64,000 nucleotides of DNA from Sphingomonas sp. AP4-R1 (lineage in GTDB: Bacteria > Pseudomonadota > Alphaproteobacteria > Sphingomonadales > Sphingomonadaceae), in assembly GCF_013113735.1 (NCBI RefSeq), contig NZ_CP053346.1, positions 1,564,001 to 1,628,000 of the forward strand, read 5' to 3'. The notes under the pieces were generated by a model. That model was not told the DNA's origin and searched no databases. It saw nothing but the letters and a program-made list of their open reading frames with translations. The first letter of the stretch is position 1. The number at the start of each line of letters is the position of its first letter. A program made the position numbers and the translations under genes. Positions 1 to 64,000 of this stretch are shown here, piece by piece.

Positions 1-3
1 GCC

Positions 4-1371
4 ATGGATTTTTCCCGCCGCGATTTCGCGAAGCTGCTGGCCGGCGCCGGCGTGAGCGCCGCTTTCTGCCAGCTCGGCCGGTCGGCCGCGATCGCCGCCC
101 CGGTTTCGGGCTACAAGGCGATGGTCGGCATCTTCCTGTTCGGCGGCAATGACGGCTGGAACATGGTCGTGCCGACCGACTCCACCCGCTACGCCGCTTA
201 TGCCGCCACGCGCGTGGCCAATATCGTGCTGCCGCAGGCCAATCTCACGCCGCTGGCGGGCAGCACTTACGGTCTCCACCCCTCGCTCGCGCCGCTGAAA
301 TCGGTGTGGGACGAGGGCGGGCTGAACGTGGTGCTGAATGCGGGCACCCTGTTCCAGCCGCTGACCAAGGCGCAGTATAACGCCAGCCCGAACCTGCGCC
401 CGGTCAACCTGATGAGCCATGCCGACGAGCAGGCGCACTGGCAGGGGCTGCGCGCGCGCGACATCAATGTCGACGGCTTCATGGGGCGCCTGAGCGATCG
501 GGCGGCGCAGGCCTCGATCCCGTCGCTGATCTCGTTCGGCGGCAGCCAGCTGGCGATGCTCGGCAAATCGACCTCGCCGCTGGTGCTTCCGTCATCGGGC
601 CTCGTCTCCCAATATGGCACGGCGGGCAATTCGGCCGACCCGGTCGTCTTCGCGCGCGCCAATGCCGTCTCCGCCTTCGCCGATGGCGCGGGGCAGGGCG
701 CGGTGACGCAGACGACCGCGACCGGGCTCAGCTCGGCTTACGCCCAGGCGGTGCAGGCGAACACGATCCTGTCCGCCACCAGCACGGTGGACCAATATTT
801 CACCAACCCGACGACGGGCGCGGCGCTCACCAGCGATGTCGCCCGCCAGCTGATGCGCGTGGCGCGGATGATCGAGGCGCGCAGCACATTGGGCCAGAGC
901 CGCCAGACCTTCTTCGTCACGCATGGCGGCTACGACACGCATGCCAACCAGATTTCGGTGCAGGGCGCGCTCTTCACCGATCTGGCCAATGCGATGCTGG
1001 GCTTCAACAAGGCGATGAAGGCGCTGGGCCTGAACGAGAACGTCACCTGCTTCACGATGAGCGATTTCGGCCGCGTCTATAAGGGCAATGCGCAGGGCGG
1101 CAGCGATCATGCGTGGGGCAACAACCATCTGGTGATGGGCGGCGCTCTGAAGCCCAAGCAGGTGATCGGCACCTATCCCTCGCAGGTGATGGGCGGGGTG
1201 GACGACGTCTCCAATGACGGGCGCTTCATCCCGACGATCAGCCAGGAGGAATATATCGGGGCGATCGCACGCTGGCATGGCGTGGCGGACGCGGACCTGC
1301 CCTACGTGTTCCCGAACTGGGCGACGTTCAATGGCGGCGGGCGCGGGCCTTTGGGGCTGTTTCAGGGGTAG
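4..1371 (+). CDS. Tat-exported DUF1501 family protein
   Basis: This is a 455-residue member of the DUF1501 family. The family is related to the sulfatase/alkaline-phosphatase fold and its biochemical role is not settled. The N-terminus has a twin-arginine signal (SRRDFAKLL followed by an Ala-rich hydrophobic stretch ending near residue 32), so the protein should be exported folded to the periplasm. The family hallmark GGNDGWNMVVP follows at about residue 47, and FTMSDFGR and HAWGNNHLVMGG, typical of the C-terminal half, are present. The start lies only three bases into the window, so upstream signals cannot be judged. In other genomes this gene usually follows a DUF1800 gene, which would lie just outside the window (inference). 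The reading frame looks intact and full length. Confidence 0.9.
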   Translation: MDFSRRDFAKLLAGAGVSAAFCQLGRSAAIAAPVSGYKAMVGIFLFGGNDGWNMVVPTDSTRYAAYAATRVANIVLPQANLTPLAGSTYGLHPSLAPLKSVWDEGGLNVVLNAGTLFQPLTKAQYNASPNLRPVNLMSHADEQAHWQGLRARDINVDGFMGRLSDRAAQASIPSLISFGGSQLAMLGKSTSPLVLPSSGLVSQYGTAGNSADPVVFARANAVSAFADGAGQGAVTQTTATGLSSAYAQAVQANTILSATSTVDQYFTNPTTGAALTSDVARQLMRVARMIEARSTLGQSRQTFFVTHGGYDTHANQISVQGALFTDLANAMLGFNKAMKALGLNENVTCFTMSDFGRVYKGNAQGGSDHAWGNNHLVMGGALKPKQVIGTYPSQVMGGVDDVSNDGRFIPTISQEEYIGAIARWHGVADADLPYVFPNWATFNGGGRGPLGLFQG

Positions 1372-1389
1372 CCCTCCGACGAAAATCAC

Positions 1390-1465
1390 CATCGTCATTC
1401 CCGCGAACGCGGGAACCCAGCAGCAACCGTTGAGCTGGGTTCCCGCGTTCGCGGGAATGACGATG
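1390..1465. repeat. REP-like inverted repeat (31-bp perfect arms)
   Basis: Two 31-base arms (1390-1420 and 1435-1465) are exact reverse complements around a 14-base loop. Each arm contains its own small palindrome, CCCGCGAACGCGGG. The element fills the gap between the DUF1501 gene and cvpA. It resembles dispersed extragenic palindromes of sphingomonads and could also end transcription of the upstream gene, although it has no T-tract. Confidence 0.85.
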
Positions 1466-1530
1466 GGAGTGGAGTGAGCGAGGCCAACGCCCCTCGCCAT
1501 ACCGCCGCCCCCGCGTTAGGAGCGGGGGCG

Positions 1531-2079
1531 ATGACCACGCTCGACATCCTCGTCCTCCTGCTGCTCGGCGGCGGCGCGATTCTGGGGGGATTGCGCGGAT
1601 TCGTGAGCGAGGTGCTGTCGCTGTTCGCGTGGGGCTTCGCGATCTTCGCGCTGAAGATGCTCCATACGCCCGCCACGAAATTCCTGGCCCCGCTCATCGG
1701 ATCGGGCGGCGGTGCCGCCGTCGTCGCCTTCGTCTTCATCTTCGGCCTCGTCTTCTTCGGCGGGCGGATCGTGGCGGACATGGTCGGCAGGCGGACGCGC
1801 AGCTCGGTGCTGGGGCCGATCGACCGGCTGCTGGGCTTCGGCTTCGGCGCCCTCAAAGGCCTGCTGATCGCCACCGTCGCCTATCTGGGCATCAACCTCG
1901 TCTACGACGTGTGGGCGGGCAAGGACGCCCAGCGGCCCGAATGGCTGCGCACCTCGCGCACCTATCCGCTGCTGAGCGCGAGCGGGCGGGCGATCATCGA
2001 ATTCGTGCATGTGCGCCGCGGCGATACGACCAAGCAGGATTATCGGCTGGACAATGCCCAGTCGAACGGCGCGGTCTGA
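1531..2079 (+). CDS. cvpA: CvpA family inner-membrane protein
   Basis: This 182-residue protein has the CvpA (colicin V production) layout. Four hydrophobic segments span the first ~130 residues, with the family-typical LLLGGGAILGGLRGFVSEV start and a GPIDRLLGFGFGALKGLL segment, followed by a polar C-terminal tail. CvpA proteins are inner-membrane proteins linked to envelope homeostasis and toxin export; their exact function is unclear. The ATG at 1531 is chosen because it begins directly at the first membrane segment. A GTG at 1474 would add 19 residues unlike the family and would start close to the repeat. The stop overlaps the start of the NifU-like gene (TGATG), and the gene heads a tightly packed run of five. 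Confidence 0.88.
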   Translation: MTTLDILVLLLLGGGAILGGLRGFVSEVLSLFAWGFAIFALKMLHTPATKFLAPLIGSGGGAAVVAFVFIFGLVFFGGRIVADMVGRRTRSSVLGPIDRLLGFGFGALKGLLIATVAYLGINLVYDVWAGKDAQRPEWLRTSRTYPLLSASGRAIIEFVHVRRGDTTKQDYRLDNAQSNGAV

Positions 2080-2519
2080 TGGCGGCGGCGACCCTCTATA
2101 ACGCGACGATCCTGCGGCTGGCGGCGAGCATCCCGCATCACGAGAGGCTGGCCGAACCCCAGGGCACGAGCGAGCGGCGCTCGCCCGTCTGCGGCAGCCG
2201 CGTGACGGTGGACGTGGCGCTGGACGGCGAGGGGCGGATCGCGGAGATCGGCCTGCTGGTGCGCGCCTGCGCGCTGGGGCAGGCCTCGGCCTCGCTGATG
2301 AGCGCCCACGCAATCGGCCGCAACGAGCCGGAGCTGGCGGAGGCGCGCGACGCGCTGACCGCCTATCTCGCGGTCGAGCGGGACGATCCCGGCGCGTGGC
2401 CCGGCCTGGAGATTTTCGAACCGGCGCGCGCGCACAGCGCCCGCCACGCCTCGATCCGCCTCGCCTTCGAGGCGGTGGCCGAGGCGGTGGCGCAGGCGCG
2501 TCGGGCGGACGCGGCATGA
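2079..2519 (+). CDS. NifU-like iron-sulfur cluster assembly scaffold protein
   Basis: This 146-residue cytoplasmic protein resembles the NifU/IscU N-terminal scaffold family, which holds nascent Fe-S clusters. It has an early Cys (SPVCGSRVTVDVALD) and a second one in the RACALGQASASLM segment, where IscU-type proteins carry a ligand. A third canonical cysteine is not obvious. The divergent form seen in alphaproteobacteria next to cvpA fits best. The ATG overlaps the cvpA stop by one base, and its own stop overlaps the Kef gene by four (ATGA), so translational coupling is likely. Cluster binding is inferred only from family resemblance. Confidence 0.75.
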   Translation: MAAATLYNATILRLAASIPHHERLAEPQGTSERRSPVCGSRVTVDVALDGEGRIAEIGLLVRACALGQASASLMSAHAIGRNEPELAEARDALTAYLAVERDDPGAWPGLEIFEPARAHSARHASIRLAFEAVAEAVAQARRADAA

Positions 2520-4285
2520 CGGAGGAAAGCATTCGCGACGGCATCGTGATGCTCGGCGCGGCGCTGGCGCTGGTGCTGCTGTTCCGCCGGCTGGGGCTGG
2601 GCGCCACGCTGGGCTATCTCATCGCGGGCGCGATCATCGGCCCGCATGGTCTGCATCTGGTGGGCGATGCCGAAGGCAAGATCGGCGTCGCGGAACTGGG
2701 CATCACCTTGCTGCTGTTCGTGGTGGGGCTGGAACTCAATCTGACCCGACTGTGGCGGCTGCGGCGCGACATCTTCGGCTTCGGGGCGGTGCAGGTGGTG
2801 GCGTGCGGCGTCGCGCTCTCCGCGATCGTCTTCTATTTCACCGGCTTCTCGATGGCGGCCGCGATCGCGCTGGGCCTGCCTCTGGCGCTGTCCTCCACCG
2901 CGCAGGTGCTGCCGATGCTGCAGTCGGCCGGGCGCCTGAACACGCCGTTCGGCGAGCGGGCCTTCTCGATCCTGCTGTTCCAGGACCTCTCGATCGTGCC
3001 GCTGATCACGATCATCGCGGCGCTGAGCCGGGCGCCGGCCGATCCGTCCGCGCCGCCGGGCTGGCTGCTCGCCGTCTATACGGTGGTGGCGGTGGTCGGG
3101 CTGATCGCGGTCGGCCGCTATGCGCTCAATCCCCTGTTCCGGCTGATCGGGCGGCTGGGCGAGCGCGAACTGTTCGTGGCGGCGGGGCTCTTCACCGTGC
3201 TCGCGGCGGCGGGGGTGATGGACTATTTCCACCTCTCGACGGCGCTCGGCGCGTTCGTCGCGGGCGTGATGCTGGCCGACAGCCCCTATCGGCACGAGCT
3301 GGAGGCGGATGTCGATCCGTTCCGCACGATCCTGCTCGGCCTGTTCTTCGTCGCGATCGGCATGATGCTGGATCTGCACGCGATCGCCGAGCGGCCCCTG
3401 TTCGTGATCGGGCTGGCGATCGCGGTGGTCGTCATGAAATCGACGATCATCTACGGGATCGGGCGCCTGTTCCGCCTGCCGCATCGCCAGTCGGTCGCGC
3501 TCGGTTTGCTGCTGAGCCAGGGCGGCGAATTCGGCTTCGTGCTGTTCGGGCAGGCGCAGGCGGCGATGCTGGTCGCGCCCGAGGCGGCGAGCCTGCTGGG
3601 CGCGGTGGTGACGCTCTCGATGGCGACCACGCCGTTCCTGATAATGATCGCGCGCCGCTTCTACGAGGCGCGGGTCGATGCCGGTTCGCACGCCGAGCTG
3701 GAGGGGCTGGACGGCGGCGCCAAGCCGAGCGCGATCATCGTCGGCTACGGGCGCTTCGGCCAGACCGTGGCGCAGATGCTGATGGCGGCGGATTTCGAGA
3801 CGACGATCATCGATTCGGATGCGGAGATGATCGATGTCGCCGCCCGCTTCGGCCTGAAGGTCTATTATGGCGACGGCACGCGGCTGGACCTGCTGAAGCA
3901 GGCCAATGCCAAGGATGCGCGCGCGATCGTGTTCGCGATGGACAAGGATCAGCTGAGCCGGGAGGAATTGCAGCTGGCGCTGAAGACGTTCCGCCAGGCC
4001 TCGATCTTCGTGCGCGCTTATGATCGGCGGGCGCTGATCGAATATAAGGATCTGGATACGGCGGACGTGATCCGCGAGGTGTTCGAATCCGCGGTGGTGA
4101 TGGGCCGCCGCGCGCTTTCTTCGCTGGGCGTGGACGATCAGAAGGTGGCCGAGATCGAGGCGGCGTATCGCACCAAGGACAAGGCGCGTCTGCGGATCCA
4201 GCTGGAAAAGGGCCTGTTCGCGGAAGAGGCCCGGTCGATCGCATTCTCATCCTCCCCTCCGCCCGGCGAGCAGCGCGCGCCATGA
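2516..4285 (+). CDS. Kef-type K+/H+ antiporter (CPA2 family, RCK domain)
   Basis: This 589-residue protein belongs to the monovalent cation:proton antiporter-2 family. It would move K+ out in exchange for H+ across the inner membrane. The first ~390 residues hold about a dozen membrane segments, with typical stretches ALSSTAQVLPML, LLFQDLSIVPL and LLLSQGGEFGFVLFG. A cytoplasmic RCK_N domain follows, beginning with the Rossmann nucleotide loop IIVGYGRFGQT at about residue 400. It is close to KefB/KefC in layout, but I cannot tell which. The ATG at 2516 overlaps the previous gene by four bases; the frame is open further upstream, but that part would overlap the NifU-like gene. It overlaps the DUF423 gene by four bases at its end. 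Confidence 0.92.
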   Translation: MTEESIRDGIVMLGAALALVLLFRRLGLGATLGYLIAGAIIGPHGLHLVGDAEGKIGVAELGITLLLFVVGLELNLTRLWRLRRDIFGFGAVQVVACGVALSAIVFYFTGFSMAAAIALGLPLALSSTAQVLPMLQSAGRLNTPFGERAFSILLFQDLSIVPLITIIAALSRAPADPSAPPGWLLAVYTVVAVVGLIAVGRYALNPLFRLIGRLGERELFVAAGLFTVLAAAGVMDYFHLSTALGAFVAGVMLADSPYRHELEADVDPFRTILLGLFFVAIGMMLDLHAIAERPLFVIGLAIAVVVMKSTIIYGIGRLFRLPHRQSVALGLLLSQGGEFGFVLFGQAQAAMLVAPEAASLLGAVVTLSMATTPFLIMIARRFYEARVDAGSHAELEGLDGGAKPSAIIVGYGRFGQTVAQMLMAADFETTIIDSDAEMIDVAARFGLKVYYGDGTRLDLLKQANAKDARAIVFAMDKDQLSREELQLALKTFRQASIFVRAYDRRALIEYKDLDTADVIREVFESAVVMGRRALSSLGVDDQKVAEIEAAYRTKDKARLRIQLEKGLFAEEARSIAFSSSPPPGEQRAP

Positions 4286-4614
4286 GCCTGCCCCTGATCG
4301 GTCGGCTGGCGGCGCTCTCCGGTGCGGTGGCGGTGGCGGCCGGCGCCTATGGCGCGCACGGAGCGACGGGCGTGGCGGCCGAATGGCTGAAGACGGGTGC
4401 CGTCTATGAGATGGTGCATGCCGTCGCCGTGCTGGCGCTCGCGCTGGCGGGCATGGCCGGGATCGGCGCGTGGGCGATGCTGGGCGGCAGCGCGATCTTC
4501 GCGGGCACGCTCTATGCGATGGCGCTGGGCGCGCCGCACATCTTGGGCGCCGTCACCCCGCTGGGTGGCCTGGGCATTATCGCGGGCTGGCTGTTCGTCG
4601 CCTTGCGACGCTGA
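4282..4614 (+). CDS. DUF423 family small membrane protein
   Basis: This 110-residue protein has about four hydrophobic segments and the DUF423 signature: an N-terminal glycine-rich helix running into GAYGAHG, then a VYEMVHAVAVLAL segment and a C-terminal TPLGGLGIIAGWL. DUF423 proteins are small integral inner-membrane proteins of unknown function. Start and stop overlap the neighbouring genes (ATGA with Kef, TGATG with the next gene), which places it in the same transcript. Confidence 0.88.
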   Translation: MSLPLIGRLAALSGAVAVAAGAYGAHGATGVAAEWLKTGAVYEMVHAVAVLALALAGMAGIGAWAMLGGSAIFAGTLYAMALGAPHILGAVTPLGGLGIIAGWLFVALRR

Positions 4615-5465
4615 TGGGCTTGCGTCTGTATCAGCGGCTGGTGGAGCCGGTGCTGGCGCTCGCGCTCCGCAGGAAGCGGCTGGCGGCGCTCGGCTTCGAC
4701 GGGGCCGTGCCCGAAATCGCGATCGACTGGCGGCGGCCCGCCGACTGCCGCGAGCCCTGCCCGCTGGTGAAGGATCCGACGCCGCGCCTGATCGAGCGTT
4801 ACGTCTCGCCGCGTGCCGGCGCGAACGAGCGCACGCGGCTGATGCCGATGGTGATCGATCTGGCGGATTATCCCGACGCGAAGGCGTTCGACGCGACGCT
4901 CAAGGCGCGCTCCTCGCGCACGTTGCCCAAGATCCGCAAGGCGGAGCGGGCGGGCTATGCGGCGCGGCCCTTCCTCATCCAGAACCACGTGCATGACGTG
5001 CACGCGATCCGCACCTCGATGCGAATGCGGTCGGCGGGGCCGGTGCTGGATTACTGGTTTCTGAAACCCGAGCATATCGCCACCCCCGCGACCGAGCTTT
5101 ACCAGTTCGGCTGGCCGACCTGCCCGATGCACTGGATCATCTGGTGGGGCGTGTTCCTGCCCGAGCCCGGCCACAAACAAGGCGAGGTGGAGGTGGGCGA
5201 GCGGCTGGTGGCGTTCGTGAAGATGTGGCGGATGGGCGATATCGGCCATTACACCGAGATCATGGGCCACAAGGACCATCTGGATCAGGGCGTGATGCAA
5301 CTGCTCCACCGCGCGATCACGCAGGCGGCGATCGCGGGCGAGGCCGAGGCGATGCGGGGCATGCGCGTGCTGCTCTACGGCGCGTTGGAGCATGGCCGGC
5401 CGGGCCTGCTGACGTGGAAGAAGCGCGGGGGGTTCAGGCCGGCGCGATTGGTGGGAGCGGACTGA
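4614..5465 (+). CDS. unknown protein, possibly a GNAT/FemAB-like acyltransferase
   Basis: I do not recognise this 283-residue protein with certainty. It has no signal peptide or clear membrane segment. Two stretches recall FemAB/GNAT-type acyltransferases: a basic TLPKIRKAERAGY motif near the middle, and a C-terminal LVAFVKMWRMGDIGHYTEIM run followed by GHKDHLDQGVMQLLH, which resembles the acceptor side of that fold. It also has several Trp and His residues (CPMHWIIWWGV). Its ATG overlaps the stop of DUF423 by one base, so it is the last gene of the cvpA run. The acyltransferase idea is an inference from motif appearance only. Confidence 0.6.
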   Translation: MGLRLYQRLVEPVLALALRRKRLAALGFDGAVPEIAIDWRRPADCREPCPLVKDPTPRLIERYVSPRAGANERTRLMPMVIDLADYPDAKAFDATLKARSSRTLPKIRKAERAGYAARPFLIQNHVHDVHAIRTSMRMRSAGPVLDYWFLKPEHIATPATELYQFGWPTCPMHWIIWWGVFLPEPGHKQGEVEVGERLVAFVKMWRMGDIGHYTEIMGHKDHLDQGVMQLLHRAITQAAIAGEAEAMRGMRVLLYGALEHGRPGLLTWKKRGGFRPARLVGAD

Positions 5466-5540
5466 TTTCGAGGCGTCTGGCCCCGGCGTGAGTCCGTCGT
5501 CCGTCAAGCCTGTGCCATGCTGCCGATCGCGGGTTGCCTG

Positions 5541-5568
5541 CTGCCCGGCGGGTGGCCCCACCGGGCAG
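5541..5568 (-). terminator. GC-rich hairpin after the PEP-CTERM gene
   Basis: CTGCCCGGCGGG (5541-5552) can pair with CCCACCGGGCAG (5557-5568) with one mismatch, forming a strong 12-bp stem. It lies a few bases past the minus-strand stop at 5577 and also sits after the plus-strand gene ending at 5465, so it could serve both. There is no T-tract, so intrinsic termination is not certain. Confidence 0.45.
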
Positions 5569-5576
5569 TAAAGACG

Positions 5577-6182
5577 TCAACCCTTGGCGAAGCGGACCGT
5601 GGTTCGCCGGCGCATCGCGGCGCCGAGCAGGCCGAAGCCCGCCACCATCATCGCCCAGCTGGCCGGCTCGGGGACTGCGGACGGCGCCGCCTGGCCGATA
5701 TGCAGCGAGATCGAATCGGCCGCCGACGTGTAGGTGTAATTGCCGACGATCAGTTCCATGCTGGCGATCGTGAGGAACGTGTAGGTGGCGGCCGAATTGA
5801 CCGCACCGCCGCTCACGAAACCGAGCGGCAGGAAGATCTGCATCGGGGTGAAGCCGGTGTTGAAACCGAACGCCGTGCCCGTGCCACCTGACGTGGACGT
5901 GTTGAGCTGGCTGCCGAATATGCTCGGCCCGGTAAAGCCGGTGTAGCCCTCAATGGTCTGCCCGGCCTGCCCCACGAACAGGAAGGCATTATCCCGCCCG
6001 CGCACCGTATTGCCGCTCGTCCGCTGTACGCCGGTAGAAACAAGGCCCGTCAGGTCGAGCGTGCCGATCACCTGCATGAGTACGCCGCCACTCGTCTGGC
6101 TGACATAGATATCGACGGCAGCATCGGCGGCCGTGCTGGTGAGCGCCAGCGCGGTGGCAGCAGCGAGAATAGCAATTTTCAC
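5577..6182 (-). CDS. secreted PEPxxWA-CTERM sorting-signal protein
   Basis: This 201-residue protein has a Sec signal peptide (VKIAILAAATALALTSTAADA) and ends with the sorting signal PEPASWAMMVAGFGLLGA followed by AMRRR. That signal is the alphaproteobacterial PEPxxWA-CTERM form processed by exosortase-type systems. The mature part is Ser/Thr/Gly-rich with no known domain. The GTG at 6182 is preferred: it begins the signal peptide and follows a strong GGGGGGAG ribosome site. An ATG 28 codons upstream would add an unlikely leader. No exosortase or polysaccharide genes are adjacent, so the gene stands alone and its cargo role is unknown. Confidence 0.8.
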   Translation of the reverse strand: MKIAILAAATALALTSTAADAAVDIYVSQTSGGVLMQVIGTLDLTGLVSTGVQRTSGNTVRGRDNAFLFVGQAGQTIEGYTGFTGPSIFGSQLNTSTSGGTGTAFGFNTGFTPMQIFLPLGFVSGGAVNSAATYTFLTIASMELIVGNYTYTSAADSISLHIGQAAPSAVPEPASWAMMVAGFGLLGAAMRRRTTVRFAKG

Positions 6183-6424
6183 GTATGTTCTCCCCCCTTG
6201 AATCGGCCGCATTCGATGGTCGATCCCCAGCAGGGCTAACAGATAGTTAGCAAAAATAAAGCGCAACTATTGAGCGCGGTTAAAATCCGAATAGCGGCAC
6301 TGTACTTGAACAGGATTTATACTGCCGAATCGGCCTTATCATTCTCATCTAAACAGGCGGGCCGATTTCCTTTTCGCGAGGGCGTGGCGCGTTCCGGCCC
6401 GTGCTTGCGACGACGGATACCGAT

Positions 6425-7528
6425 TTAGCGTTCCCCATCCAGAAAACGCGCCACCTCGGCCAGATCGACATCCTTGGCGAGGAAGGTCTGGCCGATGCCG
6501 CGCGCGAGCAGGAAGGGGAGCTTGCCGCCTTCCATCTTCTTGTCGTGCGCCATGTGGGCGACGAGCGTCGCGCCGTCCGTATCGACATGCGCCTCCGACA
6601 GCGTGGAGGGCAGGCCGGAGCGGGCGAGATGGAAGCCGACGCGGGCGGCATCCTCCTCGCTGCACAGCCCTTGCGCGGCCGAGAAGCGAAAGGCGAGCGC
6701 CGTGCCGCAGGCGACCGCCTCACCGTGCAGCAGCACGTCCGAGAAACCCGTCTCGGCCTCGAGCGCGTGGCCGAACGTATGGCCGAGATTGAGGAGGGCG
6801 CGGCGGCCGCTCGTCTCGCGCTCGTCCTCGGCGACGATGCGCGCCTTGGAGGCGACCGAATAAGCGATCGCCTCGGTCAGCGCGGCGGGGTCGCCCGCCA
6901 GCACGTCGTCGCCGTGCGTCTCGCACCAGTCGAAGAAGGCGGCATCGTCGATCAGGCCGTATTTGACGACCTCGGCATAGCCGGCGCGCAGCTCGCGCGG
7001 GGGGAGGGTGGCGAGGACGGCGGGATCGATCAGCACCATGTCCGGCTGGTGGAAGGCCCCGACCAGATTCTTGCCGGCCGCGCTGTTGATCGCGGTCTTG
7101 CCGCCGACCGAGCTGTCCACCTGCGCGAGCAGGCTGGTGGGGATCTGCACGAAGCCGCAGCCGCGCTTCAGGATGCTGGCCGCGAAGCCGACGAGATCGC
7201 CGATCACGCCGCCGCCGAAGGCGACGATCCGGTCGCTGCGCTCCACGCCCAGATCGATCAGCCGATCGGTGAGCCGCTCCAGCATCGCCCAGCTCTTGGT
7301 GCCTTCACCGGCCGGCAGGATGATCGTCTCGAGCGCGATGCCATCCAGCCCGGCGGCGAGCGCGGGCAATTGGGCGGCGGCGACAGTCTCGTCCGCGACG
7401 ATGACGAGGCGCCCGCCGCGCGCAAAGCGGCCGATATGGGTGGAGGCCTGAGCCAGCAGGCCCGATTCGATGAGGATCGGATAGCTGCGGTCGCCCAGTC
7501 CGACCGTGATTTCCTTCATGCGACCCAT
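6425..7528 (-). CDS. aroB: 3-dehydroquinate synthase
   Basis: AroB converts DAHP to 3-dehydroquinate, the second step of the shikimate pathway, in the cytoplasm using NAD and a divalent metal. The 367-residue length is normal. The NAD-binding FGGGVIGDLVGFAAS, the conserved IPTSLLAQVDSSVGGKTAIN run and the metal-site LNLGHTFGHALE are all present. It follows aroK with an 18-base gap on the same strand, the usual aroKB arrangement. A second ATG three codons in (MKEITVGLG) could be the true start. Nothing looks unusual. Confidence 0.97.
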   Translation of the reverse strand: MGRMKEITVGLGDRSYPILIESGLLAQASTHIGRFARGGRLVIVADETVAAAQLPALAAGLDGIALETIILPAGEGTKSWAMLERLTDRLIDLGVERSDRIVAFGGGVIGDLVGFAASILKRGCGFVQIPTSLLAQVDSSVGGKTAINSAAGKNLVGAFHQPDMVLIDPAVLATLPPRELRAGYAEVVKYGLIDDAAFFDWCETHGDDVLAGDPAALTEAIAYSVASKARIVAEDERETSGRRALLNLGHTFGHALEAETGFSDVLLHGEAVACGTALAFRFSAAQGLCSEEDAARVGFHLARSGLPSTLSEAHVDTDGATLVAHMAHDKKMEGGKLPFLLARGIGQTFLAKDVDLAEVARFLDGER

Positions 7529-7546
7529 GCCCTCACATCAATGCTT

Positions 7547-8086
7547 TCACGCCAATGCTTTTACGATCGCCTCGACCGCCGCCGAATGGGGCAGGGGCTG
7601 GCTTTTGATATGGATGTGCGCCTGCGCGTAGATCGGATTGCGGATCGCGGCGAGATCGGCCAGCGCCTCGCGCGGATCGCGGCCGTTGAGCAGGGGGCGG
7701 GAGCCGGGACGGCGGCGGACGCGATCGGCCAGCACATCGATATCGGCATCCAGCCACACGGCGGTGGCGCGATCCAGGATCAGCCCGCGCGTGACCTCGT
7801 TCATGAACGCGCCGCCGCCCGTGGCGATCACCTTGGGCCGCCCCTCGATCAGGCGCGCGATCACGCGCCGCTCGCCCGCGCGGAACTCGGCTTCGCCATA
7901 GCGCGCGAAAATCTCGCTGATCGACAGGCCGGCGGCGCTTTCGATCTCGTGATCGGAATCGACGAAGGGCAGGCCGAGCCGGCCGCTCAGCCTCTTGCCG
8001 ATCGTGGATTTGCCGACGCCCATCAATCCGACGAGGACGACCGAACGGTCTGCCGCATGGCGGCGGGCTGCAGGGACTGCGGACAT
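7547..8086 (-). CDS. aroK: shikimate kinase
   Basis: AroK phosphorylates shikimate with ATP. The Walker A motif GLMGVGKST lies near residue 20. The shikimate-binding DSDHEIE and ATGGGAFMNE motifs and the lid-region RPLLNGRDPRE are also present. The ATG at 8086 gives a 179-residue protein with a short leader. An upstream ATG 12 codons earlier is possible but adds no family-like sequence. The gene is directly upstream of aroB on the same strand, so both belong to one shikimate operon. Confidence 0.95.
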   Translation of the reverse strand: MSAVPAARRHAADRSVVLVGLMGVGKSTIGKRLSGRLGLPFVDSDHEIESAAGLSISEIFARYGEAEFRAGERRVIARLIEGRPKVIATGGGAFMNEVTRGLILDRATAVWLDADIDVLADRVRRRPGSRPLLNGRDPREALADLAAIRNPIYAQAHIHIKSQPLPHSAAVEAIVKALA

Positions 8087-8213
8087 GGCGGGGGCTATAC
8101 ACAGCCGCCCCGCCTCGGGCAAAAGCCCCCTGCGTGGCGCCCGGAGGCGCCGTCGAACTGGTAAAGTGCGCCGCGATGCGATCCATCAGGATCGGCATCC
8201 GGCGATGGGAGAT

Positions 8214-8351
8214 ATGATGCCGCGTCCGCTTTTGATCCTGATCGTGCTGATCGTTATCCTCGCAGGGGGGCTGTTCGCGCTCGCCTCGCTCGATCGCGAA
8301 GTGCCGCAGGTGCGGGTCGAACGGCCGCTCAGCAATGAAGCGGCCAAGTAA
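8214..8351 (+). CDS. tiny single-pass membrane protein
   Basis: This is a 45-residue reading frame with one hydrophobic helix (LLILIVLIVILAGGLFALA) and a short polar tail (DREVPQVRVERPLSNEAAK), giving an N-in anchor with a periplasmic tail. A GGGAGA stretch stands just upstream of the paired ATGs at 8214/8217; ATG 8205 would add three residues. Its 3' end overlaps the start of the next gene by 17 bases, which suggests coupling. Family and function are unknown. Confidence 0.6.
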   Translation: MMPRPLLILIVLIVILAGGLFALASLDREVPQVRVERPLSNEAAK

Positions 8352-10155
8352 GGCGCACATCGCGCTCGTCGCCGCGCTTCTGGCCGGCGGCGCGCTGATC
8401 GCGCCCGCGATCGGGCAGCAATCGCCCGAATCGCTGCTGCCGCCGGGCTTCAACAGCCCACCGCCACCGGCCCCGGCCGCACCATCCGCTCCCGCCGCGC
8501 CCGCGTCGAGAGGAAGCGCGCCTGCGGCCGCGTCGCCCGCGCCGTTGCTGCCGGATGCCCCCGCCGCGCCGCCGACGGAGCTGCCGCTGGACGGCATGGC
8601 CAATGCGTCCGATGCCGCGCCGCCGCCCCCGCCCGAGGAATTGCCCCCGGCCGCGCGCCGCCCGCTCGACCGGATCGGGATCGACGCCGGCTATGGCGCG
8701 CAGGCGTTCGGCGAAGTGGACGGGCGCTACCTCACCACGCTGATGCGGCTGGTGCAGACGCCGATCGCGTCGCGCTGGGCGGAGATCATGCTGCGGCGGA
8801 TGCTGCTCGCGCCGACGCCGGCCCCCGCGGGCGAGGGCGATGCGGACTGGGTGGCGGATCGCGCCGCGCTTCTGCTGCGGATGGGCGAGGCGGATGCCGC
8901 GCGCGTGCTGGTCCAGGGCGTCGACGTCGAGAATTTCAGCCCGCGCCTGCGCCGCGTGGCGATGCAGACGGCGCTCGCCACGAGCGATCCGGCGGGGCTT
9001 TGCCCGCTGCCGAACGGGGCGGAGACGATCGGCAGCCAGCCGATCTGGCCGATGGTGCGCGCGATGTGCGCGGCGATGTCGGGCGATCTCGCCACCGCCA
9101 ACGCCACGATCGGCCGTGCGCCGCCCGGCGATCCGATCGATCATGCGCTGGCCGAGCGGATCGTGGGGGCGGGCGGCGGCGGCCGGCGCGCGGTGACGAT
9201 CGACTGGACGGCGGTGGATACGCTGACCGACTGGCGGTTCGGCCTGGCGACCGCGCTGAACCTGATCATCCCGCAGGCTCTGCTGGATGCGGCACCGGCC
9301 TGGTTTCAGGGCTGGCTGGCGCGTGCGCCGATGCTGGCGGCGGCCGACCGGGTCGCGCCCGCGCGCGCGGCGGCGGTGCTGGGCACGGTCTCGTCGAGCG
9401 AACTGGTCGATCTCTATGGCCGGGTGATGGACGAGGCGGGTGATGTCGATACGCAGAGCCCGTCCGGCCGCCTGCGCGCCGCCTATCGCGGCGACGACGA
9501 TGCCGCGCGTCTGACGGCGATGCATGCCTTGTGGGACAAGGGCGTGGGCGATGCCGAGCCGACCGAGCGCGATCGTTATGCTTCGCTGATCACGACGGCG
9601 CGGGCGGCGGGGCGGATCACGCCTTCCTCCGATCGTGAGGATGATCTGGCGAACCTGCTGGGATCGATGTTTTCGGCCGGGCTCGACACGCAGGCCAATC
9701 GCTGGGCCGGGGTGATCGGGCAGGCGAGCGGCGACGAGGCGGATCGCGCCTGGGCGATGATCGCGGTGGGCGCGCCGCGCCCAGGCGTGGCGATCGATGC
9801 CAAGCGCGTGCGCGCGATCGCCAAGGCGGCGGGCGACGACGGCAAGCACCGGGTGGCGATGCTGGTGGCGGCGCTGGCGGCGGAAGGGCGTCTGTCGTCG
9901 GCCGATGCCGCGCAGATCGCGCAGGATCTGGAGCTGCCGCTGTCGGCGCGCACCGCCTATGGCCGCGCGCTGGATCGGGCGGTGACGGACAATCAGCCGG
10001 GCACGGTGGCGATGCTGGTGGCGACCGGCATGCAGACGCCCGCGTGGAGCGGCGTGGCGCCGGCGGATTTCTATCGGATGATCGGGGCGCTGCGGGCGGT
10101 CGGGCTGGATGGCGAAGCGCGGATGATCGCCGCCGAGGCCATGACGCGGTTATGA
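8335..10155 (+). CDS. large exported protein of unknown function
   Basis: This 606-residue protein starts with a signal peptide (HIALVAALLAGGALIAPAIGQ). A Pro/Ala-rich low-complexity linker of about 70 residues follows, then a long helical, Ala-rich body that looks like a solenoid, possibly TPR-like. I recognise no catalytic motif. The ATG at 8335 lies inside the end of the preceding small membrane-protein gene, and the stop overlaps the xerD start by four bases (ATGA). A role linked to the envelope is plausible from the signal peptide alone; no specific function can be given. Confidence 0.75.
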   Translation: MKRPSKAHIALVAALLAGGALIAPAIGQQSPESLLPPGFNSPPPPAPAAPSAPAAPASRGSAPAAASPAPLLPDAPAAPPTELPLDGMANASDAAPPPPPEELPPAARRPLDRIGIDAGYGAQAFGEVDGRYLTTLMRLVQTPIASRWAEIMLRRMLLAPTPAPAGEGDADWVADRAALLLRMGEADAARVLVQGVDVENFSPRLRRVAMQTALATSDPAGLCPLPNGAETIGSQPIWPMVRAMCAAMSGDLATANATIGRAPPGDPIDHALAERIVGAGGGGRRAVTIDWTAVDTLTDWRFGLATALNLIIPQALLDAAPAWFQGWLARAPMLAAADRVAPARAAAVLGTVSSSELVDLYGRVMDEAGDVDTQSPSGRLRAAYRGDDDAARLTAMHALWDKGVGDAEPTERDRYASLITTARAAGRITPSSDREDDLANLLGSMFSAGLDTQANRWAGVIGQASGDEADRAWAMIAVGAPRPGVAIDAKRVRAIAKAAGDDGKHRVAMLVAALAAEGRLSSADAAQIAQDLELPLSARTAYGRALDRAVTDNQPGTVAMLVATGMQTPAWSGVAPADFYRMIGALRAVGLDGEARMIAAEAMTRL

Positions 10156-11054
10156 CCGAGGCTGCTGACAGGCAGCTGATCGATCGCTTTCTGGAGATGC
10201 TCGCGGCCGAGGCTGGGGCCGCGCGCAATACGCTGATGGCCTATCGTACCGATCTGGAGGGGGCTTCGGCGCATCTGGAAGGGCGATTGGGCAGCGCCGA
10301 TGCCGCGGCTCTGCAGGGGCTGGCGGAGGAGTGGATGCCGCTGGCCCGCTCGACCGTGGCGCGGAAGTCCTCGGCCCTGCGGCGCTTCTTCGGCTTTCTG
10401 GCGGAAGAAGGCCTGCGGGCGGACGATCCCTCGGAGGCTCTGCCCCGGCCGGGTGCGGCGCGGTCCCTGCCCAAGGTGCTGGGGCATGAGGATGTCGATC
10501 GGCTGTTCGCGGCGATCGACGCGCGGCTGGCGGCGATGCCGACGCCCAATGCGCTGCGTCTCTCCGCTTTGTTCGAGCTGCTTTATGGGTCCGGGCTGCG
10601 CGCGACCGAACTGGTGTCGCTGCCGCGCAACGTGATGCGGGGGGACCAGCCCTTCCTGATCCTGAAGGGCAAGGGCGGGCGTGAGCGGCTGGTGCCGCTC
10701 TCCGATCGTGCGCGCGCGGCGGTAGCGGCTTACGTGGCGACGCTGCCGCCGGGCGGGCTGTGGCTGTTCCCCTCGGGCAAGACCCATCTCAGCCGGGTGC
10801 GGCTGTATCAGCTGGTGCGCGAGCTGGCGGGCGAGGCGGGGATAGCGCCCGACCGGATCAGCCCGCACGTGCTGCGCCACGCCTTCGCGACGCATTTGCT
10901 GGAGGGGGGCGCGGATCTGCGCGCGCTGCAGACGATGCTGGGCCATGCCGATATCGCGACCACGCAGATCTATACGCATGTGGATAGCCGGCGACTGGTG
11001 GAGCTGGTCAATGCGCGCCATCCGCTGGCGGATCGGGGGCGGGTGGATTCCTAG
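10152..11054 (+). CDS. xerD: site-specific tyrosine recombinase XerD
   Basis: XerD, with XerC and FtsK, resolves chromosome dimers at dif. The 300-residue protein has an N-terminal SAM-like core-binding domain (about 1-100) and a C-terminal catalytic domain. The catalytic residues are visible: Arg150 (GSGLRATEL), Lys174 (KGKGGRERL), His239 and Arg242 (SPHVLRHAF), His265 (LGHADI) and Tyr274 (IYTHV). The length and its position just before accA match the chromosomal XerD of alphaproteobacteria rather than a phage or island integrase. Its start overlaps the preceding stop. Confidence 0.93.
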   Translation: MTEAADRQLIDRFLEMLAAEAGAARNTLMAYRTDLEGASAHLEGRLGSADAAALQGLAEEWMPLARSTVARKSSALRRFFGFLAEEGLRADDPSEALPRPGAARSLPKVLGHEDVDRLFAAIDARLAAMPTPNALRLSALFELLYGSGLRATELVSLPRNVMRGDQPFLILKGKGGRERLVPLSDRARAAVAAYVATLPPGGLWLFPSGKTHLSRVRLYQLVRELAGEAGIAPDRISPHVLRHAFATHLLEGGADLRALQTMLGHADIATTQIYTHVDSRRLVELVNARHPLADRGRVDS

Positions 11055-11065
11055 CGCCTCTCCAC

Positions 11066-11163
11066 CTCCGTTCATGCTGAGCCTGTCGAAGCACTGTCCT
11101 TGCTTCTCCGCTGCCTTGGAAAAGAGAAGGACGGCCCCTTCGACAGGCTCAGGGCGAACGGAG
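11066..11163. repeat. dispersed inverted repeat (TGAGCCTGTCGAAG type)
   Basis: Arms CTCCGTTCATGCTGAGCCTGTCGAAG (left, about 11066-11091) and their near-complement ending GGGCGAACGGAG (right, to 11163) flank a ~46-base loop. This is one of six copies in the window of a repeat with the GTTCGTGCTGAGC core. It occupies the xerD-accA gap. Confidence 0.8.
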
Positions 11164-11229
11164 CGGGTGGGGCCTTGGAAGGCCGCGAACATTGACGGGC
11201 GCGCCGGCTGTCCCTAACCGCCCGGCCTT

Positions 11230-12174
11230 ATGGTCGCCTTCCTCGATTTCGAGAAACCGGTCGCCGAGCTGCGCGCACGTATCGACGAGCTGCGCGAGAC
11301 GGCGGACGCCAACTCCACCCTGAAGATCGACGCCGAAGTCGCGAAACTGCAGCAGCAGTCCGACAAGGCGCTGCGCGATCTCTATGCCAAGCTCACGCCC
11401 TGGCAGAAGACGCAGGTGGCCCGCCATCAGGAGCGGCCCCACTTCAAGGATTATGTCGCCGGAATCGCGAGCGATTTCATGGTGCTGGCGGGCGACCGCG
11501 CTTTCTCCGACGATCAGGCGATCATCGGCGGGCTCGCGCGCATCGGCGGGCGCCGGGTGATGCTGATCGGCCATGAGAAGGGCGATGATACGGCCAGCCG
11601 CATCCGCCACAATTTCGGCATGGCCAAGCCCGAAGGCTATCGCAAGGCGATCCGCCTGATGCAGCTGGCCGAGCGATTCGGCCTGCCGGTGGTGACGCTC
11701 GTGGATACGGCGGGCGCCTTCCCCGGCGTGCAGGCGGAGGAGCGCGGCCAGGCCGAGGCGATCGCGCGCTCGACCGAAATGTGCCTGGAACTGAAGGTGC
11801 CGATCGTCGCGGTGATCGTGGGCGAGGGCGGCTCGGGCGGTGCCGTGGCGCTGGCGGGCGCGAATCGCGTGCTGATGTTCGAGCATGCCATCTATTCGGT
11901 GATCTCGCCCGAGGGCGCGTCCTCGATCCTGTGGCGCACCGCCGATCGCGCGGCGGACGCGGCCGAGGCGATGAAGATCACCGCGCAGGATCTGGAGAAG
12001 CTGGGCGTGGTCGACCGGATCGTGCCCGAGCCCGTGGGCGGCGCGCATCGCGACCGGCCCGCCGCCATCGCCGCGCTGGGCGCCGCGATCGGCGAGGAAC
12101 TCGCGACGCTGGAGGCGATGTCCCCGGCCGAGCTGCTGCGCGCGCGGCGGGACAAGTTCCTGGCGATAGGCTGA
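11230..12174 (+). CDS. accA: acetyl-CoA carboxylase carboxyltransferase subunit alpha
   Basis: AccA with AccD moves the carboxyl group from biotin to acetyl-CoA, giving malonyl-CoA for fatty-acid synthesis. The 314-residue length is typical. The N-terminal helical region ([17 protein letters not shown]) leads into the crotonase-like carboxyltransferase fold with [33 protein letters not shown] and [11 protein letters not shown]. The ATG at 11230 matches the family start. The gene appears to be monocistronic, flanked by a repeat upstream and a terminator downstream. Confidence 0.97.
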
Positions 12175-12260
12175 AGACAGGCCAAGGTTTTACGGATGCT
12201 CGCCGCACTCCTGCGTTCGCAGGAATGCGGTGGAGGGTGCGCCCGCCGTTTCGACGTGGC

Positions 12261-12298
12261 AAAAAGAAAGGGCCGACGCGGTTTCCCGCGCCGGCCCT
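12261..12298 (-). terminator. intrinsic terminator of the flp pilin gene
   Basis: A 13-bp stem (AGGGCCGACGCGG at 12269-12281 with CCGCGCCGGCCCT at 12286-12298, one mismatch, TTTC loop) is followed on the minus strand by TTTCTTTTT. It ends 27 bases past the minus-strand pilin stop. It lies tail-to-tail with accA and may also stop transcripts coming from that side. Confidence 0.8.
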
Positions 12299-12324
12299 CT
12301 TTCCGTTCAGAAGATCAGAGGATC

Positions 12325-12492
12325 TTACTGAGCGTTCATGTTGTTCGAGACGTTGCTGAAGGTGTTCTTCAGCTTCGTGCCGAGCGTGGACATCGCGCCG
12401 ATGGCGGCGACGGCGATCAGGGCCGCGATCAGGCCGTATTCAATGGCGGTCGCGCCCTTGCTGTTCTTCAGGAAGTTACGGATCTTCATCAT
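12325..12492 (-). CDS. flp: Flp family type IVb pilin
   Basis: This 55-residue Flp/Fap pilin has a short basic leader (MMKIRNFLKNSKG). The processing region ATAIEYGLIAALIAVA carries the conserved Glu and Tyr of Flp pilins (the EY pair), followed by one hydrophobic helix and a polar C-terminus (NVSNNMNAQ). Prepilin peptidase would cut after the Gly before ATAIEYG. A GAGGAG ribosome site seven bases before ATG 12492 supports this start. No tad/cpa secretion genes are adjacent, so assembly must rely on genes elsewhere. A strong intrinsic terminator follows. Confidence 0.92.
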   Translation of the reverse strand: MMKIRNFLKNSKGATAIEYGLIAALIAVAAIGAMSTLGTKLKNTFSNVSNNMNAQ

Positions 12493-12639
12493 ATCATTGC
12501 TCCTCGCAAGCCCATGTACCGAATCGATGTCTGCCTTGACCCGCCAGCCCCCGGCTCATCGTGACAGCGATGACCCCTATAGGGAGGCAGGGGTTTCCGA
12601 ACATTTAATGCTAAGAAAGTTTGCGGCTGCCGCCCGGTG

Positions 12640-12822
12640 TCAGGAATTGGGCGTGACGGCGGCGACCTTGTTGGACATGTTGCCCCACAGATTTCCGGTC
12701 GCCCCGCCCACGCTGGAGATGCCGGCCACGATCGCGATCACGATCAGCGAGACGATCAATCCATATTCGATCGCGGTCGCCCCGCGCGCATCGCGCCACA
12801 GCTTCCGTCCCAGCCTGACCAT
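12640..12822 (-). CDS. second Flp family type IVb pilin
   Basis: This 60-residue paralogue of the pilin at 12325 shows a basic leader (MVRLGRKLWRDARG), the processing region ATAIEYGLIVSLIVIAIVAG with the EY pair, and a distinct C-terminal tail (NLWGNMSNKVAAVTPNS). It lies upstream of the first pilin on the same strand with a 147-base gap. The longer, sequence-different tail suggests a minor or alternative pilin rather than a recent duplicate (inference). Its start is divergent from mutT, 38 bases away. Confidence 0.85.
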   Translation of the reverse strand: MVRLGRKLWRDARGATAIEYGLIVSLIVIAIVAGISSVGGATGNLWGNMSNKVAAVTPNS

Positions 12823-12860
12823 GCCTATGCCCGTATTCCGTTCATGCAGGGCGCTTCGTA

Positions 12861-13286
12861 ATGATCCCGAGTAAAGAAAGCTTTTCGGCCGATCGGCTGC
12901 TGGTGGTGGCCGCCGCGATGGTGGATGCGGACGGCCGCGTGCTGGTGCAGCGTCGGCCCGAGGGCAAGCCGATGGCGGGCCTGTGGGAATTTCCCGGCGG
13001 CAAGGTGGAGCCGGGCGAGACGCCCGAATCGGCTTTGGTGCGCGAACTGGCCGAGGAACTGGGAATCGAGACGTGGGACAGCTGCCTCGCGCCCGCCGCC
13101 TTCGCCAGCGAGCCGCTGGGCGGCCGCCACCTGATCCTGCTGCTCTACGTGTGTCGCAAATGGCGCGGCATCCCGCAGCCGCTCCACTGCCCGGAACTGC
13201 GCTGGGTGCGGCCGATCGACCTGCACGGGCTGGAGATGCCACCGGCGGATCGGCCGCTGATCGGGCTGCTGGAAGCGCTTTTGTGA
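12861..13286 (+). CDS. mutT: 8-oxo-dGTP diphosphatase MutT (Nudix)
   Basis: MutT hydrolyses oxidised dGTP and so prevents A:T to C:G transversions. The 141-residue protein carries a full Nudix box, GGKVEPGETPESALVRELAE then ELG, at about residues 46-68. It is preceded by the nucleotide-contact region VLVQRRPEGKPMAGLWEFP, which is highly typical of MutT proper. The C-terminal ELRWVRPIDL also fits. It appears to be a single-gene transcript, and a large hairpin lies 20 bases after the stop. Confidence 0.92.
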   Translation: MIPSKESFSADRLLVVAAAMVDADGRVLVQRRPEGKPMAGLWEFPGGKVEPGETPESALVRELAEELGIETWDSCLAPAAFASEPLGGRHLILLLYVCRKWRGIPQPLHCPELRWVRPIDLHGLEMPPADRPLIGLLEALL

Positions 13287-13305
13287 GAATGCGCCTGTCG
13301 GCGCA

Positions 13306-13391
13306 GGGCGGCACCGGCCCGCTCCCCCACCCGACCTCCCAATCAGCTTACTCTGTGGGAGGTCGGGTGGGGGAGCGGGCCGGTGCCGCCC
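13306..13391. repeat. perfect 36-bp inverted repeat (large hairpin)
   Basis: The 36 bases at 13306-13341 are an exact reverse complement of 13356-13391, with a 14-base loop (ATCAGCTTACTCTG). The arms are rich in CCCCCACCCGACC. It lies between mutT (+) and the convergent methyltransferase gene (-), so it may end both transcripts; no T-tract is present. It belongs to a different repeat family from the GTTCGTGCTGAGC copies. Confidence 0.85.
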
Positions 13392-13415
13392 CGGTTCAGC
13401 AAAGCTGAACCGGCA

Positions 13416-14279
13416 CTAGGACGTGGCCTTGAGCGCAGCGGCGAGGCTGGCTGTGGCCGATCCGCGCCTGGCGGGCTGCGGCTGATTGGGGCCGGGAGCC
13501 CAGCCGGTGAGGAACATCAGCGTGAAGCGCTCGCGCGTGCGGCCGTCGGGATCGGCGCGTTCGGCGAACAGGCGGGCGATCTCGGCCAGGCGCGCGCGGC
13601 CGAGCGCGGGCGGATGCTGGCCCGACAGCTGGTTGCCCGCTGCCATGCCGCGCAGATCGGCCATCAGGCGCAAAGGCGAGCCGTAGCGTACGTCCATCGC
13701 CTCGCTGTCCGCCACGGGCAACACGAAGCCCGCGCGCATCAGCAGGTCTCCGGCGGCGGGCACGTCGATCTGGGGATGGAAGCGCTGGGGCATCGCGCCG
13801 TCCGCCGCGGCATCGGCGGCGCGCACGACATCGCGCAGGGTGGACAGGCTGCCGGCGCCGAGGAAGGCGGCGAGCAGCAGCCCGTCGGGCTTCAGCACAT
13901 GGCGGCACTGGATGAGCGCGCCGGGCAGATCGTTGACCGTGTCCAGCACGCCCGCCGAAATGACGAGATCGAAGCTGGCGGGGGCGAAGGGCAGGCGATC
14001 CTCGTCGCATTGCACGCCGCCCGCCGCCGAGGCGAAGCGCGCGCCCGCATCGGCGGGGGTCACTTCGATGCCGCGCGCGCGCAGTTCGCGGGTGAGCGTG
14101 CCGTCCGCGCAGCCGAGATCCAGCGCAGTCCTGATCGGACGGGTGACGAAATCGAGCCGATCGAGCAGGCCCTCGATCATCGCCTCGCGCAGGAAGGCGT
14201 GGTCGGCGAAGTTCGGGGCGGCACGATCGCGGCGGAGGGCGCGCAGATGGCGGTCGAAAATGTCGGGAGGGTAGGTCAC
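13416..14279 (-). CDS. BioC/NDUFAF5-like SAM-dependent methyltransferase family protein
   Basis: This 287-residue protein has a class I methyltransferase Rossmann domain: motif I ALDLGCADGTLTREL at about residue 50, then LPFAPASFDLVISAGVLDTV and HVLKPDGLLLAAFLG. Its N-terminus (PDIFDRHLRALRRDRAAPNF) closely resembles the NDUFAF5/BioC-like group common in alphaproteobacteria. The eukaryotic relatives hydroxylate an arginine of complex I rather than methylate, so either role is possible. The C-terminal FTLMFLTGWAPGPNQPQP is typical of that group. It is divergent from comF. Confidence 0.82.
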   Translation of the reverse strand: MTYPPDIFDRHLRALRRDRAAPNFADHAFLREAMIEGLLDRLDFVTRPIRTALDLGCADGTLTRELRARGIEVTPADAGARFASAAGGVQCDEDRLPFAPASFDLVISAGVLDTVNDLPGALIQCRHVLKPDGLLLAAFLGAGSLSTLRDVVRAADAAADGAMPQRFHPQIDVPAAGDLLMRAGFVLPVADSEAMDVRYGSPLRLMADLRGMAAGNQLSGQHPPALGRARLAEIARLFAERADPDGRTRERFTLMFLTGWAPGPNQPQPARRGSATASLAAALKATS

Positions 14280-14350
14280 GCGCGCGCTTGTGCGCCCGGC
14301 CGGGGGCGCGGCACAAGAGCGGGATGGGGATTCGGGGCTTTTCCGAAAGC

Positions 14351-14481
14351 GGTTCGTGCTGAGCGTGTCGGGCGACTGTTTTTCTTCTCCCGCAGGGTGG
14401 GAAAGGTGAGAACGGCACCCTTCGACTGCCTGCTAAGGCAGGCGCTCAGGACAGGCTTCGACAGGCTCAGTGCGAACGGGG
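14351..14481. repeat. dispersed inverted repeat, composite copy
   Basis: GGTTCGTGCTGAGCGTGTCG begins the left side, and GCTTCGACAGGCTCAGTGCG ends the right side just before comF. The right side contains an insertion, CTGCCTGCTAAGGCAGG, itself a small palindrome, plus a partial second copy of GCTCAGGACAGG. The copy at 21647 carries a near-identical insert. Confidence 0.7.
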
Positions 14482-14487
14482 TTGGGG

Positions 14488-15249
14488 ATGTCGGTTCAGC
14501 TTCAACACGTGTCCCGTGCCCTGCTCCGCCGCGTGGTGGACTACGCCCTCCCGCCGCGCTGTCCCGGCTGCGGGGTGATCGTGGCGGACGATCATGCTTT
14601 CTGCCTCCCCTGCTGGCAGGCGCTGGATTTCCTCGGTGGGCCGGCCTGCGCGGTCTGCGCCGAGCCGCTGGAGCTGGCGTTGCATGCCGATTCGCGCTGC
14701 GGGGCGTGCCTCGCCGATCCGCCGCCGTTCGATCGGCTGCGCGCGGGCGTCGCCTATGGGCCGATCGCGCGCGCCCTGGCGCTGAAGCTCAAGCATGGCG
14801 GCCGGGCGGGAATCGCGCGGACGATGGCGCGGCTGATGGCGCGCGCGGTGGGACCGCAGGAGGCGGGCGTGCTGATCGTGCCGGTGCCGCTCCACCGGCG
14901 GCGGCTGTGGTGGCGGGGCTATAACCAGTCGGCGCTGATCGCCCGCGCTCTGGCCATGCAGGTGGGCGGCACGGTCGCGATCGATGCGCTGCGGAGGACG
15001 AAGCGCACGCCCCTGCTGCGCGGGCTGGGGCCGGTGGCGCGCAGGCGGGCCGTGTCGGGTGCGTTCGCGGTGGATCCCTCGGCCAAGGCGCGCGTGAAGG
15101 GCGCGCGCATCCTGCTGGTGGACGATGTCTATACGACCGGGGCGACCGTCGTGGGGTGCGCGAAGGCGCTGAAGCGCGCGGGAGCGGCGGAGGTCTCGAT
15201 CGCCTGCTGGGCGCGGGTGGTGAAGGGCCGGGATGAGACGGAAGCGTGA
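14488..15249 (+). CDS. comF: ComF family protein (phosphoribosyltransferase domain)
   Basis: This 253-residue ComF-like protein is a cytoplasmic competence/DNA-processing protein in naturally transformable bacteria. The N-terminal zinc-finger-like Cys pairs (CPGCG, CLPC, CAVC, CGAC) span roughly residues 21-75. The C-terminal phosphoribosyltransferase domain has VPVPLHRRRLWWRGYNQS and the PRPP loop ILLVDDVYTTGATV. The ATG at 14488 follows GGGGTTGGGG; a GTG at 14470 lies inside the repeat and was not chosen. It is followed by grxC after 58 bases. Confidence 0.9.
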   Translation: MSVQLQHVSRALLRRVVDYALPPRCPGCGVIVADDHAFCLPCWQALDFLGGPACAVCAEPLELALHADSRCGACLADPPPFDRLRAGVAYGPIARALALKLKHGGRAGIARTMARLMARAVGPQEAGVLIVPVPLHRRRLWWRGYNQSALIARALAMQVGGTVAIDALRRTKRTPLLRGLGPVARRRAVSGAFAVDPSAKARVKGARILLVDDVYTTGATVVGCAKALKRAGAAEVSIACWARVVKGRDETEA

Positions 15250-15307
15250 CGATCCGTTGACAATCGGGCCTGCGCTCATAGGTCGTGGGGCCATCAGGAG
15301 CGTGCGC

Positions 15308-15565
15308 ATGGCCAAGGTCGAAATCTACACGAAAATGTTCTGCGGCTATTGTTCGCGGGCCAAGCAGTTGCTGACGGCCAAGGGCGTCGACTTCGAGGAA
15401 TATGACATCACGATGGGCGGCCCCAAGCGCGGCGAGATGCTGGATCGCGCACCGGGCAGCACCACCGTGCCGCAGATCTTCATCGACGACGCGCATGTCG
15501 GCGGATCGGACGATCTCGCCGCGCTGGAGCGGGCGGGCAAGCTCGATCCCCTGCTCGGGCTCTGA
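15308..15565 (+). CDS. grxC: glutaredoxin 3
   Basis: This 85-residue dithiol glutaredoxin reduces protein and GSH-mixed disulfides in the cytoplasm. The active site is C12-G-Y-C15, a variant of CPYC in which Gly replaces Pro. The GSH-binding elements TTVPQIFIDD (cis-Pro) and HVGGSDDLAALE are intact. ATG 15308 is the family start, and a TTGACA-like -35 (15257-15262) lies upstream. Its stop overlaps the start of the next gene by one base (TGATG), giving a grxC / nitrilase / DUF1178 operon common in alphaproteobacteria. Confidence 0.95.
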   Translation: MAKVEIYTKMFCGYCSRAKQLLTAKGVDFEEYDITMGGPKRGEMLDRAPGSTTVPQIFIDDAHVGGSDDLAALERAGKLDPLLGL

Positions 15566-16392
15566 TGCGCGCGGCGATCTTCCAGACGACGACCGGCATC
15601 GATCCGGCGCGGAATGCGGCCGCCCTGGTGGCGGCCGTGGCCGAGGCGAAGGCCGGCGGCGCGGACATGCTGTTCACGCCCGAGATGAGCGGGCTGATCG
15701 ATCGCGACCGCGCGCGGGGCGCCGCCTCGATCCGCGACGAAGCGGACGATCCCGCGCTGGCGGCGGTGCGCGAGGCGGCGGCCGAGGCCGGGATCTGGGT
15801 GCATCTGGGATCGCTGGCGCTGGCGGGCGGCGAGGGCGGCCGCTTCGTCAATCGCGGCTTCGTGATCGACGATACGGGCGCGATCCGCGCGCGCTACGAC
15901 AAGATCCATCTGTTCGACGTCGATCTGCCGACCGGCGAGAGCTGGCGCGAATCGGCGGCCTATGCGCCGGGCACGCGCGCGGTGGCGGTCGATACGCCGT
16001 GGGGGCGGTTGGGCCTTTCGATCTGCTATGACATGCGCTTCCCCGATCTCTATCGCGCGCTGAGCGATGCGGGCGCGACGATCCTCGCGGTGCCCGCCGC
16101 CTTCACCGTGCCGACGGGCAAGGCGCACTGGCATGTGCTGCTGCGCGCGCGCGCGATCGAGGCGGGCGCGTTCGTGGTCGCCGCCGCGCAGACCGGGCGG
16201 CACGAGGACGGGCGCGAGACCTATGGCCATTCGCTCGCGATCGATCCGTGGGGCGAGGTGGCGCTCGACATGGGCGAGCCGGCGGCATTGGGCTTCGTCG
16301 ATCTGGATCTGGGCCGCGTGGCCGATGTGCGCGGCCGCGTGCCCGCGCTCGCGCATCGGCGGGCGATCGGGCCGGTCGAGGTGGCGGCATGA
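15565..16392 (+). CDS. nitrilase-superfamily C-N hydrolase (NIT2-like amidase)
   Basis: This 275-residue carbon-nitrogen hydrolase shows the catalytic triad in context: Glu in LFTPEMSGL (about residue 40), Lys in RYDKIHLFDVD (about 112) and Cys in LSICYDMRFPDLYR (about 153). The RFPDLYR form is typical of the Nit1/Nit2 (omega-amidase or deaminated-glutathione amidase) branch. The link with glutaredoxin supports a role in glutathione repair, but this is inference. It overlaps grxC by one base and DUF1178 by four. Confidence 0.9.
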   Translation: MRAAIFQTTTGIDPARNAAALVAAVAEAKAGGADMLFTPEMSGLIDRDRARGAASIRDEADDPALAAVREAAAEAGIWVHLGSLALAGGEGGRFVNRGFVIDDTGAIRARYDKIHLFDVDLPTGESWRESAAYAPGTRAVAVDTPWGRLGLSICYDMRFPDLYRALSDAGATILAVPAAFTVPTGKAHWHVLLRARAIEAGAFVVAAAQTGRHEDGRETYGHSLAIDPWGEVALDMGEPAALGFVDLDLGRVADVRGRVPALAHRRAIGPVEVAA

Positions 16393-16862
16393 TCGTGTTC
16401 GATCTGCGCTGCGACGGCGGCCATGTGTTCGAGGCGTGGTTCGGCTCGACCGGCGATTATGAGGGGCAGCGGGATCGCGGCCTCGTCTCCTGCCCGATGT
16501 GCGGATCGGGCGAGGTGGACAAGGCGGTGATGGCGCCCAACGTGGGGCCGAAGGGCAATCAGCTGCCGGCGCCCGTGCGCGCGCCGGCCGCGCCCGTGTC
16601 GGTGCAGGGTGGCGGCCCGGCCCCGGCCGAGATCAAGGCGATGCTCACCGCGCTGGCGGAGGCCCAGGCCAAGGCGCTGGAAGGCAGCGAGCATGTCGGC
16701 AAGAGCTTCGCCAGGGAAGCGCGCGCGATCCACGAGGGCGACGCGCCCGAGCGCATCATCCACGGCGAAGCCACGCCGGATGAGGCGAGGGCGCTGGTGG
16801 AGGATGGCGTGCCGGTGGCGCCTCTGCCGTTCCCGGTCGTGCCGCCGGGGCGGCTGCAATAG
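16389..16862 (+). CDS. DUF1178 family protein
   Basis: This 157-residue protein begins with MIVFDLRCDGGHVFEAWFGS and has a CPMCGS pair near residue 37. Together these form the zinc-ribbon-like N-terminus of DUF1178. A Pro/Ala-rich linker follows, then the helical C-terminus with the conserved EHVGKSFAREARAIHEGDAP and IHGEATPDEA. Function is unknown; the family habitually follows the grxC-nitrilase pair. The start overlaps the previous stop by four bases (ATGA). Confidence 0.92.
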   Translation: MIVFDLRCDGGHVFEAWFGSTGDYEGQRDRGLVSCPMCGSGEVDKAVMAPNVGPKGNQLPAPVRAPAAPVSVQGGGPAPAEIKAMLTALAEAQAKALEGSEHVGKSFAREARAIHEGDAPERIIHGEATPDEARALVEDGVPVAPLPFPVVPPGRLQ

Positions 16863-16880
16863 GACATAAGGCTACCTTAA

Positions 16881-16968
16881 ATCCGTTCGTGCTGAGCGAA
16901 GTCGAAGCACGTGCTGCACACGACATCGCTTGAAGCCCGTCCTTCGACTTCGCTCAGGACGAACGGAT
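16881..16968. repeat. dispersed inverted repeat (GTTCGTGCTGAGC type)
   Basis: ATCCGTTCGTGCTGAGCGAA and its complement TTCGCTCAGGACGAACGGAT form the outer arms. The inner stretch contains GTCGAAGCACGTGCTGCACA, nearly identical to the copies at 21647 and 28403. It fills the space between DUF1178 and tRNA-Arg. Confidence 0.85.
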
Positions 16969-17072
16969 TTCTTTGAGGGATCGCAGGATCTAACCTGACG
17001 GCAAGGCTTCCAACCTAGACATCCGCAAAGCGCTTCCACGCCGCGCGATCCCGCAGTAAAGCAACCGCGCGT

Positions 17073-17149
17073 GGTTCCGTAGCTCAGCCGGATAGAGCGC
17101 CACTTTCCTAAAGTGGGCGTCGGGGGTTCGAGTCCCTCCGGGACCACCA
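17073..17149 (+). tRNA. tRNA-Arg (anticodon CCT)
   Basis: A 77-nt cloverleaf folds cleanly. The acceptor stem GGTTCCG pairs with CGGGACC. The D-arm AGCTCAGCCGGATAGAGC, the anticodon stem CCACT/AGTGG with loop TTCCTAA (anticodon CCT, reading AGG), and the T-loop GGTTCGAGTCC are all present. Discriminator A and a genomically encoded CCA are at 17146-17149. It stands alone, and the xylan/xylose locus starts about 150 bases downstream. Confidence 0.96.
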
Positions 17150-17309
17150 ATTTCCTCTCTTGCCGATCGGGCTGCCGCGGTGCGGACTATGCCGCGATCC
17201 TGCGCAACATCCATTTGCGATGCGAATTGACAACGTTTACCGTCGTTTCATGGCCCTCGCGCCCACATCGATCGAATGCCCTCTTGACACCAGCGGTCAA
17301 GGCTAAGCA

Positions 17310-17323
17310 TGGTAGCGCTATCA
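17310..17323. promoter_or_regulatory. putative LacI-type operator upstream of xylX
   Basis: TGGTAGCGCTATCA is a 14-bp quasi-palindrome (TGGTAGC/GCTATCA) centred on GCGC, about 22 bases before the xylX ATG. A TTGACA -35-like box lies at 17284-17289 with TAAGCA at 17304-17309. The site closely matches those at 25133 and 32389, so it is probably bound by the LacI-family regulator encoded at 32485. Confidence 0.65.
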
Positions 17324-17344
17324 AGATCAAAATTAGGCGAGGAT

Positions 17345-18502
17345 ATGCAGGAATTGGTGTTCTCGACAGGCGAGATGCCGGCAGGCGATTGGCGCCGGGG
17401 TCTCTATCTGGGGCGGATCGAGACGGCGGCGGGGCCCAGCCCCGTGCTGGTGCGCGACGGCATCCTTCATGACATGTCCCGCGTCGCGCCGACGACGGCG
17501 GACCTGATCCGCATTCGGGGCTGGGAACAGCAGGGCGGACAGGCCCTCGGACCTCTTGAGGACGTGGTGACGGGGGCCGCCGGTGCGCCGACCCTGCTCA
17601 GTCCCGTGGACCTGCAATGCGTGAAGGCGGCGGGCGTGACCTTCGCCGTCTCCGCGATCGAGCGCGTGATCGAGGAGCGCGCGCGCGGCGACTACAATGC
17701 CGCCGCCGCGCTGCGGGGACGGCTGGAGGCGCGTATCGGTGGTTCGATCCGCTCGGTCGTGCCGGGATCGGACGAGGCGGCCGCGCTGAAGGCGACCCTG
17801 ATCGAAGAGGGCATGTGGTCGCAATATCTGGAGGTCGCGATCGGTCCGGATGCGGAGGTGTTCACCAAGGCGCCGATCCTCTCGACGATGGGCTGGGGTG
17901 CCGAGATCGGCATCCGCTCCGATTCCTCCTGGAACAATCCCGAGCCCGAGATCGTGATCATCGCCGATCGCGATGGGGTGCCGGTGGGTGCGACCCTCGG
18001 CAACGACGTCAATCTGCGCGATTTCGAGGGGCGATCCGCGCTGCTGCTGGGCAAGGCGAAGGACAATAACGCCTCCTGCTCGCTCGGGCCGTTCATCCGC
18101 CTGTTCGACGATGGCTTCACGATGGACGATGTGCGCGCGGCGCAGGTGGATCTCGTGATCGAGGGCACGGACGGCTATCGCCTGACCGGCGCCAGCAGCA
18201 TGGCCGAGATCAGCCGCGATCCCGAAATCCTCGTCGCCCAGACGATGAGCGAGCATCACTATCCGGACGGCTTCGCTCTGTTCCTCGGGACCCTGTTCGC
18301 GCCGATCGAGGATCGCGACGAGCCGGGGCGCGGCTTCACCCACAAGATGGGCGATGTGGTGAGCATCGCGACGCCCTCGCTCGGCCGGCTCGTCAACCGT
18401 GTGACCAGTTCCAAGGCGGCGCCGCCGTGGAGCTTCGGCGTGGGGGATCTGATGCAGAATCTGGCCGGGCGGCAGCTTCTGGCGCCGGGGGACGCGGCAT
18501 GA
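17345..18502 (+). CDS. xylX: 2-keto-3-deoxy-D-xylonate dehydratase (FAH family)
   Basis: This 385-residue fumarylacetoacetate-hydrolase-family protein closely resembles Caulobacter XylX, which dehydrates 2-keto-3-deoxy-xylonate to alpha-ketoglutarate semialdehyde in the Weimberg pathway. Shared runs include PVDLQCVKAAGVTFAVS, ERVIEERARGD, SQYLEVAIGPDAEVFTK, SWNNPEPEIV, GNDVNLRDFEGRSALLL and YPDGFALFLGT. The metal-ligand acidic residues sit in the ERVIEE and PEPE stretches. ATG 17345 follows GGCGAGG. It leads a run with xylB (four-base overlap), xylC and an MFS porter. A paralogue acting on L-arabinonate would look similar, so substrate is an inference from the full gene set. Confidence 0.88.
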   Translation: MQELVFSTGEMPAGDWRRGLYLGRIETAAGPSPVLVRDGILHDMSRVAPTTADLIRIRGWEQQGGQALGPLEDVVTGAAGAPTLLSPVDLQCVKAAGVTFAVSAIERVIEERARGDYNAAAALRGRLEARIGGSIRSVVPGSDEAAALKATLIEEGMWSQYLEVAIGPDAEVFTKAPILSTMGWGAEIGIRSDSSWNNPEPEIVIIADRDGVPVGATLGNDVNLRDFEGRSALLLGKAKDNNASCSLGPFIRLFDDGFTMDDVRAAQVDLVIEGTDGYRLTGASSMAEISRDPEILVAQTMSEHHYPDGFALFLGTLFAPIEDRDEPGRGFTHKMGDVVSIATPSLGRLVNRVTSSKAAPPWSFGVGDLMQNLAGRQLLAPGDAA

Positions 18503-19260
18503 GCGGCGCGATCTATCCCAGCCTGCGCGACAAGCGCGTGCTGGTCACCGGCGGCGGCAGCGGCATCGGCGCCGGGCTGGTCGAGGCGTTCGTGCGGCAG
18601 GGCGCGCGCGTGGCCTTCTACGATCGGGTGGACGAGCCCTCGGAAGCTTTGGTCGAGGCGCTCGCGCCCGATGCGGCGCACCCGGTGCTGTACGAGCATT
18701 GCGACCTGACCGATCTCGACGCGCTGGCCGCCGCAATTGGCCGGACGGAGGCGGCGCTGGGCGGGATCGACATCCTGATCAACAACGCCGGTAACGACGA
18801 TCGCCACACGATCGAGCAGGTGACGCCCGCTTACTGGGACGAGCGGATGGCGGTGAACCTGCGCCACATGTTCTTCGCGGCCCAGGCGGTGATCCCGGCG
18901 ATGAAGCGCGCGGGCGGCGGCGTGATCCTGAACTTCGGATCGATCAGCTGGCACCTCGCGCTGAACGAACTGATCCTCTACCAGACCGCCAAGGCCGCGA
19001 TCGAAGGGCTCACGCGCAGCCTCGCGCGCGACCTTGGCCGCGACAATATCCGCGTCAACACGATCGTGCCGGGCAACGTCCAGACGCCGCGACAGGAAAA
19101 ATGGTACACGCCCGAGGGTGAGGCCGAGATCGTGAAGGCGCAATGTCTGAACGGGCGGATCCAGCCGGCGGACGTGGCGGCGCTCGTGCTGTTCCTCTCC
19201 TCGGACGATGCGCGCATGTGTACCTCCCACGAACATTTCGTGGATGCGGGCTGGCGCTGA
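18499..19260 (+). CDS. xylB: D-xylose 1-dehydrogenase (SDR family)
   Basis: This 253-residue short-chain dehydrogenase oxidises D-xylose to xylonolactone with NAD. It matches Caulobacter XylB strikingly, from MSGAIYPSLRDKRVLVTGGG to the C-terminal HEHFVDAGWR. The cofactor motif GGGSGIG is at 18-24 and NNAGNDDRH at 95-103. The catalytic Ser lies in NFGSISWHL, with Tyr161 and Lys165 in YQTAK. PGNVQTPRQEKWYTPEGEAE is the substrate-loop signature shared with XylB. Its start overlaps the xylX stop (ATGA), and its stop overlaps the xylC start by one base. Confidence 0.92.
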   Translation: MSGAIYPSLRDKRVLVTGGGSGIGAGLVEAFVRQGARVAFYDRVDEPSEALVEALAPDAAHPVLYEHCDLTDLDALAAAIGRTEAALGGIDILINNAGNDDRHTIEQVTPAYWDERMAVNLRHMFFAAQAVIPAMKRAGGGVILNFGSISWHLALNELILYQTAKAAIEGLTRSLARDLGRDNIRVNTIVPGNVQTPRQEKWYTPEGEAEIVKAQCLNGRIQPADVAALVLFLSSDDARMCTSHEHFVDAGWR

Positions 19261-20147
19261 TGGCCGCCGATGCGCCTCGCAGCCTCTGCTCGGTCGGGGC
19301 GACGCTCGGCGAGGGGCCGGTGTGGGTGGCGCGCGATGCGGCGCTGTGGTTCGTCGACATCAAGGAAAGCCGGCTCCACCGATTTCATCCCGAAACGGAG
19401 GTGCTGACGAGCTGGACGGCGCCCGCCGCGCCGGGCTGGGTGCTGCCCTCGGCCGATGGCGCCATGATCTGCGGGCTCAAGACGGGGCTGCATCGCTTCG
19501 GGCCGGAAGGCTTCTCGCTGCTGGCCGAGGTGGAGGCGCATCTGCCGGGCAACCGGCTGAACGACGCGACCGTCGACCATCGGGGCGGGCTCTGGTTCGG
19601 ATCGATGGACGATGCGGAGGACCGGCCGACGGGGCAGGTCTATCATTATGCGGACGGCGATGTGCGGACCGTGTCGCTGGAGCCGGTCACGATCACGAAC
19701 GGGCCGGCGCTCTCGCCTGACGGGCGCACGCTCTATCATGTCGATACGCTGGGTGGCGCGATCCATGCCGTGACGCTGGAAAGCGGGCGCGAGACGGTTG
19801 AGGCGCGCCTCTTCGCGACGATCGATCCGGCCGACGGCTATCCCGACGGGCCCACGGTGGATGCCGAAGGCTGCCTGTGGATCGGCCTGTTCGGCGGCTG
19901 GGGCGTGCGGCGCTACGACCCGGCGGGCAGGCTGATGGAGGTGGTGCGCTTCCCCGTCGCCAACGTCACCAAGATCGCGTTCGGCGGCGACGATCTGCGC
20001 ACCGCCTTCGCGACGACCGCGCGCAAGGGGCTTGATGCCGCCGCGCTGGCGGCCCAGCCTTTGGCCGGGGATCTCTTCAGTTTCGATCCGGGAGTGGCCG
20101 GCTTGCCCACGCACATGATCGCCCGGGGGGAAACGGTCCCCCTCTGA
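19260..20147 (+). CDS. xylC: xylonolactonase (SMP-30/gluconolactonase family)
   Basis: This 295-residue six-bladed beta-propeller of the SMP-30 family opens xylono-1,4-lactone to xylonate, the second Weimberg step. The family metal-site residues are in context: Glu in ATLGEGPVW, Asn in NRLNDATVDHRG, Asn in TITNGPALSPDG and Asp in GYPDGPTVDAEG. The NVTKIAFGG and TTARKGLD stretches match Caulobacter XylC. The ATG overlaps the xylB stop (TGATG). It is cytoplasmic, with no signal peptide. Confidence 0.9.
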   Translation: MAADAPRSLCSVGATLGEGPVWVARDAALWFVDIKESRLHRFHPETEVLTSWTAPAAPGWVLPSADGAMICGLKTGLHRFGPEGFSLLAEVEAHLPGNRLNDATVDHRGGLWFGSMDDAEDRPTGQVYHYADGDVRTVSLEPVTITNGPALSPDGRTLYHVDTLGGAIHAVTLESGRETVEARLFATIDPADGYPDGPTVDAEGCLWIGLFGGWGVRRYDPAGRLMEVVRFPVANVTKIAFGGDDLRTAFATTARKGLDAAALAAQPLAGDLFSFDPGVAGLPTHMIARGETVPL

Positions 20148-20174
20148 TCATTCGAACAACGATAAGGACAGACA

Positions 20175-21578
20175 ATGGACAGGACAGAGGAAGGACACGT
20201 CAATCTCGGCTTCGTGGCCGCCATCGTGGCGGTGGCGACGATCGGCGGGTTCATGTTCGGCTATGACAGCGGCGTGATCAACGGCACGCAGGAGGGGCTG
20301 GAAAGCGCCTTCGGCCTGTCCAAGCTGGGCACCGGCTTCAACGTGGGCGCGATCCTCGTCGGCTGCGCGGTCGGCGCGTTCGCGGCGGGGCGGCTGGCCG
20401 ATCTGCTCGGGCGGCGCACGGTGATGATGATCGCGGCTTTGCTGTTCCTCGTCAGCGCGTTGGCGGCGGGCGCCGCGCCTTCGTCGGCGGTTTTCATCAT
20501 CGCGCGTCTGATCGGCGGTTTCGGCGTGGGCGCGGCGAGCGTGCTCTCGCCCGTCTATATCAGCGAGGTGACGCCGGCCTCGATGCGCGGGCGGTTGTCC
20601 TCGGTACAGCAGGTGATGATCATCACCGGCCTCACCGGCGCGTTCGTCGCCAATTACGTGCTGGCGCACTGGGCGGGCGGATCGCAGGCGCCGCTCTGGC
20701 TCGGCTATCCGGCGTGGCGCTGGATGTTCTGGATGCAGACGATCCCGGCTGCCGTCTATTTCATCGCTTTGCTGTTCATCCCGGAGAGCCCGCGCTTCCT
20801 GGTCGCCAGCAAGCGCGAGGCGGAGGCGGAGACGGTTTTGACCCGCCTGTTCGGCGCGGCGACCGCCGGGCGGATGGTGAGCGAGATCCGCGCCTCTCTG
20901 TCGGTGGATCACCGGCCGCGTCTGTCGGATCTGAAGGATGCCGGTGGCCGGATCCGCCCGATCGTGTGGGCGGGCATCGGCATCGCCGTGTTCCAGCAGC
21001 TCGAGGGCATCAACATCGTCTTCTATTACGGGGCGGTGCTGTGGCAGTCGGTGGGCTTCAGCGAGGATGACGCGCTGAAGATCAACATTCTCTCGGGCGC
21101 GCTCTCGATCGGCGCCTGCCTCGCGGCGATGGCGGTGATCGACAGGATCGGACGCAAGCCTTTGCTGCTGATCGGATCGGCCGGCATGGCGGTGACGCTC
21201 GGCATCCTGGCTTTCTGCTTCTCGACCGCGTCGATGGCGGGCGGCAGTCTGCACCTGTCGGACGGGATCGGGCGGACGGCGCTGGTGGCGGCCAACGCCT
21301 ACGTGATCTTCTTCAACTTCAGCTGGGGCCCGGTGATGTGGGTGATGCTGGGCGAGATGTTCCCGAACCAGATCCGCGGATCGGCGCTGGCGGTGTCCGG
21401 CTTCGCGCAGTGGATCGCCAATTTCGGGATCAGCGTGAGCTTCCCGGCGCTGGCGGCGGGCGTCGGCCTGCCCGTCACCTACGGCTTCTATGCGGCGAGC
21501 GCGTTCGTCTCCTTCTTCTTCGTCCGCGCAGTGGTGAACGAGACGCGCGGCCGGGCGCTGGAGCAGATGACGGGCTGA
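20175..21578 (+). CDS. MFS sugar porter, probable D-xylose:H+ symporter
   Basis: This 467-residue sugar-porter MFS protein has twelve expected membrane helices. Signature motifs are GGFMFGYDSGVINGTQEG in helix 1, RLADLLGRR in the 2-3 loop, PESPRFLVASKRE before the central loop, QQLEGINIVFYYGAVLWQ in helix 7 and DRIGRKPLLLIG. These features place it near XylE/GLUT-like pentose and hexose importers. It lies 27 bases after xylC on the same strand, so xylose uptake is the likely job. The substrate is inferred from context. Confidence 0.88.
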   Translation: MDRTEEGHVNLGFVAAIVAVATIGGFMFGYDSGVINGTQEGLESAFGLSKLGTGFNVGAILVGCAVGAFAAGRLADLLGRRTVMMIAALLFLVSALAAGAAPSSAVFIIARLIGGFGVGAASVLSPVYISEVTPASMRGRLSSVQQVMIITGLTGAFVANYVLAHWAGGSQAPLWLGYPAWRWMFWMQTIPAAVYFIALLFIPESPRFLVASKREAEAETVLTRLFGAATAGRMVSEIRASLSVDHRPRLSDLKDAGGRIRPIVWAGIGIAVFQQLEGINIVFYYGAVLWQSVGFSEDDALKINILSGALSIGACLAAMAVIDRIGRKPLLLIGSAGMAVTLGILAFCFSTASMAGGSLHLSDGIGRTALVAANAYVIFFNFSWGPVMWVMLGEMFPNQIRGSALAVSGFAQWIANFGISVSFPALAAGVGLPVTYGFYAASAFVSFFFVRAVVNETRGRALEQMTG

Positions 21579-21646
21579 TCGGGTTGGCGCCGTCGGGGGA
21601 GCCCGGCGGCGCGCACCTTGTTTCGTTGAAGATCAGCGATATCGTA

Positions 21647-21782
21647 CCCGTTCGTGCTGAGCCCTTCGACTGCCTGCCAAGGCAGGCGCTCAGGATAAAC
21701 TTCAGCCCCTTGGGCTGAAGTCGAAGCCCGTGCTGCACGCGATGTCGCCTGAAGCCCGTCCTTCGACTTCGCTCAGGACGGG
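21647..21782. repeat. dispersed inverted repeat, composite copy
   Basis: CCCGTTCGTGCTGAGCCCTT opens the element and CTTCGCTCAGGACGGG closes it. Inside are the palindromic insert CTGCCTGCCAAGGCAGG (as in the copy at 14351), a second small palindrome CTTCAGCCCCTTGGGCTGAAG, and the shared GTGCTGCACGCGATGTCGCC stretch. It separates the xyl operon from the convergent glycosidase gene. Confidence 0.75.
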
Positions 21783-21818
21783 AAAATTTGCAGATAAGCG
21801 GGTTGTCTGACCTGTCGG

Positions 21819-23402
21819 TCAGGACAACTGGGTCTGCTGGTTCGCGGAAAGGGCGAAAGCCTGGCGCGGCGTGCCCGGAAACAGCATCGCGCCTTTCTGG
21901 CGGGTGGTATCGATGCCAAGCAACGACAGCGGCTTGCCCTTCGTATCGGTCACCAGTCGCACGCTGCCACCTGTGACCTGCGCGATCTCGCGGCCGCCGA
22001 GACGCAAAACCGCGCCCCGATCCGAATAGACGATCTCGGTCGTCTCGCCGCCCGCCAGCTTCACCGACAGGTTCGCGCCGTGTGCGGCCGGATGGCCGGG
22101 GCGGATATTCCAGTGGAGCGCGCCGGGCTCCTCGCGCACGCCGATCAGGCGCCACGTATAATCCACCATCACCAGCGCGCTGGGGGAGTAACCGGGATTG
22201 TCGCCGGCCGTATAGGCGCCGGTGCGCGGATCGATCTGCTGGCGGAAGCTGGTGTCGGCCATGATCGCTCCGCACCAGCGGTCCATCATCTGCGCGAATT
22301 CGGCCGCGCGCCCATAATGATCGAACCAGCGGCCGGCGCGCAGGGCGGTGAGCGCCTGCGTGGCGCCGCCCCAACTGTTCGGCACGGGCGGCACGAAATG
22401 CGGATCGTCGAGCGCGATCGAGGGGAGCGGGTAGGGCGCCCAGAAGGCCTTGGGATCGTGGATCTGGCGCGTCCACAATCCGTCGAACATCGCTTGATCG
22501 GGCACATGTTCGCCACAGACGCGCGAGAGGATATCGGAGCGGATGCGGACGAACCGGCCCTCGGCATCCAGATCGTAGAAGGCGGCATCCTCGGCCACGT
22601 AGAGGCGCGAGAGGATCAGGCGGCGGATCGTGGCGGCCTGTTCGTCCCAGCGATCGGCCTCGGCCTGCTTGCCCAGCGCGCGGGCCATCTCCGCCAGCGC
22701 ACGGCGACCGCCGAAGACGGTCGCGGAGAGATCGGGGCAGAGGCGGGGAAGCGAGGCGATCGGGTGATGCCGCTTCGCATTCTTGTTCGGGCATTGATTG
22801 GGCATGCCCGCCCAGCGCGGGCTGTTGTCGTGGCCGGTATCGTAGGTGCAGAAACCCTCGATCAGCCCGGTGCCGCGCGTGTTGCGCCAGCGCGTCAGCC
22901 AGCCGTCCCACGCGGAGCAGGCGCGATAGGCGCGCTCCAGCAATTCCGCATCGTCCGTGTCGCGTGCGAGCTCCCAGGCGGTGGCGGCGATCGGCACGAC
23001 CATCTGGATCTGGCCGAAGCCCGTCTCGGCCAGCTTGTTGTTGGCGGGCAGCTGCCCGTCGGCGCGCTGCAGTTCGAAGAAGGTGAGGTGGCTGTCGCGC
23101 GCCACGTCCGGCCGGAACTTCGCATAGACGAGCGATTCGTGCGGGCCGCATTCCTGCCAGATGCCCTGATAGTTGGAGCCCTCGATCAGCACCGGGCGGC
23201 TGACATAGGGCATGGTCTGCACGTTGCGGGCGAGGACGGCGAGCGCGGCGTCATAGGCGGCCTGCCAGCGTGCGTTGGTGGTGGTGAAGCGCCGCGCGCC
23301 GTCGGGCAGGGGGGTGTCGGAGGTGGCGGCCCCCAGCGCCGCGCCCGAACCCGACAGGCCGAGCGTGGCGAGCCCGCCCGCGAGAAAATGGCGTCGCTGC
23401 AT
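21819..23402 (-). CDS. exported six-hairpin (MGH1-like) glycoside hydrolase
   Basis: This 527-residue protein has a Tat-like signal (MQRRHFLAGGLATLGLSG) and an (alpha/alpha)6-barrel type sequence of the trehalase/GH63-like MGH1 group. Typical segments are NYQGIWQECGPHESLVYAKF, GLIEGFCTYDTGHDNSPRW, WGGATQALTALRAGRWFDHY and SYSPSALVM-like GYSPSALVMVDYTW. Acidic residues in TYDTGHDNSPRW and in WQECGPHES are candidate catalytic groups. The exact GH family and substrate are not clear from reading. The ATG at 23402 is one base after the GH43 stop, so both are made from one transcript and probably act on the same hemicellulose in the periplasm. Confidence 0.7.
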   Translation of the reverse strand: MQRRHFLAGGLATLGLSGSGAALGAATSDTPLPDGARRFTTTNARWQAAYDAALAVLARNVQTMPYVSRPVLIEGSNYQGIWQECGPHESLVYAKFRPDVARDSHLTFFELQRADGQLPANNKLAETGFGQIQMVVPIAATAWELARDTDDAELLERAYRACSAWDGWLTRWRNTRGTGLIEGFCTYDTGHDNSPRWAGMPNQCPNKNAKRHHPIASLPRLCPDLSATVFGGRRALAEMARALGKQAEADRWDEQAATIRRLILSRLYVAEDAAFYDLDAEGRFVRIRSDILSRVCGEHVPDQAMFDGLWTRQIHDPKAFWAPYPLPSIALDDPHFVPPVPNSWGGATQALTALRAGRWFDHYGRAAEFAQMMDRWCGAIMADTSFRQQIDPRTGAYTAGDNPGYSPSALVMVDYTWRLIGVREEPGALHWNIRPGHPAAHGANLSVKLAGGETTEIVYSDRGAVLRLGGREIAQVTGGSVRLVTDTKGKPLSLLGIDTTRQKGAMLFPGTPRQAFALSANQQTQLS

Positions 23403-23403
23403 C

Positions 23404-25038
23404 TCAATCCTTCGGAAGGGTGGTGGCGGGATCGACATGGACCCAGTCGAAATCGGCAAAGCCGCCGGGGGCGCCGCGCGTGAAACTGAACAGGGCCGGG
23501 CGCGAGCCTTTCCACCAGGAGAAACGCGCCAGTTTGATAGGGTCGCCCAGCGGGGTGAAGCTGCGGCCGCTGTCGAGGCTGTAGCTGTAGCGGACCCTCT
23601 GATCGGGCGTGACGTCGGCGCGCAGATCGACCGGCATGTCGCGCCATGTGGGGCCGCGCGTCTCGACCCCCGCAGTGGCGAGCGTGAGCCACGTGCGGCC
23701 CTGCTCGCGGACAAGCCCGATCCAGCTCGGGCCGACGCCGAACAGCGAGAGGCCCGCCCGCTGGCCGTCGCTCATATGGGCGGGATCGATCCGGGTGGTG
23801 ATGCGGCTGCGCGGGCCGATCAGGATTTGCGTCAGCGTGTTGCGCGCGGTGACGAGATGCTCGGCCGGCCCGGCGGTGAGGCGCAGGAAGCCGGGGCGGG
23901 CGGTGAGGCTCCATTTGGCGTCGTCGGGATTGTGGTTCCATTCCCATTGCGGGCCGAGGCGGCGGGCGGAGAATTCGTCGCTCGTCTGGATCCGGTCGGC
24001 GGTGGGGGCGTGGCCGGTATCGGGCATCGGCGCCTCCGCGACGGGCTCACCCGCCGTATCGCCGGGGATCGGCTTGCCGATGATCGGCCAGTCGTCCACC
24101 CAGCGCATCGGCTCCAGATAGGTGATGCGGCCGAACGCGCCGGTGCTGTTGAAATGGACGAACCAGTCCTGCCCGGACGGCGTCTGCACCCAGCCTCCCT
24201 GGTGGGGGCCCTCCAGCGCGGTGGCACCCTGCTTCAGCACGACGCGCCACTCATAAGGCCCACGAATGTCGTGCGCGCGCAACACCACCTGCGCGCCTTT
24301 CTCCACCCCGCCGAAGGGCGCGAAGATGTAGATATAGAAGTTGCGCCGGTAGAGCTTCGGCCCTTCGAGGATCGGCAGGTTCGCCTTGTCCTCGACGATC
24401 ACCGTGCCGTCATCCAGCACGCTTTTTCCGTCGGGACTCATGCGGTGGAGGATCAGCGGCCCGGCGCCGTGGCGCGAATGGACGAGCCAGGCGCTGCCAT
24501 CCTCGTCCCAGAAGGGGCAGGGGTCTTCCAGCCCCGCTTGCGCGATCACCTGCACGGGCTTGCTCCAGGGGCCTTCGGCACGGCGCGCGGTGGCCATGAA
24601 GATGCCTTCGTCGGGCGTCGGCCAGTAAGCGTAGAACAGGCCGTCGTGGAAACGGAGCGAGGGCGCCCAGACGCCGCCCGCATAGCGCGTGCCGCCGATC
24701 GGCTTGGATGTCGCATCGGTCAGCATGTGCGGGCCCGGCATGTCATATTGAGGCGCGAAGGGCAGGCGGGGCAGCACATGGCCCACGATCGTCCAGTGGA
24801 CCAGATCGCGCGAGCGCAGCACGGGCAGGCCCGGCGAGAAATGGAAGCTGGAAGCGACGAGGTAATAATCGCGGCCGACGCGGATCACGTCCGGATCCGA
24901 ATAGTCGGCATGAAGTATCGGGTTGGTATAGCGCCCCGACGAAGGGGAGATCGGAGTGGTCACGGGCGCGGATCCGCCCGCGATAAACGCGCAGCACGCG
25001 ACCGCGCAGACCGACAATCGCTGTCGCCGCCAGACCAT
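23404..25038 (-). CDS. GH43 family beta-xylosidase/arabinofuranosidase
   Basis: This 544-residue exported enzyme has a signal peptide (MVWRRQRLSVCAVACCAFIAG) and a five-bladed GH43 propeller. The catalytic base is in NPILHADYSDPDVIR, the pKa-modulating Asp in LEDPCPFWDEDGS and the acid Glu in ILEGPKLYRRN. A C-terminal beta-sandwich (about residues 340-540, FSARRLGPQWEWNHNP onwards) matches the GH43 C2 domain of beta-xylosidases. ATG 25038 follows GAGGGG at good spacing; earlier in-frame ATGs at 25053 and 25071 are weaker. It is divergent from the TonB receptor across two candidate LacI operators and is cotranscribed with the six-hairpin glycosidase downstream. Confidence 0.9.
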   Translation of the reverse strand: MVWRRQRLSVCAVACCAFIAGGSAPVTTPISPSSGRYTNPILHADYSDPDVIRVGRDYYLVASSFHFSPGLPVLRSRDLVHWTIVGHVLPRLPFAPQYDMPGPHMLTDATSKPIGGTRYAGGVWAPSLRFHDGLFYAYWPTPDEGIFMATARRAEGPWSKPVQVIAQAGLEDPCPFWDEDGSAWLVHSRHGAGPLILHRMSPDGKSVLDDGTVIVEDKANLPILEGPKLYRRNFYIYIFAPFGGVEKGAQVVLRAHDIRGPYEWRVVLKQGATALEGPHQGGWVQTPSGQDWFVHFNSTGAFGRITYLEPMRWVDDWPIIGKPIPGDTAGEPVAEAPMPDTGHAPTADRIQTSDEFSARRLGPQWEWNHNPDDAKWSLTARPGFLRLTAGPAEHLVTARNTLTQILIGPRSRITTRIDPAHMSDGQRAGLSLFGVGPSWIGLVREQGRTWLTLATAGVETRGPTWRDMPVDLRADVTPDQRVRYSYSLDSGRSFTPLGDPIKLARFSWWKGSRPALFSFTRGAPGGFADFDWVHVDPATTLPKD

Positions 25039-25096
25039 ACATCCCCTCTTCATCCTGGCGAGAATCACCATTGACGGATTTGAACCTAATCCGTAC

Positions 25097-25110
25097 CGTT
25101 AGGGCTAACA
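25097..25110. promoter_or_regulatory. putative LacI-type operator (GH43/TonB intergenic, site 1)
   Basis: CGTTAGGGCTAACA has perfect outer half-sites GTTAG and CTAAC around a GG centre. It lies 59 bases before the GH43 start and 23 bases from the second site. It departs from the other sites at the central bases, so it is the weakest of the four. Confidence 0.5.
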
Positions 25111-25132
25111 ACACCGTTTCTTCGCTGTAATA

Positions 25133-25146
25133 TGGTAACGCTACCA
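25133..25146. promoter_or_regulatory. putative LacI-type operator (GH43/TonB intergenic, site 2)
   Basis: TGGTAACGCTACCA has perfect TGGTA/TACCA half-sites. It directly abuts a TAATAT -10-like box (25128-25133) facing the TonB receptor gene, where binding would block initiation. A 6-bp hairpin (25167-25183) lies further down in the receptor's leader. Confidence 0.65.
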
Positions 25147-25242
25147 TGCTGCGGCGCAATAAATCGGCGGGGCAGAACCCCGCATAACTCAGGCTGAGCT
25201 ACCGTCTTTCGAACGGAGCCGCATGAAGAGGGGGAGGATCTG

Positions 25243-28200
25243 ATGAAGGATTTCACGCGTCACCATTGCGCCCGCTATCTCGCGGGCGTCGCGCTTTTCG
25301 CCGCCGGCATCGCGCTGGCTCCCGCAACCGCACAAACCGCACCGCAACCGGGTGTCGCGCCCGCCGCCGAACCGGGCGAGGCGGCGGCCGCCGCCGACAT
25401 CGTCGTGACGGGCTCGCGCATCGCGCGCACCGGCTTCGATGCGTCCACGCCCGTGAGCGTGGTCAATCAGGAGGACGTGAAGCTCTCCGGCAACGTCAAT
25501 ATCGAGAAGACGCTGGCGCAATTGCCGCAGGCGGTGGGCTCCGCGCTGGGCAGCGCCACCTCGAACACCGTGCCCGGCGGCTTCGCCGACGTGAACCTTC
25601 GCGGCTTCGGATCGACCCGCAATCTCGTGCTCGTCAACGGCCGTCGCTATGCCATCTACGGGCCGGAACAGGTGACCGATCTCAACACGATCCCGTCGAC
25701 GCTCATCAAGCGGACCGAGATCGTGACGGGCGGCTCGTCCGCCGTTTACGGTTCGGACGCGATCACCGGCGTCGTCAACTTCATCATCCGCGACGATTTC
25801 GAGGGCGTGGAGGCGCGCACCCAGCTCAATCTGGACGCACCGACCGGCACGCCGGTCTACAATGTCGATCTGACGGCGGGTGCGAACTTTTCCGAAAATC
25901 GCGGCAACATCGTCGTGTCGGGCAATTATCTGCGCCGCAACCCGATCACGCGCGGCGATCGCGGCGCTTATGCCTATGACTCGCTGGTGGACGGCTGCGT
26001 CGTCGCGGGCACCGGCAGTCGGCAGCGCGCGGGGACGCCCTTCTCCGTTCCCGCCGGGCAGACCTGCACCGGCGCCGGCGGCCAGCTGGGCTTCATCGCC
26101 AGCGGCAGCGGCGACATTCCCAACGGCCGCTTCTCGGGCATTCCCTCCTTCGGCGGCACGAATGCGGGCCTGAACGCGGCCTATGCGGCGGCGGGCCTGA
26201 GCGGGCTCGGCTCGCGCGGCTTCACCTTCAACGATGCCGGCTCGGCGGCGCGGCCCGCGCTCACCCCGCAGGACGACTTCAACCTCGGGCCGTACAATTA
26301 TCTGATCCAGCCGCAGGAACGCTGGATGATCAACAGCTTCGCCCATTACGATTTCACCAATTCGCTCACGGGCTACATGGAGCTGCATTATTCGAACAAC
26401 GTGGTGGACGCGCAGCTCGCGCCCACCAATGTCGGCGCGACGACGTTGTTCAACGTCAACAATCCTTATCTGACGCCCGCCTTGCAGAACGTGCTGCGCC
26501 AGCTCGATCTCGCCGAAACCGGCCCGATCACGGTGAGCAGCGGCACGACATCGCGCACCACCACGCCGGGCGACGGCCTCGCCGCGATCACCGCCGGCCG
26601 CCGCTATCTGGAAACGGGCGCGCGCTTCGCGACCGAGCGGCGCAACGTGTTCCGCGGCGCCTGGGGCGTGCGCGGCACGCTCGGCGACGTGTCCGAAAAT
26701 TATCTGACCAACCTGAAGTTCGACGTTTATTACACCTACGCCCGCAGCGAGGACACGCTGCTGCTGAAGAACGCCATCTCGCGCAGCCGCCTGCAATCCG
26801 CCTTGCTGTCGGTGGGCACGGCGGCACCGGTCTGCAACATCTTCGGGCAGAACATTACCCCGGCCTGCGCCTCCGCGATCACGATCAGCGCCACGAACAG
26901 CACGATCGCCGAACAACAGGTGGCGCAGGCGAGCATCACGGGCGATCTGCTGAAGCTGCCGGCGGGGCCGCTCGGCTTCTCGTTCGGCACCGAATGGCGC
27001 AAGACCAAGGCGGTCTTCACGCCGGACACCTTCCTCGCCTCGGGTGACGTGGCGGGCTACAATGCGGGCCTGCCCACCAACGGCCAGGTCTCGGTGAAGG
27101 AGGTCTTCGCCGAAGTCCGCGTGCCGCTGATCCACAACACGCCCTTCATCCAGAGCCTCGTCGCCAACGGCGCGTTCCGTTATTCGGATTACAGCCTGAA
27201 CGGCATCGGCGGCGTCTGGACCTATCTAGGCGGGCTCGACTGGAAGGTGAGCCGCGATATCGCCTTCCGGGGCCAGTATCAGCGCGCGATCCGCGCGCCG
27301 AACGTGGGCGAATTGTTCGGCGGCACCAGCCGTTCGTTCATCACCGCGACCGATCCCTGCTCCAGCCGCGCGCCCACCGCGCAGCAGACGGCGGCGGTGC
27401 GCGCGCTCTGCGTGGCGACGGGAACGCCGGCCGCCAACGTGTTTACCGCCGCGATCCAGCCCAACGCCTTCTTCCCGGCGGATTCGGGCGGCAATCCCTC
27501 GCTCGGCGCGGAAAGCTCCGACACCTATACGGCGGGCGTGGTGCTGACGCCCAGCTTCATCCCGCGCCTGTCCGTCAGCGTCGATTATTTCAACATCTCG
27601 CTGAAGGGGGCGGTCGCGCAGCTGGGCGGCGGCCTGCAGAACACGCTGAACCTGTGCTATTATGTGATCCAGGACACGAACAGCGAGTTCTGCCGCGCGG
27701 TCGCGCGCAATCCGCAGACGGGCGAGATCAACGAGCCTTATGTGGTCTCGATCCGCAACGCGAACACCGGCAAGCTGAAGACCTCCGGCCTCGATATCGC
27801 GCTGCGCTATCGCCTGCCGGTGAACTTCACCTTCCCCGGTTTCGACGGCACCAGTTCGTTCGATTTCGGCACCAACGTCACCTATCTGGACGAGTTCACG
27901 TCCACGCCGGTGGCGGCGATGCCGAACATCCAGAACAAGTGCGCCGGATCGTTCGGGCCGACCTGCGGCCAGCCGCTGCCGCGCTGGCGGGGCGTGACGC
28001 GCCTCACCTGGAATCTCGAGGATTTCAGCCTGAGCCTGCGCCACCGCTATGTCGGCAAGGTGACGACCGATCGCTATATCGTGCCGGAGCGTCAGGGTTC
28101 GGCGGCGACGCCCGCGCTCAGCAGCATTCCGTACCCCACGCTGCGCGCGCAGAATTATTTCGACCTCTCGTTCAATCTGAACGTGACGAAGAATTTCGAA

Positions 28201-28335
28201 TTCTTCGGCGGCGCGAACAATATCTTCAACAAGGAGCCGCCGGTCTCGACGCAGGGACCGAACGCGAACACCTTCTCCGCCACCTATGACGTGCTGGGCA
28301 CCGAATTCTTCATCGGCGCCACGGCCAAGTTCTGA
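25243..28335 (+). CDS. TonB-dependent outer-membrane receptor (probable xylo-oligosaccharide uptake)
   Basis: This 1,030-residue receptor has a signal peptide (about residues 1-31). A TonB-box-like DIVVTGSRI is followed by the plug domain (PVSVVNQEDV, DVNLRGFGSTRNLVLVNGRR, IEIVTGGSS-like TEIVTGGSSAVYGSDAI). A long 22-strand barrel region ends in an aromatic residue (FFIGATAKF-type ending, EFFIGATAKF). Its layout matches the large carbohydrate-uptake receptors of sphingomonads and Caulobacter. It is divergent from GH43 across two candidate LacI operators and sits amid xylan genes, so xylo-oligosaccharides are the likely cargo (inference). Confidence 0.92.
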   Translation: MKDFTRHHCARYLAGVALFAAGIALAPATAQTAPQPGVAPAAEPGEAAAAADIVVTGSRIARTGFDASTPVSVVNQEDVKLSGNVNIEKTLAQLPQAVGSALGSATSNTVPGGFADVNLRGFGSTRNLVLVNGRRYAIYGPEQVTDLNTIPSTLIKRTEIVTGGSSAVYGSDAITGVVNFIIRDDFEGVEARTQLNLDAPTGTPVYNVDLTAGANFSENRGNIVVSGNYLRRNPITRGDRGAYAYDSLVDGCVVAGTGSRQRAGTPFSVPAGQTCTGAGGQLGFIASGSGDIPNGRFSGIPSFGGTNAGLNAAYAAAGLSGLGSRGFTFNDAGSAARPALTPQDDFNLGPYNYLIQPQERWMINSFAHYDFTNSLTGYMELHYSNNVVDAQLAPTNVGATTLFNVNNPYLTPALQNVLRQLDLAETGPITVSSGTTSRTTTPGDGLAAITAGRRYLETGARFATERRNVFRGAWGVRGTLGDVSENYLTNLKFDVYYTYARSEDTLLLKNAISRSRLQSALLSVGTAAPVCNIFGQNITPACASAITISATNSTIAEQQVAQASITGDLLKLPAGPLGFSFGTEWRKTKAVFTPDTFLASGDVAGYNAGLPTNGQVSVKEVFAEVRVPLIHNTPFIQSLVANGAFRYSDYSLNGIGGVWTYLGGLDWKVSRDIAFRGQYQRAIRAPNVGELFGGTSRSFITATDPCSSRAPTAQQTAAVRALCVATGTPAANVFTAAIQPNAFFPADSGGNPSLGAESSDTYTAGVVLTPSFIPRLSVSVDYFNISLKGAVAQLGGGLQNTLNLCYYVIQDTNSEFCRAVARNPQTGEINEPYVVSIRNANTGKLKTSGLDIALRYRLPVNFTFPGFDGTSSFDFGTNVTYLDEFTSTPVAAMPNIQNKCAGSFGPTCGQPLPRWRGVTRLTWNLEDFSLSLRHRYVGKVTTDRYIVPERQGSAATPALSSIPYPTLRAQNYFDLSFNLNVTKNFEFFGGANNIFNKEPPVSTQGPNANTFSATYDVLGTEFFIGATAKF

Positions 28336-28402
28336 TGGCGGAGGCCGGGGGCTCGTGTGGCTCCCGGCTGTCCCTGGAGTATCTGGTTGGCCAATATATT
28401 CG

Positions 28403-28487
28403 CCGTTCGTGCTGAGCGTAGTCGAAGCACGTGCTGCAAATGATGTCGCCTGAAGCCCGTCCTTCGACTTCGCTCAGGACGAACGGG
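28403..28487. repeat. dispersed inverted repeat (GTTCGTGCTGAGC type)
   Basis: CCGTTCGTGCTGAGCGTAGT and the right arm ACTTCGCTCAGGACGAACGG enclose GAAGCACGTGCTGCAAATGA. It is nearly identical to the copy at 16881. It lies between the receptor and the GH28-like gene and could act as a transcript end for the receptor. Confidence 0.85.
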
Positions 28488-28534
28488 TTTTGGTGGCGGC
28501 GCTTCGTGCCAGCCATCAAGTCGGGAGAGCGGAT

Positions 28535-30118
28535 ATGACACTGGATCGGCGCGCGATGATGATGTCGGGCGCATTCGGGATGGCGGCGCTGGCCGGGACG
28601 GACGCGGCGCGGGCCGCCCCGCCTGCGATCAGGGCGGGCGAGGCGGGCTGGGTCGATATCCGCCACTTCGGCGCGAAGGGCGACGGCATCGCGATCGACA
28701 GTCCCGCCATCGATCGCGCGATCGATCATGTCGCGGCGCGCGGCGGCGGCACCGTCTATTTTCCGGCGGGTACCTATGCCTGCTACACGATCCACCTGAA
28801 GAGCCGCGTGACCTTGTGGCTGGACAATGGCGCGGTCGTGCTGGGCGCGGCGCCATCCAATGGGCGCGGCTATGATCTGGCCGAGCCGATCGGGCCGTGG
28901 GGCGCGTATCAGGATTCGGGGCACGGCCACTGGCGCAACAGCCTGATCCACGGCGAGGGGCTGCACGATATCGCGATCGTCGGGCAGGGCCTGATCTGGG
29001 GCAAGGGCATCGGGCGCGGCGACGGCAAGGACAATTGGCTGAAGGATCCGGTCGGCCCCGGCACCGCCAACAAATCGATCGCGCTCAAGAATTGCCGCAA
29101 CGTCACCTTGCGCGATTTCCGCATGCTGGAGGGCGGCTGGTTTGCGCTGTTGGCGACGGGCGTGGACAATCTGACGATCGACAATCTGCTGGTCGATACC
29201 AATCGCGACGGCTTCGACATCGACTGCTGCCGCAACGTCCGCATCACCAATTGCACGGTCAATGCGCCGTGGGACGATGCGATCTGCCCCAAGAGCAGCG
29301 GCGCGCTGGGCGAGATCCGCGTGACCGAGAATGTGACGATCGCCAATTGCCTCGTCACCGGCAATTATGTGGTCGGATCGGTGCTGGACGGCACGTGGCG
29401 GCGCATGCCCGCCGATTTCGGCAAGCTGATCCACGGGCGGATCAAGTTCGGCACCGAATCCAATGGCGGCTTCCGTAACATCACGATCACGAACTGCCTG
29501 TTCGAGGAGAGCCGCGGCCTCGCGTTCGAGACGGTGGACGGCGCGATGATCGAGGATGTGGCGGTGAGCAACATCGCGATGCGCGGCACGGTCGACGCGC
29601 CGATCTTCCTGCGGCTGGGCAAGAGGATGCGCGGGCCCGAGGGACGGCCGATCGGCACGATGAAGCGCATCCGCATCCAGAATGTGGTGAGTTCGGGGGC
29701 GACGATCCTGCCGTCCGTGATCGCGGGGCTGGCGGGGCATCCGATCGAGGACGTGTCGATCAGCGACGTGCATCTCCACCATGTCGGCGGCGCACCCGAG
29801 GCGATGGCCTCGATCCAGCCGCCCGAGGCGGAGCTGGGCTATCCCGAGGCGACGATGTTCGGCCCGCTGCCCGCCACCGGCCTGTTAGTGCGGCATGCGC
29901 GCAACCTGCAGCTCAGCAATATCGAGGTGGCGGTGGCGGCGCCCGATCCGCGCCCGGCGATCCGGCTGGAGGACGTGGCGGATGTGGACGCGTTCCGCGT
30001 GCGCGCGCCGAAAGGACCGGCGGTCTTCTCGCTCAAGGATTGCGCGGACGTGCGCCTGACGGGCAGCCGGGGGATCAAGGATCGGGACATTGAGGGAGCG
30101 GTGAACGGGGTGTTTTGA
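28535..30118 (+). CDS. exported GH28 (polygalacturonase)-like right-handed beta-helix protein
   Basis: This 527-residue protein starts with a signal peptide (LDRRAMMMSGAFGMAALAG, Tat-like RR). The pectate-lyase-3/GH28 start VDIRHFGAKGDGIAIDSPAI follows, and then repeated beta-helix rungs. GH28 acidic residues are present: NRDGFDID and NAPWDDAICPKSS, and HGRIKFGTESNGGFRNITI carries the RIK motif. The canonical catalytic HG motif (GHGxSIGS) is not there; the same place reads TGNYVVGSV. Substrate and even hydrolytic activity are therefore uncertain. ATG 28535 follows GGGAGAG; an upstream GTG at 28490 falls at the edge of the repeat and was rejected. Confidence 0.82.
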   Translation: MTLDRRAMMMSGAFGMAALAGTDAARAAPPAIRAGEAGWVDIRHFGAKGDGIAIDSPAIDRAIDHVAARGGGTVYFPAGTYACYTIHLKSRVTLWLDNGAVVLGAAPSNGRGYDLAEPIGPWGAYQDSGHGHWRNSLIHGEGLHDIAIVGQGLIWGKGIGRGDGKDNWLKDPVGPGTANKSIALKNCRNVTLRDFRMLEGGWFALLATGVDNLTIDNLLVDTNRDGFDIDCCRNVRITNCTVNAPWDDAICPKSSGALGEIRVTENVTIANCLVTGNYVVGSVLDGTWRRMPADFGKLIHGRIKFGTESNGGFRNITITNCLFEESRGLAFETVDGAMIEDVAVSNIAMRGTVDAPIFLRLGKRMRGPEGRPIGTMKRIRIQNVVSSGATILPSVIAGLAGHPIEDVSISDVHLHHVGGAPEAMASIQPPEAELGYPEATMFGPLPATGLLVRHARNLQLSNIEVAVAAPDPRPAIRLEDVADVDAFRVRAPKGPAVFSLKDCADVRLTGSRGIKDRDIEGAVNGVF

Positions 30119-30128
30119 GATGTTTCTG

Positions 30129-30279
30129 CTCCCCTCCCTGGAAGGGAGGGTTTGGGGGTGGGTCGCTGGCGAGGGCACGATACGCTTTCCACAAGACGGC
30201 GATAATGCCGCTTACCCGCTCACCGGGCGGCGCGCGGAGAGCCACCCACCCCCTGCCCCTCCCTTCCAGGGAGGGGAGA
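30129..30279. repeat. inverted repeat of the CCCTCCCTGGAAGGGAGGG type
   Basis: The left side (30129-30163) reads CTCCCCTCCCTGGAAGGGAG then GGTTTGGGGGTGGGT. The right side (30240-30279) is its near complement ending CCTTCCAGGGAGGGGAG. About 75 bases lie between them. It sits between the convergent GH28-like and CE4 genes. It is a third repeat family in the window. Confidence 0.8.
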
Positions 30280-30283
30280 AGGA

Positions 30284-31183
30284 TTACCGACACATCCCGC
30301 TCAGCATCGGCGCGTAGCGGGTCGTCTCCATCATCGGTGTGCCGCGTGCCGCCATCCGCGCCTCCAGCGTGGGGGTGGGGTCGCGGCGGGGATCGAGATC
30401 GGCGGCGTAGAAGGGGTCGCGCGTCGCCTGTTCCAGCGTGACGAAGCGGACGCCTTCGCGCCGATATTGGGCGAGCAGGCGCGGCAGCATCCGCGCATCG
30501 AACGCGCCGAGATGCATCAGCAGCACATGCGGAATATCATGCCCCAGCGTGGTGACGGCCATCTGCCGCGAGGATTTCGCCGTCTCGCTCGCGGCGGCGA
30601 GATAGCTCTCCTCCAGCCGGGTGATCGCGGCGGCGTCGCCGGTCGCGACGCAGCGGGCGTAGGCATCGTTCCAGAGGAAATCGCCGAAGCTCATCGTCAC
30701 GCCCGCGATGCGATAGCCGCGCTCGGCCAGTCCGGCGCGCACCGCCTGCCGCGCCGGATCGCGGCCCTCCGCCAGATAGGGGAAGCGCAGCCAGCGCCAG
30801 TCCTGCCCCTTCATCAGCGAGGACAGGAGCGGCGCGTTGCGATCCACCTCCTCCAGAAAGGCGGGCGCATCCACCTGATCGAGGCCCAGATGGCTCCAGC
30901 CGTGATTGCCGAGCGGGAAGCCCGCCGCGCGCCACGCCTCCAGCACGCCCGCCGTGTCCGGCTCGCGCTCCAGCCCGCGCCCGTTCACGAAGCCCCAGAC
31001 GTGGCGGACATGCGCGTCCTTCAGCGCGGCGATGATCTGCTGCGCGATCGCCGTGCGCGTGGTGTTCGCGGGCAGGGGGCCGTGCGTCGGCAGATCGTCG
31101 AAGGTCAGCGCGATCTGCGGGGCGGGCGCGGCGGCCGTGCCCAGCGCCAGCGCGGCGGCGAGCAGCAGGCGCCGCGCGATCAT
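30284..31183 (-). CDS. exported polysaccharide deacetylase (CE4), probable acetylxylan esterase
   Basis: This 299-residue NodB-homology protein has a signal peptide (MIARRLLLAAALALGTAAA). Motif 1 is ALTFDDLP with the catalytic Asp pair, and motif 2 is GNHGWSHLGL, with the metal-binding His pair in HxxxH form. The WRWLRFPYLAEG stretch is motif 3, and LLMHLGAFDARMLP is the late His/Leu motif. The start overlaps the GH10 stop by four bases (ATGA), so it is coupled to the xylanase and likely removes acetyl groups from xylan. Chitooligosaccharide or peptidoglycan activity cannot be excluded by sequence alone. Confidence 0.88.
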   Translation of the reverse strand: MIARRLLLAAALALGTAAAPAPQIALTFDDLPTHGPLPANTTRTAIAQQIIAALKDAHVRHVWGFVNGRGLEREPDTAGVLEAWRAAGFPLGNHGWSHLGLDQVDAPAFLEEVDRNAPLLSSLMKGQDWRWLRFPYLAEGRDPARQAVRAGLAERGYRIAGVTMSFGDFLWNDAYARCVATGDAAAITRLEESYLAAASETAKSSRQMAVTTLGHDIPHVLLMHLGAFDARMLPRLLAQYRREGVRFVTLEQATRDPFYAADLDPRRDPTPTLEARMAARGTPMMETTRYAPMLSGMCR

Positions 31184-32340
31184 GCGGATCGCGGCGGTGC
31201 TGCGCGGAAGGCGGCGGCGATCGCGTCGCGCATCGGCTTGGGCTGGAAGGCGGCGTCGAACGGGCAGGGGCGCTTGGGCGTGCCGTCCGGGCGCGGGCGC
31301 GATCCGTTCAGCCAGCTATAGCGATCGCTCAACCCCCAGCACATCACCGTATGGAGCTGCGGATAGGAGAGCATCAGATCGAGATAGGCGTGCGTATGAT
31401 CCGCCACGAGCCGGTCGCGCGCGCCGATCGCGGTCGGCAGTGGATTGTCGTGCACGTCCAGTTCGGTGACGAGCAGGCGCAGGCCCATGCCCGTCACCTG
31501 ATCGAGGAAGCGGCGCCAGGCGCGCTCGTCGAGCGAGCCGAGGCCGGTCGGGGAATCGCTATATTTGCTGCCGAGATGGCTCTGCACGCCCAGCGCATCC
31601 ACGGGCGTGCCGCGCGCCTTCAGCCGCTCCAGCAGGCGCAGCACGGCATCGCGGTGGACGCCGTCATCCGCGCGCCAGCTCATATAATCATTATAGACCA
31701 GTTCGGCCTTCGGCGCTGCGGCGCGGGCCGTGCGGAAGGCGAGATCGATCGTGTCTTCGGCGCCGAGATGGCGGGAGAGGGCGGTCTCGCGCAGCTGGCC
31801 GGTATCGGAATCGATCGCCTCGTTGACCACGTCGAAACTGTCGACCACGCGGGCATAGCGGCGCGCGACCGTATCGACATGCCGGGTGAGCAGGCGGGCG
31901 GCTTCCTTGCGCGGATCGGGGCCGAAATCATAGGTCGCCAGCCATTCGGGCATCCAGCGTTCGGAATGCCACAGCAACGTATGGCCACGCACGCCGAGAT
32001 GGTTTTCCTGCGCCCACGCCACGATGTCATCGGCGGCGCGGAAATCGAAGTCGTGCGCGTTCGGGCGGGTCGCGCCCCACTTCATCTCATTCTCGGGCAC
32101 GATCAGCCCGCATTGCGCGGCATTGAGCGCGCGATAGGCGGGATCGCGGAAATTGGCGCCGCCGATCGTGCTGCCGAAGTGGATGCCCCTGGCGCGCGCG
32201 ATCGTGGCGAGCGAGTCCGGTGGCGGAGCCGCACCGAGCAAGGGCAAAGCTGCGGCGGAGGCGAAGCCGGCGAGAATGTCGCGCCGGCGCGGTTGCTGGC
32301 CGGAGGTTTCGCCGGCGGCGGGGGCATGATGGGGTGCGAT
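31180..32340 (-). CDS. GH10 family endo-1,4-beta-xylanase
   Basis: This GH10 (beta/alpha)8-barrel xylanase has the acid/base Glu in FDVVNEAIDSD and the nucleophile Glu in LLVTELDVHDNP. Substrate-site stretches are IVPENEMKWGATRP, VRGHTLLWHSERWMPEW and GLSDRYSWLNG. A Tat-like signal (RRRDILAGFASAAALPLLG) directs export. The start is a problem: no ATG, GTG or TTG lies between the signal peptide and an ATG at 32403, and that ATG falls inside the LacI operator. A strong AGGAGAGGG site points to an ATC codon at 32340 (or 32343) as a non-standard start. The coordinates use 32340; this end is uncertain. The protein would be about 386 residues, and the gene is coupled to CE4 downstream. Confidence 0.88.
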   Translation of the reverse strand: MAPHHAPAAGETSGQQPRRRDILAGFASAAALPLLGAAPPPDSLATIARARGIHFGSTIGGANFRDPAYRALNAAQCGLIVPENEMKWGATRPNAHDFDFRAADDIVAWAQENHLGVRGHTLLWHSERWMPEWLATYDFGPDPRKEAARLLTRHVDTVARRYARVVDSFDVVNEAIDSDTGQLRETALSRHLGAEDTIDLAFRTARAAAPKAELVYNDYMSWRADDGVHRDAVLRLLERLKARGTPVDALGVQSHLGSKYSDSPTGLGSLDERAWRRFLDQVTGMGLRLLVTELDVHDNPLPTAIGARDRLVADHTHAYLDLMLSYPQLHTVMCWGLSDRYSWLNGSRPRPDGTPKRPCPFDAAFQPKPMRDAIAAAFRAAPPRSA

Positions 32341-32388
32341 GATCCCTCTCCTGTCTGGGCCCTCTGACGGGGCTGGTCGGCGCGTATC

Positions 32389-32402
32389 CGATAGCGCTAA
32401 CA
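32389..32402. promoter_or_regulatory. putative LacI-type operator between GH10 and lacI
   Basis: CGATAGCGCTAACA (TGTTAGCGCTATCG on the minus strand) is a quasi-palindrome sharing the TAGCGCTA core with the site at 17310. It lies between the divergent GH10 and lacI-family genes, so it could control both the xylanase and the regulator itself. An ATG in the GH10 frame falls within it. Confidence 0.65.
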
Positions 32403-32484
32403 TTACGGAGCCGAAGCGGATTCGGCAAGCGGCGGCGCGTCGCTCAAGATTGCGCTCGCCCGGTGTTCGTGAAAGCAAGGGGCC

Positions 32485-33549
32485 ATGACAGAGAAGAGCA
32501 CGCGCCGCCGCCGTACGGCGCCTACGATCGGGGATGTCGCAAAGCGGGCGGGCGTTTCGCAGATGACCGTCTCGCGCGTGATCAACGGCGAGGCCAATGT
32601 CCGCGATACGACGCGTGATACCGTGAACGCCGCGATCGCCGCGCTCAACTATTCGCCCAATCCGGCGGCACGCAGTCTGGCGGGCGCGGGGCAGGTGCGG
32701 ATCGGCATTCTCTACTCCAATCCCAGCTCGGCCTATCTCAGCGAATTCCTCGTCGGCGGGCTCGATCAGGCGAGCCGCAGCGACGCGCAGATCGTGGTCG
32801 AGAAATGCGAGATCGGCGATCATGAGGTGGAGGCCGCGCGCCATCTGCTGGCGGGCGGGATCGACGGAATCATCCTGCCGCCGCCCATCTGCGATTCCCT
32901 GCCGGTGCTGAAGGTGCTGGAGGAGGCGCGCATCCCGACGGTGGTGGTCGCCTCCGGCCGCCCGCCCGAAAAGATGCTGTCGGTGACGATCGACGATATG
33001 GATGCCGCGCGCGCGATGACGCGCCACCTGATGGCGCTGGGCCACCGGCGGATCGGCTTCGTGATGGGCAATCCGAACCAGACGGCGAGCGCGCACCGGC
33101 TGCGCGGCTATCAGGCGGCGCTGGAGGAAGCAGGGCTGTCGAGCGATCCCGCCCTGATCGCGCCGGGCCTCTATACCTATCGCTCGGGGCTGGATGCGGC
33201 GGACCAGCTGCTCGATCTGGACGAACCGCCCACCGCCATCTTCGCCGCCAATGACGATATGGCCGCGGCCGTCGTCGCGGTCGCGCACCGGCGCGGGCTG
33301 GACGTGCCGGGCGATCTCAGCGTGTGCGGCTTCGACGATACCGCGCTGGCGACGGCGATCTGGCCCGAGCTGACGACGATCCACCAGCCGATCGCGCGCA
33401 TGTCCCGCGCCGCCGTGGAGGTGATGATCGCCTCGATCCGGCAGAAGACGCGCGCGCCCACGACCGGGCCGCATCATGTGCTGGATTATACGTTGATCCG
33501 CCGCCAGTCCGATGCGCCGCCACGGCGCAGGCCGCGCGCGCGCGAGTGA
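32485..33549 (+). CDS. LacI-family transcriptional regulator (probable xylan/xylose repressor)
   Basis: This 354-residue protein has the LacI helix-turn-helix at about residues 14-35 (TIGDVAKRAGVSQMTVSRVI) and the hinge ALNYSPNPAARSLAG. A periplasmic-binding-like effector domain follows (RIGILYSNPSSAYLSEFLVG, LGHRRIGFVMG, PTAIFAANDDMAAAVV, SVCGFDDTALATAIWPELTT). It is divergent from GH10 across one of four similar 14-bp sites in this locus, so it is the obvious candidate to bind all of them. Effector and sign of control are not known; a xylose or xylonate-type effector would fit. Confidence 0.9.
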   Translation: MTEKSTRRRRTAPTIGDVAKRAGVSQMTVSRVINGEANVRDTTRDTVNAAIAALNYSPNPAARSLAGAGQVRIGILYSNPSSAYLSEFLVGGLDQASRSDAQIVVEKCEIGDHEVEAARHLLAGGIDGIILPPPICDSLPVLKVLEEARIPTVVVASGRPPEKMLSVTIDDMDAARAMTRHLMALGHRRIGFVMGNPNQTASAHRLRGYQAALEEAGLSSDPALIAPGLYTYRSGLDAADQLLDLDEPPTAIFAANDDMAAAVVAVAHRRGLDVPGDLSVCGFDDTALATAIWPELTTIHQPIARMSRAAVEVMIASIRQKTRAPTTGPHHVLDYTLIRRQSDAPPRRRPRARE

Positions 33550-33550
33550 G

Positions 33551-33637
33551 TTTCGTGCTCCGGCGAAAGCCGGAGCCCAGAGCTTCGAACACGACGCTTG
33601 CGGCCCTGGACTCCCGCATTCGCGGGAGTACGGAAAG
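33551..33637. repeat. REP-like double hairpin
   Basis: Two compact palindromes, CTCCGGCGAAAGCCGGAG (33559-33576) and ACTCCCGCATTCGCGGGAGT (33610-33629), are held between complementary outer bases (TTTCGTG.../...TACGGAAAG). It lies tail-to-tail between lacI and regA and resembles the CCCGCGAACGCGGG family at 1390. Confidence 0.75.
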
Positions 33638-33642
33638 ACGCG

Positions 33643-34179
33643 CTATCGCAGCGGCCGTTTCTCCAGCTTCCGGGCCAGCGTGCGGCGATGCATGCCGAGG
33701 CGGCGCGCGGTTTCGGAGATGTTGAAATCGGTTTCCAGCAATGTCTGGTGGATATGCTCCCACTCGACCGTCTTGATCGTGGACTGGCGGCCGTCGAGCG
33801 GGGCATCGGTGTCGCCGTCGGTGCGCGCGAAGGCGGCCTCGATATCGTCCGTGTTGGAGGGCTTGGCGAGATAGTAGGACGCGCCGAGCTTGATCGCCTC
33901 CACCGCCGTGGCGATGCTGGCGAAACCGGTGAGGACCACGATCCGCATCGCCGGATCCTGCTGGTGCAAAGTCTGCACGCAGGTGAGGCCGGACGCGCCA
34001 CCCCCCAGCTTCAGATCGACCACCGCATAATCCGGGCGGCAGCTTTCCAGCAACGTCACCAGATCCTCGTGGCTGGCGGCGGTGGCGACCTCGTAGCCGC
34101 GCCGCTCGAACGAGCGTTTCAGCGTCCGCGCGAAGGCCGCGTCATCCTCGACGATCAGGAGCAGGCGATCGTTGCTCAT
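33643..34179 (-). CDS. regA: RegA/PrrA/ActR-type redox response regulator
   Basis: This 178-residue regulator has a receiver domain with the acidic pocket (EDD at 11-13), phosphoacceptor Asp55 in YAVVDLKLGG and Lys106 in YYLAKPSNT. A linker and a Fis-type helix-turn-helix at the C-terminus follow (NISETARRLGMHRRTLARKL), which is almost invariant in the RegA family. With RegB it controls genes for respiration and energy metabolism in response to redox state. Its start overlaps the regB stop by four bases (ATGA), and the pair lies at the end of the cyo-surf1 run, so the regulator and a probable target oxidase are physically joined. Confidence 0.93.
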   Translation of the reverse strand: MSNDRLLLIVEDDAAFARTLKRSFERRGYEVATAASHEDLVTLLESCRPDYAVVDLKLGGGASGLTCVQTLHQQDPAMRIVVLTGFASIATAVEAIKLGASYYLAKPSNTDDIEAAFARTDGDTDAPLDGRQSTIKTVEWEHIHQTLLETDFNISETARRLGMHRRTLARKLEKRPLR

Positions 34180-35483
34180 GCGGCCACCGCCGCCGCGTCG
34201 TAGCGCAGCGCCGAAAGCGGCAGGGTCAGGCGCACGACGGCGCCGCCCTCGGGCCGGTTGGCGGCGGAGGCGTCGCCGCCCAGCGTGCGGAGGACGTTGA
34301 CGAGCAGGAACAGGCCCAGCCCGCCGCCGGCGCGCCCCCGCGTGGAGCGATAGGGCTGGCCGAAATGTTCGAGGATTTCGGCCGCGAAGCCGGGCCCGTG
34401 ATCGGCGATCTCCAGTTGCAGCGCGTCGCCCTCGCGACGGGCGGTGATGCCGATCCAGTCCGGCGAGAAATCGGCGGCATTGTCGATCACGTTGCCGATC
34501 ACCTGTCGCAGCGCCTCATCGGAGACGATCGCCACGTCGTCGCCGAAGCGATCATCATAATCGACGATGCCGGAGAGGCGGCTGACGCGCCAGCCATTGA
34601 CGATGCCGTCGAGGAAGGCGCGGACGGTGGTGACCTTCGGCGCCTCGCCGCGCGCCTCGCCCGCGGACATCAGGATGCCGCCGACGATCGTCTTGCAGCG
34701 GCCGACCGCCGATTCCATCTCGGCGACGTCGGCCATCAGGTCGATCGAGGGATCGGACAGGTCCATCCGCTTCCAGTCACCGAGGATGACGGAAAGCATC
34801 GAAAGTGGCGTGCCCAGTTCGTGCGCGGCGCCGGAGGCGAGCAGTCCCATGCGGATGATATGATCCTCTTCTGCGGCGCGCTGTCGCGCGCTGGCGAGCG
34901 CGGCGTCCCGCTGGCTCAGGTTGCGGCTGATGCGCGTGATGAACGCGACCAGCAGGATCGCGATGAGCGTGAAGCAGGCGAGATTGCCGAGCAGGTAGAG
35001 CGCCAGCGGATTGGCCTGATAGGGCGAGGGCAGGGCCAGCGGCGTCGCGCGGAAGGCCAGGATGCCGAGCGCGCCGCAGATGGCGAGCATGATCGCGGCG
35101 CTGGAAACGGGCTTGAGCAGGATCGCGCCGAGCACGATCTGCAGGAGGAACAGCGAGGCGAAGGGGTTGGCGAGGCCGCCGCTGTGGAACAATTGCCAGC
35201 CCAGCGCGCCCACATCCAGCAGCAGGGCCGCCGTCAGCTCCGCATTGGTCACGACCAGGCGGCGGCTGATCAGCGGCAGGCTGGCGGCGTTGATCAGCAC
35301 CATCAGCAGCGGCGTCATCAGCAGCGGCACCAGCGGTAGCGGGATATCGAGCAGCCACTGCACCACCGCGATCGTCAGGAGCTGCCCGCCGACGGCGATC
35401 CAGCGCAGCTGGATCAGGAGCAGCATGTTGCGCCGACCCGCATCGGCCGCAGGCGGCGTCATCGAGTCTAGCAGCCGGTTCAT
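34176..35483 (-). CDS. regB: RegB/PrrB/ActS-type redox sensor histidine kinase
   Basis: This 435-residue membrane kinase has about six hydrophobic segments in the first 185 residues. The RegB quinone-binding heptapeptide GGLANPF is at 102-108. The H-box GAAHELGTPLSML has its His at 221, and a redox Cys is at 263 in VGRCKTIVGG, the position of RegB Cys265. The ATPase motifs are IGNVIDNAADFSP, IADHGPGFA and GGLGLFLLVN. All key sensing residues of characterised RegB proteins are therefore present. The start overlaps the surf1 stop (ATGA). Confidence 0.93.
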   Translation of the reverse strand: MNRLLDSMTPPAADAGRRNMLLLIQLRWIAVGGQLLTIAVVQWLLDIPLPLVPLLMTPLLMVLINAASLPLISRRLVVTNAELTAALLLDVGALGWQLFHSGGLANPFASLFLLQIVLGAILLKPVSSAAIMLAICGALGILAFRATPLALPSPYQANPLALYLLGNLACFTLIAILLVAFITRISRNLSQRDAALASARQRAAEEDHIIRMGLLASGAAHELGTPLSMLSVILGDWKRMDLSDPSIDLMADVAEMESAVGRCKTIVGGILMSAGEARGEAPKVTTVRAFLDGIVNGWRVSRLSGIVDYDDRFGDDVAIVSDEALRQVIGNVIDNAADFSPDWIGITARREGDALQLEIADHGPGFAAEILEHFGQPYRSTRGRAGGGLGLFLLVNVLRTLGGDASAANRPEGGAVVRLTLPLSALRYDAAAVAA

Positions 35484-36217
35484 CAGGCGGCGGGGTCTGG
35501 CCTGTCCCGCCGCTCGCGCGAGAAGCGCCAGGCGGCGCCCAGCGACAGGAGCGCCATGCCGAACCAGGTCAGCGCATAGACGAGGTGATTGTCGTTGAAA
35601 CGGATCACGGTGAGGCCGCCCACCGGCTTGCCCGGCGCGTTCGCATGATCGTCCGCGTCGATGAAATAGGGTGCCATGTGATCGAGCCGCCTGGCGGCCG
35701 CGATAGCGGCTACGTCGCGCGAATACCAGCGATCGCCCGCCGGATCGTTGGTGCGCAGGAAGCCGCCCTTGGGCTCGCTGATCCGCAGCAGGCCCGTGAC
35801 CGTGGCCGGCTCGTCGGTGTCGGTGCGGATCCGCACGCGCTGGTCGGGCGTCACGAAACCCCGGTTCACCAGCACCGTGAAGCGGCCAGTCTCCAGCGGC
35901 GTCATCATCCAGTAGCCGGAGCCCAGATCGGTCGCGGCGCGCACGAACGTGTCGCGACCGGGCAGGAAACGGCCCGTGACGGTCACCCGGCGATAGGCGT
36001 CGCGGTCGGCGGTGACGCGGGGCCAGTCGGCGGGGGCGGGCGGGGCAACGGGCGCGGCGCGCAGCCGGGTGTCGATCGTGGCGACCAACTGGTGTTTCCA
36101 GGCGCGGCGCTGCACCTGCCACACACCCAGCGATACGAAAACGGCCGCGAGCAGAAGCATCGCGGCCGTCGTCAGTATCCGTGCCACTCCCCCGGAGGAG
36201 GAGCGAGCCGCACTCAC
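35483..36217 (-). CDS. SURF1 family oxidase assembly protein
   Basis: This 244-residue protein has two membrane helices at its ends (TTAAMLLLAAVFVSLGVWQV and ALTWFGMALLSLGAAW) enclosing a periplasmic domain, the standard SURF1 layout. Conserved GVWQVQRRAWK, VTVTGRF, VLVNRGFV and HLVYALTWFGMALL are visible. SURF1 proteins help insert heme into haem-copper oxidases. Its place directly after cyoD suggests it serves the quinol oxidase here (a Surf1q-type protein, inference). It overlaps cyoD and regB by four and one bases respectively. Confidence 0.9.
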   Translation of the reverse strand: MSAARSSSGGVARILTTAAMLLLAAVFVSLGVWQVQRRAWKHQLVATIDTRLRAAPVAPPAPADWPRVTADRDAYRRVTVTGRFLPGRDTFVRAATDLGSGYWMMTPLETGRFTVLVNRGFVTPDQRVRIRTDTDEPATVTGLLRISEPKGGFLRTNDPAGDRWYSRDVAAIAAARRLDHMAPYFIDADDHANAPGKPVGGLTVIRFNDNHLVYALTWFGMALLSLGAAWRFSRERRDRPDPAA

Positions 36218-36594
36218 GGCATCTGCCTCATGTCGGCAGGCATCGGCATCATGTTCGCGTTCAGGTGGTACATCACCCAGATCGAGCCGCTCAGCATGAT
36301 CACGACCACGATGATCGTGAAGATCAAAGCCGTCATCGACCAGCCGCCCTCGGCCTTCCCGCTCATGTGCAGGAAATAGATCATGTGGACGATCATCTGC
36401 ACGACCGCGAAGCCGAGGATGACCGCGGCGGTCGTCCCGTTCGGCAGCGCGTGCGTCATCACGAGCCAGAAGGGGATCGCCGTCAGGATGACGGAGAGGA
36501 CGAAGCCGATCACATAATCCTTGAGCGACCCGTGTGCCTCGACGGCGCCGTGGTGGCCGTGCCCATGATCGTGGCTGTGGCCGTGATCGCTCAT
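36214..36594 (-). CDS. cyoD: cytochrome o ubiquinol oxidase subunit IV
   Basis: This 126-residue inner-membrane protein has three helices, with the family run [36 protein letters not shown] and [15 protein letters not shown] His-rich N-terminus ([20 protein letters not shown]) might bind metal, although this is only compositional. CyoD helps assemble subunit I. It overlaps cyoC by four bases upstream and surf1 by four downstream. Confidence 0.93.
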
Positions 36595-37217
36595 CGCAGC
36601 ATTCCCATCAGATAGACGAAGGTGAAGACGCCGATCCAGATGACGTCGAGGAAGTGCCAGAACAGGCTGAGGCACATCAGGCGGCGCTGGTTGGCGGCGG
36701 TCAGGCCGTAGCGGCCCACCTGCACCATCAGCGTGATCAGCCAGATCGAGCCGAAGGTGACGTGCAGACCGTGCGTGCCGACCAGAGTGAAGAAGGACGA
36801 CAGGAACGCACTGCGCTGCGGGGTCGCGCCCTCGTGGATCAGGCTGGCGAATTCGGTCAGCTCGATGCCGAGGAAGGCGCCGCCGAACAGCAGGGTGACG
36901 AACAGCCAGCCCAGCACCTGGCCCTTGGCGCCGCGCTGCATGGCCAGCATCGCGAAGCCGTAGGTGATCGACGAGAAGAGCAGCATCGCGGTGTTCACCG
37001 CGACCAGCGGCAGCTCGAACAGCGCCTTGGGGCCGGGGCCGCCGGCATAATTGCCGCCGAGCACCGCATAGGTGGCGAACAGGATCGCGAAGATGAGACA
37101 GTCGCTCATCAGGTAGATCCAGAAGCCCAGCATGGTGCTGTGGCCATCGGGGTGCTCGTGTTCGTCGAGATCGTAGAAGCGCACGGCTTCGTCGGTTGCA
37201 GCGATCCGGGTCTGCAT
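36591..37217 (-). CDS. cyoC: cytochrome o ubiquinol oxidase subunit III
   Basis: This 208-residue protein has five membrane helices of the haem-copper oxidase subunit III family. Typical stretches are [20 protein letters not shown], the TEF/E-rich [33 protein letters not shown] and [20 protein letters not shown]. The start at 37217 is two bases past the cyoB stop. It has the normal size and no anomalies. Confidence 0.95.
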
Positions 37218-37219
37218 GA

Positions 37220-39226
37220 TCAGGCCTCCATCGCCAGGACGCGGGTCCGCTCGGCTTCGGTGGCAGCCACCGTTTCCGCCGAGATGTGGTAATCGCGCTT
37301 GTAGTTGAACGTATGGCCGATCGCGACCGCGAGGATCCCGACGAAGCTGATCGCCGCGAGCCACCACATGTACCAGATCAGACCGAAGCCCATCGCCAGG
37401 CTCAGGCCGGCCAGGATCACGCCCGTGCCGGTATTCTTCGGCATGTGGATCGGGCGGAAGCCCTCCAGCGGACGCTCGGCCTTGCGGGTCTTCATGTCAT
37501 ACCACGCATCGGCGGAATGAATGATCGGCGTGAACGCGAAGTTATACTCCGGCGGGGGCGAGGAGGTCGCCCACTCCAGCGTACGCGCGTCCCAGGGATC
37601 GCCGGTCGTGTCGCGCAGCTCCTCGCGCTTCCAGATGCTCACCGCGAACTGCACCAGCATCGCGCCGATGCCGGCGGCGATCATCGCGGCACCGAAGGCG
37701 GCGACCAGGAAGAACTTCTGCAGCGAGGGATCGTCGAACACGCGCATCCGGCGCGTCACGCCCATCAGGCCCATGATGTAGAGCGGCGTGAAGGCGAACC
37801 AGAAGCCGGGCACCCAGCACCAGAAGCTCACCTTGCCCCAGAAGGTGTTCAGCTTGAAGCCGAAGGCCTTGGGCCACCAGAAGTTGATCGCCGCGAACAG
37901 GCCGAACAGCACGCCGCCGATGATCACGTTGTGGAAGTGGGCGATCAGGAACAGCGAATTGTGCAGCACGAAGTCGGCGGGCGGCACCGCGAGCATCACG
38001 CCGGTCATGCCGCCGATCACGAAGGTCAGCATGAACGCGACGGTCCACATCATCGGCAGCTCGAAGCGGATGCGGCCGCGATACATCGTGAACAGCCAGT
38101 TGAAGATCTTCGCGCCGGTGGGGATCGAGATCACCATCGTCGTGATGCCGAAGAAGCTGTTCACGCTCGCGCCGGAGCCCATCGTGAAGAAGTGGTGCAG
38201 CCAGACGAGGTAGGACAGGATCGTGATGACGAGCGTGGCGTAGACCATCGAGGTGTAGCCGAAGAGCTTCTTGCCCGTGAAGGTCGAGGTGACTTCCGAG
38301 AAGACGCCGAACATCGGCAGGATGAGGATGTACACCTCCGGGTGACCCCAGATCCAGATCAGGTTCACGTACATCATCGGGTTGCCGCCGAAGTCGTTCG
38401 TGAAGAAGTTGGTGCCGGCGTAGCGATCGAGGCTGAGCAGCACGAGCACGGCCGTCAGCACCGGGAAGGAGGCGACGATCAGCACGTTCGTGCAGAGCGA
38501 CGTCCAGGTGAAGACGGGCATCTTCATCAGCGTCATGCCGGGCGCGCGCATCTTCAGGATCGTCACGATCAGGTTGATGCCCGATAATGTCGTGCCGACG
38601 CCCGCTATCTGGAGCGACCAGATATAATAATCCACGCCGGTGGCGGGGCTGTAGGCGAGGCCGGAGAGCGGCGGATAGGCCAGCCAGCCGGTCTGCGCGA
38701 ACTCGCCGATGAACAGCGAGGCCATCACCAGCACCGCGCCCGCCGTCGTCATCCAGAAGCTGAAATTGTTCAGGAACGGGAAGGAGACGTCGCGCGCGCC
38801 GATCTGGAGCGGCACGATGAAGTTCATCAGGCCGGTCACGAACGGCATCGCCACGAAGAAGATCATGATCACGCCGTGGGCGGTGAAGACCTGATCGAAA
38901 TGGTGCGCGTTCAGAAAGCCGTCATTGCCGTTGAAGGCCATCGCCTGCTGGCCGCGCATCATCACCGCGTCGGCGAAGCCGCGCAGGAACATGACGAGGC
39001 CCAGCACCATGTACATGATGCCGATCTTCTTGTGGTCGATGCTGGTGAACCAGTTGCGCCACAGATAGCCCCAGAGCTTGAAATAGGTGAGCAGGCCCAG
39101 GACGGCGATGCCGCCGAGCGCGACGCCGCAGAACGTGCCGACGATGATCGGCTCATGCAGCGGGAGCGAATCGAGCGAGAGCCGTCCGAAGATCGGGCTC
39201 AACGCGGGAGCGGGGAGGGATGACAT
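37220..39226 (-). CDS. cyoB: cytochrome o ubiquinol oxidase subunit I
   Basis: This is the 668-residue catalytic subunit of the bo3-type quinol oxidase, which reduces O2 to water and pumps protons. The low-spin haem ligand is in [15 protein letters not shown]. The Cu-B His and cross-linked Tyr are in [14 protein letters not shown], the second and third Cu-B ligands in [11 protein letters not shown], and the high-spin ligands in [12 protein letters not shown]. The extra N-terminal helix typical of CyoB ([19 protein letters not shown]) is present. It is 13 bases after cyoA and two before cyoC. Confidence 0.97.
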
Positions 39227-39239
39227 CTGGCTTGGGCCT

Positions 39240-40298
39240 TCAGGAATGGGGGCGCGCGGCGCCGGGCGCCGCGGAGTTCAGGTCGGACGTCGGGACGGTG
39301 AGGGGCTTCACGGCCGGCCCGGTGGGCTGCGGCTGCTCGGCGGCCTTCTGCTCTTCGTGCGCGCCCTCTTTCGGGCTGCCGCCCTGCATGTCCATCTTCA
39401 TCTGATCCCGCACGCACATCTTGCCGGGTTCGACGCACATGTTGACGATCGCATCGAACAGCTGCGGATCGGCGGTGGCGAAGCGCTGGACCGGCGCGTC
39501 CTCGCTCGGCTTGGCGAGCGTGAGATAGCCGGCACGATCGAGCGTGCCGCCCGCCGCCTTCACCTGCTTCACCCAGGCGTCGAAATCGGCAGGGGAGACG
39601 CTGTTCGCGGTGAAATGCATCTTGGAGAAGCCGGCGCCGCTATAATTGGCGGAGATGCCCTTGAAGCTGCCCGGCTTGTTGAAGACGGCGTTCAGCTGCG
39701 TCTCCATGCCCGGCATCGCATAGATCTGGCCGGCGAGCGCGGGGATGTAGAAGGAGTTCATCACCGAGGAGGCGGAGATGCGGAAATGGACCGGGCGATC
39801 GATCGGCGCCGCCATCTCGTTGACCGTGGCGATGCCATATTCGGGGTAGATGAACAGCCACTTCCAGTCGAGCGCGACGACCTCGACCTCCAGCGGCTTC
39901 ACCGAGGCGGCCAGCAGCTTGTTCGCGTCGACGCGGGTGAGCGGGCGGAAGGGGTCGAGCGTGTGCGTGGCGACCCAGGTGAGCGCGCCCAGGCAGATGA
40001 TGATCAGCAGCGGCGCCGACCAGATGACGAGTTCGAGCTGGGTGGAGTGATCCCAGTCCGGCTCGTAGCGCGCTTCCTTGTTGCTGGCGCGGTAGCGCCA
40101 GGCGAACAGCACGGTCAGCGCCATCACCGGAATGATGATCAGCAGCATCAGCGCCGTGGAGATCAGGACCAGATGGGCCTGCTGACGGGCGATATCGCCC
40201 GCGGGATCGAGGACGATCATGTTGCATCCACCAAGAAAAGGCAGCGCAGCGAGCGGCAGCCAGCGCAAAAGCCGGGCTGGACGGGTCATCTGGGTCAT
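39240..40298 (-). CDS. cyoA: cytochrome o ubiquinol oxidase subunit II (lipoprotein)
   Basis: This 352-residue subunit II has a lipobox (LPFLGGC, Cys25 from ATG 40298), two membrane helices and a periplasmic cupredoxin domain with [20 protein letters not shown] and [18 protein letters not shown]. The Cu-A ligands of cytochrome c oxidases are absent, as expected for a quinol oxidase. The C-terminal ~90 residues after the cupredoxin form a COX_ARM-type region ending in a Gln/Pro-rich tail. ATG 40298 is chosen because it begins the lipoprotein signal; the frame is open 46 codons upstream. It leads the cyoABCD-surf1-regBA run. No cyoE (haem O synthase) is present here. Confidence 0.93.
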
Positions 40299-40453
40299 GG
40301 AAGCGGCCGCGTAAGCATCGTTTGCTGCACTGCACATAGGACATTTTGTCCCATCTCCGTAGCGCGTCCGTGTCGACTCGTGTAGCCTGCATGCAACTAA
40401 AAACGGGTGTCGAGCGATTCGTATCGGCAACGACACCTTCAGGAGAGGTGGTA

Positions 40454-41767
40454 ATGTTTATGCAGACTACTGCGGAACGTGATGCCGTCGCCCTTCACAC
40501 GAAAGGGCACAAGGTCGCACCCGATGAAATCGCGGTCGGCGTGATTATTGGACGAACGTCCGAATTCTTCGATTTCTTCGTGTACGCGATCGCCTCGGTG
40601 CTGGTTTTTCCGAAGCTCGTTTTCCCCTACGTGGATCCGCTGACGGGGACATTGTATTCGTTCGCGATCTTCGCCCTCGCCTTCATCGCGCGCCCCTTCG
40701 GCACGGTGATCTTCACCGCGGTGGACCGGACCTACGGGCGCGGCGCGAAGCTCACCGCCGCCTTGTTCCTGCTGGGCGGATCGACCGCCGCCATCTCCTT
40801 CATGCCGGGTTATGAGACGATCGGCGTGGGCGCGGCGCTGCTGCTGTGCCTGTTCCGCATCGGCCAGGGCCTCGCGCTCGGCGGATCGTGGGACGGTCTC
40901 GCCTCGCTGCTCGCGATCAACGCGCCGGAGGGCCGGCGTGGCTGGTATGCGATGCTGCCGCAGCTCGGCGCGCCGCTTGGCCTGATCGTGGCGAGCCTGC
41001 TCTTCACCTTCCTGCTCACCACCCTTCCGACCGAGGATTTCCTCAGCTGGGGCTGGCGCTATCCCTTCTTCGTGGCCTTCGCGATCAACGTGGTGGCGCT
41101 GTTCGCCCGCCTGCGGATCGTCGTGACCCACGAATATGACGAGCTGTTCCAGCAGGGCGAGCTGGAGCCGGCGCCGATCGCCGAAACCGTCCAGTCGCAG
41201 TGGCGCACGATCGCGATGGGCGCGTTCGCGCCGATCGCCAGCTTCGCTCTGTTCCACATGGTCACGGTGTTTCCGCTGTCCTGGGTGATGCTGTTCACGA
41301 AGGAAACGCCGATCAGCTTCCTCGCGATCGAGGCGGTGGCCGCGGCGGTCGGCATCGGCTCGATCATCATCTCGGGCTATGTCGCGGATCGGGTCGGCCG
41401 GCGCACGTTGCTGGGCGCCTGCGCGGCGGCCATCGCGGTGTTCAGCGGCTTCGCCCCGCAATTGCTGAGCGCGGGCGAGAGCGGCGAGATCGTGTTCATG
41501 ATCGGTGGCTTCATCCTGCTGGGCTTGTCCTTCGGCCAGTCGTCGGGCGCGCTCTCCTCGCGCTTCACGCCGAACCATCGCTACACCGGCTCGGCGCTGA
41601 CCTCTGATCTGGCCTGGCTGTTCGGCGCCGGCTTCGCGCCGCTGGTGGCCCTGCTGCTGTCCAGCCATTACGGGCTGCTCGCCTCGGGCGCCTATCTGCT
41701 CTCCGGTGCGATCTTCACGCTCGGGGCGCTCTGGGTGAACCGGGAACTGGCGAATTCGATCGAATAA
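40454..41767 (+). CDS. MHS-family MFS transporter (metabolite:H+ symporter)
   Basis: This 437-residue, 12-helix transporter belongs to the ShiA/ProP/KgtP-like metabolite:H+ symporter group. It shows IIGRTSEFFDFFVYAIASVL in helix 1, FIARPFGTVIFTAVDRTYGR in the 2-3 loop and GQGLALGGSWDGLASLL in helix 5. The second-half repeat is ISGYVADRVGRRTLLG. Substrates in this group are organic acids, betaines or shikimate; none can be assigned here. ATG 40454 follows AGGAGAGG. It is divergent from cyoA with a ~155-base gap and ends at a strong terminator. Confidence 0.88.
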   Translation: MFMQTTAERDAVALHTKGHKVAPDEIAVGVIIGRTSEFFDFFVYAIASVLVFPKLVFPYVDPLTGTLYSFAIFALAFIARPFGTVIFTAVDRTYGRGAKLTAALFLLGGSTAAISFMPGYETIGVGAALLLCLFRIGQGLALGGSWDGLASLLAINAPEGRRGWYAMLPQLGAPLGLIVASLLFTFLLTTLPTEDFLSWGWRYPFFVAFAINVVALFARLRIVVTHEYDELFQQGELEPAPIAETVQSQWRTIAMGAFAPIASFALFHMVTVFPLSWVMLFTKETPISFLAIEAVAAAVGIGSIIISGYVADRVGRRTLLGACAAAIAVFSGFAPQLLSAGESGEIVFMIGGFILLGLSFGQSSGALSSRFTPNHRYTGSALTSDLAWLFGAGFAPLVALLLSSHYGLLASGAYLLSGAIFTLGALWVNRELANSIE

Positions 41768-41793
41768 GCCGTTCCACGATCGAATCCATCAAG

Positions 41794-41827
41794 ACGCGGT
41801 CGCACTTCGGTGCGGCCGCGTTTTTTT
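41794..41827 (+). terminator. intrinsic terminator of the MHS transporter gene
   Basis: A 12-bp stem (ACGCGGTCGCAC / GTGCGGCCGCGT, one G-T pair) with a TTCG tetraloop is followed by a run of seven T residues. It lies 27 bases after the stop at 41767 and is a textbook rho-independent terminator. Confidence 0.93.
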
Positions 41828-42075
41828 CTGCGTTGAGCCGCGTTGTTGCATCCGGATCACGCAATGCATGACGAATGTGGGTTGGAAGTCGGGGCTCATA
41901 TATCCGTTTGACTTGCGGAATCGATCACGGGCACACATTCCGTAGAGTGATTCCGAAACGGTCCTTTCGTGGGGAGCGAAAATAAGGATCGGGCGGAGGC
42001 ATTCGGCAAGATGACGGCCTCCCGCGAGGAGCGCCGCGGCTGGGGGAGCAGGACCGAACCAAGGGGGAAGCCTGC
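41828..42075 (+). promoter_or_regulatory. leader region of the amine oxidase gene
   Basis: No gene is visible in this 248-base stretch. It holds a TTGACT -35-like box (41908-41913) and an imperfect inverted pair, CGGAATCGATCAC (41916-41928) with GTGATTCCG (41947-41955), which could be an operator. The last bases are AAGGGGGAAG, a strong ribosome site for the GTG at 42076. No matching -10 box stands out. Confidence 0.35.
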
Positions 42076-43671
42076 GTGCTCGATGACACTTCCGCGCCCA
42101 TGAACCGCCGGGCGCTGTTCGCGATGATCGGCCGTACGGCCGGCGTCGCCGCCATGTATCAGGCGATGGCCTCGCTCGCTTATGCCGCCGATTCCACCTT
42201 CACCGGGCCGATCAACCTGACGGGCGCGCCCAAGGGGTCCTCCGTGCTGATCCTTGGCGCGGGGCTGGCGGGCATGGTCGCCGCCTATGAGCTGGGCAAG
42301 GCCGGCTACAAGGTCCAGATCCTCGAATATCAGAATCGCGCGGGCGGGCGGAACTGGTCGCTCTATGGCGGCGATACCTATACCGAGCTGGGCGGCTTCA
42401 CGCAGACGATCGGTTTCGACAACGGCCTCTATCTGAATCCCGGCCCCTGGCGCATCCCGCACCACCACAAGGGCCTGCTCCATTATTGCCAGCTGCTCGG
42501 CGTCCAGCTCGAGCCGTTCATCCAGCTGAATTACAACGCCTATGTCCATTCCACGAAGGCGTTCGGCGGCAAGCCCAGGCGCTATCGCGAGGTGGAGGCG
42601 GATTATGACGGCTATGTCGCCGAATTGCTCGCCAAGACGATCCAGCAGGACAAGCTCGATCGCCCCGTGACGAAGGAGGATCGCGAGATCCTGCTCCAGT
42701 CGCTGCGCCAGTGGGGCGCGCTCGACAAGAATTACACCTATTCCAAGGGGCTCACCGCCAGCGACCGGCGCGGCTTCGATCATCCGCCCGGCGGCGGGCT
42801 GGATGCGATGCCCACGCCCTCCGATCCGATCGGGCTGGAGGATCTGATCCGCTCGCGCCTGTGGCAGGCGATCGGCCAGTCCAAGGTGTTCGACGTGCAG
42901 CAGACGATGTTCCAGCCGGTCGGCGGCATGGGCATGATCGGCAAGGCGTTCGGCAAGCAGCTGGGCGAGATCATCCATTACAACGCCAAGGTCACCGAGA
43001 TCCGGCAGGATGCGCGCGGCGTCACCGCCTCGTTCGTCGATACGGTGAAGGGCGGTGCTGTCCAGACGGCGCGGGCCGAATGGTGCGTCTGCACGATCCC
43101 GGCCTCGGTCCTCAGCCAGATCCCGATCAATGTCGGCGCGCCGATGAAGGCCGCGATCGATGCCTTGCCTTATTCGGCCTCGGCCAAGGTGGGCCTGCAG
43201 ATGAAGCGGCGCTTCTGGGAGCAGGACGAGGGCATCTTCGGCGGCATCACCTACACCGATCAGATGAACCGCCTGATCAGCTATCCCAGCACCGATTATT
43301 TCAAGTCGGGCAAGGGCGTGCTGCTCGGCGCCTATACGTTCGGTTCGCCGGCGTCCGAATTCACCGCCATGTCGCCGGCGGAGCGGATCGAGAAGGCGCT
43401 GGAATGCGGCGCCAGCATCCACCCGCAATATCGCGCGGAATATGAAACGGGCGCGTCGGTCGCCTGGCATCGCGTGCCCTGGACGCTCGGCTGCGCGGGC
43501 AGCTGGACCGAGGAGACGCGCGCCGCGCACTACAAGGATATCTGCGCGATCGACGGACGGATCGTGATGGCGGGCGAGCATGTCTCGATGATCCCCGCCT
43601 GGCAGGAGGGCGCGGTGCTCTCGTCGCTCGATGCGATCGCGCGGCTCCACAAACAGATCGTGCAGAGGTGA
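42076..43671 (+). CDS. exported flavin amine oxidase
   Basis: This 531-residue FAD-dependent amine oxidase family protein has a Tat-like leader (MNRRALFAMIGRTAGVAAMY), so it is probably periplasmic. The FAD dinucleotide motif VLILGAGLAGMVAAYE is at 57-72, followed by the ILEYQNRAGGRNWS strand typical of monoamine/L-amino-acid oxidases. The C-terminal FAD contacts are IVMAGEHVSMIPAWQEGAVLSS. The Gly in the last motif and an aromatic cage Trp fit amine substrates. GTG 42076 is chosen for its strong GGGGGAAG ribosome site; ATG 42100 is a weaker alternative. The next gene is a c-type cytochrome, five bases away. Confidence 0.85.
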   Translation: MLDDTSAPMNRRALFAMIGRTAGVAAMYQAMASLAYAADSTFTGPINLTGAPKGSSVLILGAGLAGMVAAYELGKAGYKVQILEYQNRAGGRNWSLYGGDTYTELGGFTQTIGFDNGLYLNPGPWRIPHHHKGLLHYCQLLGVQLEPFIQLNYNAYVHSTKAFGGKPRRYREVEADYDGYVAELLAKTIQQDKLDRPVTKEDREILLQSLRQWGALDKNYTYSKGLTASDRRGFDHPPGGGLDAMPTPSDPIGLEDLIRSRLWQAIGQSKVFDVQQTMFQPVGGMGMIGKAFGKQLGEIIHYNAKVTEIRQDARGVTASFVDTVKGGAVQTARAEWCVCTIPASVLSQIPINVGAPMKAAIDALPYSASAKVGLQMKRRFWEQDEGIFGGITYTDQMNRLISYPSTDYFKSGKGVLLGAYTFGSPASEFTAMSPAERIEKALECGASIHPQYRAEYETGASVAWHRVPWTLGCAGSWTEETRAAHYKDICAIDGRIVMAGEHVSMIPAWQEGAVLSSLDAIARLHKQIVQR

Positions 43672-43676
43672 GGGCG

Positions 43677-44129
43677 ATGGACAAGGCGTGGATGGGCGGC
43701 ATCGGGATGCGCCGGATCGGGCTGGTCGCGGCGGCAGGCACGCTGGCGGCGATCGCCGTCACCGGCGTCACCGGCATCGCCTCGGCCCAGCGCGCGAGCG
43801 GCTACAGCTATCAGTCCGGGCAGGACATCTACACGCATGTCTGCCAGGGCTGCCACATGCCGGACGGCAAGGGCGCCCAGGGCGCGGGCGCCTATCCGGC
43901 GCTGGCGGGCAATCCGAAGCTCGCCTCGCCGCTCTATCCGGTGCTGGTGATGCTGAAGGGGCAGAAGGCGATGCCCTCCTTCTCCGATCTCACCGACGCG
44001 CAGGTGGTGGAGATCACCAACTATGTCCGCACCAACCTGGGCAACCATTTCCAGGGGGCGGTGACGCTGGATCAGGTCAAGGCCCTGCGCTCACAGGCCG
44101 TCCAGCAAAGTACGGTGCGGCCGGGCTGA
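43677..44129 (+). CDS. periplasmic class I c-type cytochrome
   Basis: This 150-residue exported mono-haem cytochrome has a signal peptide (MRRIGLVAAAGTLAAIAVTG region) cleaved near AQR. The haem-binding C56-Q-G-C-H60 is in THVCQGCHMPDGKG, and a probable axial Met is in GQKAMPSFSDL. The C-terminal QVVEITNYVRTNLGN helix is standard for the family. It lies five bases after the amine oxidase and likely takes electrons from its flavin to the respiratory chain, making the oxidase a dehydrogenase in practice (inference). GTG 43668 is a possible alternative start. Confidence 0.9.
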   Translation: MDKAWMGGIGMRRIGLVAAAGTLAAIAVTGVTGIASAQRASGYSYQSGQDIYTHVCQGCHMPDGKGAQGAGAYPALAGNPKLASPLYPVLVMLKGQKAMPSFSDLTDAQVVEITNYVRTNLGNHFQGAVTLDQVKALRSQAVQQSTVRPG

Positions 44130-44266
44130 TAGGCAGCGCGATCGTCGCATCGGCGTTGCCAGTTCGCCTGTAATCTCGAAATTTCCGTCACTCTTGACGC
44201 TGTGATCGCCCGTGTCGGCTGGTATCGGTCGGTGCCAGCCGCTACCTTGATCGGTGGGGGGCAAGA

Positions 44267-45973
44267 ATGATCGTCGGTATCGATTTGGGCACCACCAACA
44301 GCGCGGTTGCGGTGTGGCGCAACGGTGTCGCCGAGCTCATTCCAAATGCGCTGGGCGATGTCCTCACGCCCTCGGCGATCAGCGTGGCCGACGACGGATC
44401 CGTCCTGATAGGGAGCGCCGCGCGCGAGCGGCAATCGACGGAGCCCACTCGCACGGCCACCGCCTTCAAGCGTTACATGGGCACGGAACGTCGCATGATG
44501 CTCGGCGCGATACATGCCAATGCCGAGGATCTGTCCGCGCTTGTCCTGAGAAGCCTCAAGGCGGATGCAGAGGCGTTTCTGGGCGACACGGTAACCGGCG
44601 CCGTGATTACCGTCCCTGCTTATTTCAACGATCGGCAGCGCAAGGCGACCCAGCGCGCCGGTGACCTTGCGGGCCTCCAGGTCAAGCGCCTGCTCAACGA
44701 ACCCACTGCCGCTGCGCTCGCATTCGGATTGCAGACCCGTGAGGCGCGCGAGCCCTTCCTGGTGTTCGATCTGGGAGGCGGGACCTTCGATGTTTCCGTG
44801 GTCGAGATGTTCGACGGGATCGTCGAGGTTCGCGCTTCGGCCGGCGATAATCGACTGGGCGGTGAAGATTTCAATGCCAGTCTCGCAGCGATGATGCGCT
44901 CGCGGATCGATCCCGACGGCCGCTTCGCCCGGCATGATGCGCGGCTTGTGGAGGAGCGCCTGCTGGTCGCGGCGGAACGCGCCCGTCGCCTTCTCACCAG
45001 CCAGGATACGGCATTGTTTGCCGTCACGATCGGCGACGAGCGGTTCGAGGGCATCGTATCGACAGAGGAGTTTGAGGCGCAGGTCGCGCCCCTGCTCGCC
45101 CGGCTGCGCGATCCGGTCGTCCGTGCCTTGCGTGACGGAGGGTTGCGGGCGGAAGCGCTGAGCGAGATCGTCTTGGTCGGTGGCGCGACGCGCATGCCCG
45201 CCGTTCGTCGCGCGATCACCAAGATGTTCGGTCGTTTCCCGAGCCATGCGGTTCATCCCGATCATGCGGTGGCGCTTGGAGCGGCCATGCAGGCGGGCCT
45301 TCTCCAGCGCGATGCCGCGCTCGAAGAGATACGCCTGTCGGACGTGTGTCCGTTTACGCTGGGCATCAACGTCGCTGAACGGGATGCGCAAGGCAGGTTC
45401 CATAGCGGGCTTTATTCGCCCGTCATCGAGCGGAACACGCCGATCCCCGCGAGCCGCGAAAACCGCTATTCCACGATGGCGGACAATCAGCGCGAAATAG
45501 TCATGGACGTGTTCCAGGGCGAAGCTCGTTTGGTCGCCGACAATGTGAAGATCGGGACCGTGTCCGTTCCGGTGCCGCCGCGCCCGGCTGGCGGGGTCGA
45601 GGTGAAGGTTCGCTTCAGTTACGATACCAGCGGATTGCTGGAAGTGGACGTTTCCGTTCCGTTGACGGGTGTCACCCGAAATCTTGTGATCGTCGATGAG
45701 ATAGACAGCCCCGATGCCGCGACGATCGCGGCACGGCGCGAGAGCTTGGCAGCCCTCAAGGTTCATCCGCGGGATCAGGCGGAAAATGCGCTTCTGCTGG
45801 AGCGAGCGGCCCGATGTTATGAAGATCATATCGGAGATGCCCGCATACAGATCGGCCAATGGGTCACCGCGTTCGAGGCGGCACTGGATGATCAGAGGCC
45901 GCGCGCCATCAGCGAGGCACGCCAACAGCTTTCGGCGGAACTCGACCAACTCGACGGAGAACGAATATTGTGA
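44267..45973 (+). CDS. HscC-like Hsp70 family chaperone
   Basis: This 568-residue Hsp70 has an ATPase domain with phosphate loop VGIDLGTTNSAVAVW, VITVPAYFNDRQRKATQRAG, LLNEPTAAALAFG and FDLGGGTFDVSVVE (168-175), and the adenosine motif EIVLVGGATRMPAVR. A short substrate-binding domain follows. The length is like E. coli HscC (about 556) and shorter than DnaK (about 640), so the C-terminal lid is reduced. No dnaJ or grpE is nearby, so this is not the housekeeping chaperone. A GGTGGGGGG ribosome site precedes the ATG. The stop overlaps the GTG of a J-like gene, the same pairing seen for HscC-type proteins. Its codon use seems less GC-biased than the neighbours. Confidence 0.88.
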   Translation: MIVGIDLGTTNSAVAVWRNGVAELIPNALGDVLTPSAISVADDGSVLIGSAARERQSTEPTRTATAFKRYMGTERRMMLGAIHANAEDLSALVLRSLKADAEAFLGDTVTGAVITVPAYFNDRQRKATQRAGDLAGLQVKRLLNEPTAAALAFGLQTREAREPFLVFDLGGGTFDVSVVEMFDGIVEVRASAGDNRLGGEDFNASLAAMMRSRIDPDGRFARHDARLVEERLLVAAERARRLLTSQDTALFAVTIGDERFEGIVSTEEFEAQVAPLLARLRDPVVRALRDGGLRAEALSEIVLVGGATRMPAVRRAITKMFGRFPSHAVHPDHAVALGAAMQAGLLQRDAALEEIRLSDVCPFTLGINVAERDAQGRFHSGLYSPVIERNTPIPASRENRYSTMADNQREIVMDVFQGEARLVADNVKIGTVSVPVPPRPAGGVEVKVRFSYDTSGLLEVDVSVPLTGVTRNLVIVDEIDSPDAATIAARRESLAALKVHPRDQAENALLLERAARCYEDHIGDARIQIGQWVTAFEAALDDQRPRAISEARQQLSAELDQLDGERIL

Positions 45974-47736
45974 ACGCCGTCGAAGTCTGGCGGCTGCTCG
46001 GCATCGCTCCCACCGGCGACGTCGCTGCGATACGGAGCGCCTATGCGGCCGCACTGAAGGCCATCGATGTCGACGCGGATCCCGAGGCATTCATTGCCCT
46101 GCGCGCCGCTCGCGAACGCGCCCTGACCGGTGCTGCTCTGCCGGTTCTGTCCGACACCGATGACGACGACTACTACGATGATGACTACGACGATGATGAT
46201 CTCGGGCTTCATGATGATGAAGCGACGGATTTCATGCTCTTGCAGTCCGACCATAACGTCGTCGATCCCGCGATTCATCATCAGGCTTTGGTGGCATTGC
46301 TTCTGCCCGAAGGCGAGACGCGGTCCGAGGCCCTCGAGGCGCATGAGGTCGAGGCTCTTCTGTGGCATTTTGACGCGCTCGCGCGCGATCCGCAGCTCGA
46401 TCAGGTCGATATGTTCGCCCATGCCTCCGAATGGTTCGCTCGGCTGATCGCCGAAGCTTGCCCGCGCTCGGACCCGCTGATCGGGCCAGCCGCCACCGTG
46501 TTCGGCTGGGGGAGCGAGGCCAGTGTCAGCGATACGCCGGCCTTGGCGTTCGTCCTCGGTCGTCGGGCTGCCCTCGCATTTCGCGAGAGCGTCAGATCTC
46601 CCGATCACGCACTGCATGGCGCCTGGAAAGAGCTGATCAAACCGACCGACGAACACAGTCGACGGGGCTGGGTCAGGCGCCGCAACGTGCGCGACCTCCT
46701 CACTACGATCCGCACGCGTTATCCGACGTTGGAACGCGAGTTCGATTGGTATCGCGTCCAGCTCTGGGACAGACCGGTTGTTCGAGTGACGCTGCGACGT
46801 GGCATCATCGCGTTTTGGATCGTCTATGTTTTCGTGCGAGTCCTCATCTCGGTTTTTTCAACCGAAGAATCTCCCCCGTCAGTTCCGGTCCCGCCGCCAA
46901 ATATCGTCAATCCGCTGGTCCTGCCGGTTCCGGACATCGACGCTGCGCTGGAACAGATGATCGGCGACGATTTGCCCGTCTCCGAATTCCAGCAGCTTCA
47001 TCCAACTCTCTATGGGCTCCTGCTGACGAACTGGAATATCGCCCAAACCGAAGGAACAGTGCGCGACATCTTCATCGGTAATGCCAAACGGCAGATCCTC
47101 CAGATGGCGGAATTCACGCTTGCCGTGGCGCAGCCCGACATCCAGATGCGGGCCATCAGGCTGAAGCTGGCGCGTGTTCGGGCAGCTCGATCAAAAGGAT
47201 GGGATGCCTGCGCTGCCATCGCCGATCCATTCGGTGGGCTCGCTGGCGTGGATCCCGCGACCCGATTGCCGAGAGACGAGGCAAGGTTGGTCGTCGATAC
47301 GTTCAGATCAACACGGTCTCCAACGATGGAGGAGATGCGATCCGGATTGAGCGCCTCCTTCAACCTTCCCGGGCGGATGGCCGCGCAAGTCGCGAATCGG
47401 GTAAGCCTGCCCCTTACCGAGGTGATGGAAGTGCTGCAATATGGCGGTGGCGCGCGTCAGCGCTGCCTGGTGAGTATCGGGATGCTCGGAGCAGCGATCG
47501 AGGAACAGGGGACCACAGGTGAAATTCTTCGTAGCCATCTTCTCGGGGGAGGTCAGCCCCGCGGGACGGTGATTCTGCCGGCGCCCCCTATCGCTCCGGC
47601 GTCACAGGCTTCTCGCCATCGCCCACTACCGCGAAGGCGGACCAGTAGAAGGGGTGGGAGGTTTCGGCGGCGGCCATCAGCTTGGTCTGGCCGGCGCGAA
47701 TGGCGGCCGCGATCGGCGTGCCGGGTTTGGCCGTGA
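45970..47736 (+). CDS. membrane-anchored J-like protein, partner of the adjacent Hsp70
   Basis: This 588-residue protein begins with a J-like helix pair (VEVWRLLGIAPTGDVAAIRS then AYAAALK). In place of HPD it has the D-ADPEAF stretch with LRAARERAL, the form seen in the DjlB/DjlC-type group that pairs with HscC. An acidic run of Asp/Tyr (about 61-84) follows, then a soluble region, one membrane helix (IIAFWIVYVFVRVLISVF, about 279-296), a Pro-rich spacer and an unknown C-terminal domain. The final ~50 residues are Arg/Pro-rich and lie opposite the 3' end of the CHAT gene, so they may be over-read. The GTG start overlaps the Hsp70 stop. Function is inferred from pairing alone. Confidence 0.7.
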   Translation: MNAVEVWRLLGIAPTGDVAAIRSAYAAALKAIDVDADPEAFIALRAARERALTGAALPVLSDTDDDDYYDDDYDDDDLGLHDDEATDFMLLQSDHNVVDPAIHHQALVALLLPEGETRSEALEAHEVEALLWHFDALARDPQLDQVDMFAHASEWFARLIAEACPRSDPLIGPAATVFGWGSEASVSDTPALAFVLGRRAALAFRESVRSPDHALHGAWKELIKPTDEHSRRGWVRRRNVRDLLTTIRTRYPTLEREFDWYRVQLWDRPVVRVTLRRGIIAFWIVYVFVRVLISVFSTEESPPSVPVPPPNIVNPLVLPVPDIDAALEQMIGDDLPVSEFQQLHPTLYGLLLTNWNIAQTEGTVRDIFIGNAKRQILQMAEFTLAVAQPDIQMRAIRLKLARVRAARSKGWDACAAIADPFGGLAGVDPATRLPRDEARLVVDTFRSTRSPTMEEMRSGLSASFNLPGRMAAQVANRVSLPLTEVMEVLQYGGGARQRCLVSIGMLGAAIEEQGTTGEILRSHLLGGGQPRGTVILPAPPIAPASQASRHRPLPRRRTSRRGGRFRRRPSAWSGRREWRPRSACRVWP

Positions 47737-50653
47737 ACAGGGCGGTGATCAGGCTGGTCGTCGCGCCATAATCGTCCGGGATCGGCCAGTGGCTGGCCAC
47801 CACCGATCGCGCGCCCGCGCCGACGAAGGCGCGCACCAGGCCGTCCAGCGCGAAATTGCCGCCGGTGGCGATGCCCGCCTCGCGCGTGGCCTCCTCGGTC
47901 GCCATGCCCGCCGTGTCGCAGGCGGAGAGGACGACGAGGTCGGCATCCAGCTTCAGATCGAAGATCTCGCGGAAGCTGAGCAGCCCGTCCGACCCCTTGT
48001 CGCCGAACGAGGTGAGCAGAGCGGGCCGCGCCGGGCAGCGCGGATCGGGCGCGGTGACGAGGCCGTGCGTGGCGAAGTGGATCACGCGATAGTCGGCCAG
48101 ATCGGTCCGTGCCTCCAGCGCCGTGTCGCTGAAGGCGGCGCCGGTGATGACCATGCCGCTGCCCGCGCCCAGCGCGCGATCGGCGATGCCCAGTTCGGAG
48201 GCCGAGATCGGATTGTCCCACGCTCTGGCCGGCCACTGGCAGTCCAGCCCCGTCTGCATCGCCACGCGCGTATAAGCCTGCTGCGGCGAGAGCGGCGCAT
48301 TGTGGCCCAGCCCCAGATAGGTGCGCTTCCCCCGCGCCGGCGCTGCCGCGCGCACGTCGACGAAGGAGCGGGGCGAGACGGCGGTGGTGATGTCGCGATC
48401 GCGGCCCAGCCAGGCGATGCCGCGATAATCGAACGGATCGCCGTCGGGCCTCGCCGCCTGCTTCTCATAGGCGACCACGCCCGTCGCCTCGGTCACGAGC
48501 AGATTGGGCGGTAGCTGCAGCATCGGCCCGTCCGGCTCGAAGATCAGGCTGGTGATGTCGGCCATGTCCGCGCCGAACGGATCGAACAATTCGGTATAGA
48601 GCTTGCGCGCCAGCACCACGTTGAACGGATAGGTGACGGTCTTGCCATTTTCGATCGTGACGACGCTGGCGCGCAGGCTGGCCACCTCGTCGCCCAGCGC
48701 GTCGGCGGTGATCGGCAGCTTCGCCGCGCGCACCGCACCGGGCGTCACCATCAGCGCATAGACATCCTGATCGACGATGCGGAGCTGATAATAGGCCTCG
48801 CGCGCGCGCAGCGCCTTCTGGAGATCGGCCACCGTCATCTCCGCCGGCGCCAGCACGCGATAGCGCGGATAGACGGCGAGGCGCGATTGCAGCGCGGTCT
48901 GCTCGCCTTCCAGACGGGTGAGGTCGGCGCGGGCGGTTTCCACCTGCGCCTCGCTCGCCTTGCCGTCCGCCGCCTGCGCGGTGACCGTGGTGACCTCGCC
49001 CGCCGCGCGCGCGACATCGCGCGAGAGCGAGACCGACTGGCGGAACAAGGCCGCCGCCTCGTCGTCCCCGCCCGAAAGCTCGCGCGCCAGCACGGCCTGC
49101 GTCTGCGCGACGCCGGGGCGCACCATCACCTGATTGGCCGCGAACAACGCCTCGGCCGCCTTGGGATCGCTGTTGGCGCGTGGCGCGAGCAGGGCGAAAT
49201 AGGGGGCGAGCAGGCTGCGCATCGCGACGGCCGAGCCCGGCAGCTTCAGGCTGTCGCTGACGATCTGGGCGTAGAGCGGAAGGGCGCGATCGGGATTGCC
49301 GCGCCGCGCGAGGAAAGCGGCGAGGCGCGCCCGCGCCGCCAGCTCGGCCGAGGATTGCGGATAATCGAGCGCGAGGATCTGCGCGGATTCGGCGAAGTGG
49401 CTTTCGGCGAGCCCATAATCCTGCCGCGCCTCCGCGATCAGAGCGAGTTCGGCCAGCCCCTCGGAGCGCAGGAACGCGACCGAAGCGACGCGCCCCTCGC
49501 GCACCGACAGGAAGGTGCGGTTGCCCTGCTCGATCGACTGGATCGCCTCGGGATAGCGGGCGAGCGTACGATAGGCGACACCGCGCAACTGCTGCGCCTG
49601 CCCGTCGAGGATCGTCGCGCGTTCGGCCGGACGCAACTTGCCGTCCAGCCCCGCCAGCCGATCGAGCGCGGCATTCTGGCGGTTGATCTGTTCGGCCAGG
49701 GTCGGGCTGATCACGCCGCCTGCGATCGCGCCGTCATTGCCCTGCCCTTCGATCGGCGGGACGGGCACGTCGAGCGCGGTGATCGCCTCGTTCGGCTCCA
49801 GCTGGTTCAGCGCGTGCATCGCGCGATAATTGCGGATCAGGCGGCTGGCGACCGGATCGGTGGTGCTGCCGATCGCGGCGGCCTGCGCGAAGAAGCCGTC
49901 GGCGGCGGCGAAATTGCCGAGGTTTGATTGCTGCAGGCCCTGGTTGGCGAGATATTCCGCCTTGCGCGCGGCATCGTCCCCGCCACCGTCGCGCTCCGTG
50001 AGCGTCTGGAAGAATTCGGCCGCCTCGGCGAAGCTGCCCGCATTGTTGCGCAGATAGGCCTGGCTCAGTGCCAGCTCGGGATCCAGCACGCCCGCCTGCA
50101 CGCGGGCGAAGGCGGCGGGGTTTCCGGACTCGGTCGTCGCCACCTCGACCGTGCCGTCGACCGGCCTGTTGGTGACGAGCGTGGCGAGGGCGAGGCGCAG
50201 CGCGCTGTCATAGCCGCCCAGCCCCTCGGCGATATACCAGGTGCGGCCGCGCTGGATCGCATAGGCGCGGTAGGCGAGCTTGTCGGTCGGGCGTTCGCAG
50301 ACGGTGAGGCGCGCGCCGGCGAGCCCGTCTATCTTCGCATCCTCGGCGGTGGCGCAGGTGACGCCCGAATGGCGTGCGGCGAGCAAGGCGGGCAGGGGAT
50401 CGGCACCGGCATTGCGGAGCGCGAACAGGGCCCCGACCTGCGCGGTCGCGTCGCGGCAGACGAGGCCATAGCCGCGATCGAACATGTCCTTCAGCGCGGG
50501 ATCGAGCGGCTGCGCCTGCGCGGTGCAGAGCACGCCCTTGCTGCCGATGCGGAAACTGTCCTGCACGGCGATGCCGCCGGTGCGCGGGGTGGCGGCGGTG
50601 ACGGGGGAGAGCGCGAGCAGGGAGAGAGCCGCGCAGGCGAGCGAGCGGATCAT
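47588..50653 (-). CDS. exported CHAT-domain (caspase-like) peptidase with TPR-like region
   Basis: This 1,021-residue protein has a Sec signal peptide (MIRSLACAALSLLALSPVTA). A ~160-residue N-terminal domain has Cys-containing motifs (GVLCTAQAQ, GLVCRDATA). A long helical TPR-like region follows (about 190-560; EAAEFFQTLTERDG, GNFAAADGFFAQAAAIG), then a coiled-coil-like stretch and a C-terminal CHAT domain. The catalytic dyad is intact: His863 in RVIHFATHGLV and Cys912 in DLVVLSACDTAG. CHAT peptidases are caspase relatives (clan CD). The start overlaps the TpsA stop by four bases, so it is the third gene of a two-partner-secretion operon. Periplasmic rather than cytosolic location is unusual for well-known CHAT proteases. 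Targets are unknown; processing of TpsA is an obvious idea. Confidence 0.88.
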   Translation of the reverse strand: MIRSLACAALSLLALSPVTAATPRTGGIAVQDSFRIGSKGVLCTAQAQPLDPALKDMFDRGYGLVCRDATAQVGALFALRNAGADPLPALLAARHSGVTCATAEDAKIDGLAGARLTVCERPTDKLAYRAYAIQRGRTWYIAEGLGGYDSALRLALATLVTNRPVDGTVEVATTESGNPAAFARVQAGVLDPELALSQAYLRNNAGSFAEAAEFFQTLTERDGGGDDAARKAEYLANQGLQQSNLGNFAAADGFFAQAAAIGSTTDPVASRLIRNYRAMHALNQLEPNEAITALDVPVPPIEGQGNDGAIAGGVISPTLAEQINRQNAALDRLAGLDGKLRPAERATILDGQAQQLRGVAYRTLARYPEAIQSIEQGNRTFLSVREGRVASVAFLRSEGLAELALIAEARQDYGLAESHFAESAQILALDYPQSSAELAARARLAAFLARRGNPDRALPLYAQIVSDSLKLPGSAVAMRSLLAPYFALLAPRANSDPKAAEALFAANQVMVRPGVAQTQAVLARELSGGDDEAAALFRQSVSLSRDVARAAGEVTTVTAQAADGKASEAQVETARADLTRLEGEQTALQSRLAVYPRYRVLAPAEMTVADLQKALRAREAYYQLRIVDQDVYALMVTPGAVRAAKLPITADALGDEVASLRASVVTIENGKTVTYPFNVVLARKLYTELFDPFGADMADITSLIFEPDGPMLQLPPNLLVTEATGVVAYEKQAARPDGDPFDYRGIAWLGRDRDITTAVSPRSFVDVRAAAPARGKRTYLGLGHNAPLSPQQAYTRVAMQTGLDCQWPARAWDNPISASELGIADRALGAGSGMVITGAAFSDTALEARTDLADYRVIHFATHGLVTAPDPRCPARPALLTSFGDKGSDGLLSFREIFDLKLDADLVVLSACDTAGMATEEATREAGIATGGNFALDGLVRAFVGAGARSVVASHWPIPDDYGATTSLITALFTAKPGTPIAAAIRAGQTKLMAAAETSHPFYWSAFAVVGDGEKPVTPER

Positions 50654-53600
50654 CGCGCTTTCTCCCGCTCGGCTTTCCTGCGGGCATCCTCGTCGATCTG
50701 CTTCTTGCCGGTGGCGGGGCCGGAGCGCGCCGTCTTCTGCAGCGTCGTCATGCTTTCCCACAGGATCGGATTGCCCGCGCTCGCGACCGGATCGGTGACG
50801 ATGGCGGGCGTGTTGAGCAGGCTGAGATCGATCGTCACCGGCTCGTCGAACGAGGGCAGGAACACCGTGTCGCGCGAGAAGGCGATCAGCGTACCGTCGA
50901 TCACGTCGCGCACGATCGCGGCGACCGGCGGCGGCGTGATGACGGTCGTGGGCGGCGGGGTGACGAGACAGCCGCCGATGATCGGGCAACCATTCACCAC
51001 GGACTGGGTGGAAAAGCCGGCCGTGCCGCTGGCCTGCCCCGAGGCGAAGCTGACGGCGGGCAATGTATCATTGTTGGTGGCGAAGCCGGCCGCATTCTGG
51101 ATGCGGCCATAGACCAATACGTTGAAGCCGCCGGTCGCCTGCGTGCCGCCGCGGTTCGTGATCGCGAGGCCGCCCGTGCCCGCCGTGAAGCCCGCCGCCA
51201 GCGCGGCGCTGCCCGTATTCTGGATGATGACGCCGTCGGTCGCGGCCAGCTCGATCCGGCCCGCCTGGATCACGCCTTCGGCGCGGGGCTGGCCGGCGGC
51301 CGCCCCGATGGCGGCGGTGGTGGCGGCGGACAGCGGGCCGGCGAAGCTGGTCGTGCCGTTCAGCAATTGCGTGGTGCCCGCCTCGATCCGGTTCGCGCCG
51401 ATCGCGAGGCGCCCGCCCAGCGTGGTACCGGCGAACACGCCGATCGATCCGGTATCGGAGAAGAGGCGCACCGTGCCCGCATTCAGGATCAGGCTCTGGC
51501 CGGCGCCCGCATCGTTGAAGCGCAGATTGCCGGTGATGCTGATCGTGCCGGATGAGGTGAGCGTCAGCGCGCCGCTCGCGCCGGTGATGTTGGCGGAGGC
51601 GCCCGCGCCGGTGCCGGAGACAGTGGCGTCCCGCACCGTCAGAGCGGGGCCGCCGTTGAAGCTGACATTGCTCGCCCGCACGCGCGACAGTTCGCCTGCG
51701 TCCAGCGTATAGCCGTTGCCGTCGCCGGTGCCGCCGAGGAAGGCCGGGCCGGTGCCCGTGACGGTGAAGGCGACGGTCTGCGTCGCGGCATTGCCGATCG
51801 ATCCGTTCGCGCCCAGCCTGAGATTGCCGCTGGAGAAAGCGAGGTCGGGCCCGATCGTGGCGGCGGCGAGGCTGATGTCCGCCGCCGTGAGCCGCGCGAA
51901 CTGGGCCACGTCGATCGCGCCGGCGAAGCTGGCAGTGCCGCTGGTGGTGGTGCGCAGGATCGCGGCGCTCACCGGGCCGCCGACCGAGACGGGACCGGCG
52001 ATGGCCGTGCCGGTGGCAGTGATGTCGATCGCGCCGGCATTGGCCGCATCGGCGAGCAGGACATAGCCGCCATTGGTGCGCCGCGCGGAGATGGCGCCCG
52101 TCGTGATGCCAGTCTTCGCGAGCAACGCCGCATTGCCGCCCGCCTGCACATTGCCGGTGGTGAGCTGCGCGGTGCGGCTGACGGCGAGGATGTCGCCGCC
52201 CGAGGTCAGCGCGCCGGTCGTCACCGCGCCGTCCGCCTGCAGGGTCAGGGCGTTGGGGGTGGTGACGTCGCCCGTTGCGATCGTGGTGCCGCCGTCGATC
52301 AGGACGCTGTTCGCCGTGATCGCGCCGCTCGTCACGCCGCCCGTCGCCGCCACGCGCAGCGCGCCGGTGCGGACCGCGCCGGCGATCGTGGCGGTTCCGG
52401 CGAGACGCTGCGGGATCGCGGTGGCGAGCGTCGTATAGTCGAACGCGGGATTGATCGATCCGGACGGACCGACCAGCCCGGCGACAGGTTGCGACTGGGT
52501 GGCGGACAGGTTCGAGAGGAACGCCACGTCGCCGGCATTGGTGCCGGTGGTGATCGCCCCGGTGGATATGCTCTGCGGCGCCAGCAGCGCCACGCTGCGG
52601 GCGGCCTGCAACGCGCCCGTTGCGATGCTTCCCGCGCGCGTGACCAGTGCGATCGATCCGGCGCCGCTCGTCACCGCGCCGGTGCTGATGCCGTTGGCGG
52701 CGGCGAAGGCAACGCCGGTGCCGCCGCTGGCCGCGAGGGTGGCGATCCGCCCGCCCGCCGTGACCGAATAGGCCCCGCCGGCGCCGAGCGCGCCGCCGAG
52801 GAGATAATCACCGCCGACGATCACGGTGAGATCGTTGGTCACGCCGATCGCGCCGGGCACATTGGAGGGCGTGGAACCGTCACCGAAGGTCAGCGTGCCC
52901 GTCGCCTGCAGCAGGCCCGTGCCGATCCGGATCCCGCCACCCGCGCCGGTCGTCAGCGCATAATCACCGATCGCCTGTACGGTGAGGGAGGAGGCTGTGA
53001 GTATCCCGTCCGTGGCACCGATGCGGGAGACCGTGGCGGACGGGGTCGTGCCGGCATTGCTGACCAGCAGGTCCCCCACGGTCGCATCGCCGGACGCGAC
53101 CGTGAAGCTGCTCGTGCCCGCCACGGTCGCGCCGCCGTTGGAGATGGCGGACGTATCGATGCTGAACGAGCCCGTCTGCGTGAGGGCTCCGCGCGATCCG
53201 CCATTGGCGCGCGCCGCGACGCCGACAGTGGCCACGCCGCCGGTGCCGTCTCCCGCCGCGCCGGTCCCGCCCGCATTGATCAGGCCCCCGCTGGCGCCCG
53301 CACCGCTGGCGAAGATGGTGACGTTGGCGGCGGTCACGGGGGCGCCGGTGGAGGCGAACGTGAGCGAACCACCCCGGCCCGCGCCGCCTGATCCCGCCAC
53401 AACATTGCCGCCGCCGCCGCTCCCGCCGCTCCCGCTCACGTCGAAGATGGCGTTGCCGAAGGTGGCGGAGCCGGTGGTGGGCGCGGTGCCGCCGGGATCG
53501 GTCGTGCCGATGAAGGCCGTGCCGCCCGTTCCGGTGCCGCCATTGCCGCCCGCTCCGGCCGCGCCGCTCGGCAGCGGATCGCCGCCGAACGCACCGCTGC

Positions 53601-56600
53601 CGCCCACGCCCGCGACGGTGACCGAGACAAGGCTGCCCGCATTGGCGACGATCGTGCCGAACGCCGCGTCGGCCGAAATCTCCGCCGTGCCGCCCACACC
53701 GTTGCCGCCCGCAGCGCCCTGCACGCCGGGATCGGGCTGGAGGCCGTTGCCGCCGCGCCCGCCGGCGTCGGCCGTCACATTGCCCACGAAGATGCGCCCG
53801 GCACTGGTGGAGACGGCGTCGGCATTGGCGCCGGTGTTCGATCGTCCGATCAGCACCTGTCCGCCCGTTCCGGTGCCGCCCGCGCCAGCAGCGGACGCAC
53901 CGCCGAGGCCGGTGGCCTGCACCTGGCCGAAATCGGTGCCGACCGACAGATCGACCGTGCCGTTCATGCCGACGATCCACGCCTGCCCGCCCGTGCCCGC
54001 GCCGCCACTGGCGGTCAGGCTGCCGCCGCCGCTGCCATTGGCGCTGACGAGGAAGCCGGTCGATCCGGTGATCGTGCCGCCATTGGCGATCAGATACGCG
54101 CCGCCCAGCGTGGTGCCGATCGTCCGTCCGCCGAAGCCCGCCCCGCCGACCGAGCCGGTGCCGTCGGCGGCGAGATTGATCGTGCTGGTGCGGACCTGGC
54201 CGCCCTGCGTCGCCAGCAGGCGGACGAACCCGCCCGTGCCGGTGCCGCCGATGCCGGTGAGCGGGCTGCCGCCCCGGCCGCTGGCGGAGGCGGCGATACC
54301 GCCCGTCACGTCCAGCAGGCCGGTGACGGCGATGTCGATGCTGCCGCCGAAGCCGTCGCCGCCGGTGGCGTTGCTCAGCCCGAACACATTGCCGCCGATG
54401 CCGGCCGACGAGAGGCTGAGCCCGCTGCTCACCCGGATCGTGCCCGAGGCATCGACGAGGATCTGGCCGCCCGTGCCCGATCCCGCCTGTGCGGCGAGGC
54501 TCGATCGGCCGCTGATCGCATCGACCGCGCCGATGAAGCCGTTGGTGACGGTGAGCGTGCGTCCCGCCGCCGCGCGGAGCGTGATCGCGCCGCCGATGCT
54601 GGCGCCGGGGCCTGCGGGCGGATTGGAATTGAAGACGCTGGCGGCCTGACCGATCGCATAGACCGTCGCCGATCCGATCGTGATGTTGGCGCCGGTCGCC
54701 AGGATCTGCGCGGTGCCGCCCTGCATCGTCGTGGTCGCGGGATCGCTGCCGCCATGGCCGCCCGCGCTGGCGCCGACGATCAGATCGCCCGTGGTGATCG
54801 CGCCGGTGCCGGCGGACACTGTGAAATTGCCGCCGGTCGCCGCGCCGCCGATCCGCCCCTGATTCTGGAGCTGGCTGGCGTTGGCGTCGAGGCTCACCTG
54901 CAGGCCGGCCGTCGTGATCGATCCGCCGCCACCACCGACATCGGGATCGGGCTCGGTGCGGATGGCGACATTGCCGCCCACGGCGCTGTCGCCATCGCCG
55001 CTGCTGACCCCTCCGGTCGCGGTGGCGCTGATCCGGCTCAGGTCGCCCAGCGTGATCGATCCCACATTGGCGATGAGGGCGATCGTGCCGCCGGTGGCGA
55101 CGGTGCCGACACCCGTGCTGCTGCCGCCGCTGCGCGCACTGGCGCTGAGGACGGACGTCCCCGCCACGCCGAGATTGCCCGTCGAAGCCGTCAGCGTGAC
55201 CGAGCCCGCATTCGCCTGCCCGCCATTGGTGGCGGTGCCGTTCGCGAAGCCGGCATTGGCGTCGGCCGTCGCCGTCAGCGTGCCGGCGAGCTGCAGGCTG
55301 CTCCCGGCCTCGATGCGGATCGCGCTGCTCTGGGCATCGCCGCCATTGCCATTCTGCCCGTTGCCGCCCGTGGCGAGCGAGGAGAGGGTGACGGCACCGC
55401 CGATCGTGGCGCCCTGCGTGGTGCCGGTTTCGACCAGCGAGACGACGCTCGCTGCGGCCGCCCCGCCGGTGAGGCCATTGCCGCCGGTGGCGTTGGCGGA
55501 CATGTCGACCGTGCCCGAAATCGCGGTGGGAGCGGCCGCGCCGGATGAGGGCGCCAGCCTGACCTCGGCCAGCCCGCTTTGCGCGTCTCCGCCGGTGCCG
55601 GCGGGCGATGCGCCGCCGACAGCGTTGGAGCGGGCGATGATCGATCCGACCTGCACCGGGCCGCTGCTCTGCAGAAGCAGCGACGCGTTGACCGCGCGGC
55701 CAAAGCCCCCGGTTGCGCCCGCGCCCAGCCCTGCGCCGCCGGTGCCGTTCGCGAACGCGCCGAGCCGGGCGGCGGATACCGCCGCATCGCCGAAGACGCT
55801 GATGATCGCGCTGCCGATGCCAGATATGCCACCCCCCGCAAGGCCCGCTCCGCCCGATCCGGTGCCCGCCGTTACCGATCCGCCGATCGCCTGATTGCCG
55901 ACGACGACGCCGGGCACCAGACTGGCATTGCCGGTCGATCGCGTCGCCGTCAGCGATCCGCCGCTCACGCGCAGCACGGCCTGCCCGCTCAGCGCGTCGC
56001 CGGCATTGCCGGTGCCGCCCGTCTTGTCGCCGCCCATCGCGTCGGCGCTGAGCGACAGCAGCGAGAAATCGAGGATGCCGGTCGTATCGACGGTGATCCT
56101 GCCGCCCGTGCCGGTGCCGCCCGTGCCGCCGCCCGCCGATGTGCCGCCATAGCCGAAGGTGCTGAGGAAGCCGAAGTCGGAGGTCAGCTGCGCGCCCGAT
56201 CCGATGTTGACCGTAACGGTGCCGCCGGTGGCGTTGCCACCCGCCGAGGCGGCTCCCGATCCGCCATTGCCGCCGCGCGCGGTCGCGGTGATGCTGAGCC
56301 CACCCGGCGCGGTGAAACTGGTGACCGGGCCGCTGGTCGCCAGCATGGTAAGGCTCGCCGTGCCTGCCGTGGCATCGTACCCCGATCCCGTCGCGACGAG
56401 CGCATTGCTGCCCTGCGCGTCGGCGGAGATCTGCGCCTGCGTCGTCGCGGAGACGATGCCGCCCGGCCGCACCGTCAGGCTCGCCGTGCCGCCTGTTCCC
56501 GCTCCGCCGCTCGCCGAACCTGCGGCGGTAACGAAAAGACTTTGGCTGAGCTGCAGCTGTCCGTTCGCGATATCCGCCGTGGCCTGCCCGCCCGTGCCGG

Positions 56601-58218
56601 TCGCACCGGTGCCGACGCCCGTGGCGTCCACCGTCAGATTCTGCGCCGTGACTGATCCGCCGTTGATCAGAAGCTGGGACGTGCCGCCCTGGCTGGCCTG
56701 GCCGGACGTGCCGCTGCCGGGCGTCGTCACGTTGATATATTGCTGGGCGGAGATCGTGCCGCCGCCAGTGGCGCTGATGACGGCGCTGCCGCCGGTGCTG
56801 AAATTGAACGCCAGCGGATCATAGCCGATCCCCGTCGGCGCACCGGCCTTGATCGTGGCGTAGGAGCCGAGCGTGATCGCGCCGCCCGCGCCCGCCGAAA
56901 GCAGGGAGGAGCCGGGCACGTTGGGCCCGAACGAATCCATCGTCAGCGCGCCGGCGATCGCGATCGTGCCGTTGGTGGCGATGAGCGTCGTGCTCGTGCC
57001 GCCGAGCAGCGAGAGGTCGCTCGCGAAGGCGATCGGGCTGGTCAGGCCGGAGAAGCTCGAGAAATTGGCGACGTCGATCGCGTTGCTGGCGCGGGCCGCC
57101 ACGGGGGCGTTGAAGCGCCCGCCCGTGGCCGGCGCGGGCGTGATCGCGCTGCCCTCGATGCTGATATTGCCGCCCGCGATGACGGGTATGCCCTGTATCT
57201 GCCCCTGCGTTGCGCCCGACGGATCGATCTGGAGATTGCCACCGGACACCAGATAGATGCCGCCGTTCGAGATCGTCACGCCATTGGCCACGTCGAAGCC
57301 GAAATAGCCGTCCGGCGCCACGATCATCGAGACCGCGTTGTTCTTCGGCACGGCCACGGCATAAATGCCGCGCTGGTTGGTGGCGGCGCCGGTCTTGTCG
57401 AGTTTGATCGTGCCGCGCAGCTCGACCGGAAAGCCGTCCGCGTCGGCGCCGGTGGTGACGCTGATGTCGAACAGGCCCTGATTGAACGTGAGGGTCGCAT
57501 TCTCGGCCGCGACGAAGGCGGCCGCGCCGTTCACGGTGATCGTGCCGCGCGTGAACACCTTGGGTGCTACGAGCGCGACGTAGCTGTTCTCGTTGATCGC
57601 GTTGATCGTCGCCTGCGAGAGGACGCTGACCACGCCGTTCGGATTGGTGGAGGTCAGGTTGAAGGTGTTCGATCCGAGGCTGCCGGTGGGATCGGCGGTG
57701 GTGAGCAGCAGGCTGCCCACGTTGAAGGCAGATCCGTCGCCGAGGATGATGCCGCCGGGGCTGTAGAACCATACCGAGCCGCCGGTCGTCATGTTGCCGG
57801 CGCCATCGACCAGCTGGCTCGTGACGCGGCCGTTGAACGCGACCGGCCGGGTGGGATCGGCGGGGACGATCCGGTTGAGAATGGTGAAGTTCGGCCCGCC
57901 GGGGGCGCTCCGATAAAAGACGTCGGTATTGGCGTTCTGGAAATTGATCGGGTTGTTGACGCCGCCGCCGGTCGCCGCGTCGCTCGGCGTGAAGTTCAGC
58001 ACGGCCGTGGGCGTGCTGACCGTGTAGATGTCCGTATTGGGCGTATTATAGTCGGCCGTCACGCCGCCGCTGATCAAGGTAGGCGCGGGCGACACATACG
58101 AATTGGGCGAGGTCGCCTGCCCATAAACCGGCCCGGCCAGCGCGGTGGCCAGCGCCAGCGTGGAGGCCGCGAGGGGGAGGCCGCGGGGCGAGCGGCGCCG
58201 GATCGGGGCAGCGGACAT
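50650..58218 (-). CDS. giant TpsA passenger (filamentous-haemagglutinin-like adhesin)
   Basis: This 2,522-residue protein has an N-terminal signal (RRRSPRGLPLAASTLALATA). A TPS/haemagglutinin-activity domain (about residues 60-290) follows with the family stretches TILNRIVPADPTRPVAFNGR, GSVWFYSPGGIILGDGSAFN and VGSLLLTT. The rest is beta-helix-like, rich in Gly, Thr, Ser and Ala, with many GGTGTGG-type turns roughly between residues 550 and 1750 and a different repeat style after that. Only two cysteines are seen, at about 2411 and 2417 (NGCPIIGGCL), followed by a Pro-rich linker and a charged tail ending KAEREKAR. It is secreted by the upstream TpsB; the stop overlaps the CHAT gene start. 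Contact-dependent-inhibition toxin motifs such as VENN are absent. The ATG overlaps the tpsB stop by one base. Confidence 0.9.
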   Translation of the reverse strand: MSAAPIRRRSPRGLPLAASTLALATALAGPVYGQATSPNSYVSPAPTLISGGVTADYNTPNTDIYTVSTPTAVLNFTPSDAATGGGVNNPINFQNANTDVFYRSAPGGPNFTILNRIVPADPTRPVAFNGRVTSQLVDGAGNMTTGGSVWFYSPGGIILGDGSAFNVGSLLLTTADPTGSLGSNTFNLTSTNPNGVVSVLSQATINAINENSYVALVAPKVFTRGTITVNGAAAFVAAENATLTFNQGLFDISVTTGADADGFPVELRGTIKLDKTGAATNQRGIYAVAVPKNNAVSMIVAPDGYFGFDVANGVTISNGGIYLVSGGNLQIDPSGATQGQIQGIPVIAGGNISIEGSAITPAPATGGRFNAPVAARASNAIDVANFSSFSGLTSPIAFASDLSLLGGTSTTLIATNGTIAIAGALTMDSFGPNVPGSSLLSAGAGGAITLGSYATIKAGAPTGIGYDPLAFNFSTGGSAVISATGGGTISAQQYINVTTPGSGTSGQASQGGTSQLLINGGSVTAQNLTVDATGVGTGATGTGGQATADIANGQLQLSQSLFVTAAGSASGGAGTGGTASLTVRPGGIVSATTQAQISADAQGSNALVATGSGYDATAGTASLTMLATSGPVTSFTAPGGLSITATARGGNGGSGAASAGGNATGGTVTVNIGSGAQLTSDFGFLSTFGYGGTSAGGGTGGTGTGGRITVDTTGILDFSLLSLSADAMGGDKTGGTGNAGDALSGQAVLRVSGGSLTATRSTGNASLVPGVVVGNQAIGGSVTAGTGSGGAGLAGGGISGIGSAIISVFGDAAVSAARLGAFANGTGGAGLGAGATGGFGRAVNASLLLQSSGPVQVGSIIARSNAVGGASPAGTGGDAQSGLAEVRLAPSSGAAAPTAISGTVDMSANATGGNGLTGGAAAASVVSLVETGTTQGATIGGAVTLSSLATGGNGQNGNGGDAQSSAIRIEAGSSLQLAGTLTATADANAGFANGTATNGGQANAGSVTLTASTGNLGVAGTSVLSASARSGGSSTGVGTVATGGTIALIANVGSITLGDLSRISATATGGVSSGDGDSAVGGNVAIRTEPDPDVGGGGGSITTAGLQVSLDANASQLQNQGRIGGAATGGNFTVSAGTGAITTGDLIVGASAGGHGGSDPATTTMQGGTAQILATGANITIGSATVYAIGQAASVFNSNPPAGPGASIGGAITLRAAAGRTLTVTNGFIGAVDAISGRSSLAAQAGSGTGGQILVDASGTIRVSSGLSLSSAGIGGNVFGLSNATGGDGFGGSIDIAVTGLLDVTGGIAASASGRGGSPLTGIGGTGTGGFVRLLATQGGQVRTSTINLAADGTGSVGGAGFGGRTIGTTLGGAYLIANGGTITGSTGFLVSANGSGGGSLTASGGAGTGGQAWIVGMNGTVDLSVGTDFGQVQATGLGGASAAGAGGTGTGGQVLIGRSNTGANADAVSTSAGRIFVGNVTADAGGRGGNGLQPDPGVQGAAGGNGVGGTAEISADAAFGTIVANAGSLVSVTVAGVGGSGAFGGDPLPSGAAGAGGNGGTGTGGTAFIGTTDPGGTAPTTGSATFGNAIFDVSGSGGSGGGGNVVAGSGGAGRGGSLTFASTGAPVTAANVTIFASGAGASGGLINAGGTGAAGDGTGGVATVGVAARANGGSRGALTQTGSFSIDTSAISNGGATVAGTSSFTVASGDATVGDLLVSNAGTTPSATVSRIGATDGILTASSLTVQAIGDYALTTGAGGGIRIGTGLLQATGTLTFGDGSTPSNVPGAIGVTNDLTVIVGGDYLLGGALGAGGAYSVTAGGRIATLAASGGTGVAFAAANGISTGAVTSGAGSIALVTRAGSIATGALQAARSVALLAPQSISTGAITTGTNAGDVAFLSNLSATQSQPVAGLVGPSGSINPAFDYTTLATAIPQRLAGTATIAGAVRTGALRVAATGGVTSGAITANSVLIDGGTTIATGDVTTPNALTLQADGAVTTGALTSGGDILAVSRTAQLTTGNVQAGGNAALLAKTGITTGAISARRTNGGYVLLADAANAGAIDITATGTAIAGPVSVGGPVSAAILRTTTSGTASFAGAIDVAQFARLTAADISLAAATIGPDLAFSSGNLRLGANGSIGNAATQTVAFTVTGTGPAFLGGTGDGNGYTLDAGELSRVRASNVSFNGGPALTVRDATVSGTGAGASANITGASGALTLTSSGTISITGNLRFNDAGAGQSLILNAGTVRLFSDTGSIGVFAGTTLGGRLAIGANRIEAGTTQLLNGTTSFAGPLSAATTAAIGAAAGQPRAEGVIQAGRIELAATDGVIIQNTGSAALAAGFTAGTGGLAITNRGGTQATGGFNVLVYGRIQNAAGFATNNDTLPAVSFASGQASGTAGFSTQSVVNGCPIIGGCLVTPPPTTVITPPPVAAIVRDVIDGTLIAFSRDTVFLPSFDEPVTIDLSLLNTPAIVTDPVASAGNPILWESMTTLQKTARSGPATGKKQIDEDARRKAEREKAR

Positions 58219-59966
58219 CAGCGGTCCTTCCACGGAAAGAGCCGGGTGGTGAGCGACATCAGGATGCGCGTGTCGCCGCGCTCGGTCTGCAGCCCGGCGC
58301 GCTTGGTGGGCACCGCCACCGTAAGGTCGAGCCGCACGCGGCTGGCGAAGCTGGTCCGCACGCCCGCGCCCAGCGACGTCAGGCTCTGCGGATCGCCCGC
58401 CACGTGCCGGTTCCACACCCACGCCGAATCCACGAACACGAACGGCTGCAGCACCAGATTGAGATTGGTGAAGGGCACGATCCGGTTCAGGCGCAGCTCG
58501 CCCGTGAAGCCCGCGCCGCTGTCGCCGATGATCGTGCCGGGATCATAGCCGCGCCCGATCGTATAGGTGCCGGCCGAATATTCCTCGAAGCTCAGCAGCG
58601 GATTGAACGCAACTTGCACGCGCGGCGCGATCGAGGCGGTGATCTGCGGCGTCAGCGCCGCTTCGGCATAGCCCGAGGCGCGCAGCAATGTGGCTTCCGC
58701 ATCGCCATCCGATCGGCTGGGGCCGACGCGGCCGGGCACGGAGGTGCCGTCGGTCGCGTCGAAAATGCCGAGGCCGTGGCGCAGCTCCAGCGAGTAAGAG
58801 GCACGCCAGCGGGTGAGCTTCCCCTCGCGCACGTCGGCCGTGTCGCCGTCGATGCGCGCATAGGCCACGCGCAGATGATCGCGCGTCAGCAACGTGCCCG
58901 CGAAGCGCACGTCCTGATCGACATAGTCGAAGCCGATGGAGCCGCGCAGGTTCGCGCGCTGGCTGCGCAGGAAGGGATAGCTGGCCTCGCCCGTGGCGAA
59001 GAGCGTCTCGGCGCGCAGATTGCCGTTCAGGCCGACATCCGGCTTCGTCCACGCATAGGTGAAGCGGCCCGCGAAGGTGAGGCCTTCCGGCCCGACGCGG
59101 AAATCGTGCGCGAGCTGCAGGATGTGCTGCTCGTCATAATCGGAGGTGGAATAGAAGCCGATCGTCGTGCGGTCGCCGAGGCCGGTCAGGCCATAGAGGC
59201 GGCCGGTGAGCTGGCCGCCGAAACGCCCGGTGCTCTTGGCGGCGAAATTCTGGATGTTGAGATCCGCCTCGAACGGCGTGCGCGTGACGATCACGTCGCC
59301 CAGCAATTCGCCGGGCTTCGCGCCGGTCGGGCGCAGCACGAGGCGCACGTCATAGCCCGGCATGTCGCGCGCGAGCAGCAGGTAACGCTCGGCGGTGAAG
59401 CGGTTGAAGACGGGATCGTCGGTCAGCTTGTTGAGATAGGAGGCGATCAGCCGCTCGTTGCGGCCGGCATCGCCGCGCACGCGCACCGCCGTGAGCTTCG
59501 CGTACAGCACCTCGAACGTGACGCTGCCATTCTCGATCTTCTGCGTCGGCACCTGCACGGCGGCGAGATAGCCCTGCCGGCGCAGATAGGTGCCGACCGC
59601 GTCGCGTATCTCGCAGATCGTGCTGACGGGCCGATCGGCGCCCAGATAGCTTTGATAGACGGGCAGCAGATCGGCCGGATCGACCGGCCCCAGATTATGG
59701 AAGGCCGCGCCCGTGATCGTGACGCGGATATCCTTGTAGGCGGGATCGTCGAGCGGGCAGGGCGCGCGCTCGATATCGCCTTCCACCTTCAGCTTCGGCG
59801 CGCTCTGGACGGGCGCGGTCGTGCCGGGGCGGGTGACCTCCTCGCGCGTCGGCAGGCCGCCATTGGCCAGCGCGGAGGGCGGCGGCGCCACGCGCTGCGC
59901 CCCTGCCATCTGCGCCGTGCCGGCCCCCGCCAGCAGCGCGCACATCATGCCCCCCCGCCATCTCAT
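58218..59966 (-). CDS. TpsB outer-membrane transporter (ShlB/FhaC/HecB family)
   Basis: This 582-residue Omp85-type transporter exports the adjacent TpsA across the outer membrane. After a signal peptide and a Pro-rich linker come two POTRA-like domains (about 75-235; KDIRVTITGAAFHNLG, TEVQV-type VTFEVLYAKLTAVRVRGDAG). A 16-stranded barrel follows, with the conserved GRGYDPGTIIGDSG (the RGY/F motif of loop 6) and a C-terminal strand RILMSLTTRLFPWKDR. ATG 59966 gives a basic N-terminus; ATGs at 59948/59945 are closer to a GGGGGGG tract and are possible alternatives. It is the first gene of the tpsB-tpsA-CHAT run. Confidence 0.93.
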   Translation of the reverse strand: MRWRGGMMCALLAGAGTAQMAGAQRVAPPPSALANGGLPTREEVTRPGTTAPVQSAPKLKVEGDIERAPCPLDDPAYKDIRVTITGAAFHNLGPVDPADLLPVYQSYLGADRPVSTICEIRDAVGTYLRRQGYLAAVQVPTQKIENGSVTFEVLYAKLTAVRVRGDAGRNERLIASYLNKLTDDPVFNRFTAERYLLLARDMPGYDVRLVLRPTGAKPGELLGDVIVTRTPFEADLNIQNFAAKSTGRFGGQLTGRLYGLTGLGDRTTIGFYSTSDYDEQHILQLAHDFRVGPEGLTFAGRFTYAWTKPDVGLNGNLRAETLFATGEASYPFLRSQRANLRGSIGFDYVDQDVRFAGTLLTRDHLRVAYARIDGDTADVREGKLTRWRASYSLELRHGLGIFDATDGTSVPGRVGPSRSDGDAEATLLRASGYAEAALTPQITASIAPRVQVAFNPLLSFEEYSAGTYTIGRGYDPGTIIGDSGAGFTGELRLNRIVPFTNLNLVLQPFVFVDSAWVWNRHVAGDPQSLTSLGAGVRTSFASRVRLDLTVAVPTKRAGLQTERGDTRILMSLTTRLFPWKDR

Positions 59967-60153
59967 GGCCGACGCGACGCCCCCCTACGATACCCCCAGC
60001 GCCGTGCACGGACTCTCAACGAATCCGGTTCGGCCCTAACGACTCGGTGGTCGGCCTTTTGGACTGAAATGTCCATACCGTAAGTGGCTGAAAATCGCCG
60101 TGGTATGGCTTCGGGGTGTTCGGTCGCAGAGGCCTGCTCGTGCGCCCCATGAC

Positions 60154-60248
60154 CTCCGTTCGCACTGAGCCTGTCGAAGTGTCGTCCTTCTTTCCGTCCG
60201 CGTCAGGGAGAAGAAAGACGGTGCTTCGACAGGCTCAGTACGCGCGGG
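60154..60248. repeat. dispersed inverted repeat (ACTGAGCCTGTCGAAG type)
   Basis: CTCCGTTCGCACTGAGCCTG TCGAAG on the left and CTTCGACAGGCTCAGTACG on the right frame a ~45-base loop. It belongs to the same family as the copies at 11066 and 14351. It lies between the phoD stop and the leader of tpsB, in a ~300-base gap that shows no gene; the remainder (59967-60153) holds the tpsB upstream region without a clear promoter. Confidence 0.8.
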
Positions 60249-60266
60249 AAAGGAGAGCGAGTGTGG

Positions 60267-61901
60267 CTACGAAATCCGCTTCAGGCGGACGCCGTCGGCC
60301 TTCGTTTCGTAGCGGGCGATCCGGTCCGCCTTGTAGGGCTTGGCCAGGATCGGCACCGCGACATAATCGGCCTGTGCCGCCTCGCGGGCGAGCGTCAGGC
60401 GGATATAGCCCTTGGCGCTCTGGTCGCAGAAGACGACCTCCTCGCCGGCTTTCTCCAGCATCGGCCCGAGCGGGACGCCCGGCAGGCTGTCGCCCACCGA
60501 CGGGCTCGTGATCGAGGAGACGCCGAACTCGGCCGCGACGAGCGTACCCTTGTCGTCGAACAGATCGTTCGCCCAGAAAGCGTGGCTGTCGCCCGACAGG
60601 ACGATCGGGCGCGACCCGGCGGCGCGGAAGCTGGCATAGAGCCGCTCGCGCGCGGCGGGATAGCCGTCCCAGCTGTCCAGATTATAGGGCAGGCCCGCGC
60701 GGAAGCCCGCATCCGCCACGCGCACCTGCGCCGCGATCGGGGCAGGCAGGCTGTCGATGACCTCCTTCGCCACGGTCGGCCCCGGCACGCGCGCCATCAC
60801 CACCTGATTGCCCAGCACCTGCCACGGCTTGCCCGCCGCGACGGACGCTTTCATCTCGCGCTCCAGCCATTCCCGCTGTGTCTGCCCGAGCATCTCGCGC
60901 TCGGGCCGGGCGCGCTCGACCAGAGCCGCCTTGATCGAGGCGGCGTCGACCGGCTTGCTGACCTCGTCCGCCTGCTGGCTGCGCGCGAGCAGGCGCGTCT
61001 CCACCATCAGCAACGTGGCGAGATCGCCGAACTGGAAATCGCGGTTGATCGCTTCCCATGGCTGGCCCGGAATCGGATCGCGGATCGGCATCCATTCGAA
61101 ATAGGCCTGCATCGCGGCGGCCTTGCGCTTGTCCCAGTCGCCTTCGGTGGCGGGCTGGTGGTTCACCGCGCCGTGGACCCAGCTGTTGTCCGCGGTCTCG
61201 TGATCGTCCCACACGCAGATCCACGCGGCGCGGGCATGCGCGGCCTGCAGATCGGCGTCGCTCTTGTAGGAGGCGTGACGCAGACGGTAATCGGCGAGGG
61301 TCACGATCTCGTGCGCGGGCTCCACGATGCGGTTGAGCTTGCGCGCATTGGCGCCGCCATAATCCAGCGCCTCATATTCGTAGATATAGTCGCCGAGGAA
61401 CAGCACCGCGTCGAGCTTCGGCTCCTGCGCGATCGTCTCGTAAGCGTTGAACAGGCCGTTGCCGTACAGCTGGCAATTGGCGACCGCGAAGACGAGCTGG
61501 TCGAGCTTGCCTTCGGGCAGCGTACGGAAGCGACCGACCGGAGATTTCACCCCCGCCGCCTCGAACCAATAGACATAGTCCTGGCCGGCCTTGAGCGTCT
61601 TCGGCTCGACCTTGACGGTGAAGTCGCGGGCGGGGCGGGCCTGCGTGGCGCCGCTCTCGATCGGCTGCGCACCGGCGTTTTCGGCGACATGCCAGCTGAC
61701 GTCGACGGGCGTGGACCCCTGCGTCGTCACGCGCGTCCACAGGATCGCGCCGCGCGGGGTCGGATCGCCGCTGGCCACGCCGTGGGCGAAGCGGACGCCG
61801 CCCTTCGGCGCCGCCTGCGCGCCCGTCGCGGGCAAAGCGGCCGCCGCGCCCGAGGCGATCAGGCCGAGTGCGGCGCGGCGATCGATCGTGAACTGGCTCA
61901 C
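60267..61901 (-). CDS. phoD: PhoD-family alkaline phosphatase/phosphodiesterase
   Basis: This 544-residue Tat-exported metallo-phosphoesterase has the signal TIDRRAALGLIASGAAAALP. The PhoD N-terminal Ig-like domain follows, with FAHGVASGDPTPRGAILWTR. The catalytic domain has metal ligands in FLGDYIYEYEALDYG, CVWDDHETADNSW (the DDH motif) and VLSGDSHAFWAND. PhoD releases phosphate from mono- and diesters such as teichoic acids or nucleic acid, and uses Fe3+/Ca2+. Its start overlaps the stop of the upstream TonB receptor (ATGA), so uptake and phosphate release may be coupled. The length is normal. Confidence 0.94.
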   Translation of the reverse strand: MSQFTIDRRAALGLIASGAAAALPATGAQAAPKGGVRFAHGVASGDPTPRGAILWTRVTTQGSTPVDVSWHVAENAGAQPIESGATQARPARDFTVKVEPKTLKAGQDYVYWFEAAGVKSPVGRFRTLPEGKLDQLVFAVANCQLYGNGLFNAYETIAQEPKLDAVLFLGDYIYEYEALDYGGANARKLNRIVEPAHEIVTLADYRLRHASYKSDADLQAAHARAAWICVWDDHETADNSWVHGAVNHQPATEGDWDKRKAAAMQAYFEWMPIRDPIPGQPWEAINRDFQFGDLATLLMVETRLLARSQQADEVSKPVDAASIKAALVERARPEREMLGQTQREWLEREMKASVAAGKPWQVLGNQVVMARVPGPTVAKEVIDSLPAPIAAQVRVADAGFRAGLPYNLDSWDGYPAARERLYASFRAAGSRPIVLSGDSHAFWANDLFDDKGTLVAAEFGVSSITSPSVGDSLPGVPLGPMLEKAGEEVVFCDQSAKGYIRLTLAREAAQADYVAVPILAKPYKADRIARYETKADGVRLKRIS

Positions 61902-64000
61902 TTGGCACCTCCGAAGCGGACGGTGGCGCTCACGCCATAGAAGCGCGGTTCGCCCGAGATGAAGGTCGGCATGCCGAGCGAGTCACCCGTATTGCCGGCG
62001 TCCTTGATGTATTTCTTGTTGAAGAGGTTCTCGACATAAGCCTCGATCCGCCACGCCTTGCTGTTCGGCTCGAAACCGAAGCGGGCATTGGCCAGGACAT
62101 AGCCGCCCTGCTGCTCGTCCTGGATATTGTCGGCGACCAGAGCGGCCGGCGGTTGCTGCAGATCCGGCCGATCATTGTCGTCGTCGAAGAAGACCTTGCT
62201 CTGATAGGTCAGGCTCGGTGCGAAGCTGATCCGGCCGGGGCCGACCGGCAGATCCATGATCGCGCCGAGCGAGGCCGAATGATCGGGCGAGAGGCGGAAG
62301 CGGTTGCCGTCGCGCACGCCTGCCTTGAAGCGGCTGTGATTGTACGCGTAGCTGGCGATCACCGAGAGATAATCGGTCGCCACCCAGCGCGCCTGGCTTT
62401 CGAAGCCATAGCTCTGCGCCTTGCCCGCATTGATCGTCACGATCTGCGTGCCCTGCTGCACCGTCGTCTGGAAATTGTTGTAATCGTAATAGAAAACCGC
62501 GCCGTCGAGGAACAATTTGCGGTCCAGCAGCGCCGTCTTCACGCCTGCCTCGTAGCTGTCGACCCGCTCGTTCGGCAGCACGCCGAAGCGCGCGGCGCCG
62601 AGAGGGGCGGACGGCCCGGAGACGGAGAGGACCTGCGGCCGGCGGCCGCGCGCATAGGTGGCGTAGAAGCTCGCCTGATCGGAGGCCGCATAGCGCGCGG
62701 TGAAGCGCCAGGCGAAGCCGTCATTCTTCAGCGCGCTGTCCGTGCGATTGCCGTTGCCCGTGGTCGGCTGCGTGCCCAGGCCGAACAGCGGCACCGGATA
62801 GGCGGCCGAGGTCGGGATGTTGGCCGCGCCCGGCACGGCGAGCGCGCCGAGCAGGGCGGTGCGCGTGGCGGCGGGCTGCGAGAGCGCGCCGATCAGCCCG
62901 CCCAGGATCGAGCGGCCGTTGAGCACGGCGGCGCTGTAGCCCGTATGCTTGTCGTCATGCGAATAGCGCAGGCCCGCGCCGAATTCGAGCTTGTCGGTCA
63001 CGCGATAGGTGACGTCGCCGAACAGATCGACCGAATTGGTGCGCGAATAATTGGTGCTGGTCTCGAGATGGCTGCCCTTGAGGTTCGAGGCGATCGCCAC
63101 CGCCTGCGCGGCCGGCAGCGGCACGCCGTAAGCCGCGGCCACGCCCTGCAGCAGGGCGGAGGTGAAGGCCGTGTTGGCGAGCAGGGCGGCGGGCGCCGGA
63201 TCGGTGGTCGGGCGACCGGGGATCGCGGCCGTGCCCGAGAGCGAGCCGGCGAGACGCGCCAGCAGCGCGCGCTCGTCAAACTGCGCGGGCGTGCGCTGCG
63301 ATCCGCTCTCGTGGAAATAGCTGCCGCCGATGAAGGCCGTGATCGGGCCCTGCTCGAAGGTGAGGCGCAGCTCCTGGCTGGTCTGCTTGCCGCGCGCATC
63401 CTCGGCTGCCGTCAGCATCGGCAGCGAGATGCCGTCCGCGTCGAAGATCTCCAGCGCGTGGAACGTGCGATAGGCGGTGATCGAGTTGAGCGTCAGCGTG
63501 TCGTTGAGCTTCCAGCTGGCGAGGCCGGTGACGCCCCACACCTTGCGGTTCAGCCCCAGATCCTTGCCGCCCTCGAAGCCCGCGCCGGGCGCCAGCGCCG
63601 CGCCGCTGTTGCGGCCCGCATCGCCGATCACGGCGCCCGTGGTCGGGTTGGTCGGGCGATAGGAAATCGACTTGAAGGCGGTGCCGGCGGGCGAATCCTT
63701 CTGGTAATTGCCTATCAGGTCGAACGTGATCGCGTCCGTCTCGGCATGCAGCGTGCCGCGGATCGCGCCGGTATCCACCGAGTTGAAATCCTGGCCGCCC
63801 AGCAGATTGGGGATGAAGCCGTCGCGCTTGCGATAGCGGCCCGAAATGCGTGCGGCCACGCCCTCGCCCAGCGGTGTGTTGACCATGCCTTCCACGACAT
63901 AGGCGTTGTAATTGCCATAATCGGCGCGGAGCATGCCGGCGAAGGCGGACGGATCGGCCTTGTTCTCGACGAGGTTGACCGCGCCGATCAAAGCCCCGCG
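61898..64000 (-). CDS. TonB-dependent outer-membrane receptor, 5' end outside the window
   Basis: About 700 residues of a TonB-dependent receptor are visible, and the coding frame continues past the window edge. The first residues (ALIGAVNLVENKADPSAF) match the end of a plug domain, where IGGAINIVTK-like sequence is usual. The rest is barrel, with FEFGAGLRYSHDD-like EFGAGLRYSHDDKHTGYS, FYATYARGRRPQVLS, AEAYVENLFNKKY-like IEAYVENLFNKKYIKD and a terminal VSATVRFGGAK. It is joined to phoD by a four-base overlap, so a phosphorylated organic compound or a metal-phosphate substrate is plausible (inference only). Confidence 0.92.
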   Translation of the reverse strand, partial: RGALIGAVNLVENKADPSAFAGMLRADYGNYNAYVVEGMVNTPLGEGVAARISGRYRKRDGFIPNLLGGQDFNSVDTGAIRGTLHAETDAITFDLIGNYQKDSPAGTAFKSISYRPTNPTTGAVIGDAGRNSGAALAPGAGFEGGKDLGLNRKVWGVTGLASWKLNDTLTLNSITAYRTFHALEIFDADGISLPMLTAAEDARGKQTSQELRLTFEQGPITAFIGGSYFHESGSQRTPAQFDERALLARLAGSLSGTAAIPGRPTTDPAPAALLANTAFTSALLQGVAAAYGVPLPAAQAVAIASNLKGSHLETSTNYSRTNSVDLFGDVTYRVTDKLEFGAGLRYSHDDKHTGYSAAVLNGRSILGGLIGALSQPAATRTALLGALAVPGAANIPTSAAYPVPLFGLGTQPTTGNGNRTDSALKNDGFAWRFTARYAASDQASFYATYARGRRPQVLSVSGPSAPLGAARFGVLPNERVDSYEAGVKTALLDRKLFLDGAVFYYDYNNFQTTVQQGTQIVTINAGKAQSYGFESQARWVATDYLSVIASYAYNHSRFKAGVRDGNRFRLSPDHSASLGAIMDLPVGPGRISFAPSLTYQSKVFFDDDNDRPDLQQPPAALVADNIQDEQQGGYVLANARFGFEPNSKAWRIEAYVENLFNKKYIKDAGNTGDSLGMPTFISGEPRFYGVSATVRFGGAK

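Follow-up and report, generated by a model that had tools for sequence, protein, structure and literature searches.

In two-partner secretion (TPS) systems, a TpsB transporter exports its TpsA exoprotein N-terminus first. For some TpsAs a C-terminal disulfide domain is described that stays in the periplasm for anchoring (PMC8151025), and the periplasmic C-terminal tail of Pseudomonas aeruginosa CdrA, presumably held in place by a cysteine hook, is described as being cut by LapG, which leads to release (PMC5422565; PMC11898600). Bordetella FhaB likewise figures as a TpsA processed by proteases, the degradation of its C-terminal prodomain being regulated (PMC8263021). In a literature search with mostly open-access coverage, hence weak evidence of absence, we found no report combining a CHAT-domain or caspase-like protease with two-partner secretion.

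The window analysed here is a 64,000-nucleotide stretch of the Sphingomonas sp. AP4-R1 genome (NZ_CP053346.1, positions 1,564,001 to 1,628,000), in which tpsB, tpsA and a gene for a TPR-CHAT protein follow one another on the reverse strand. The original prediction of overlaps of one and four bases between these genes was exact: the tpsB/tpsA junction reads TGATG with one shared base and the tpsA/CHAT junction reads ATGA with four. The features are, in window coordinates:

58218..59966, reverse strand: tpsB, outer-membrane transporter of 582 aa, with POTRA_2 at residues 84-154 and ShlB at residues 229-537
50650..58218, reverse strand: tpsA, exoprotein of 2522 aa, ATG at 58218 and stop at 50650, one-base overlap with tpsB
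57385..57801, reverse strand: similarity to the TPS domain within TpsA (31.6 bits; cut-off 33.5)
50968..50988, reverse strand: C-x5-C cysteine pair of TpsA (in NGCPIIGGC), where the predicted beta-helix ends
50653..50967, reverse strand: TpsA C-terminal tail 3' of the cysteine pair, pLDDT mostly about 40-60, probably disordered, its last part a predicted charged helix
50758..50793, reverse strand: TpsA C-terminal tag DPVASAGNPILW; the match to a 17-column profile spans 50749-50799
47588..50653, reverse strand: TPR-CHAT protein of 1021 aa, export predicted, four-base overlap with tpsA
48065..48067, reverse strand: codon of CHAT protein His863, catalytic dyad, motif HFATHG
47918..47920, reverse strand: codon of CHAT protein Cys912, catalytic dyad, motif SACDTA
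CHAT protein parts, in residues: a signal peptide (about 1-21), then a beta domain (about 33-170) that holds Cys43/66/100/119, a helical TPR part (about 179-592) and the CHAT domain (681-1012)

The TpsB protein passes the Pfam cut-offs for PF03865 (ShlB; 56.3 bits, cut-off 22.7) and PF08479 (POTRA_2; 26.5 bits, cut-off 24). TpsA reached 31.6 bits (E 2.8e-7) against PF05860 (cut-off 33.5) and 20.3 bits against TIGR01901 (cut-off 29.1), and a full Pfam scan of it was without any match; despite these scores below the cut-offs, a probable TPS domain is recognisable, and relatives of the protein are annotated as filamentous hemagglutinin. Promoter and terminator scans of the locus gave no excess over shuffles, and a Pfam scan of the genes neighbouring CHAT found no Cas domain.

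The product of the third gene matches PF12770 (CHAT) at 172.8 bits together with weak TPR models, and nothing else in Pfam. Its N-terminus, MIRSLACAALSLLALSPVTAA, is signal-peptide-like, in line with the export that had been proposed, and 114 of the 120 listed database relatives (its own entry included) pass a simple signal-peptide rule. The dyad described as intact, His863/Cys912, is present in the window, and both residues are kept in all 76 readable rows of an alignment of 77, one row being masked there. Conservation extends to six more cysteines (43, 66, 100, 119, 805 and 873), each found in 76 or all of the 77 rows, with a gap or a masked letter wherever one is missing; this agrees with an oxidising compartment. 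The top Foldseek match of the modelled protein by E-value was the anti-sigma factor DdvA (E 2.4e-9), aligned over model residues 185-1011, which correspond to the TPR and CHAT parts, and the proteases Csx29, separase and gingipain RgpB are also among its fold matches. Sequence searches against solved structures returned TPR matches only, or nothing meaningful, and PADLOC, which may lack a Csx29 model, gave no match for the protein.

The whole AP4-R1 genome contains three CHAT matches, three TPS-domain matches and four ShlB matches, and every CHAT adjoins a tpsBA pair, so that CHATs and TPS-domain loci correspond one to one. In the window the order is tpsB-tpsA-CHAT. At 4299165-4315284 it is CHAT, CHASE2-adenylate cyclase, small protein, tpsB and tpsA, and at 1636750-1653299 CHAT and tpsA stand tail to tail with a gap of 12 bases. 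Three different layouts of the same association argue against the simple copying of one operon. A "FecR-like" name considered for the small protein beside the cyclase was dropped because Pfam shows no FecR match.

The original prediction could have been undone by a CHAT gene only rarely adjacent to TPS genes; the neighbourhood survey speaks strongly for linkage. Across 397 Sphingomonadales genomes, with at most two CHAT or three TpsB candidates scored per genome and the best 150 matches of each considered, tpsB lies within 25 kb of 137 of the 150 best CHAT matches listed, always on the same strand. The 137 linked layouts comprise 78 of the tpsB-tpsA-CHAT type, 40 with CHAT 2-6 kb before tpsB and 19 with CHAT immediately before it; the 13 matches without a listed tpsB include some at contig ends and some that were paired in other searches. 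With Pfam models, 43 of 85 CHAT matches in 147 genomes are within 30 kb of an ShlB match, and the strand is the same in 42 of these, the exception being locus C of AP4-R1; at least one CHAT unpaired in this count (in G126) was later paired. Among the 42 unpaired CHATs, 20 were fetched and 18 of those were recognised by phmmer, at 36-92 bits against the AP4-R1 CHATs; the TPS-linked CHATs of the fetched set mostly reach 500-1100 bits, except L042 and L043, which are distant from the others. Three paired loci (L046, L047 and L055) matched none of the query proteins and were left out of the tag analysis described below. Among the 80 of 483 confirmed stretches that were listed, the linked kind of CHAT extends to Caulobacterales, and beta-proteobacteria carry looser relatives together with a cyclase and tpsB. 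No TPS genes are annotated near the CHATs of Agrobacterium and Pseudosulfitobacter plasmids, and no adjacent TpsA was seen at L158, L159 and L171. The CHAT and TpsB distance matrices of 77 loci correlate with r = 0.92, a value for which shared descent accounts in part, the best of 2000 permutations giving 0.22. The subfamily to which this CHAT belongs goes with two-partner secretion.

A general envelope quality-control protease, cotranscribed with tpsBA by chance, is extremely improbable in the light of this linkage, of the matching CHAT and TpsB distances and of the one-to-one counts, and in AP4-R1 the tag is found on TpsAs only. What could be said for it is that CHATs that look exported are common outside TPS loci: 12 of the 18 unlinked ones pass the simple signal-peptide rule, which may give false positives, and the supposed rarity of exported CHATs does not hold for exported-looking ones in this group. 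The presence of one CHAT per tpsBA pair in AP4-R1 disfavours damaged envelope proteins, which had been named as a possible target.

CHAT-linked TpsAs end with a C-x(4-8)-C pair, followed by a tail that is probably disordered and carries a short tag, which is DPVASAGNPILW in the window TpsA. Versions in relatives are DDPVTGAGNDDLW, DDPVSGSGNPALM, DPVASGGDVALY and DPLVGTNNEGLF, and Caulobacterales-type loci have DPVVTGTGSEEIW seven residues before the TpsA end. A complete downstream ORF of at least 700 aa was available for 63 of the 88 TpsBs of the linked set and for 17 of the 32 of the unlinked set; L131 (a wrong-frame ORF) and L158 (not a TpsA) were then removed from the linked set, L042 was retained as a miss, and L076 in the unlinked set is probably a wrong-frame ORF. 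In counts that are not independent, since the patterns were defined after the tails were viewed and the rows are related, the last 60 residues match a loose tag pattern in 59 of the 61 linked and 0 of the 17 unlinked TpsAs (background, 4.8% of internal windows) and a seed pattern in 52 of 61 and 0 of 17; a first, narrower pattern matched 50 of 63 and 0 of 17. Extending the search among the unlinked TpsAs to the last 120 residues gives 1/17 with the seed or the loose pattern, and to the last 250 residues 2/17 (seed) and 4/17 (loose). The two misses of the loose pattern are L042, a distant CHAT-TpsB lineage without tag, and locus B of AP4-R1, the tag of which is 216 residues before the end. A score matrix from which similar tags were strictly left out assigned at least 12 bits to 35 of the 61 linked and none of the 17 unlinked TpsAs, shuffles reaching up to 13.1; judging from these sequences, the tag is degenerate.

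Searched genome-wide, the 17-column profile, which includes the window tag and excludes those of loci B and C, had the ends of the three AP4-R1 TpsAs as its top three matches (E 5.1e-6, 2.1e-4 and 0.066, the third not significant alone), followed by a match at E 0.54 in a 24-residue frame, with no other above. The tag was also found in the CHAT-bearing loci L192 and L193, examined after it had first been noticed, and in two plasmid loci, of Sphingobium sp. TomTYG46 and Sphingomonas parapaucimobilis, examined after the pattern was fixed. Within the tail, it is among the most conserved stretches in the six closest TpsAs. The cysteine pair lies 33-213 residues ahead of the tag in 57 of 60 TpsAs, and at least two cysteines follow the tag in only 15 of 60. 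In an AlphaFold model of the last 350 TpsA residues, a confident beta-helix ends at the pair (fragment residues 239 and 245), and the tag (304-315) falls within a stretch of pLDDT about 40, a low confidence that suggests disorder in a model that rests on 18 aligned sequences. The tag would represent a new, substrate-side signature of CHAT-linked TpsAs, and its occurrence together with CHAT gives independent support to TpsA as the partner that the original prediction had named.

Were the tag a matter of TpsB only, it would be expected with TpsBs of the same clade whether or not CHAT is present. We chose by eye eleven genomes in which TpsB matched at 1e-120 or better while the CHAT family had no match at 1e-30 among the matches listed; a Pfam CHAT search found none in nine of them, a partial distant match in G174 and a fragment in G243. 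The tag is absent from all nine testable TpsAs (L176-L182, L186 and L187; seven genomes), and this CHAT family is absent from their genomes; L183, with no TpsA adjoining, and L184 and L185, with an incomplete TpsA, were left out. In a TpsB tree built with a quick method, the nine CHAT-less TpsBs nest at several places within the 92-row CHAT clade: L180 and L187 beside the tagged L141 and L149 (support 87), six rows beside the locus-C group, and L177 within the L137-L139 group. The TpsAs of L180 and L187 retain the cysteine pair with a different ending, and that of L179 has a partial resemblance to the tag, AENEVWK. The presence of this tag in CHAT-linked TpsAs and its absence from CHAT-less relatives make trimming or release of TpsA by the protease probable.

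LapG is a C93 cysteine peptidase. A search for this domain (PF06035) gave matches in 5 of the 20 genomes searched and no match in the AP4-R1 genome. In two of these five genomes, G256 and G328, a tpsBA pair without CHAT has a divergently oriented C93 gene as its neighbour (the domain being confirmed in G328), as if the C93 cysteine protease filled the place of CHAT; the last 120 residues of the TpsAs there contain no tag and no more than one cysteine.

We propose a three-component two-partner secretion system made of TpsB, TpsA and an exported TPR-CHAT protein. The C-x(4-8)-C pair at the end of the beta-helix would close, likely as a disulfide, and hold the TpsA end at the TpsB pore, so that a flexible tail stays behind in the periplasm; the exported TPR-CHAT would recognise the short tag in this tail and cut TpsA at the tag or nearby, and the cut would trim, free or switch the state of the surface exoprotein. 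The partnership of CHAT and TpsA is well supported, and we lean, by somewhat better than even chances, towards a CHAT that reads the tail tag in the periplasm and cuts there or nearby to mature, release or switch TpsA, in a manner comparable to that of LapG with CdrA. It is not obvious that a cut exactly at the tag would free the majority of TpsAs, in which fewer than two cysteines follow it, and such a cut might by itself leave TpsA anchored, given that the tag is past the only nearby cysteine pair in most of them; the tag may serve for docking only.

The co-occurrence of tag and CHAT needs no cutting in itself, and CHAT might serve as a docking factor or chaperone that helps to finish export without TpsA proteolysis; we judge this very unlikely, because a His and a Cys invariant in 76 of 76 readable rows are hard to square with a mere scaffold. 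A CHAT that is mainly a sensor, the TPR part binding the TpsA tail to monitor export and the protease acting on another periplasmic protein or feeding a CHASE2-cyclase, would agree with the long helical TPR part, with DdvA as top structural match and with the CHASE2-adenylate cyclase and small exported protein that adjoin CHAT in many sister loci. The window CHAT, however, has no CHASE2-cyclase as neighbour, and none lies in the roughly 1-2 kb beyond CHAT in 18 of the 20 tpsB-tpsA-CHAT loci fetched, yet the TpsAs are still tagged, and we consider the sensor role unlikely. Under the preferred cleavage by CHAT, the cyclase and the small exported protein could couple the cut to a signal.

PorU is a caspase-fold peptidase that cleaves type IX cargo and joins it to a surface acceptor. 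A CHAT working like a sortase in the same manner, by cleaving at the tag and joining TpsA to such an acceptor, seems quite unlikely to us: the window locus consists of three overlapping genes with no obvious acceptor, and the cysteine pair would already offer anchoring. For the broader view that a tag-reading CHAT-TpsA pair, possibly with sortase activity, is built into TPS and widespread in alphaproteobacteria, with one enzyme per exoprotein and several per cell, the chances appear to us evenly balanced. The earlier interpretation of the locus is supported in part, for linkage and for TpsA as partner, and disfavoured for envelope quality control.

If trimming or release by CHAT is true, exported CHAT proteases would gain a testable substrate with a candidate site defined by sequence, and a caspase-fold enzyme, related to caspase and separase, would be tied to the maturation or release of surface proteins. 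A large CHAT family would have a candidate substrate site that can be read from sequence, and AP4-R1 offers three enzyme-tag pairs within one genome that could be used for questions of specificity.

Among known systems, CdrA-CdrB with LapG resembles the present one, here from sequence only, in combining a TpsA that has a C-terminal cysteine pair with a candidate periplasmic protease, and the window TpsA has the pair near its C-terminus that characterises CdrA-type TpsAs. The protease differs, being a CHAT protein that lacks PF06035, adjoins tpsA and has a cognate tag, and the only candidate link to a second messenger is the CHASE2-cyclase neighbour in other loci. FhaB, described with SphB1, DegP and CtpA, shares the processing of a TpsA by proteases. 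HMW1ABC of Haemophilus influenzae is described as another TPS operon of three genes; its third gene encodes a cytoplasmic glycosyltransferase, in contrast to the predicted exported protease found here. Csx29, the TPR-CHAT protein of Craspase in type III-E CRISPR, works with Cas7-11, whereas the present protein carries a predicted export signal, an additional beta domain at its N-terminus and a set of conserved cysteines. DdvA shares the fold across the TPR and CHAT parts and is, by its title alone, a membrane anti-sigma factor. With PorU and sortases the likeness is one of working principle, an enzyme reading the C-terminal signal of an exported cargo, and the secretion route is a different one.

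In two genomes, a gene for a C93 (LapG-type) cysteine peptidase adjoins, in divergent orientation, a tpsBA pair without CHAT, which suggests that the place of CHAT beside tpsBA can be filled by another protease, here of the C93 type:

L190, 2473-3462, minus strand: C93 peptidase gene, divergent neighbour of a CHAT-less tpsBA pair
G256, contig C2, 1244207-1244491: C93 peptidase gene, likewise divergent from a CHAT-less tpsBA pair

Two further loci are decayed relatives: L183, from a genome of the same genus (G217), has TpsB with neither TpsA nor CHAT beside it, and in L188 (G243) TpsB is shortened and a fragment of CHAT comes after it. Additional sphingomonad CHAT proteins are located away from TPS loci (L056-L075), and among these, 12 of 18 have a signal-peptide-like N-terminus by a simple rule. 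At L046, L047 and L055, CHAT matches lie close to ShlB matches; with the proteins of the AP4-R1 genome as queries, none of its CHAT or TpsB proteins matched there, and these loci possibly represent a second CHAT-TPS association, unrelated to the first.

The tail of the window TpsA continues beyond the tag, the short C-terminal motif of CHAT-linked TpsAs, and is predicted to terminate in a charged helix. On its other side, the CHAT gene faces an open frame for which a Pfam search returned no match:

50653-50757: TpsA tail after the tag, with a separate PATGKKQ-like stretch that is conserved among the six closest TpsAs
45970-47736, plus strand: 588-aa open frame, convergent with the CHAT gene
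44267-45973: Hsp70-family gene, immediately before the 588-aa frame

In locus B, another CHAT-TPS locus of the AP4-R1 genome, and in many relatives, two genes separate CHAT from tpsB:

L013, 10308-13098: CHASE2-adenylate cyclase and 261-aa protein, between CHAT and tpsB

The 261-aa protein has no Pfam match above cut-off at L013. The pair could constitute a signalling arm of these loci. Beta-proteobacterial L158, L159 and L171 carry clusters of CHAT, a small protein, a CHASE2-cyclase-like gene and tpsB, with no adjoining TpsA seen. Since the anti-sigma factor DdvA ranks first by E-value in a Foldseek search with the window CHAT protein (47588-50653), TPR-CHAT-like parts may be used in membrane signalling elsewhere.
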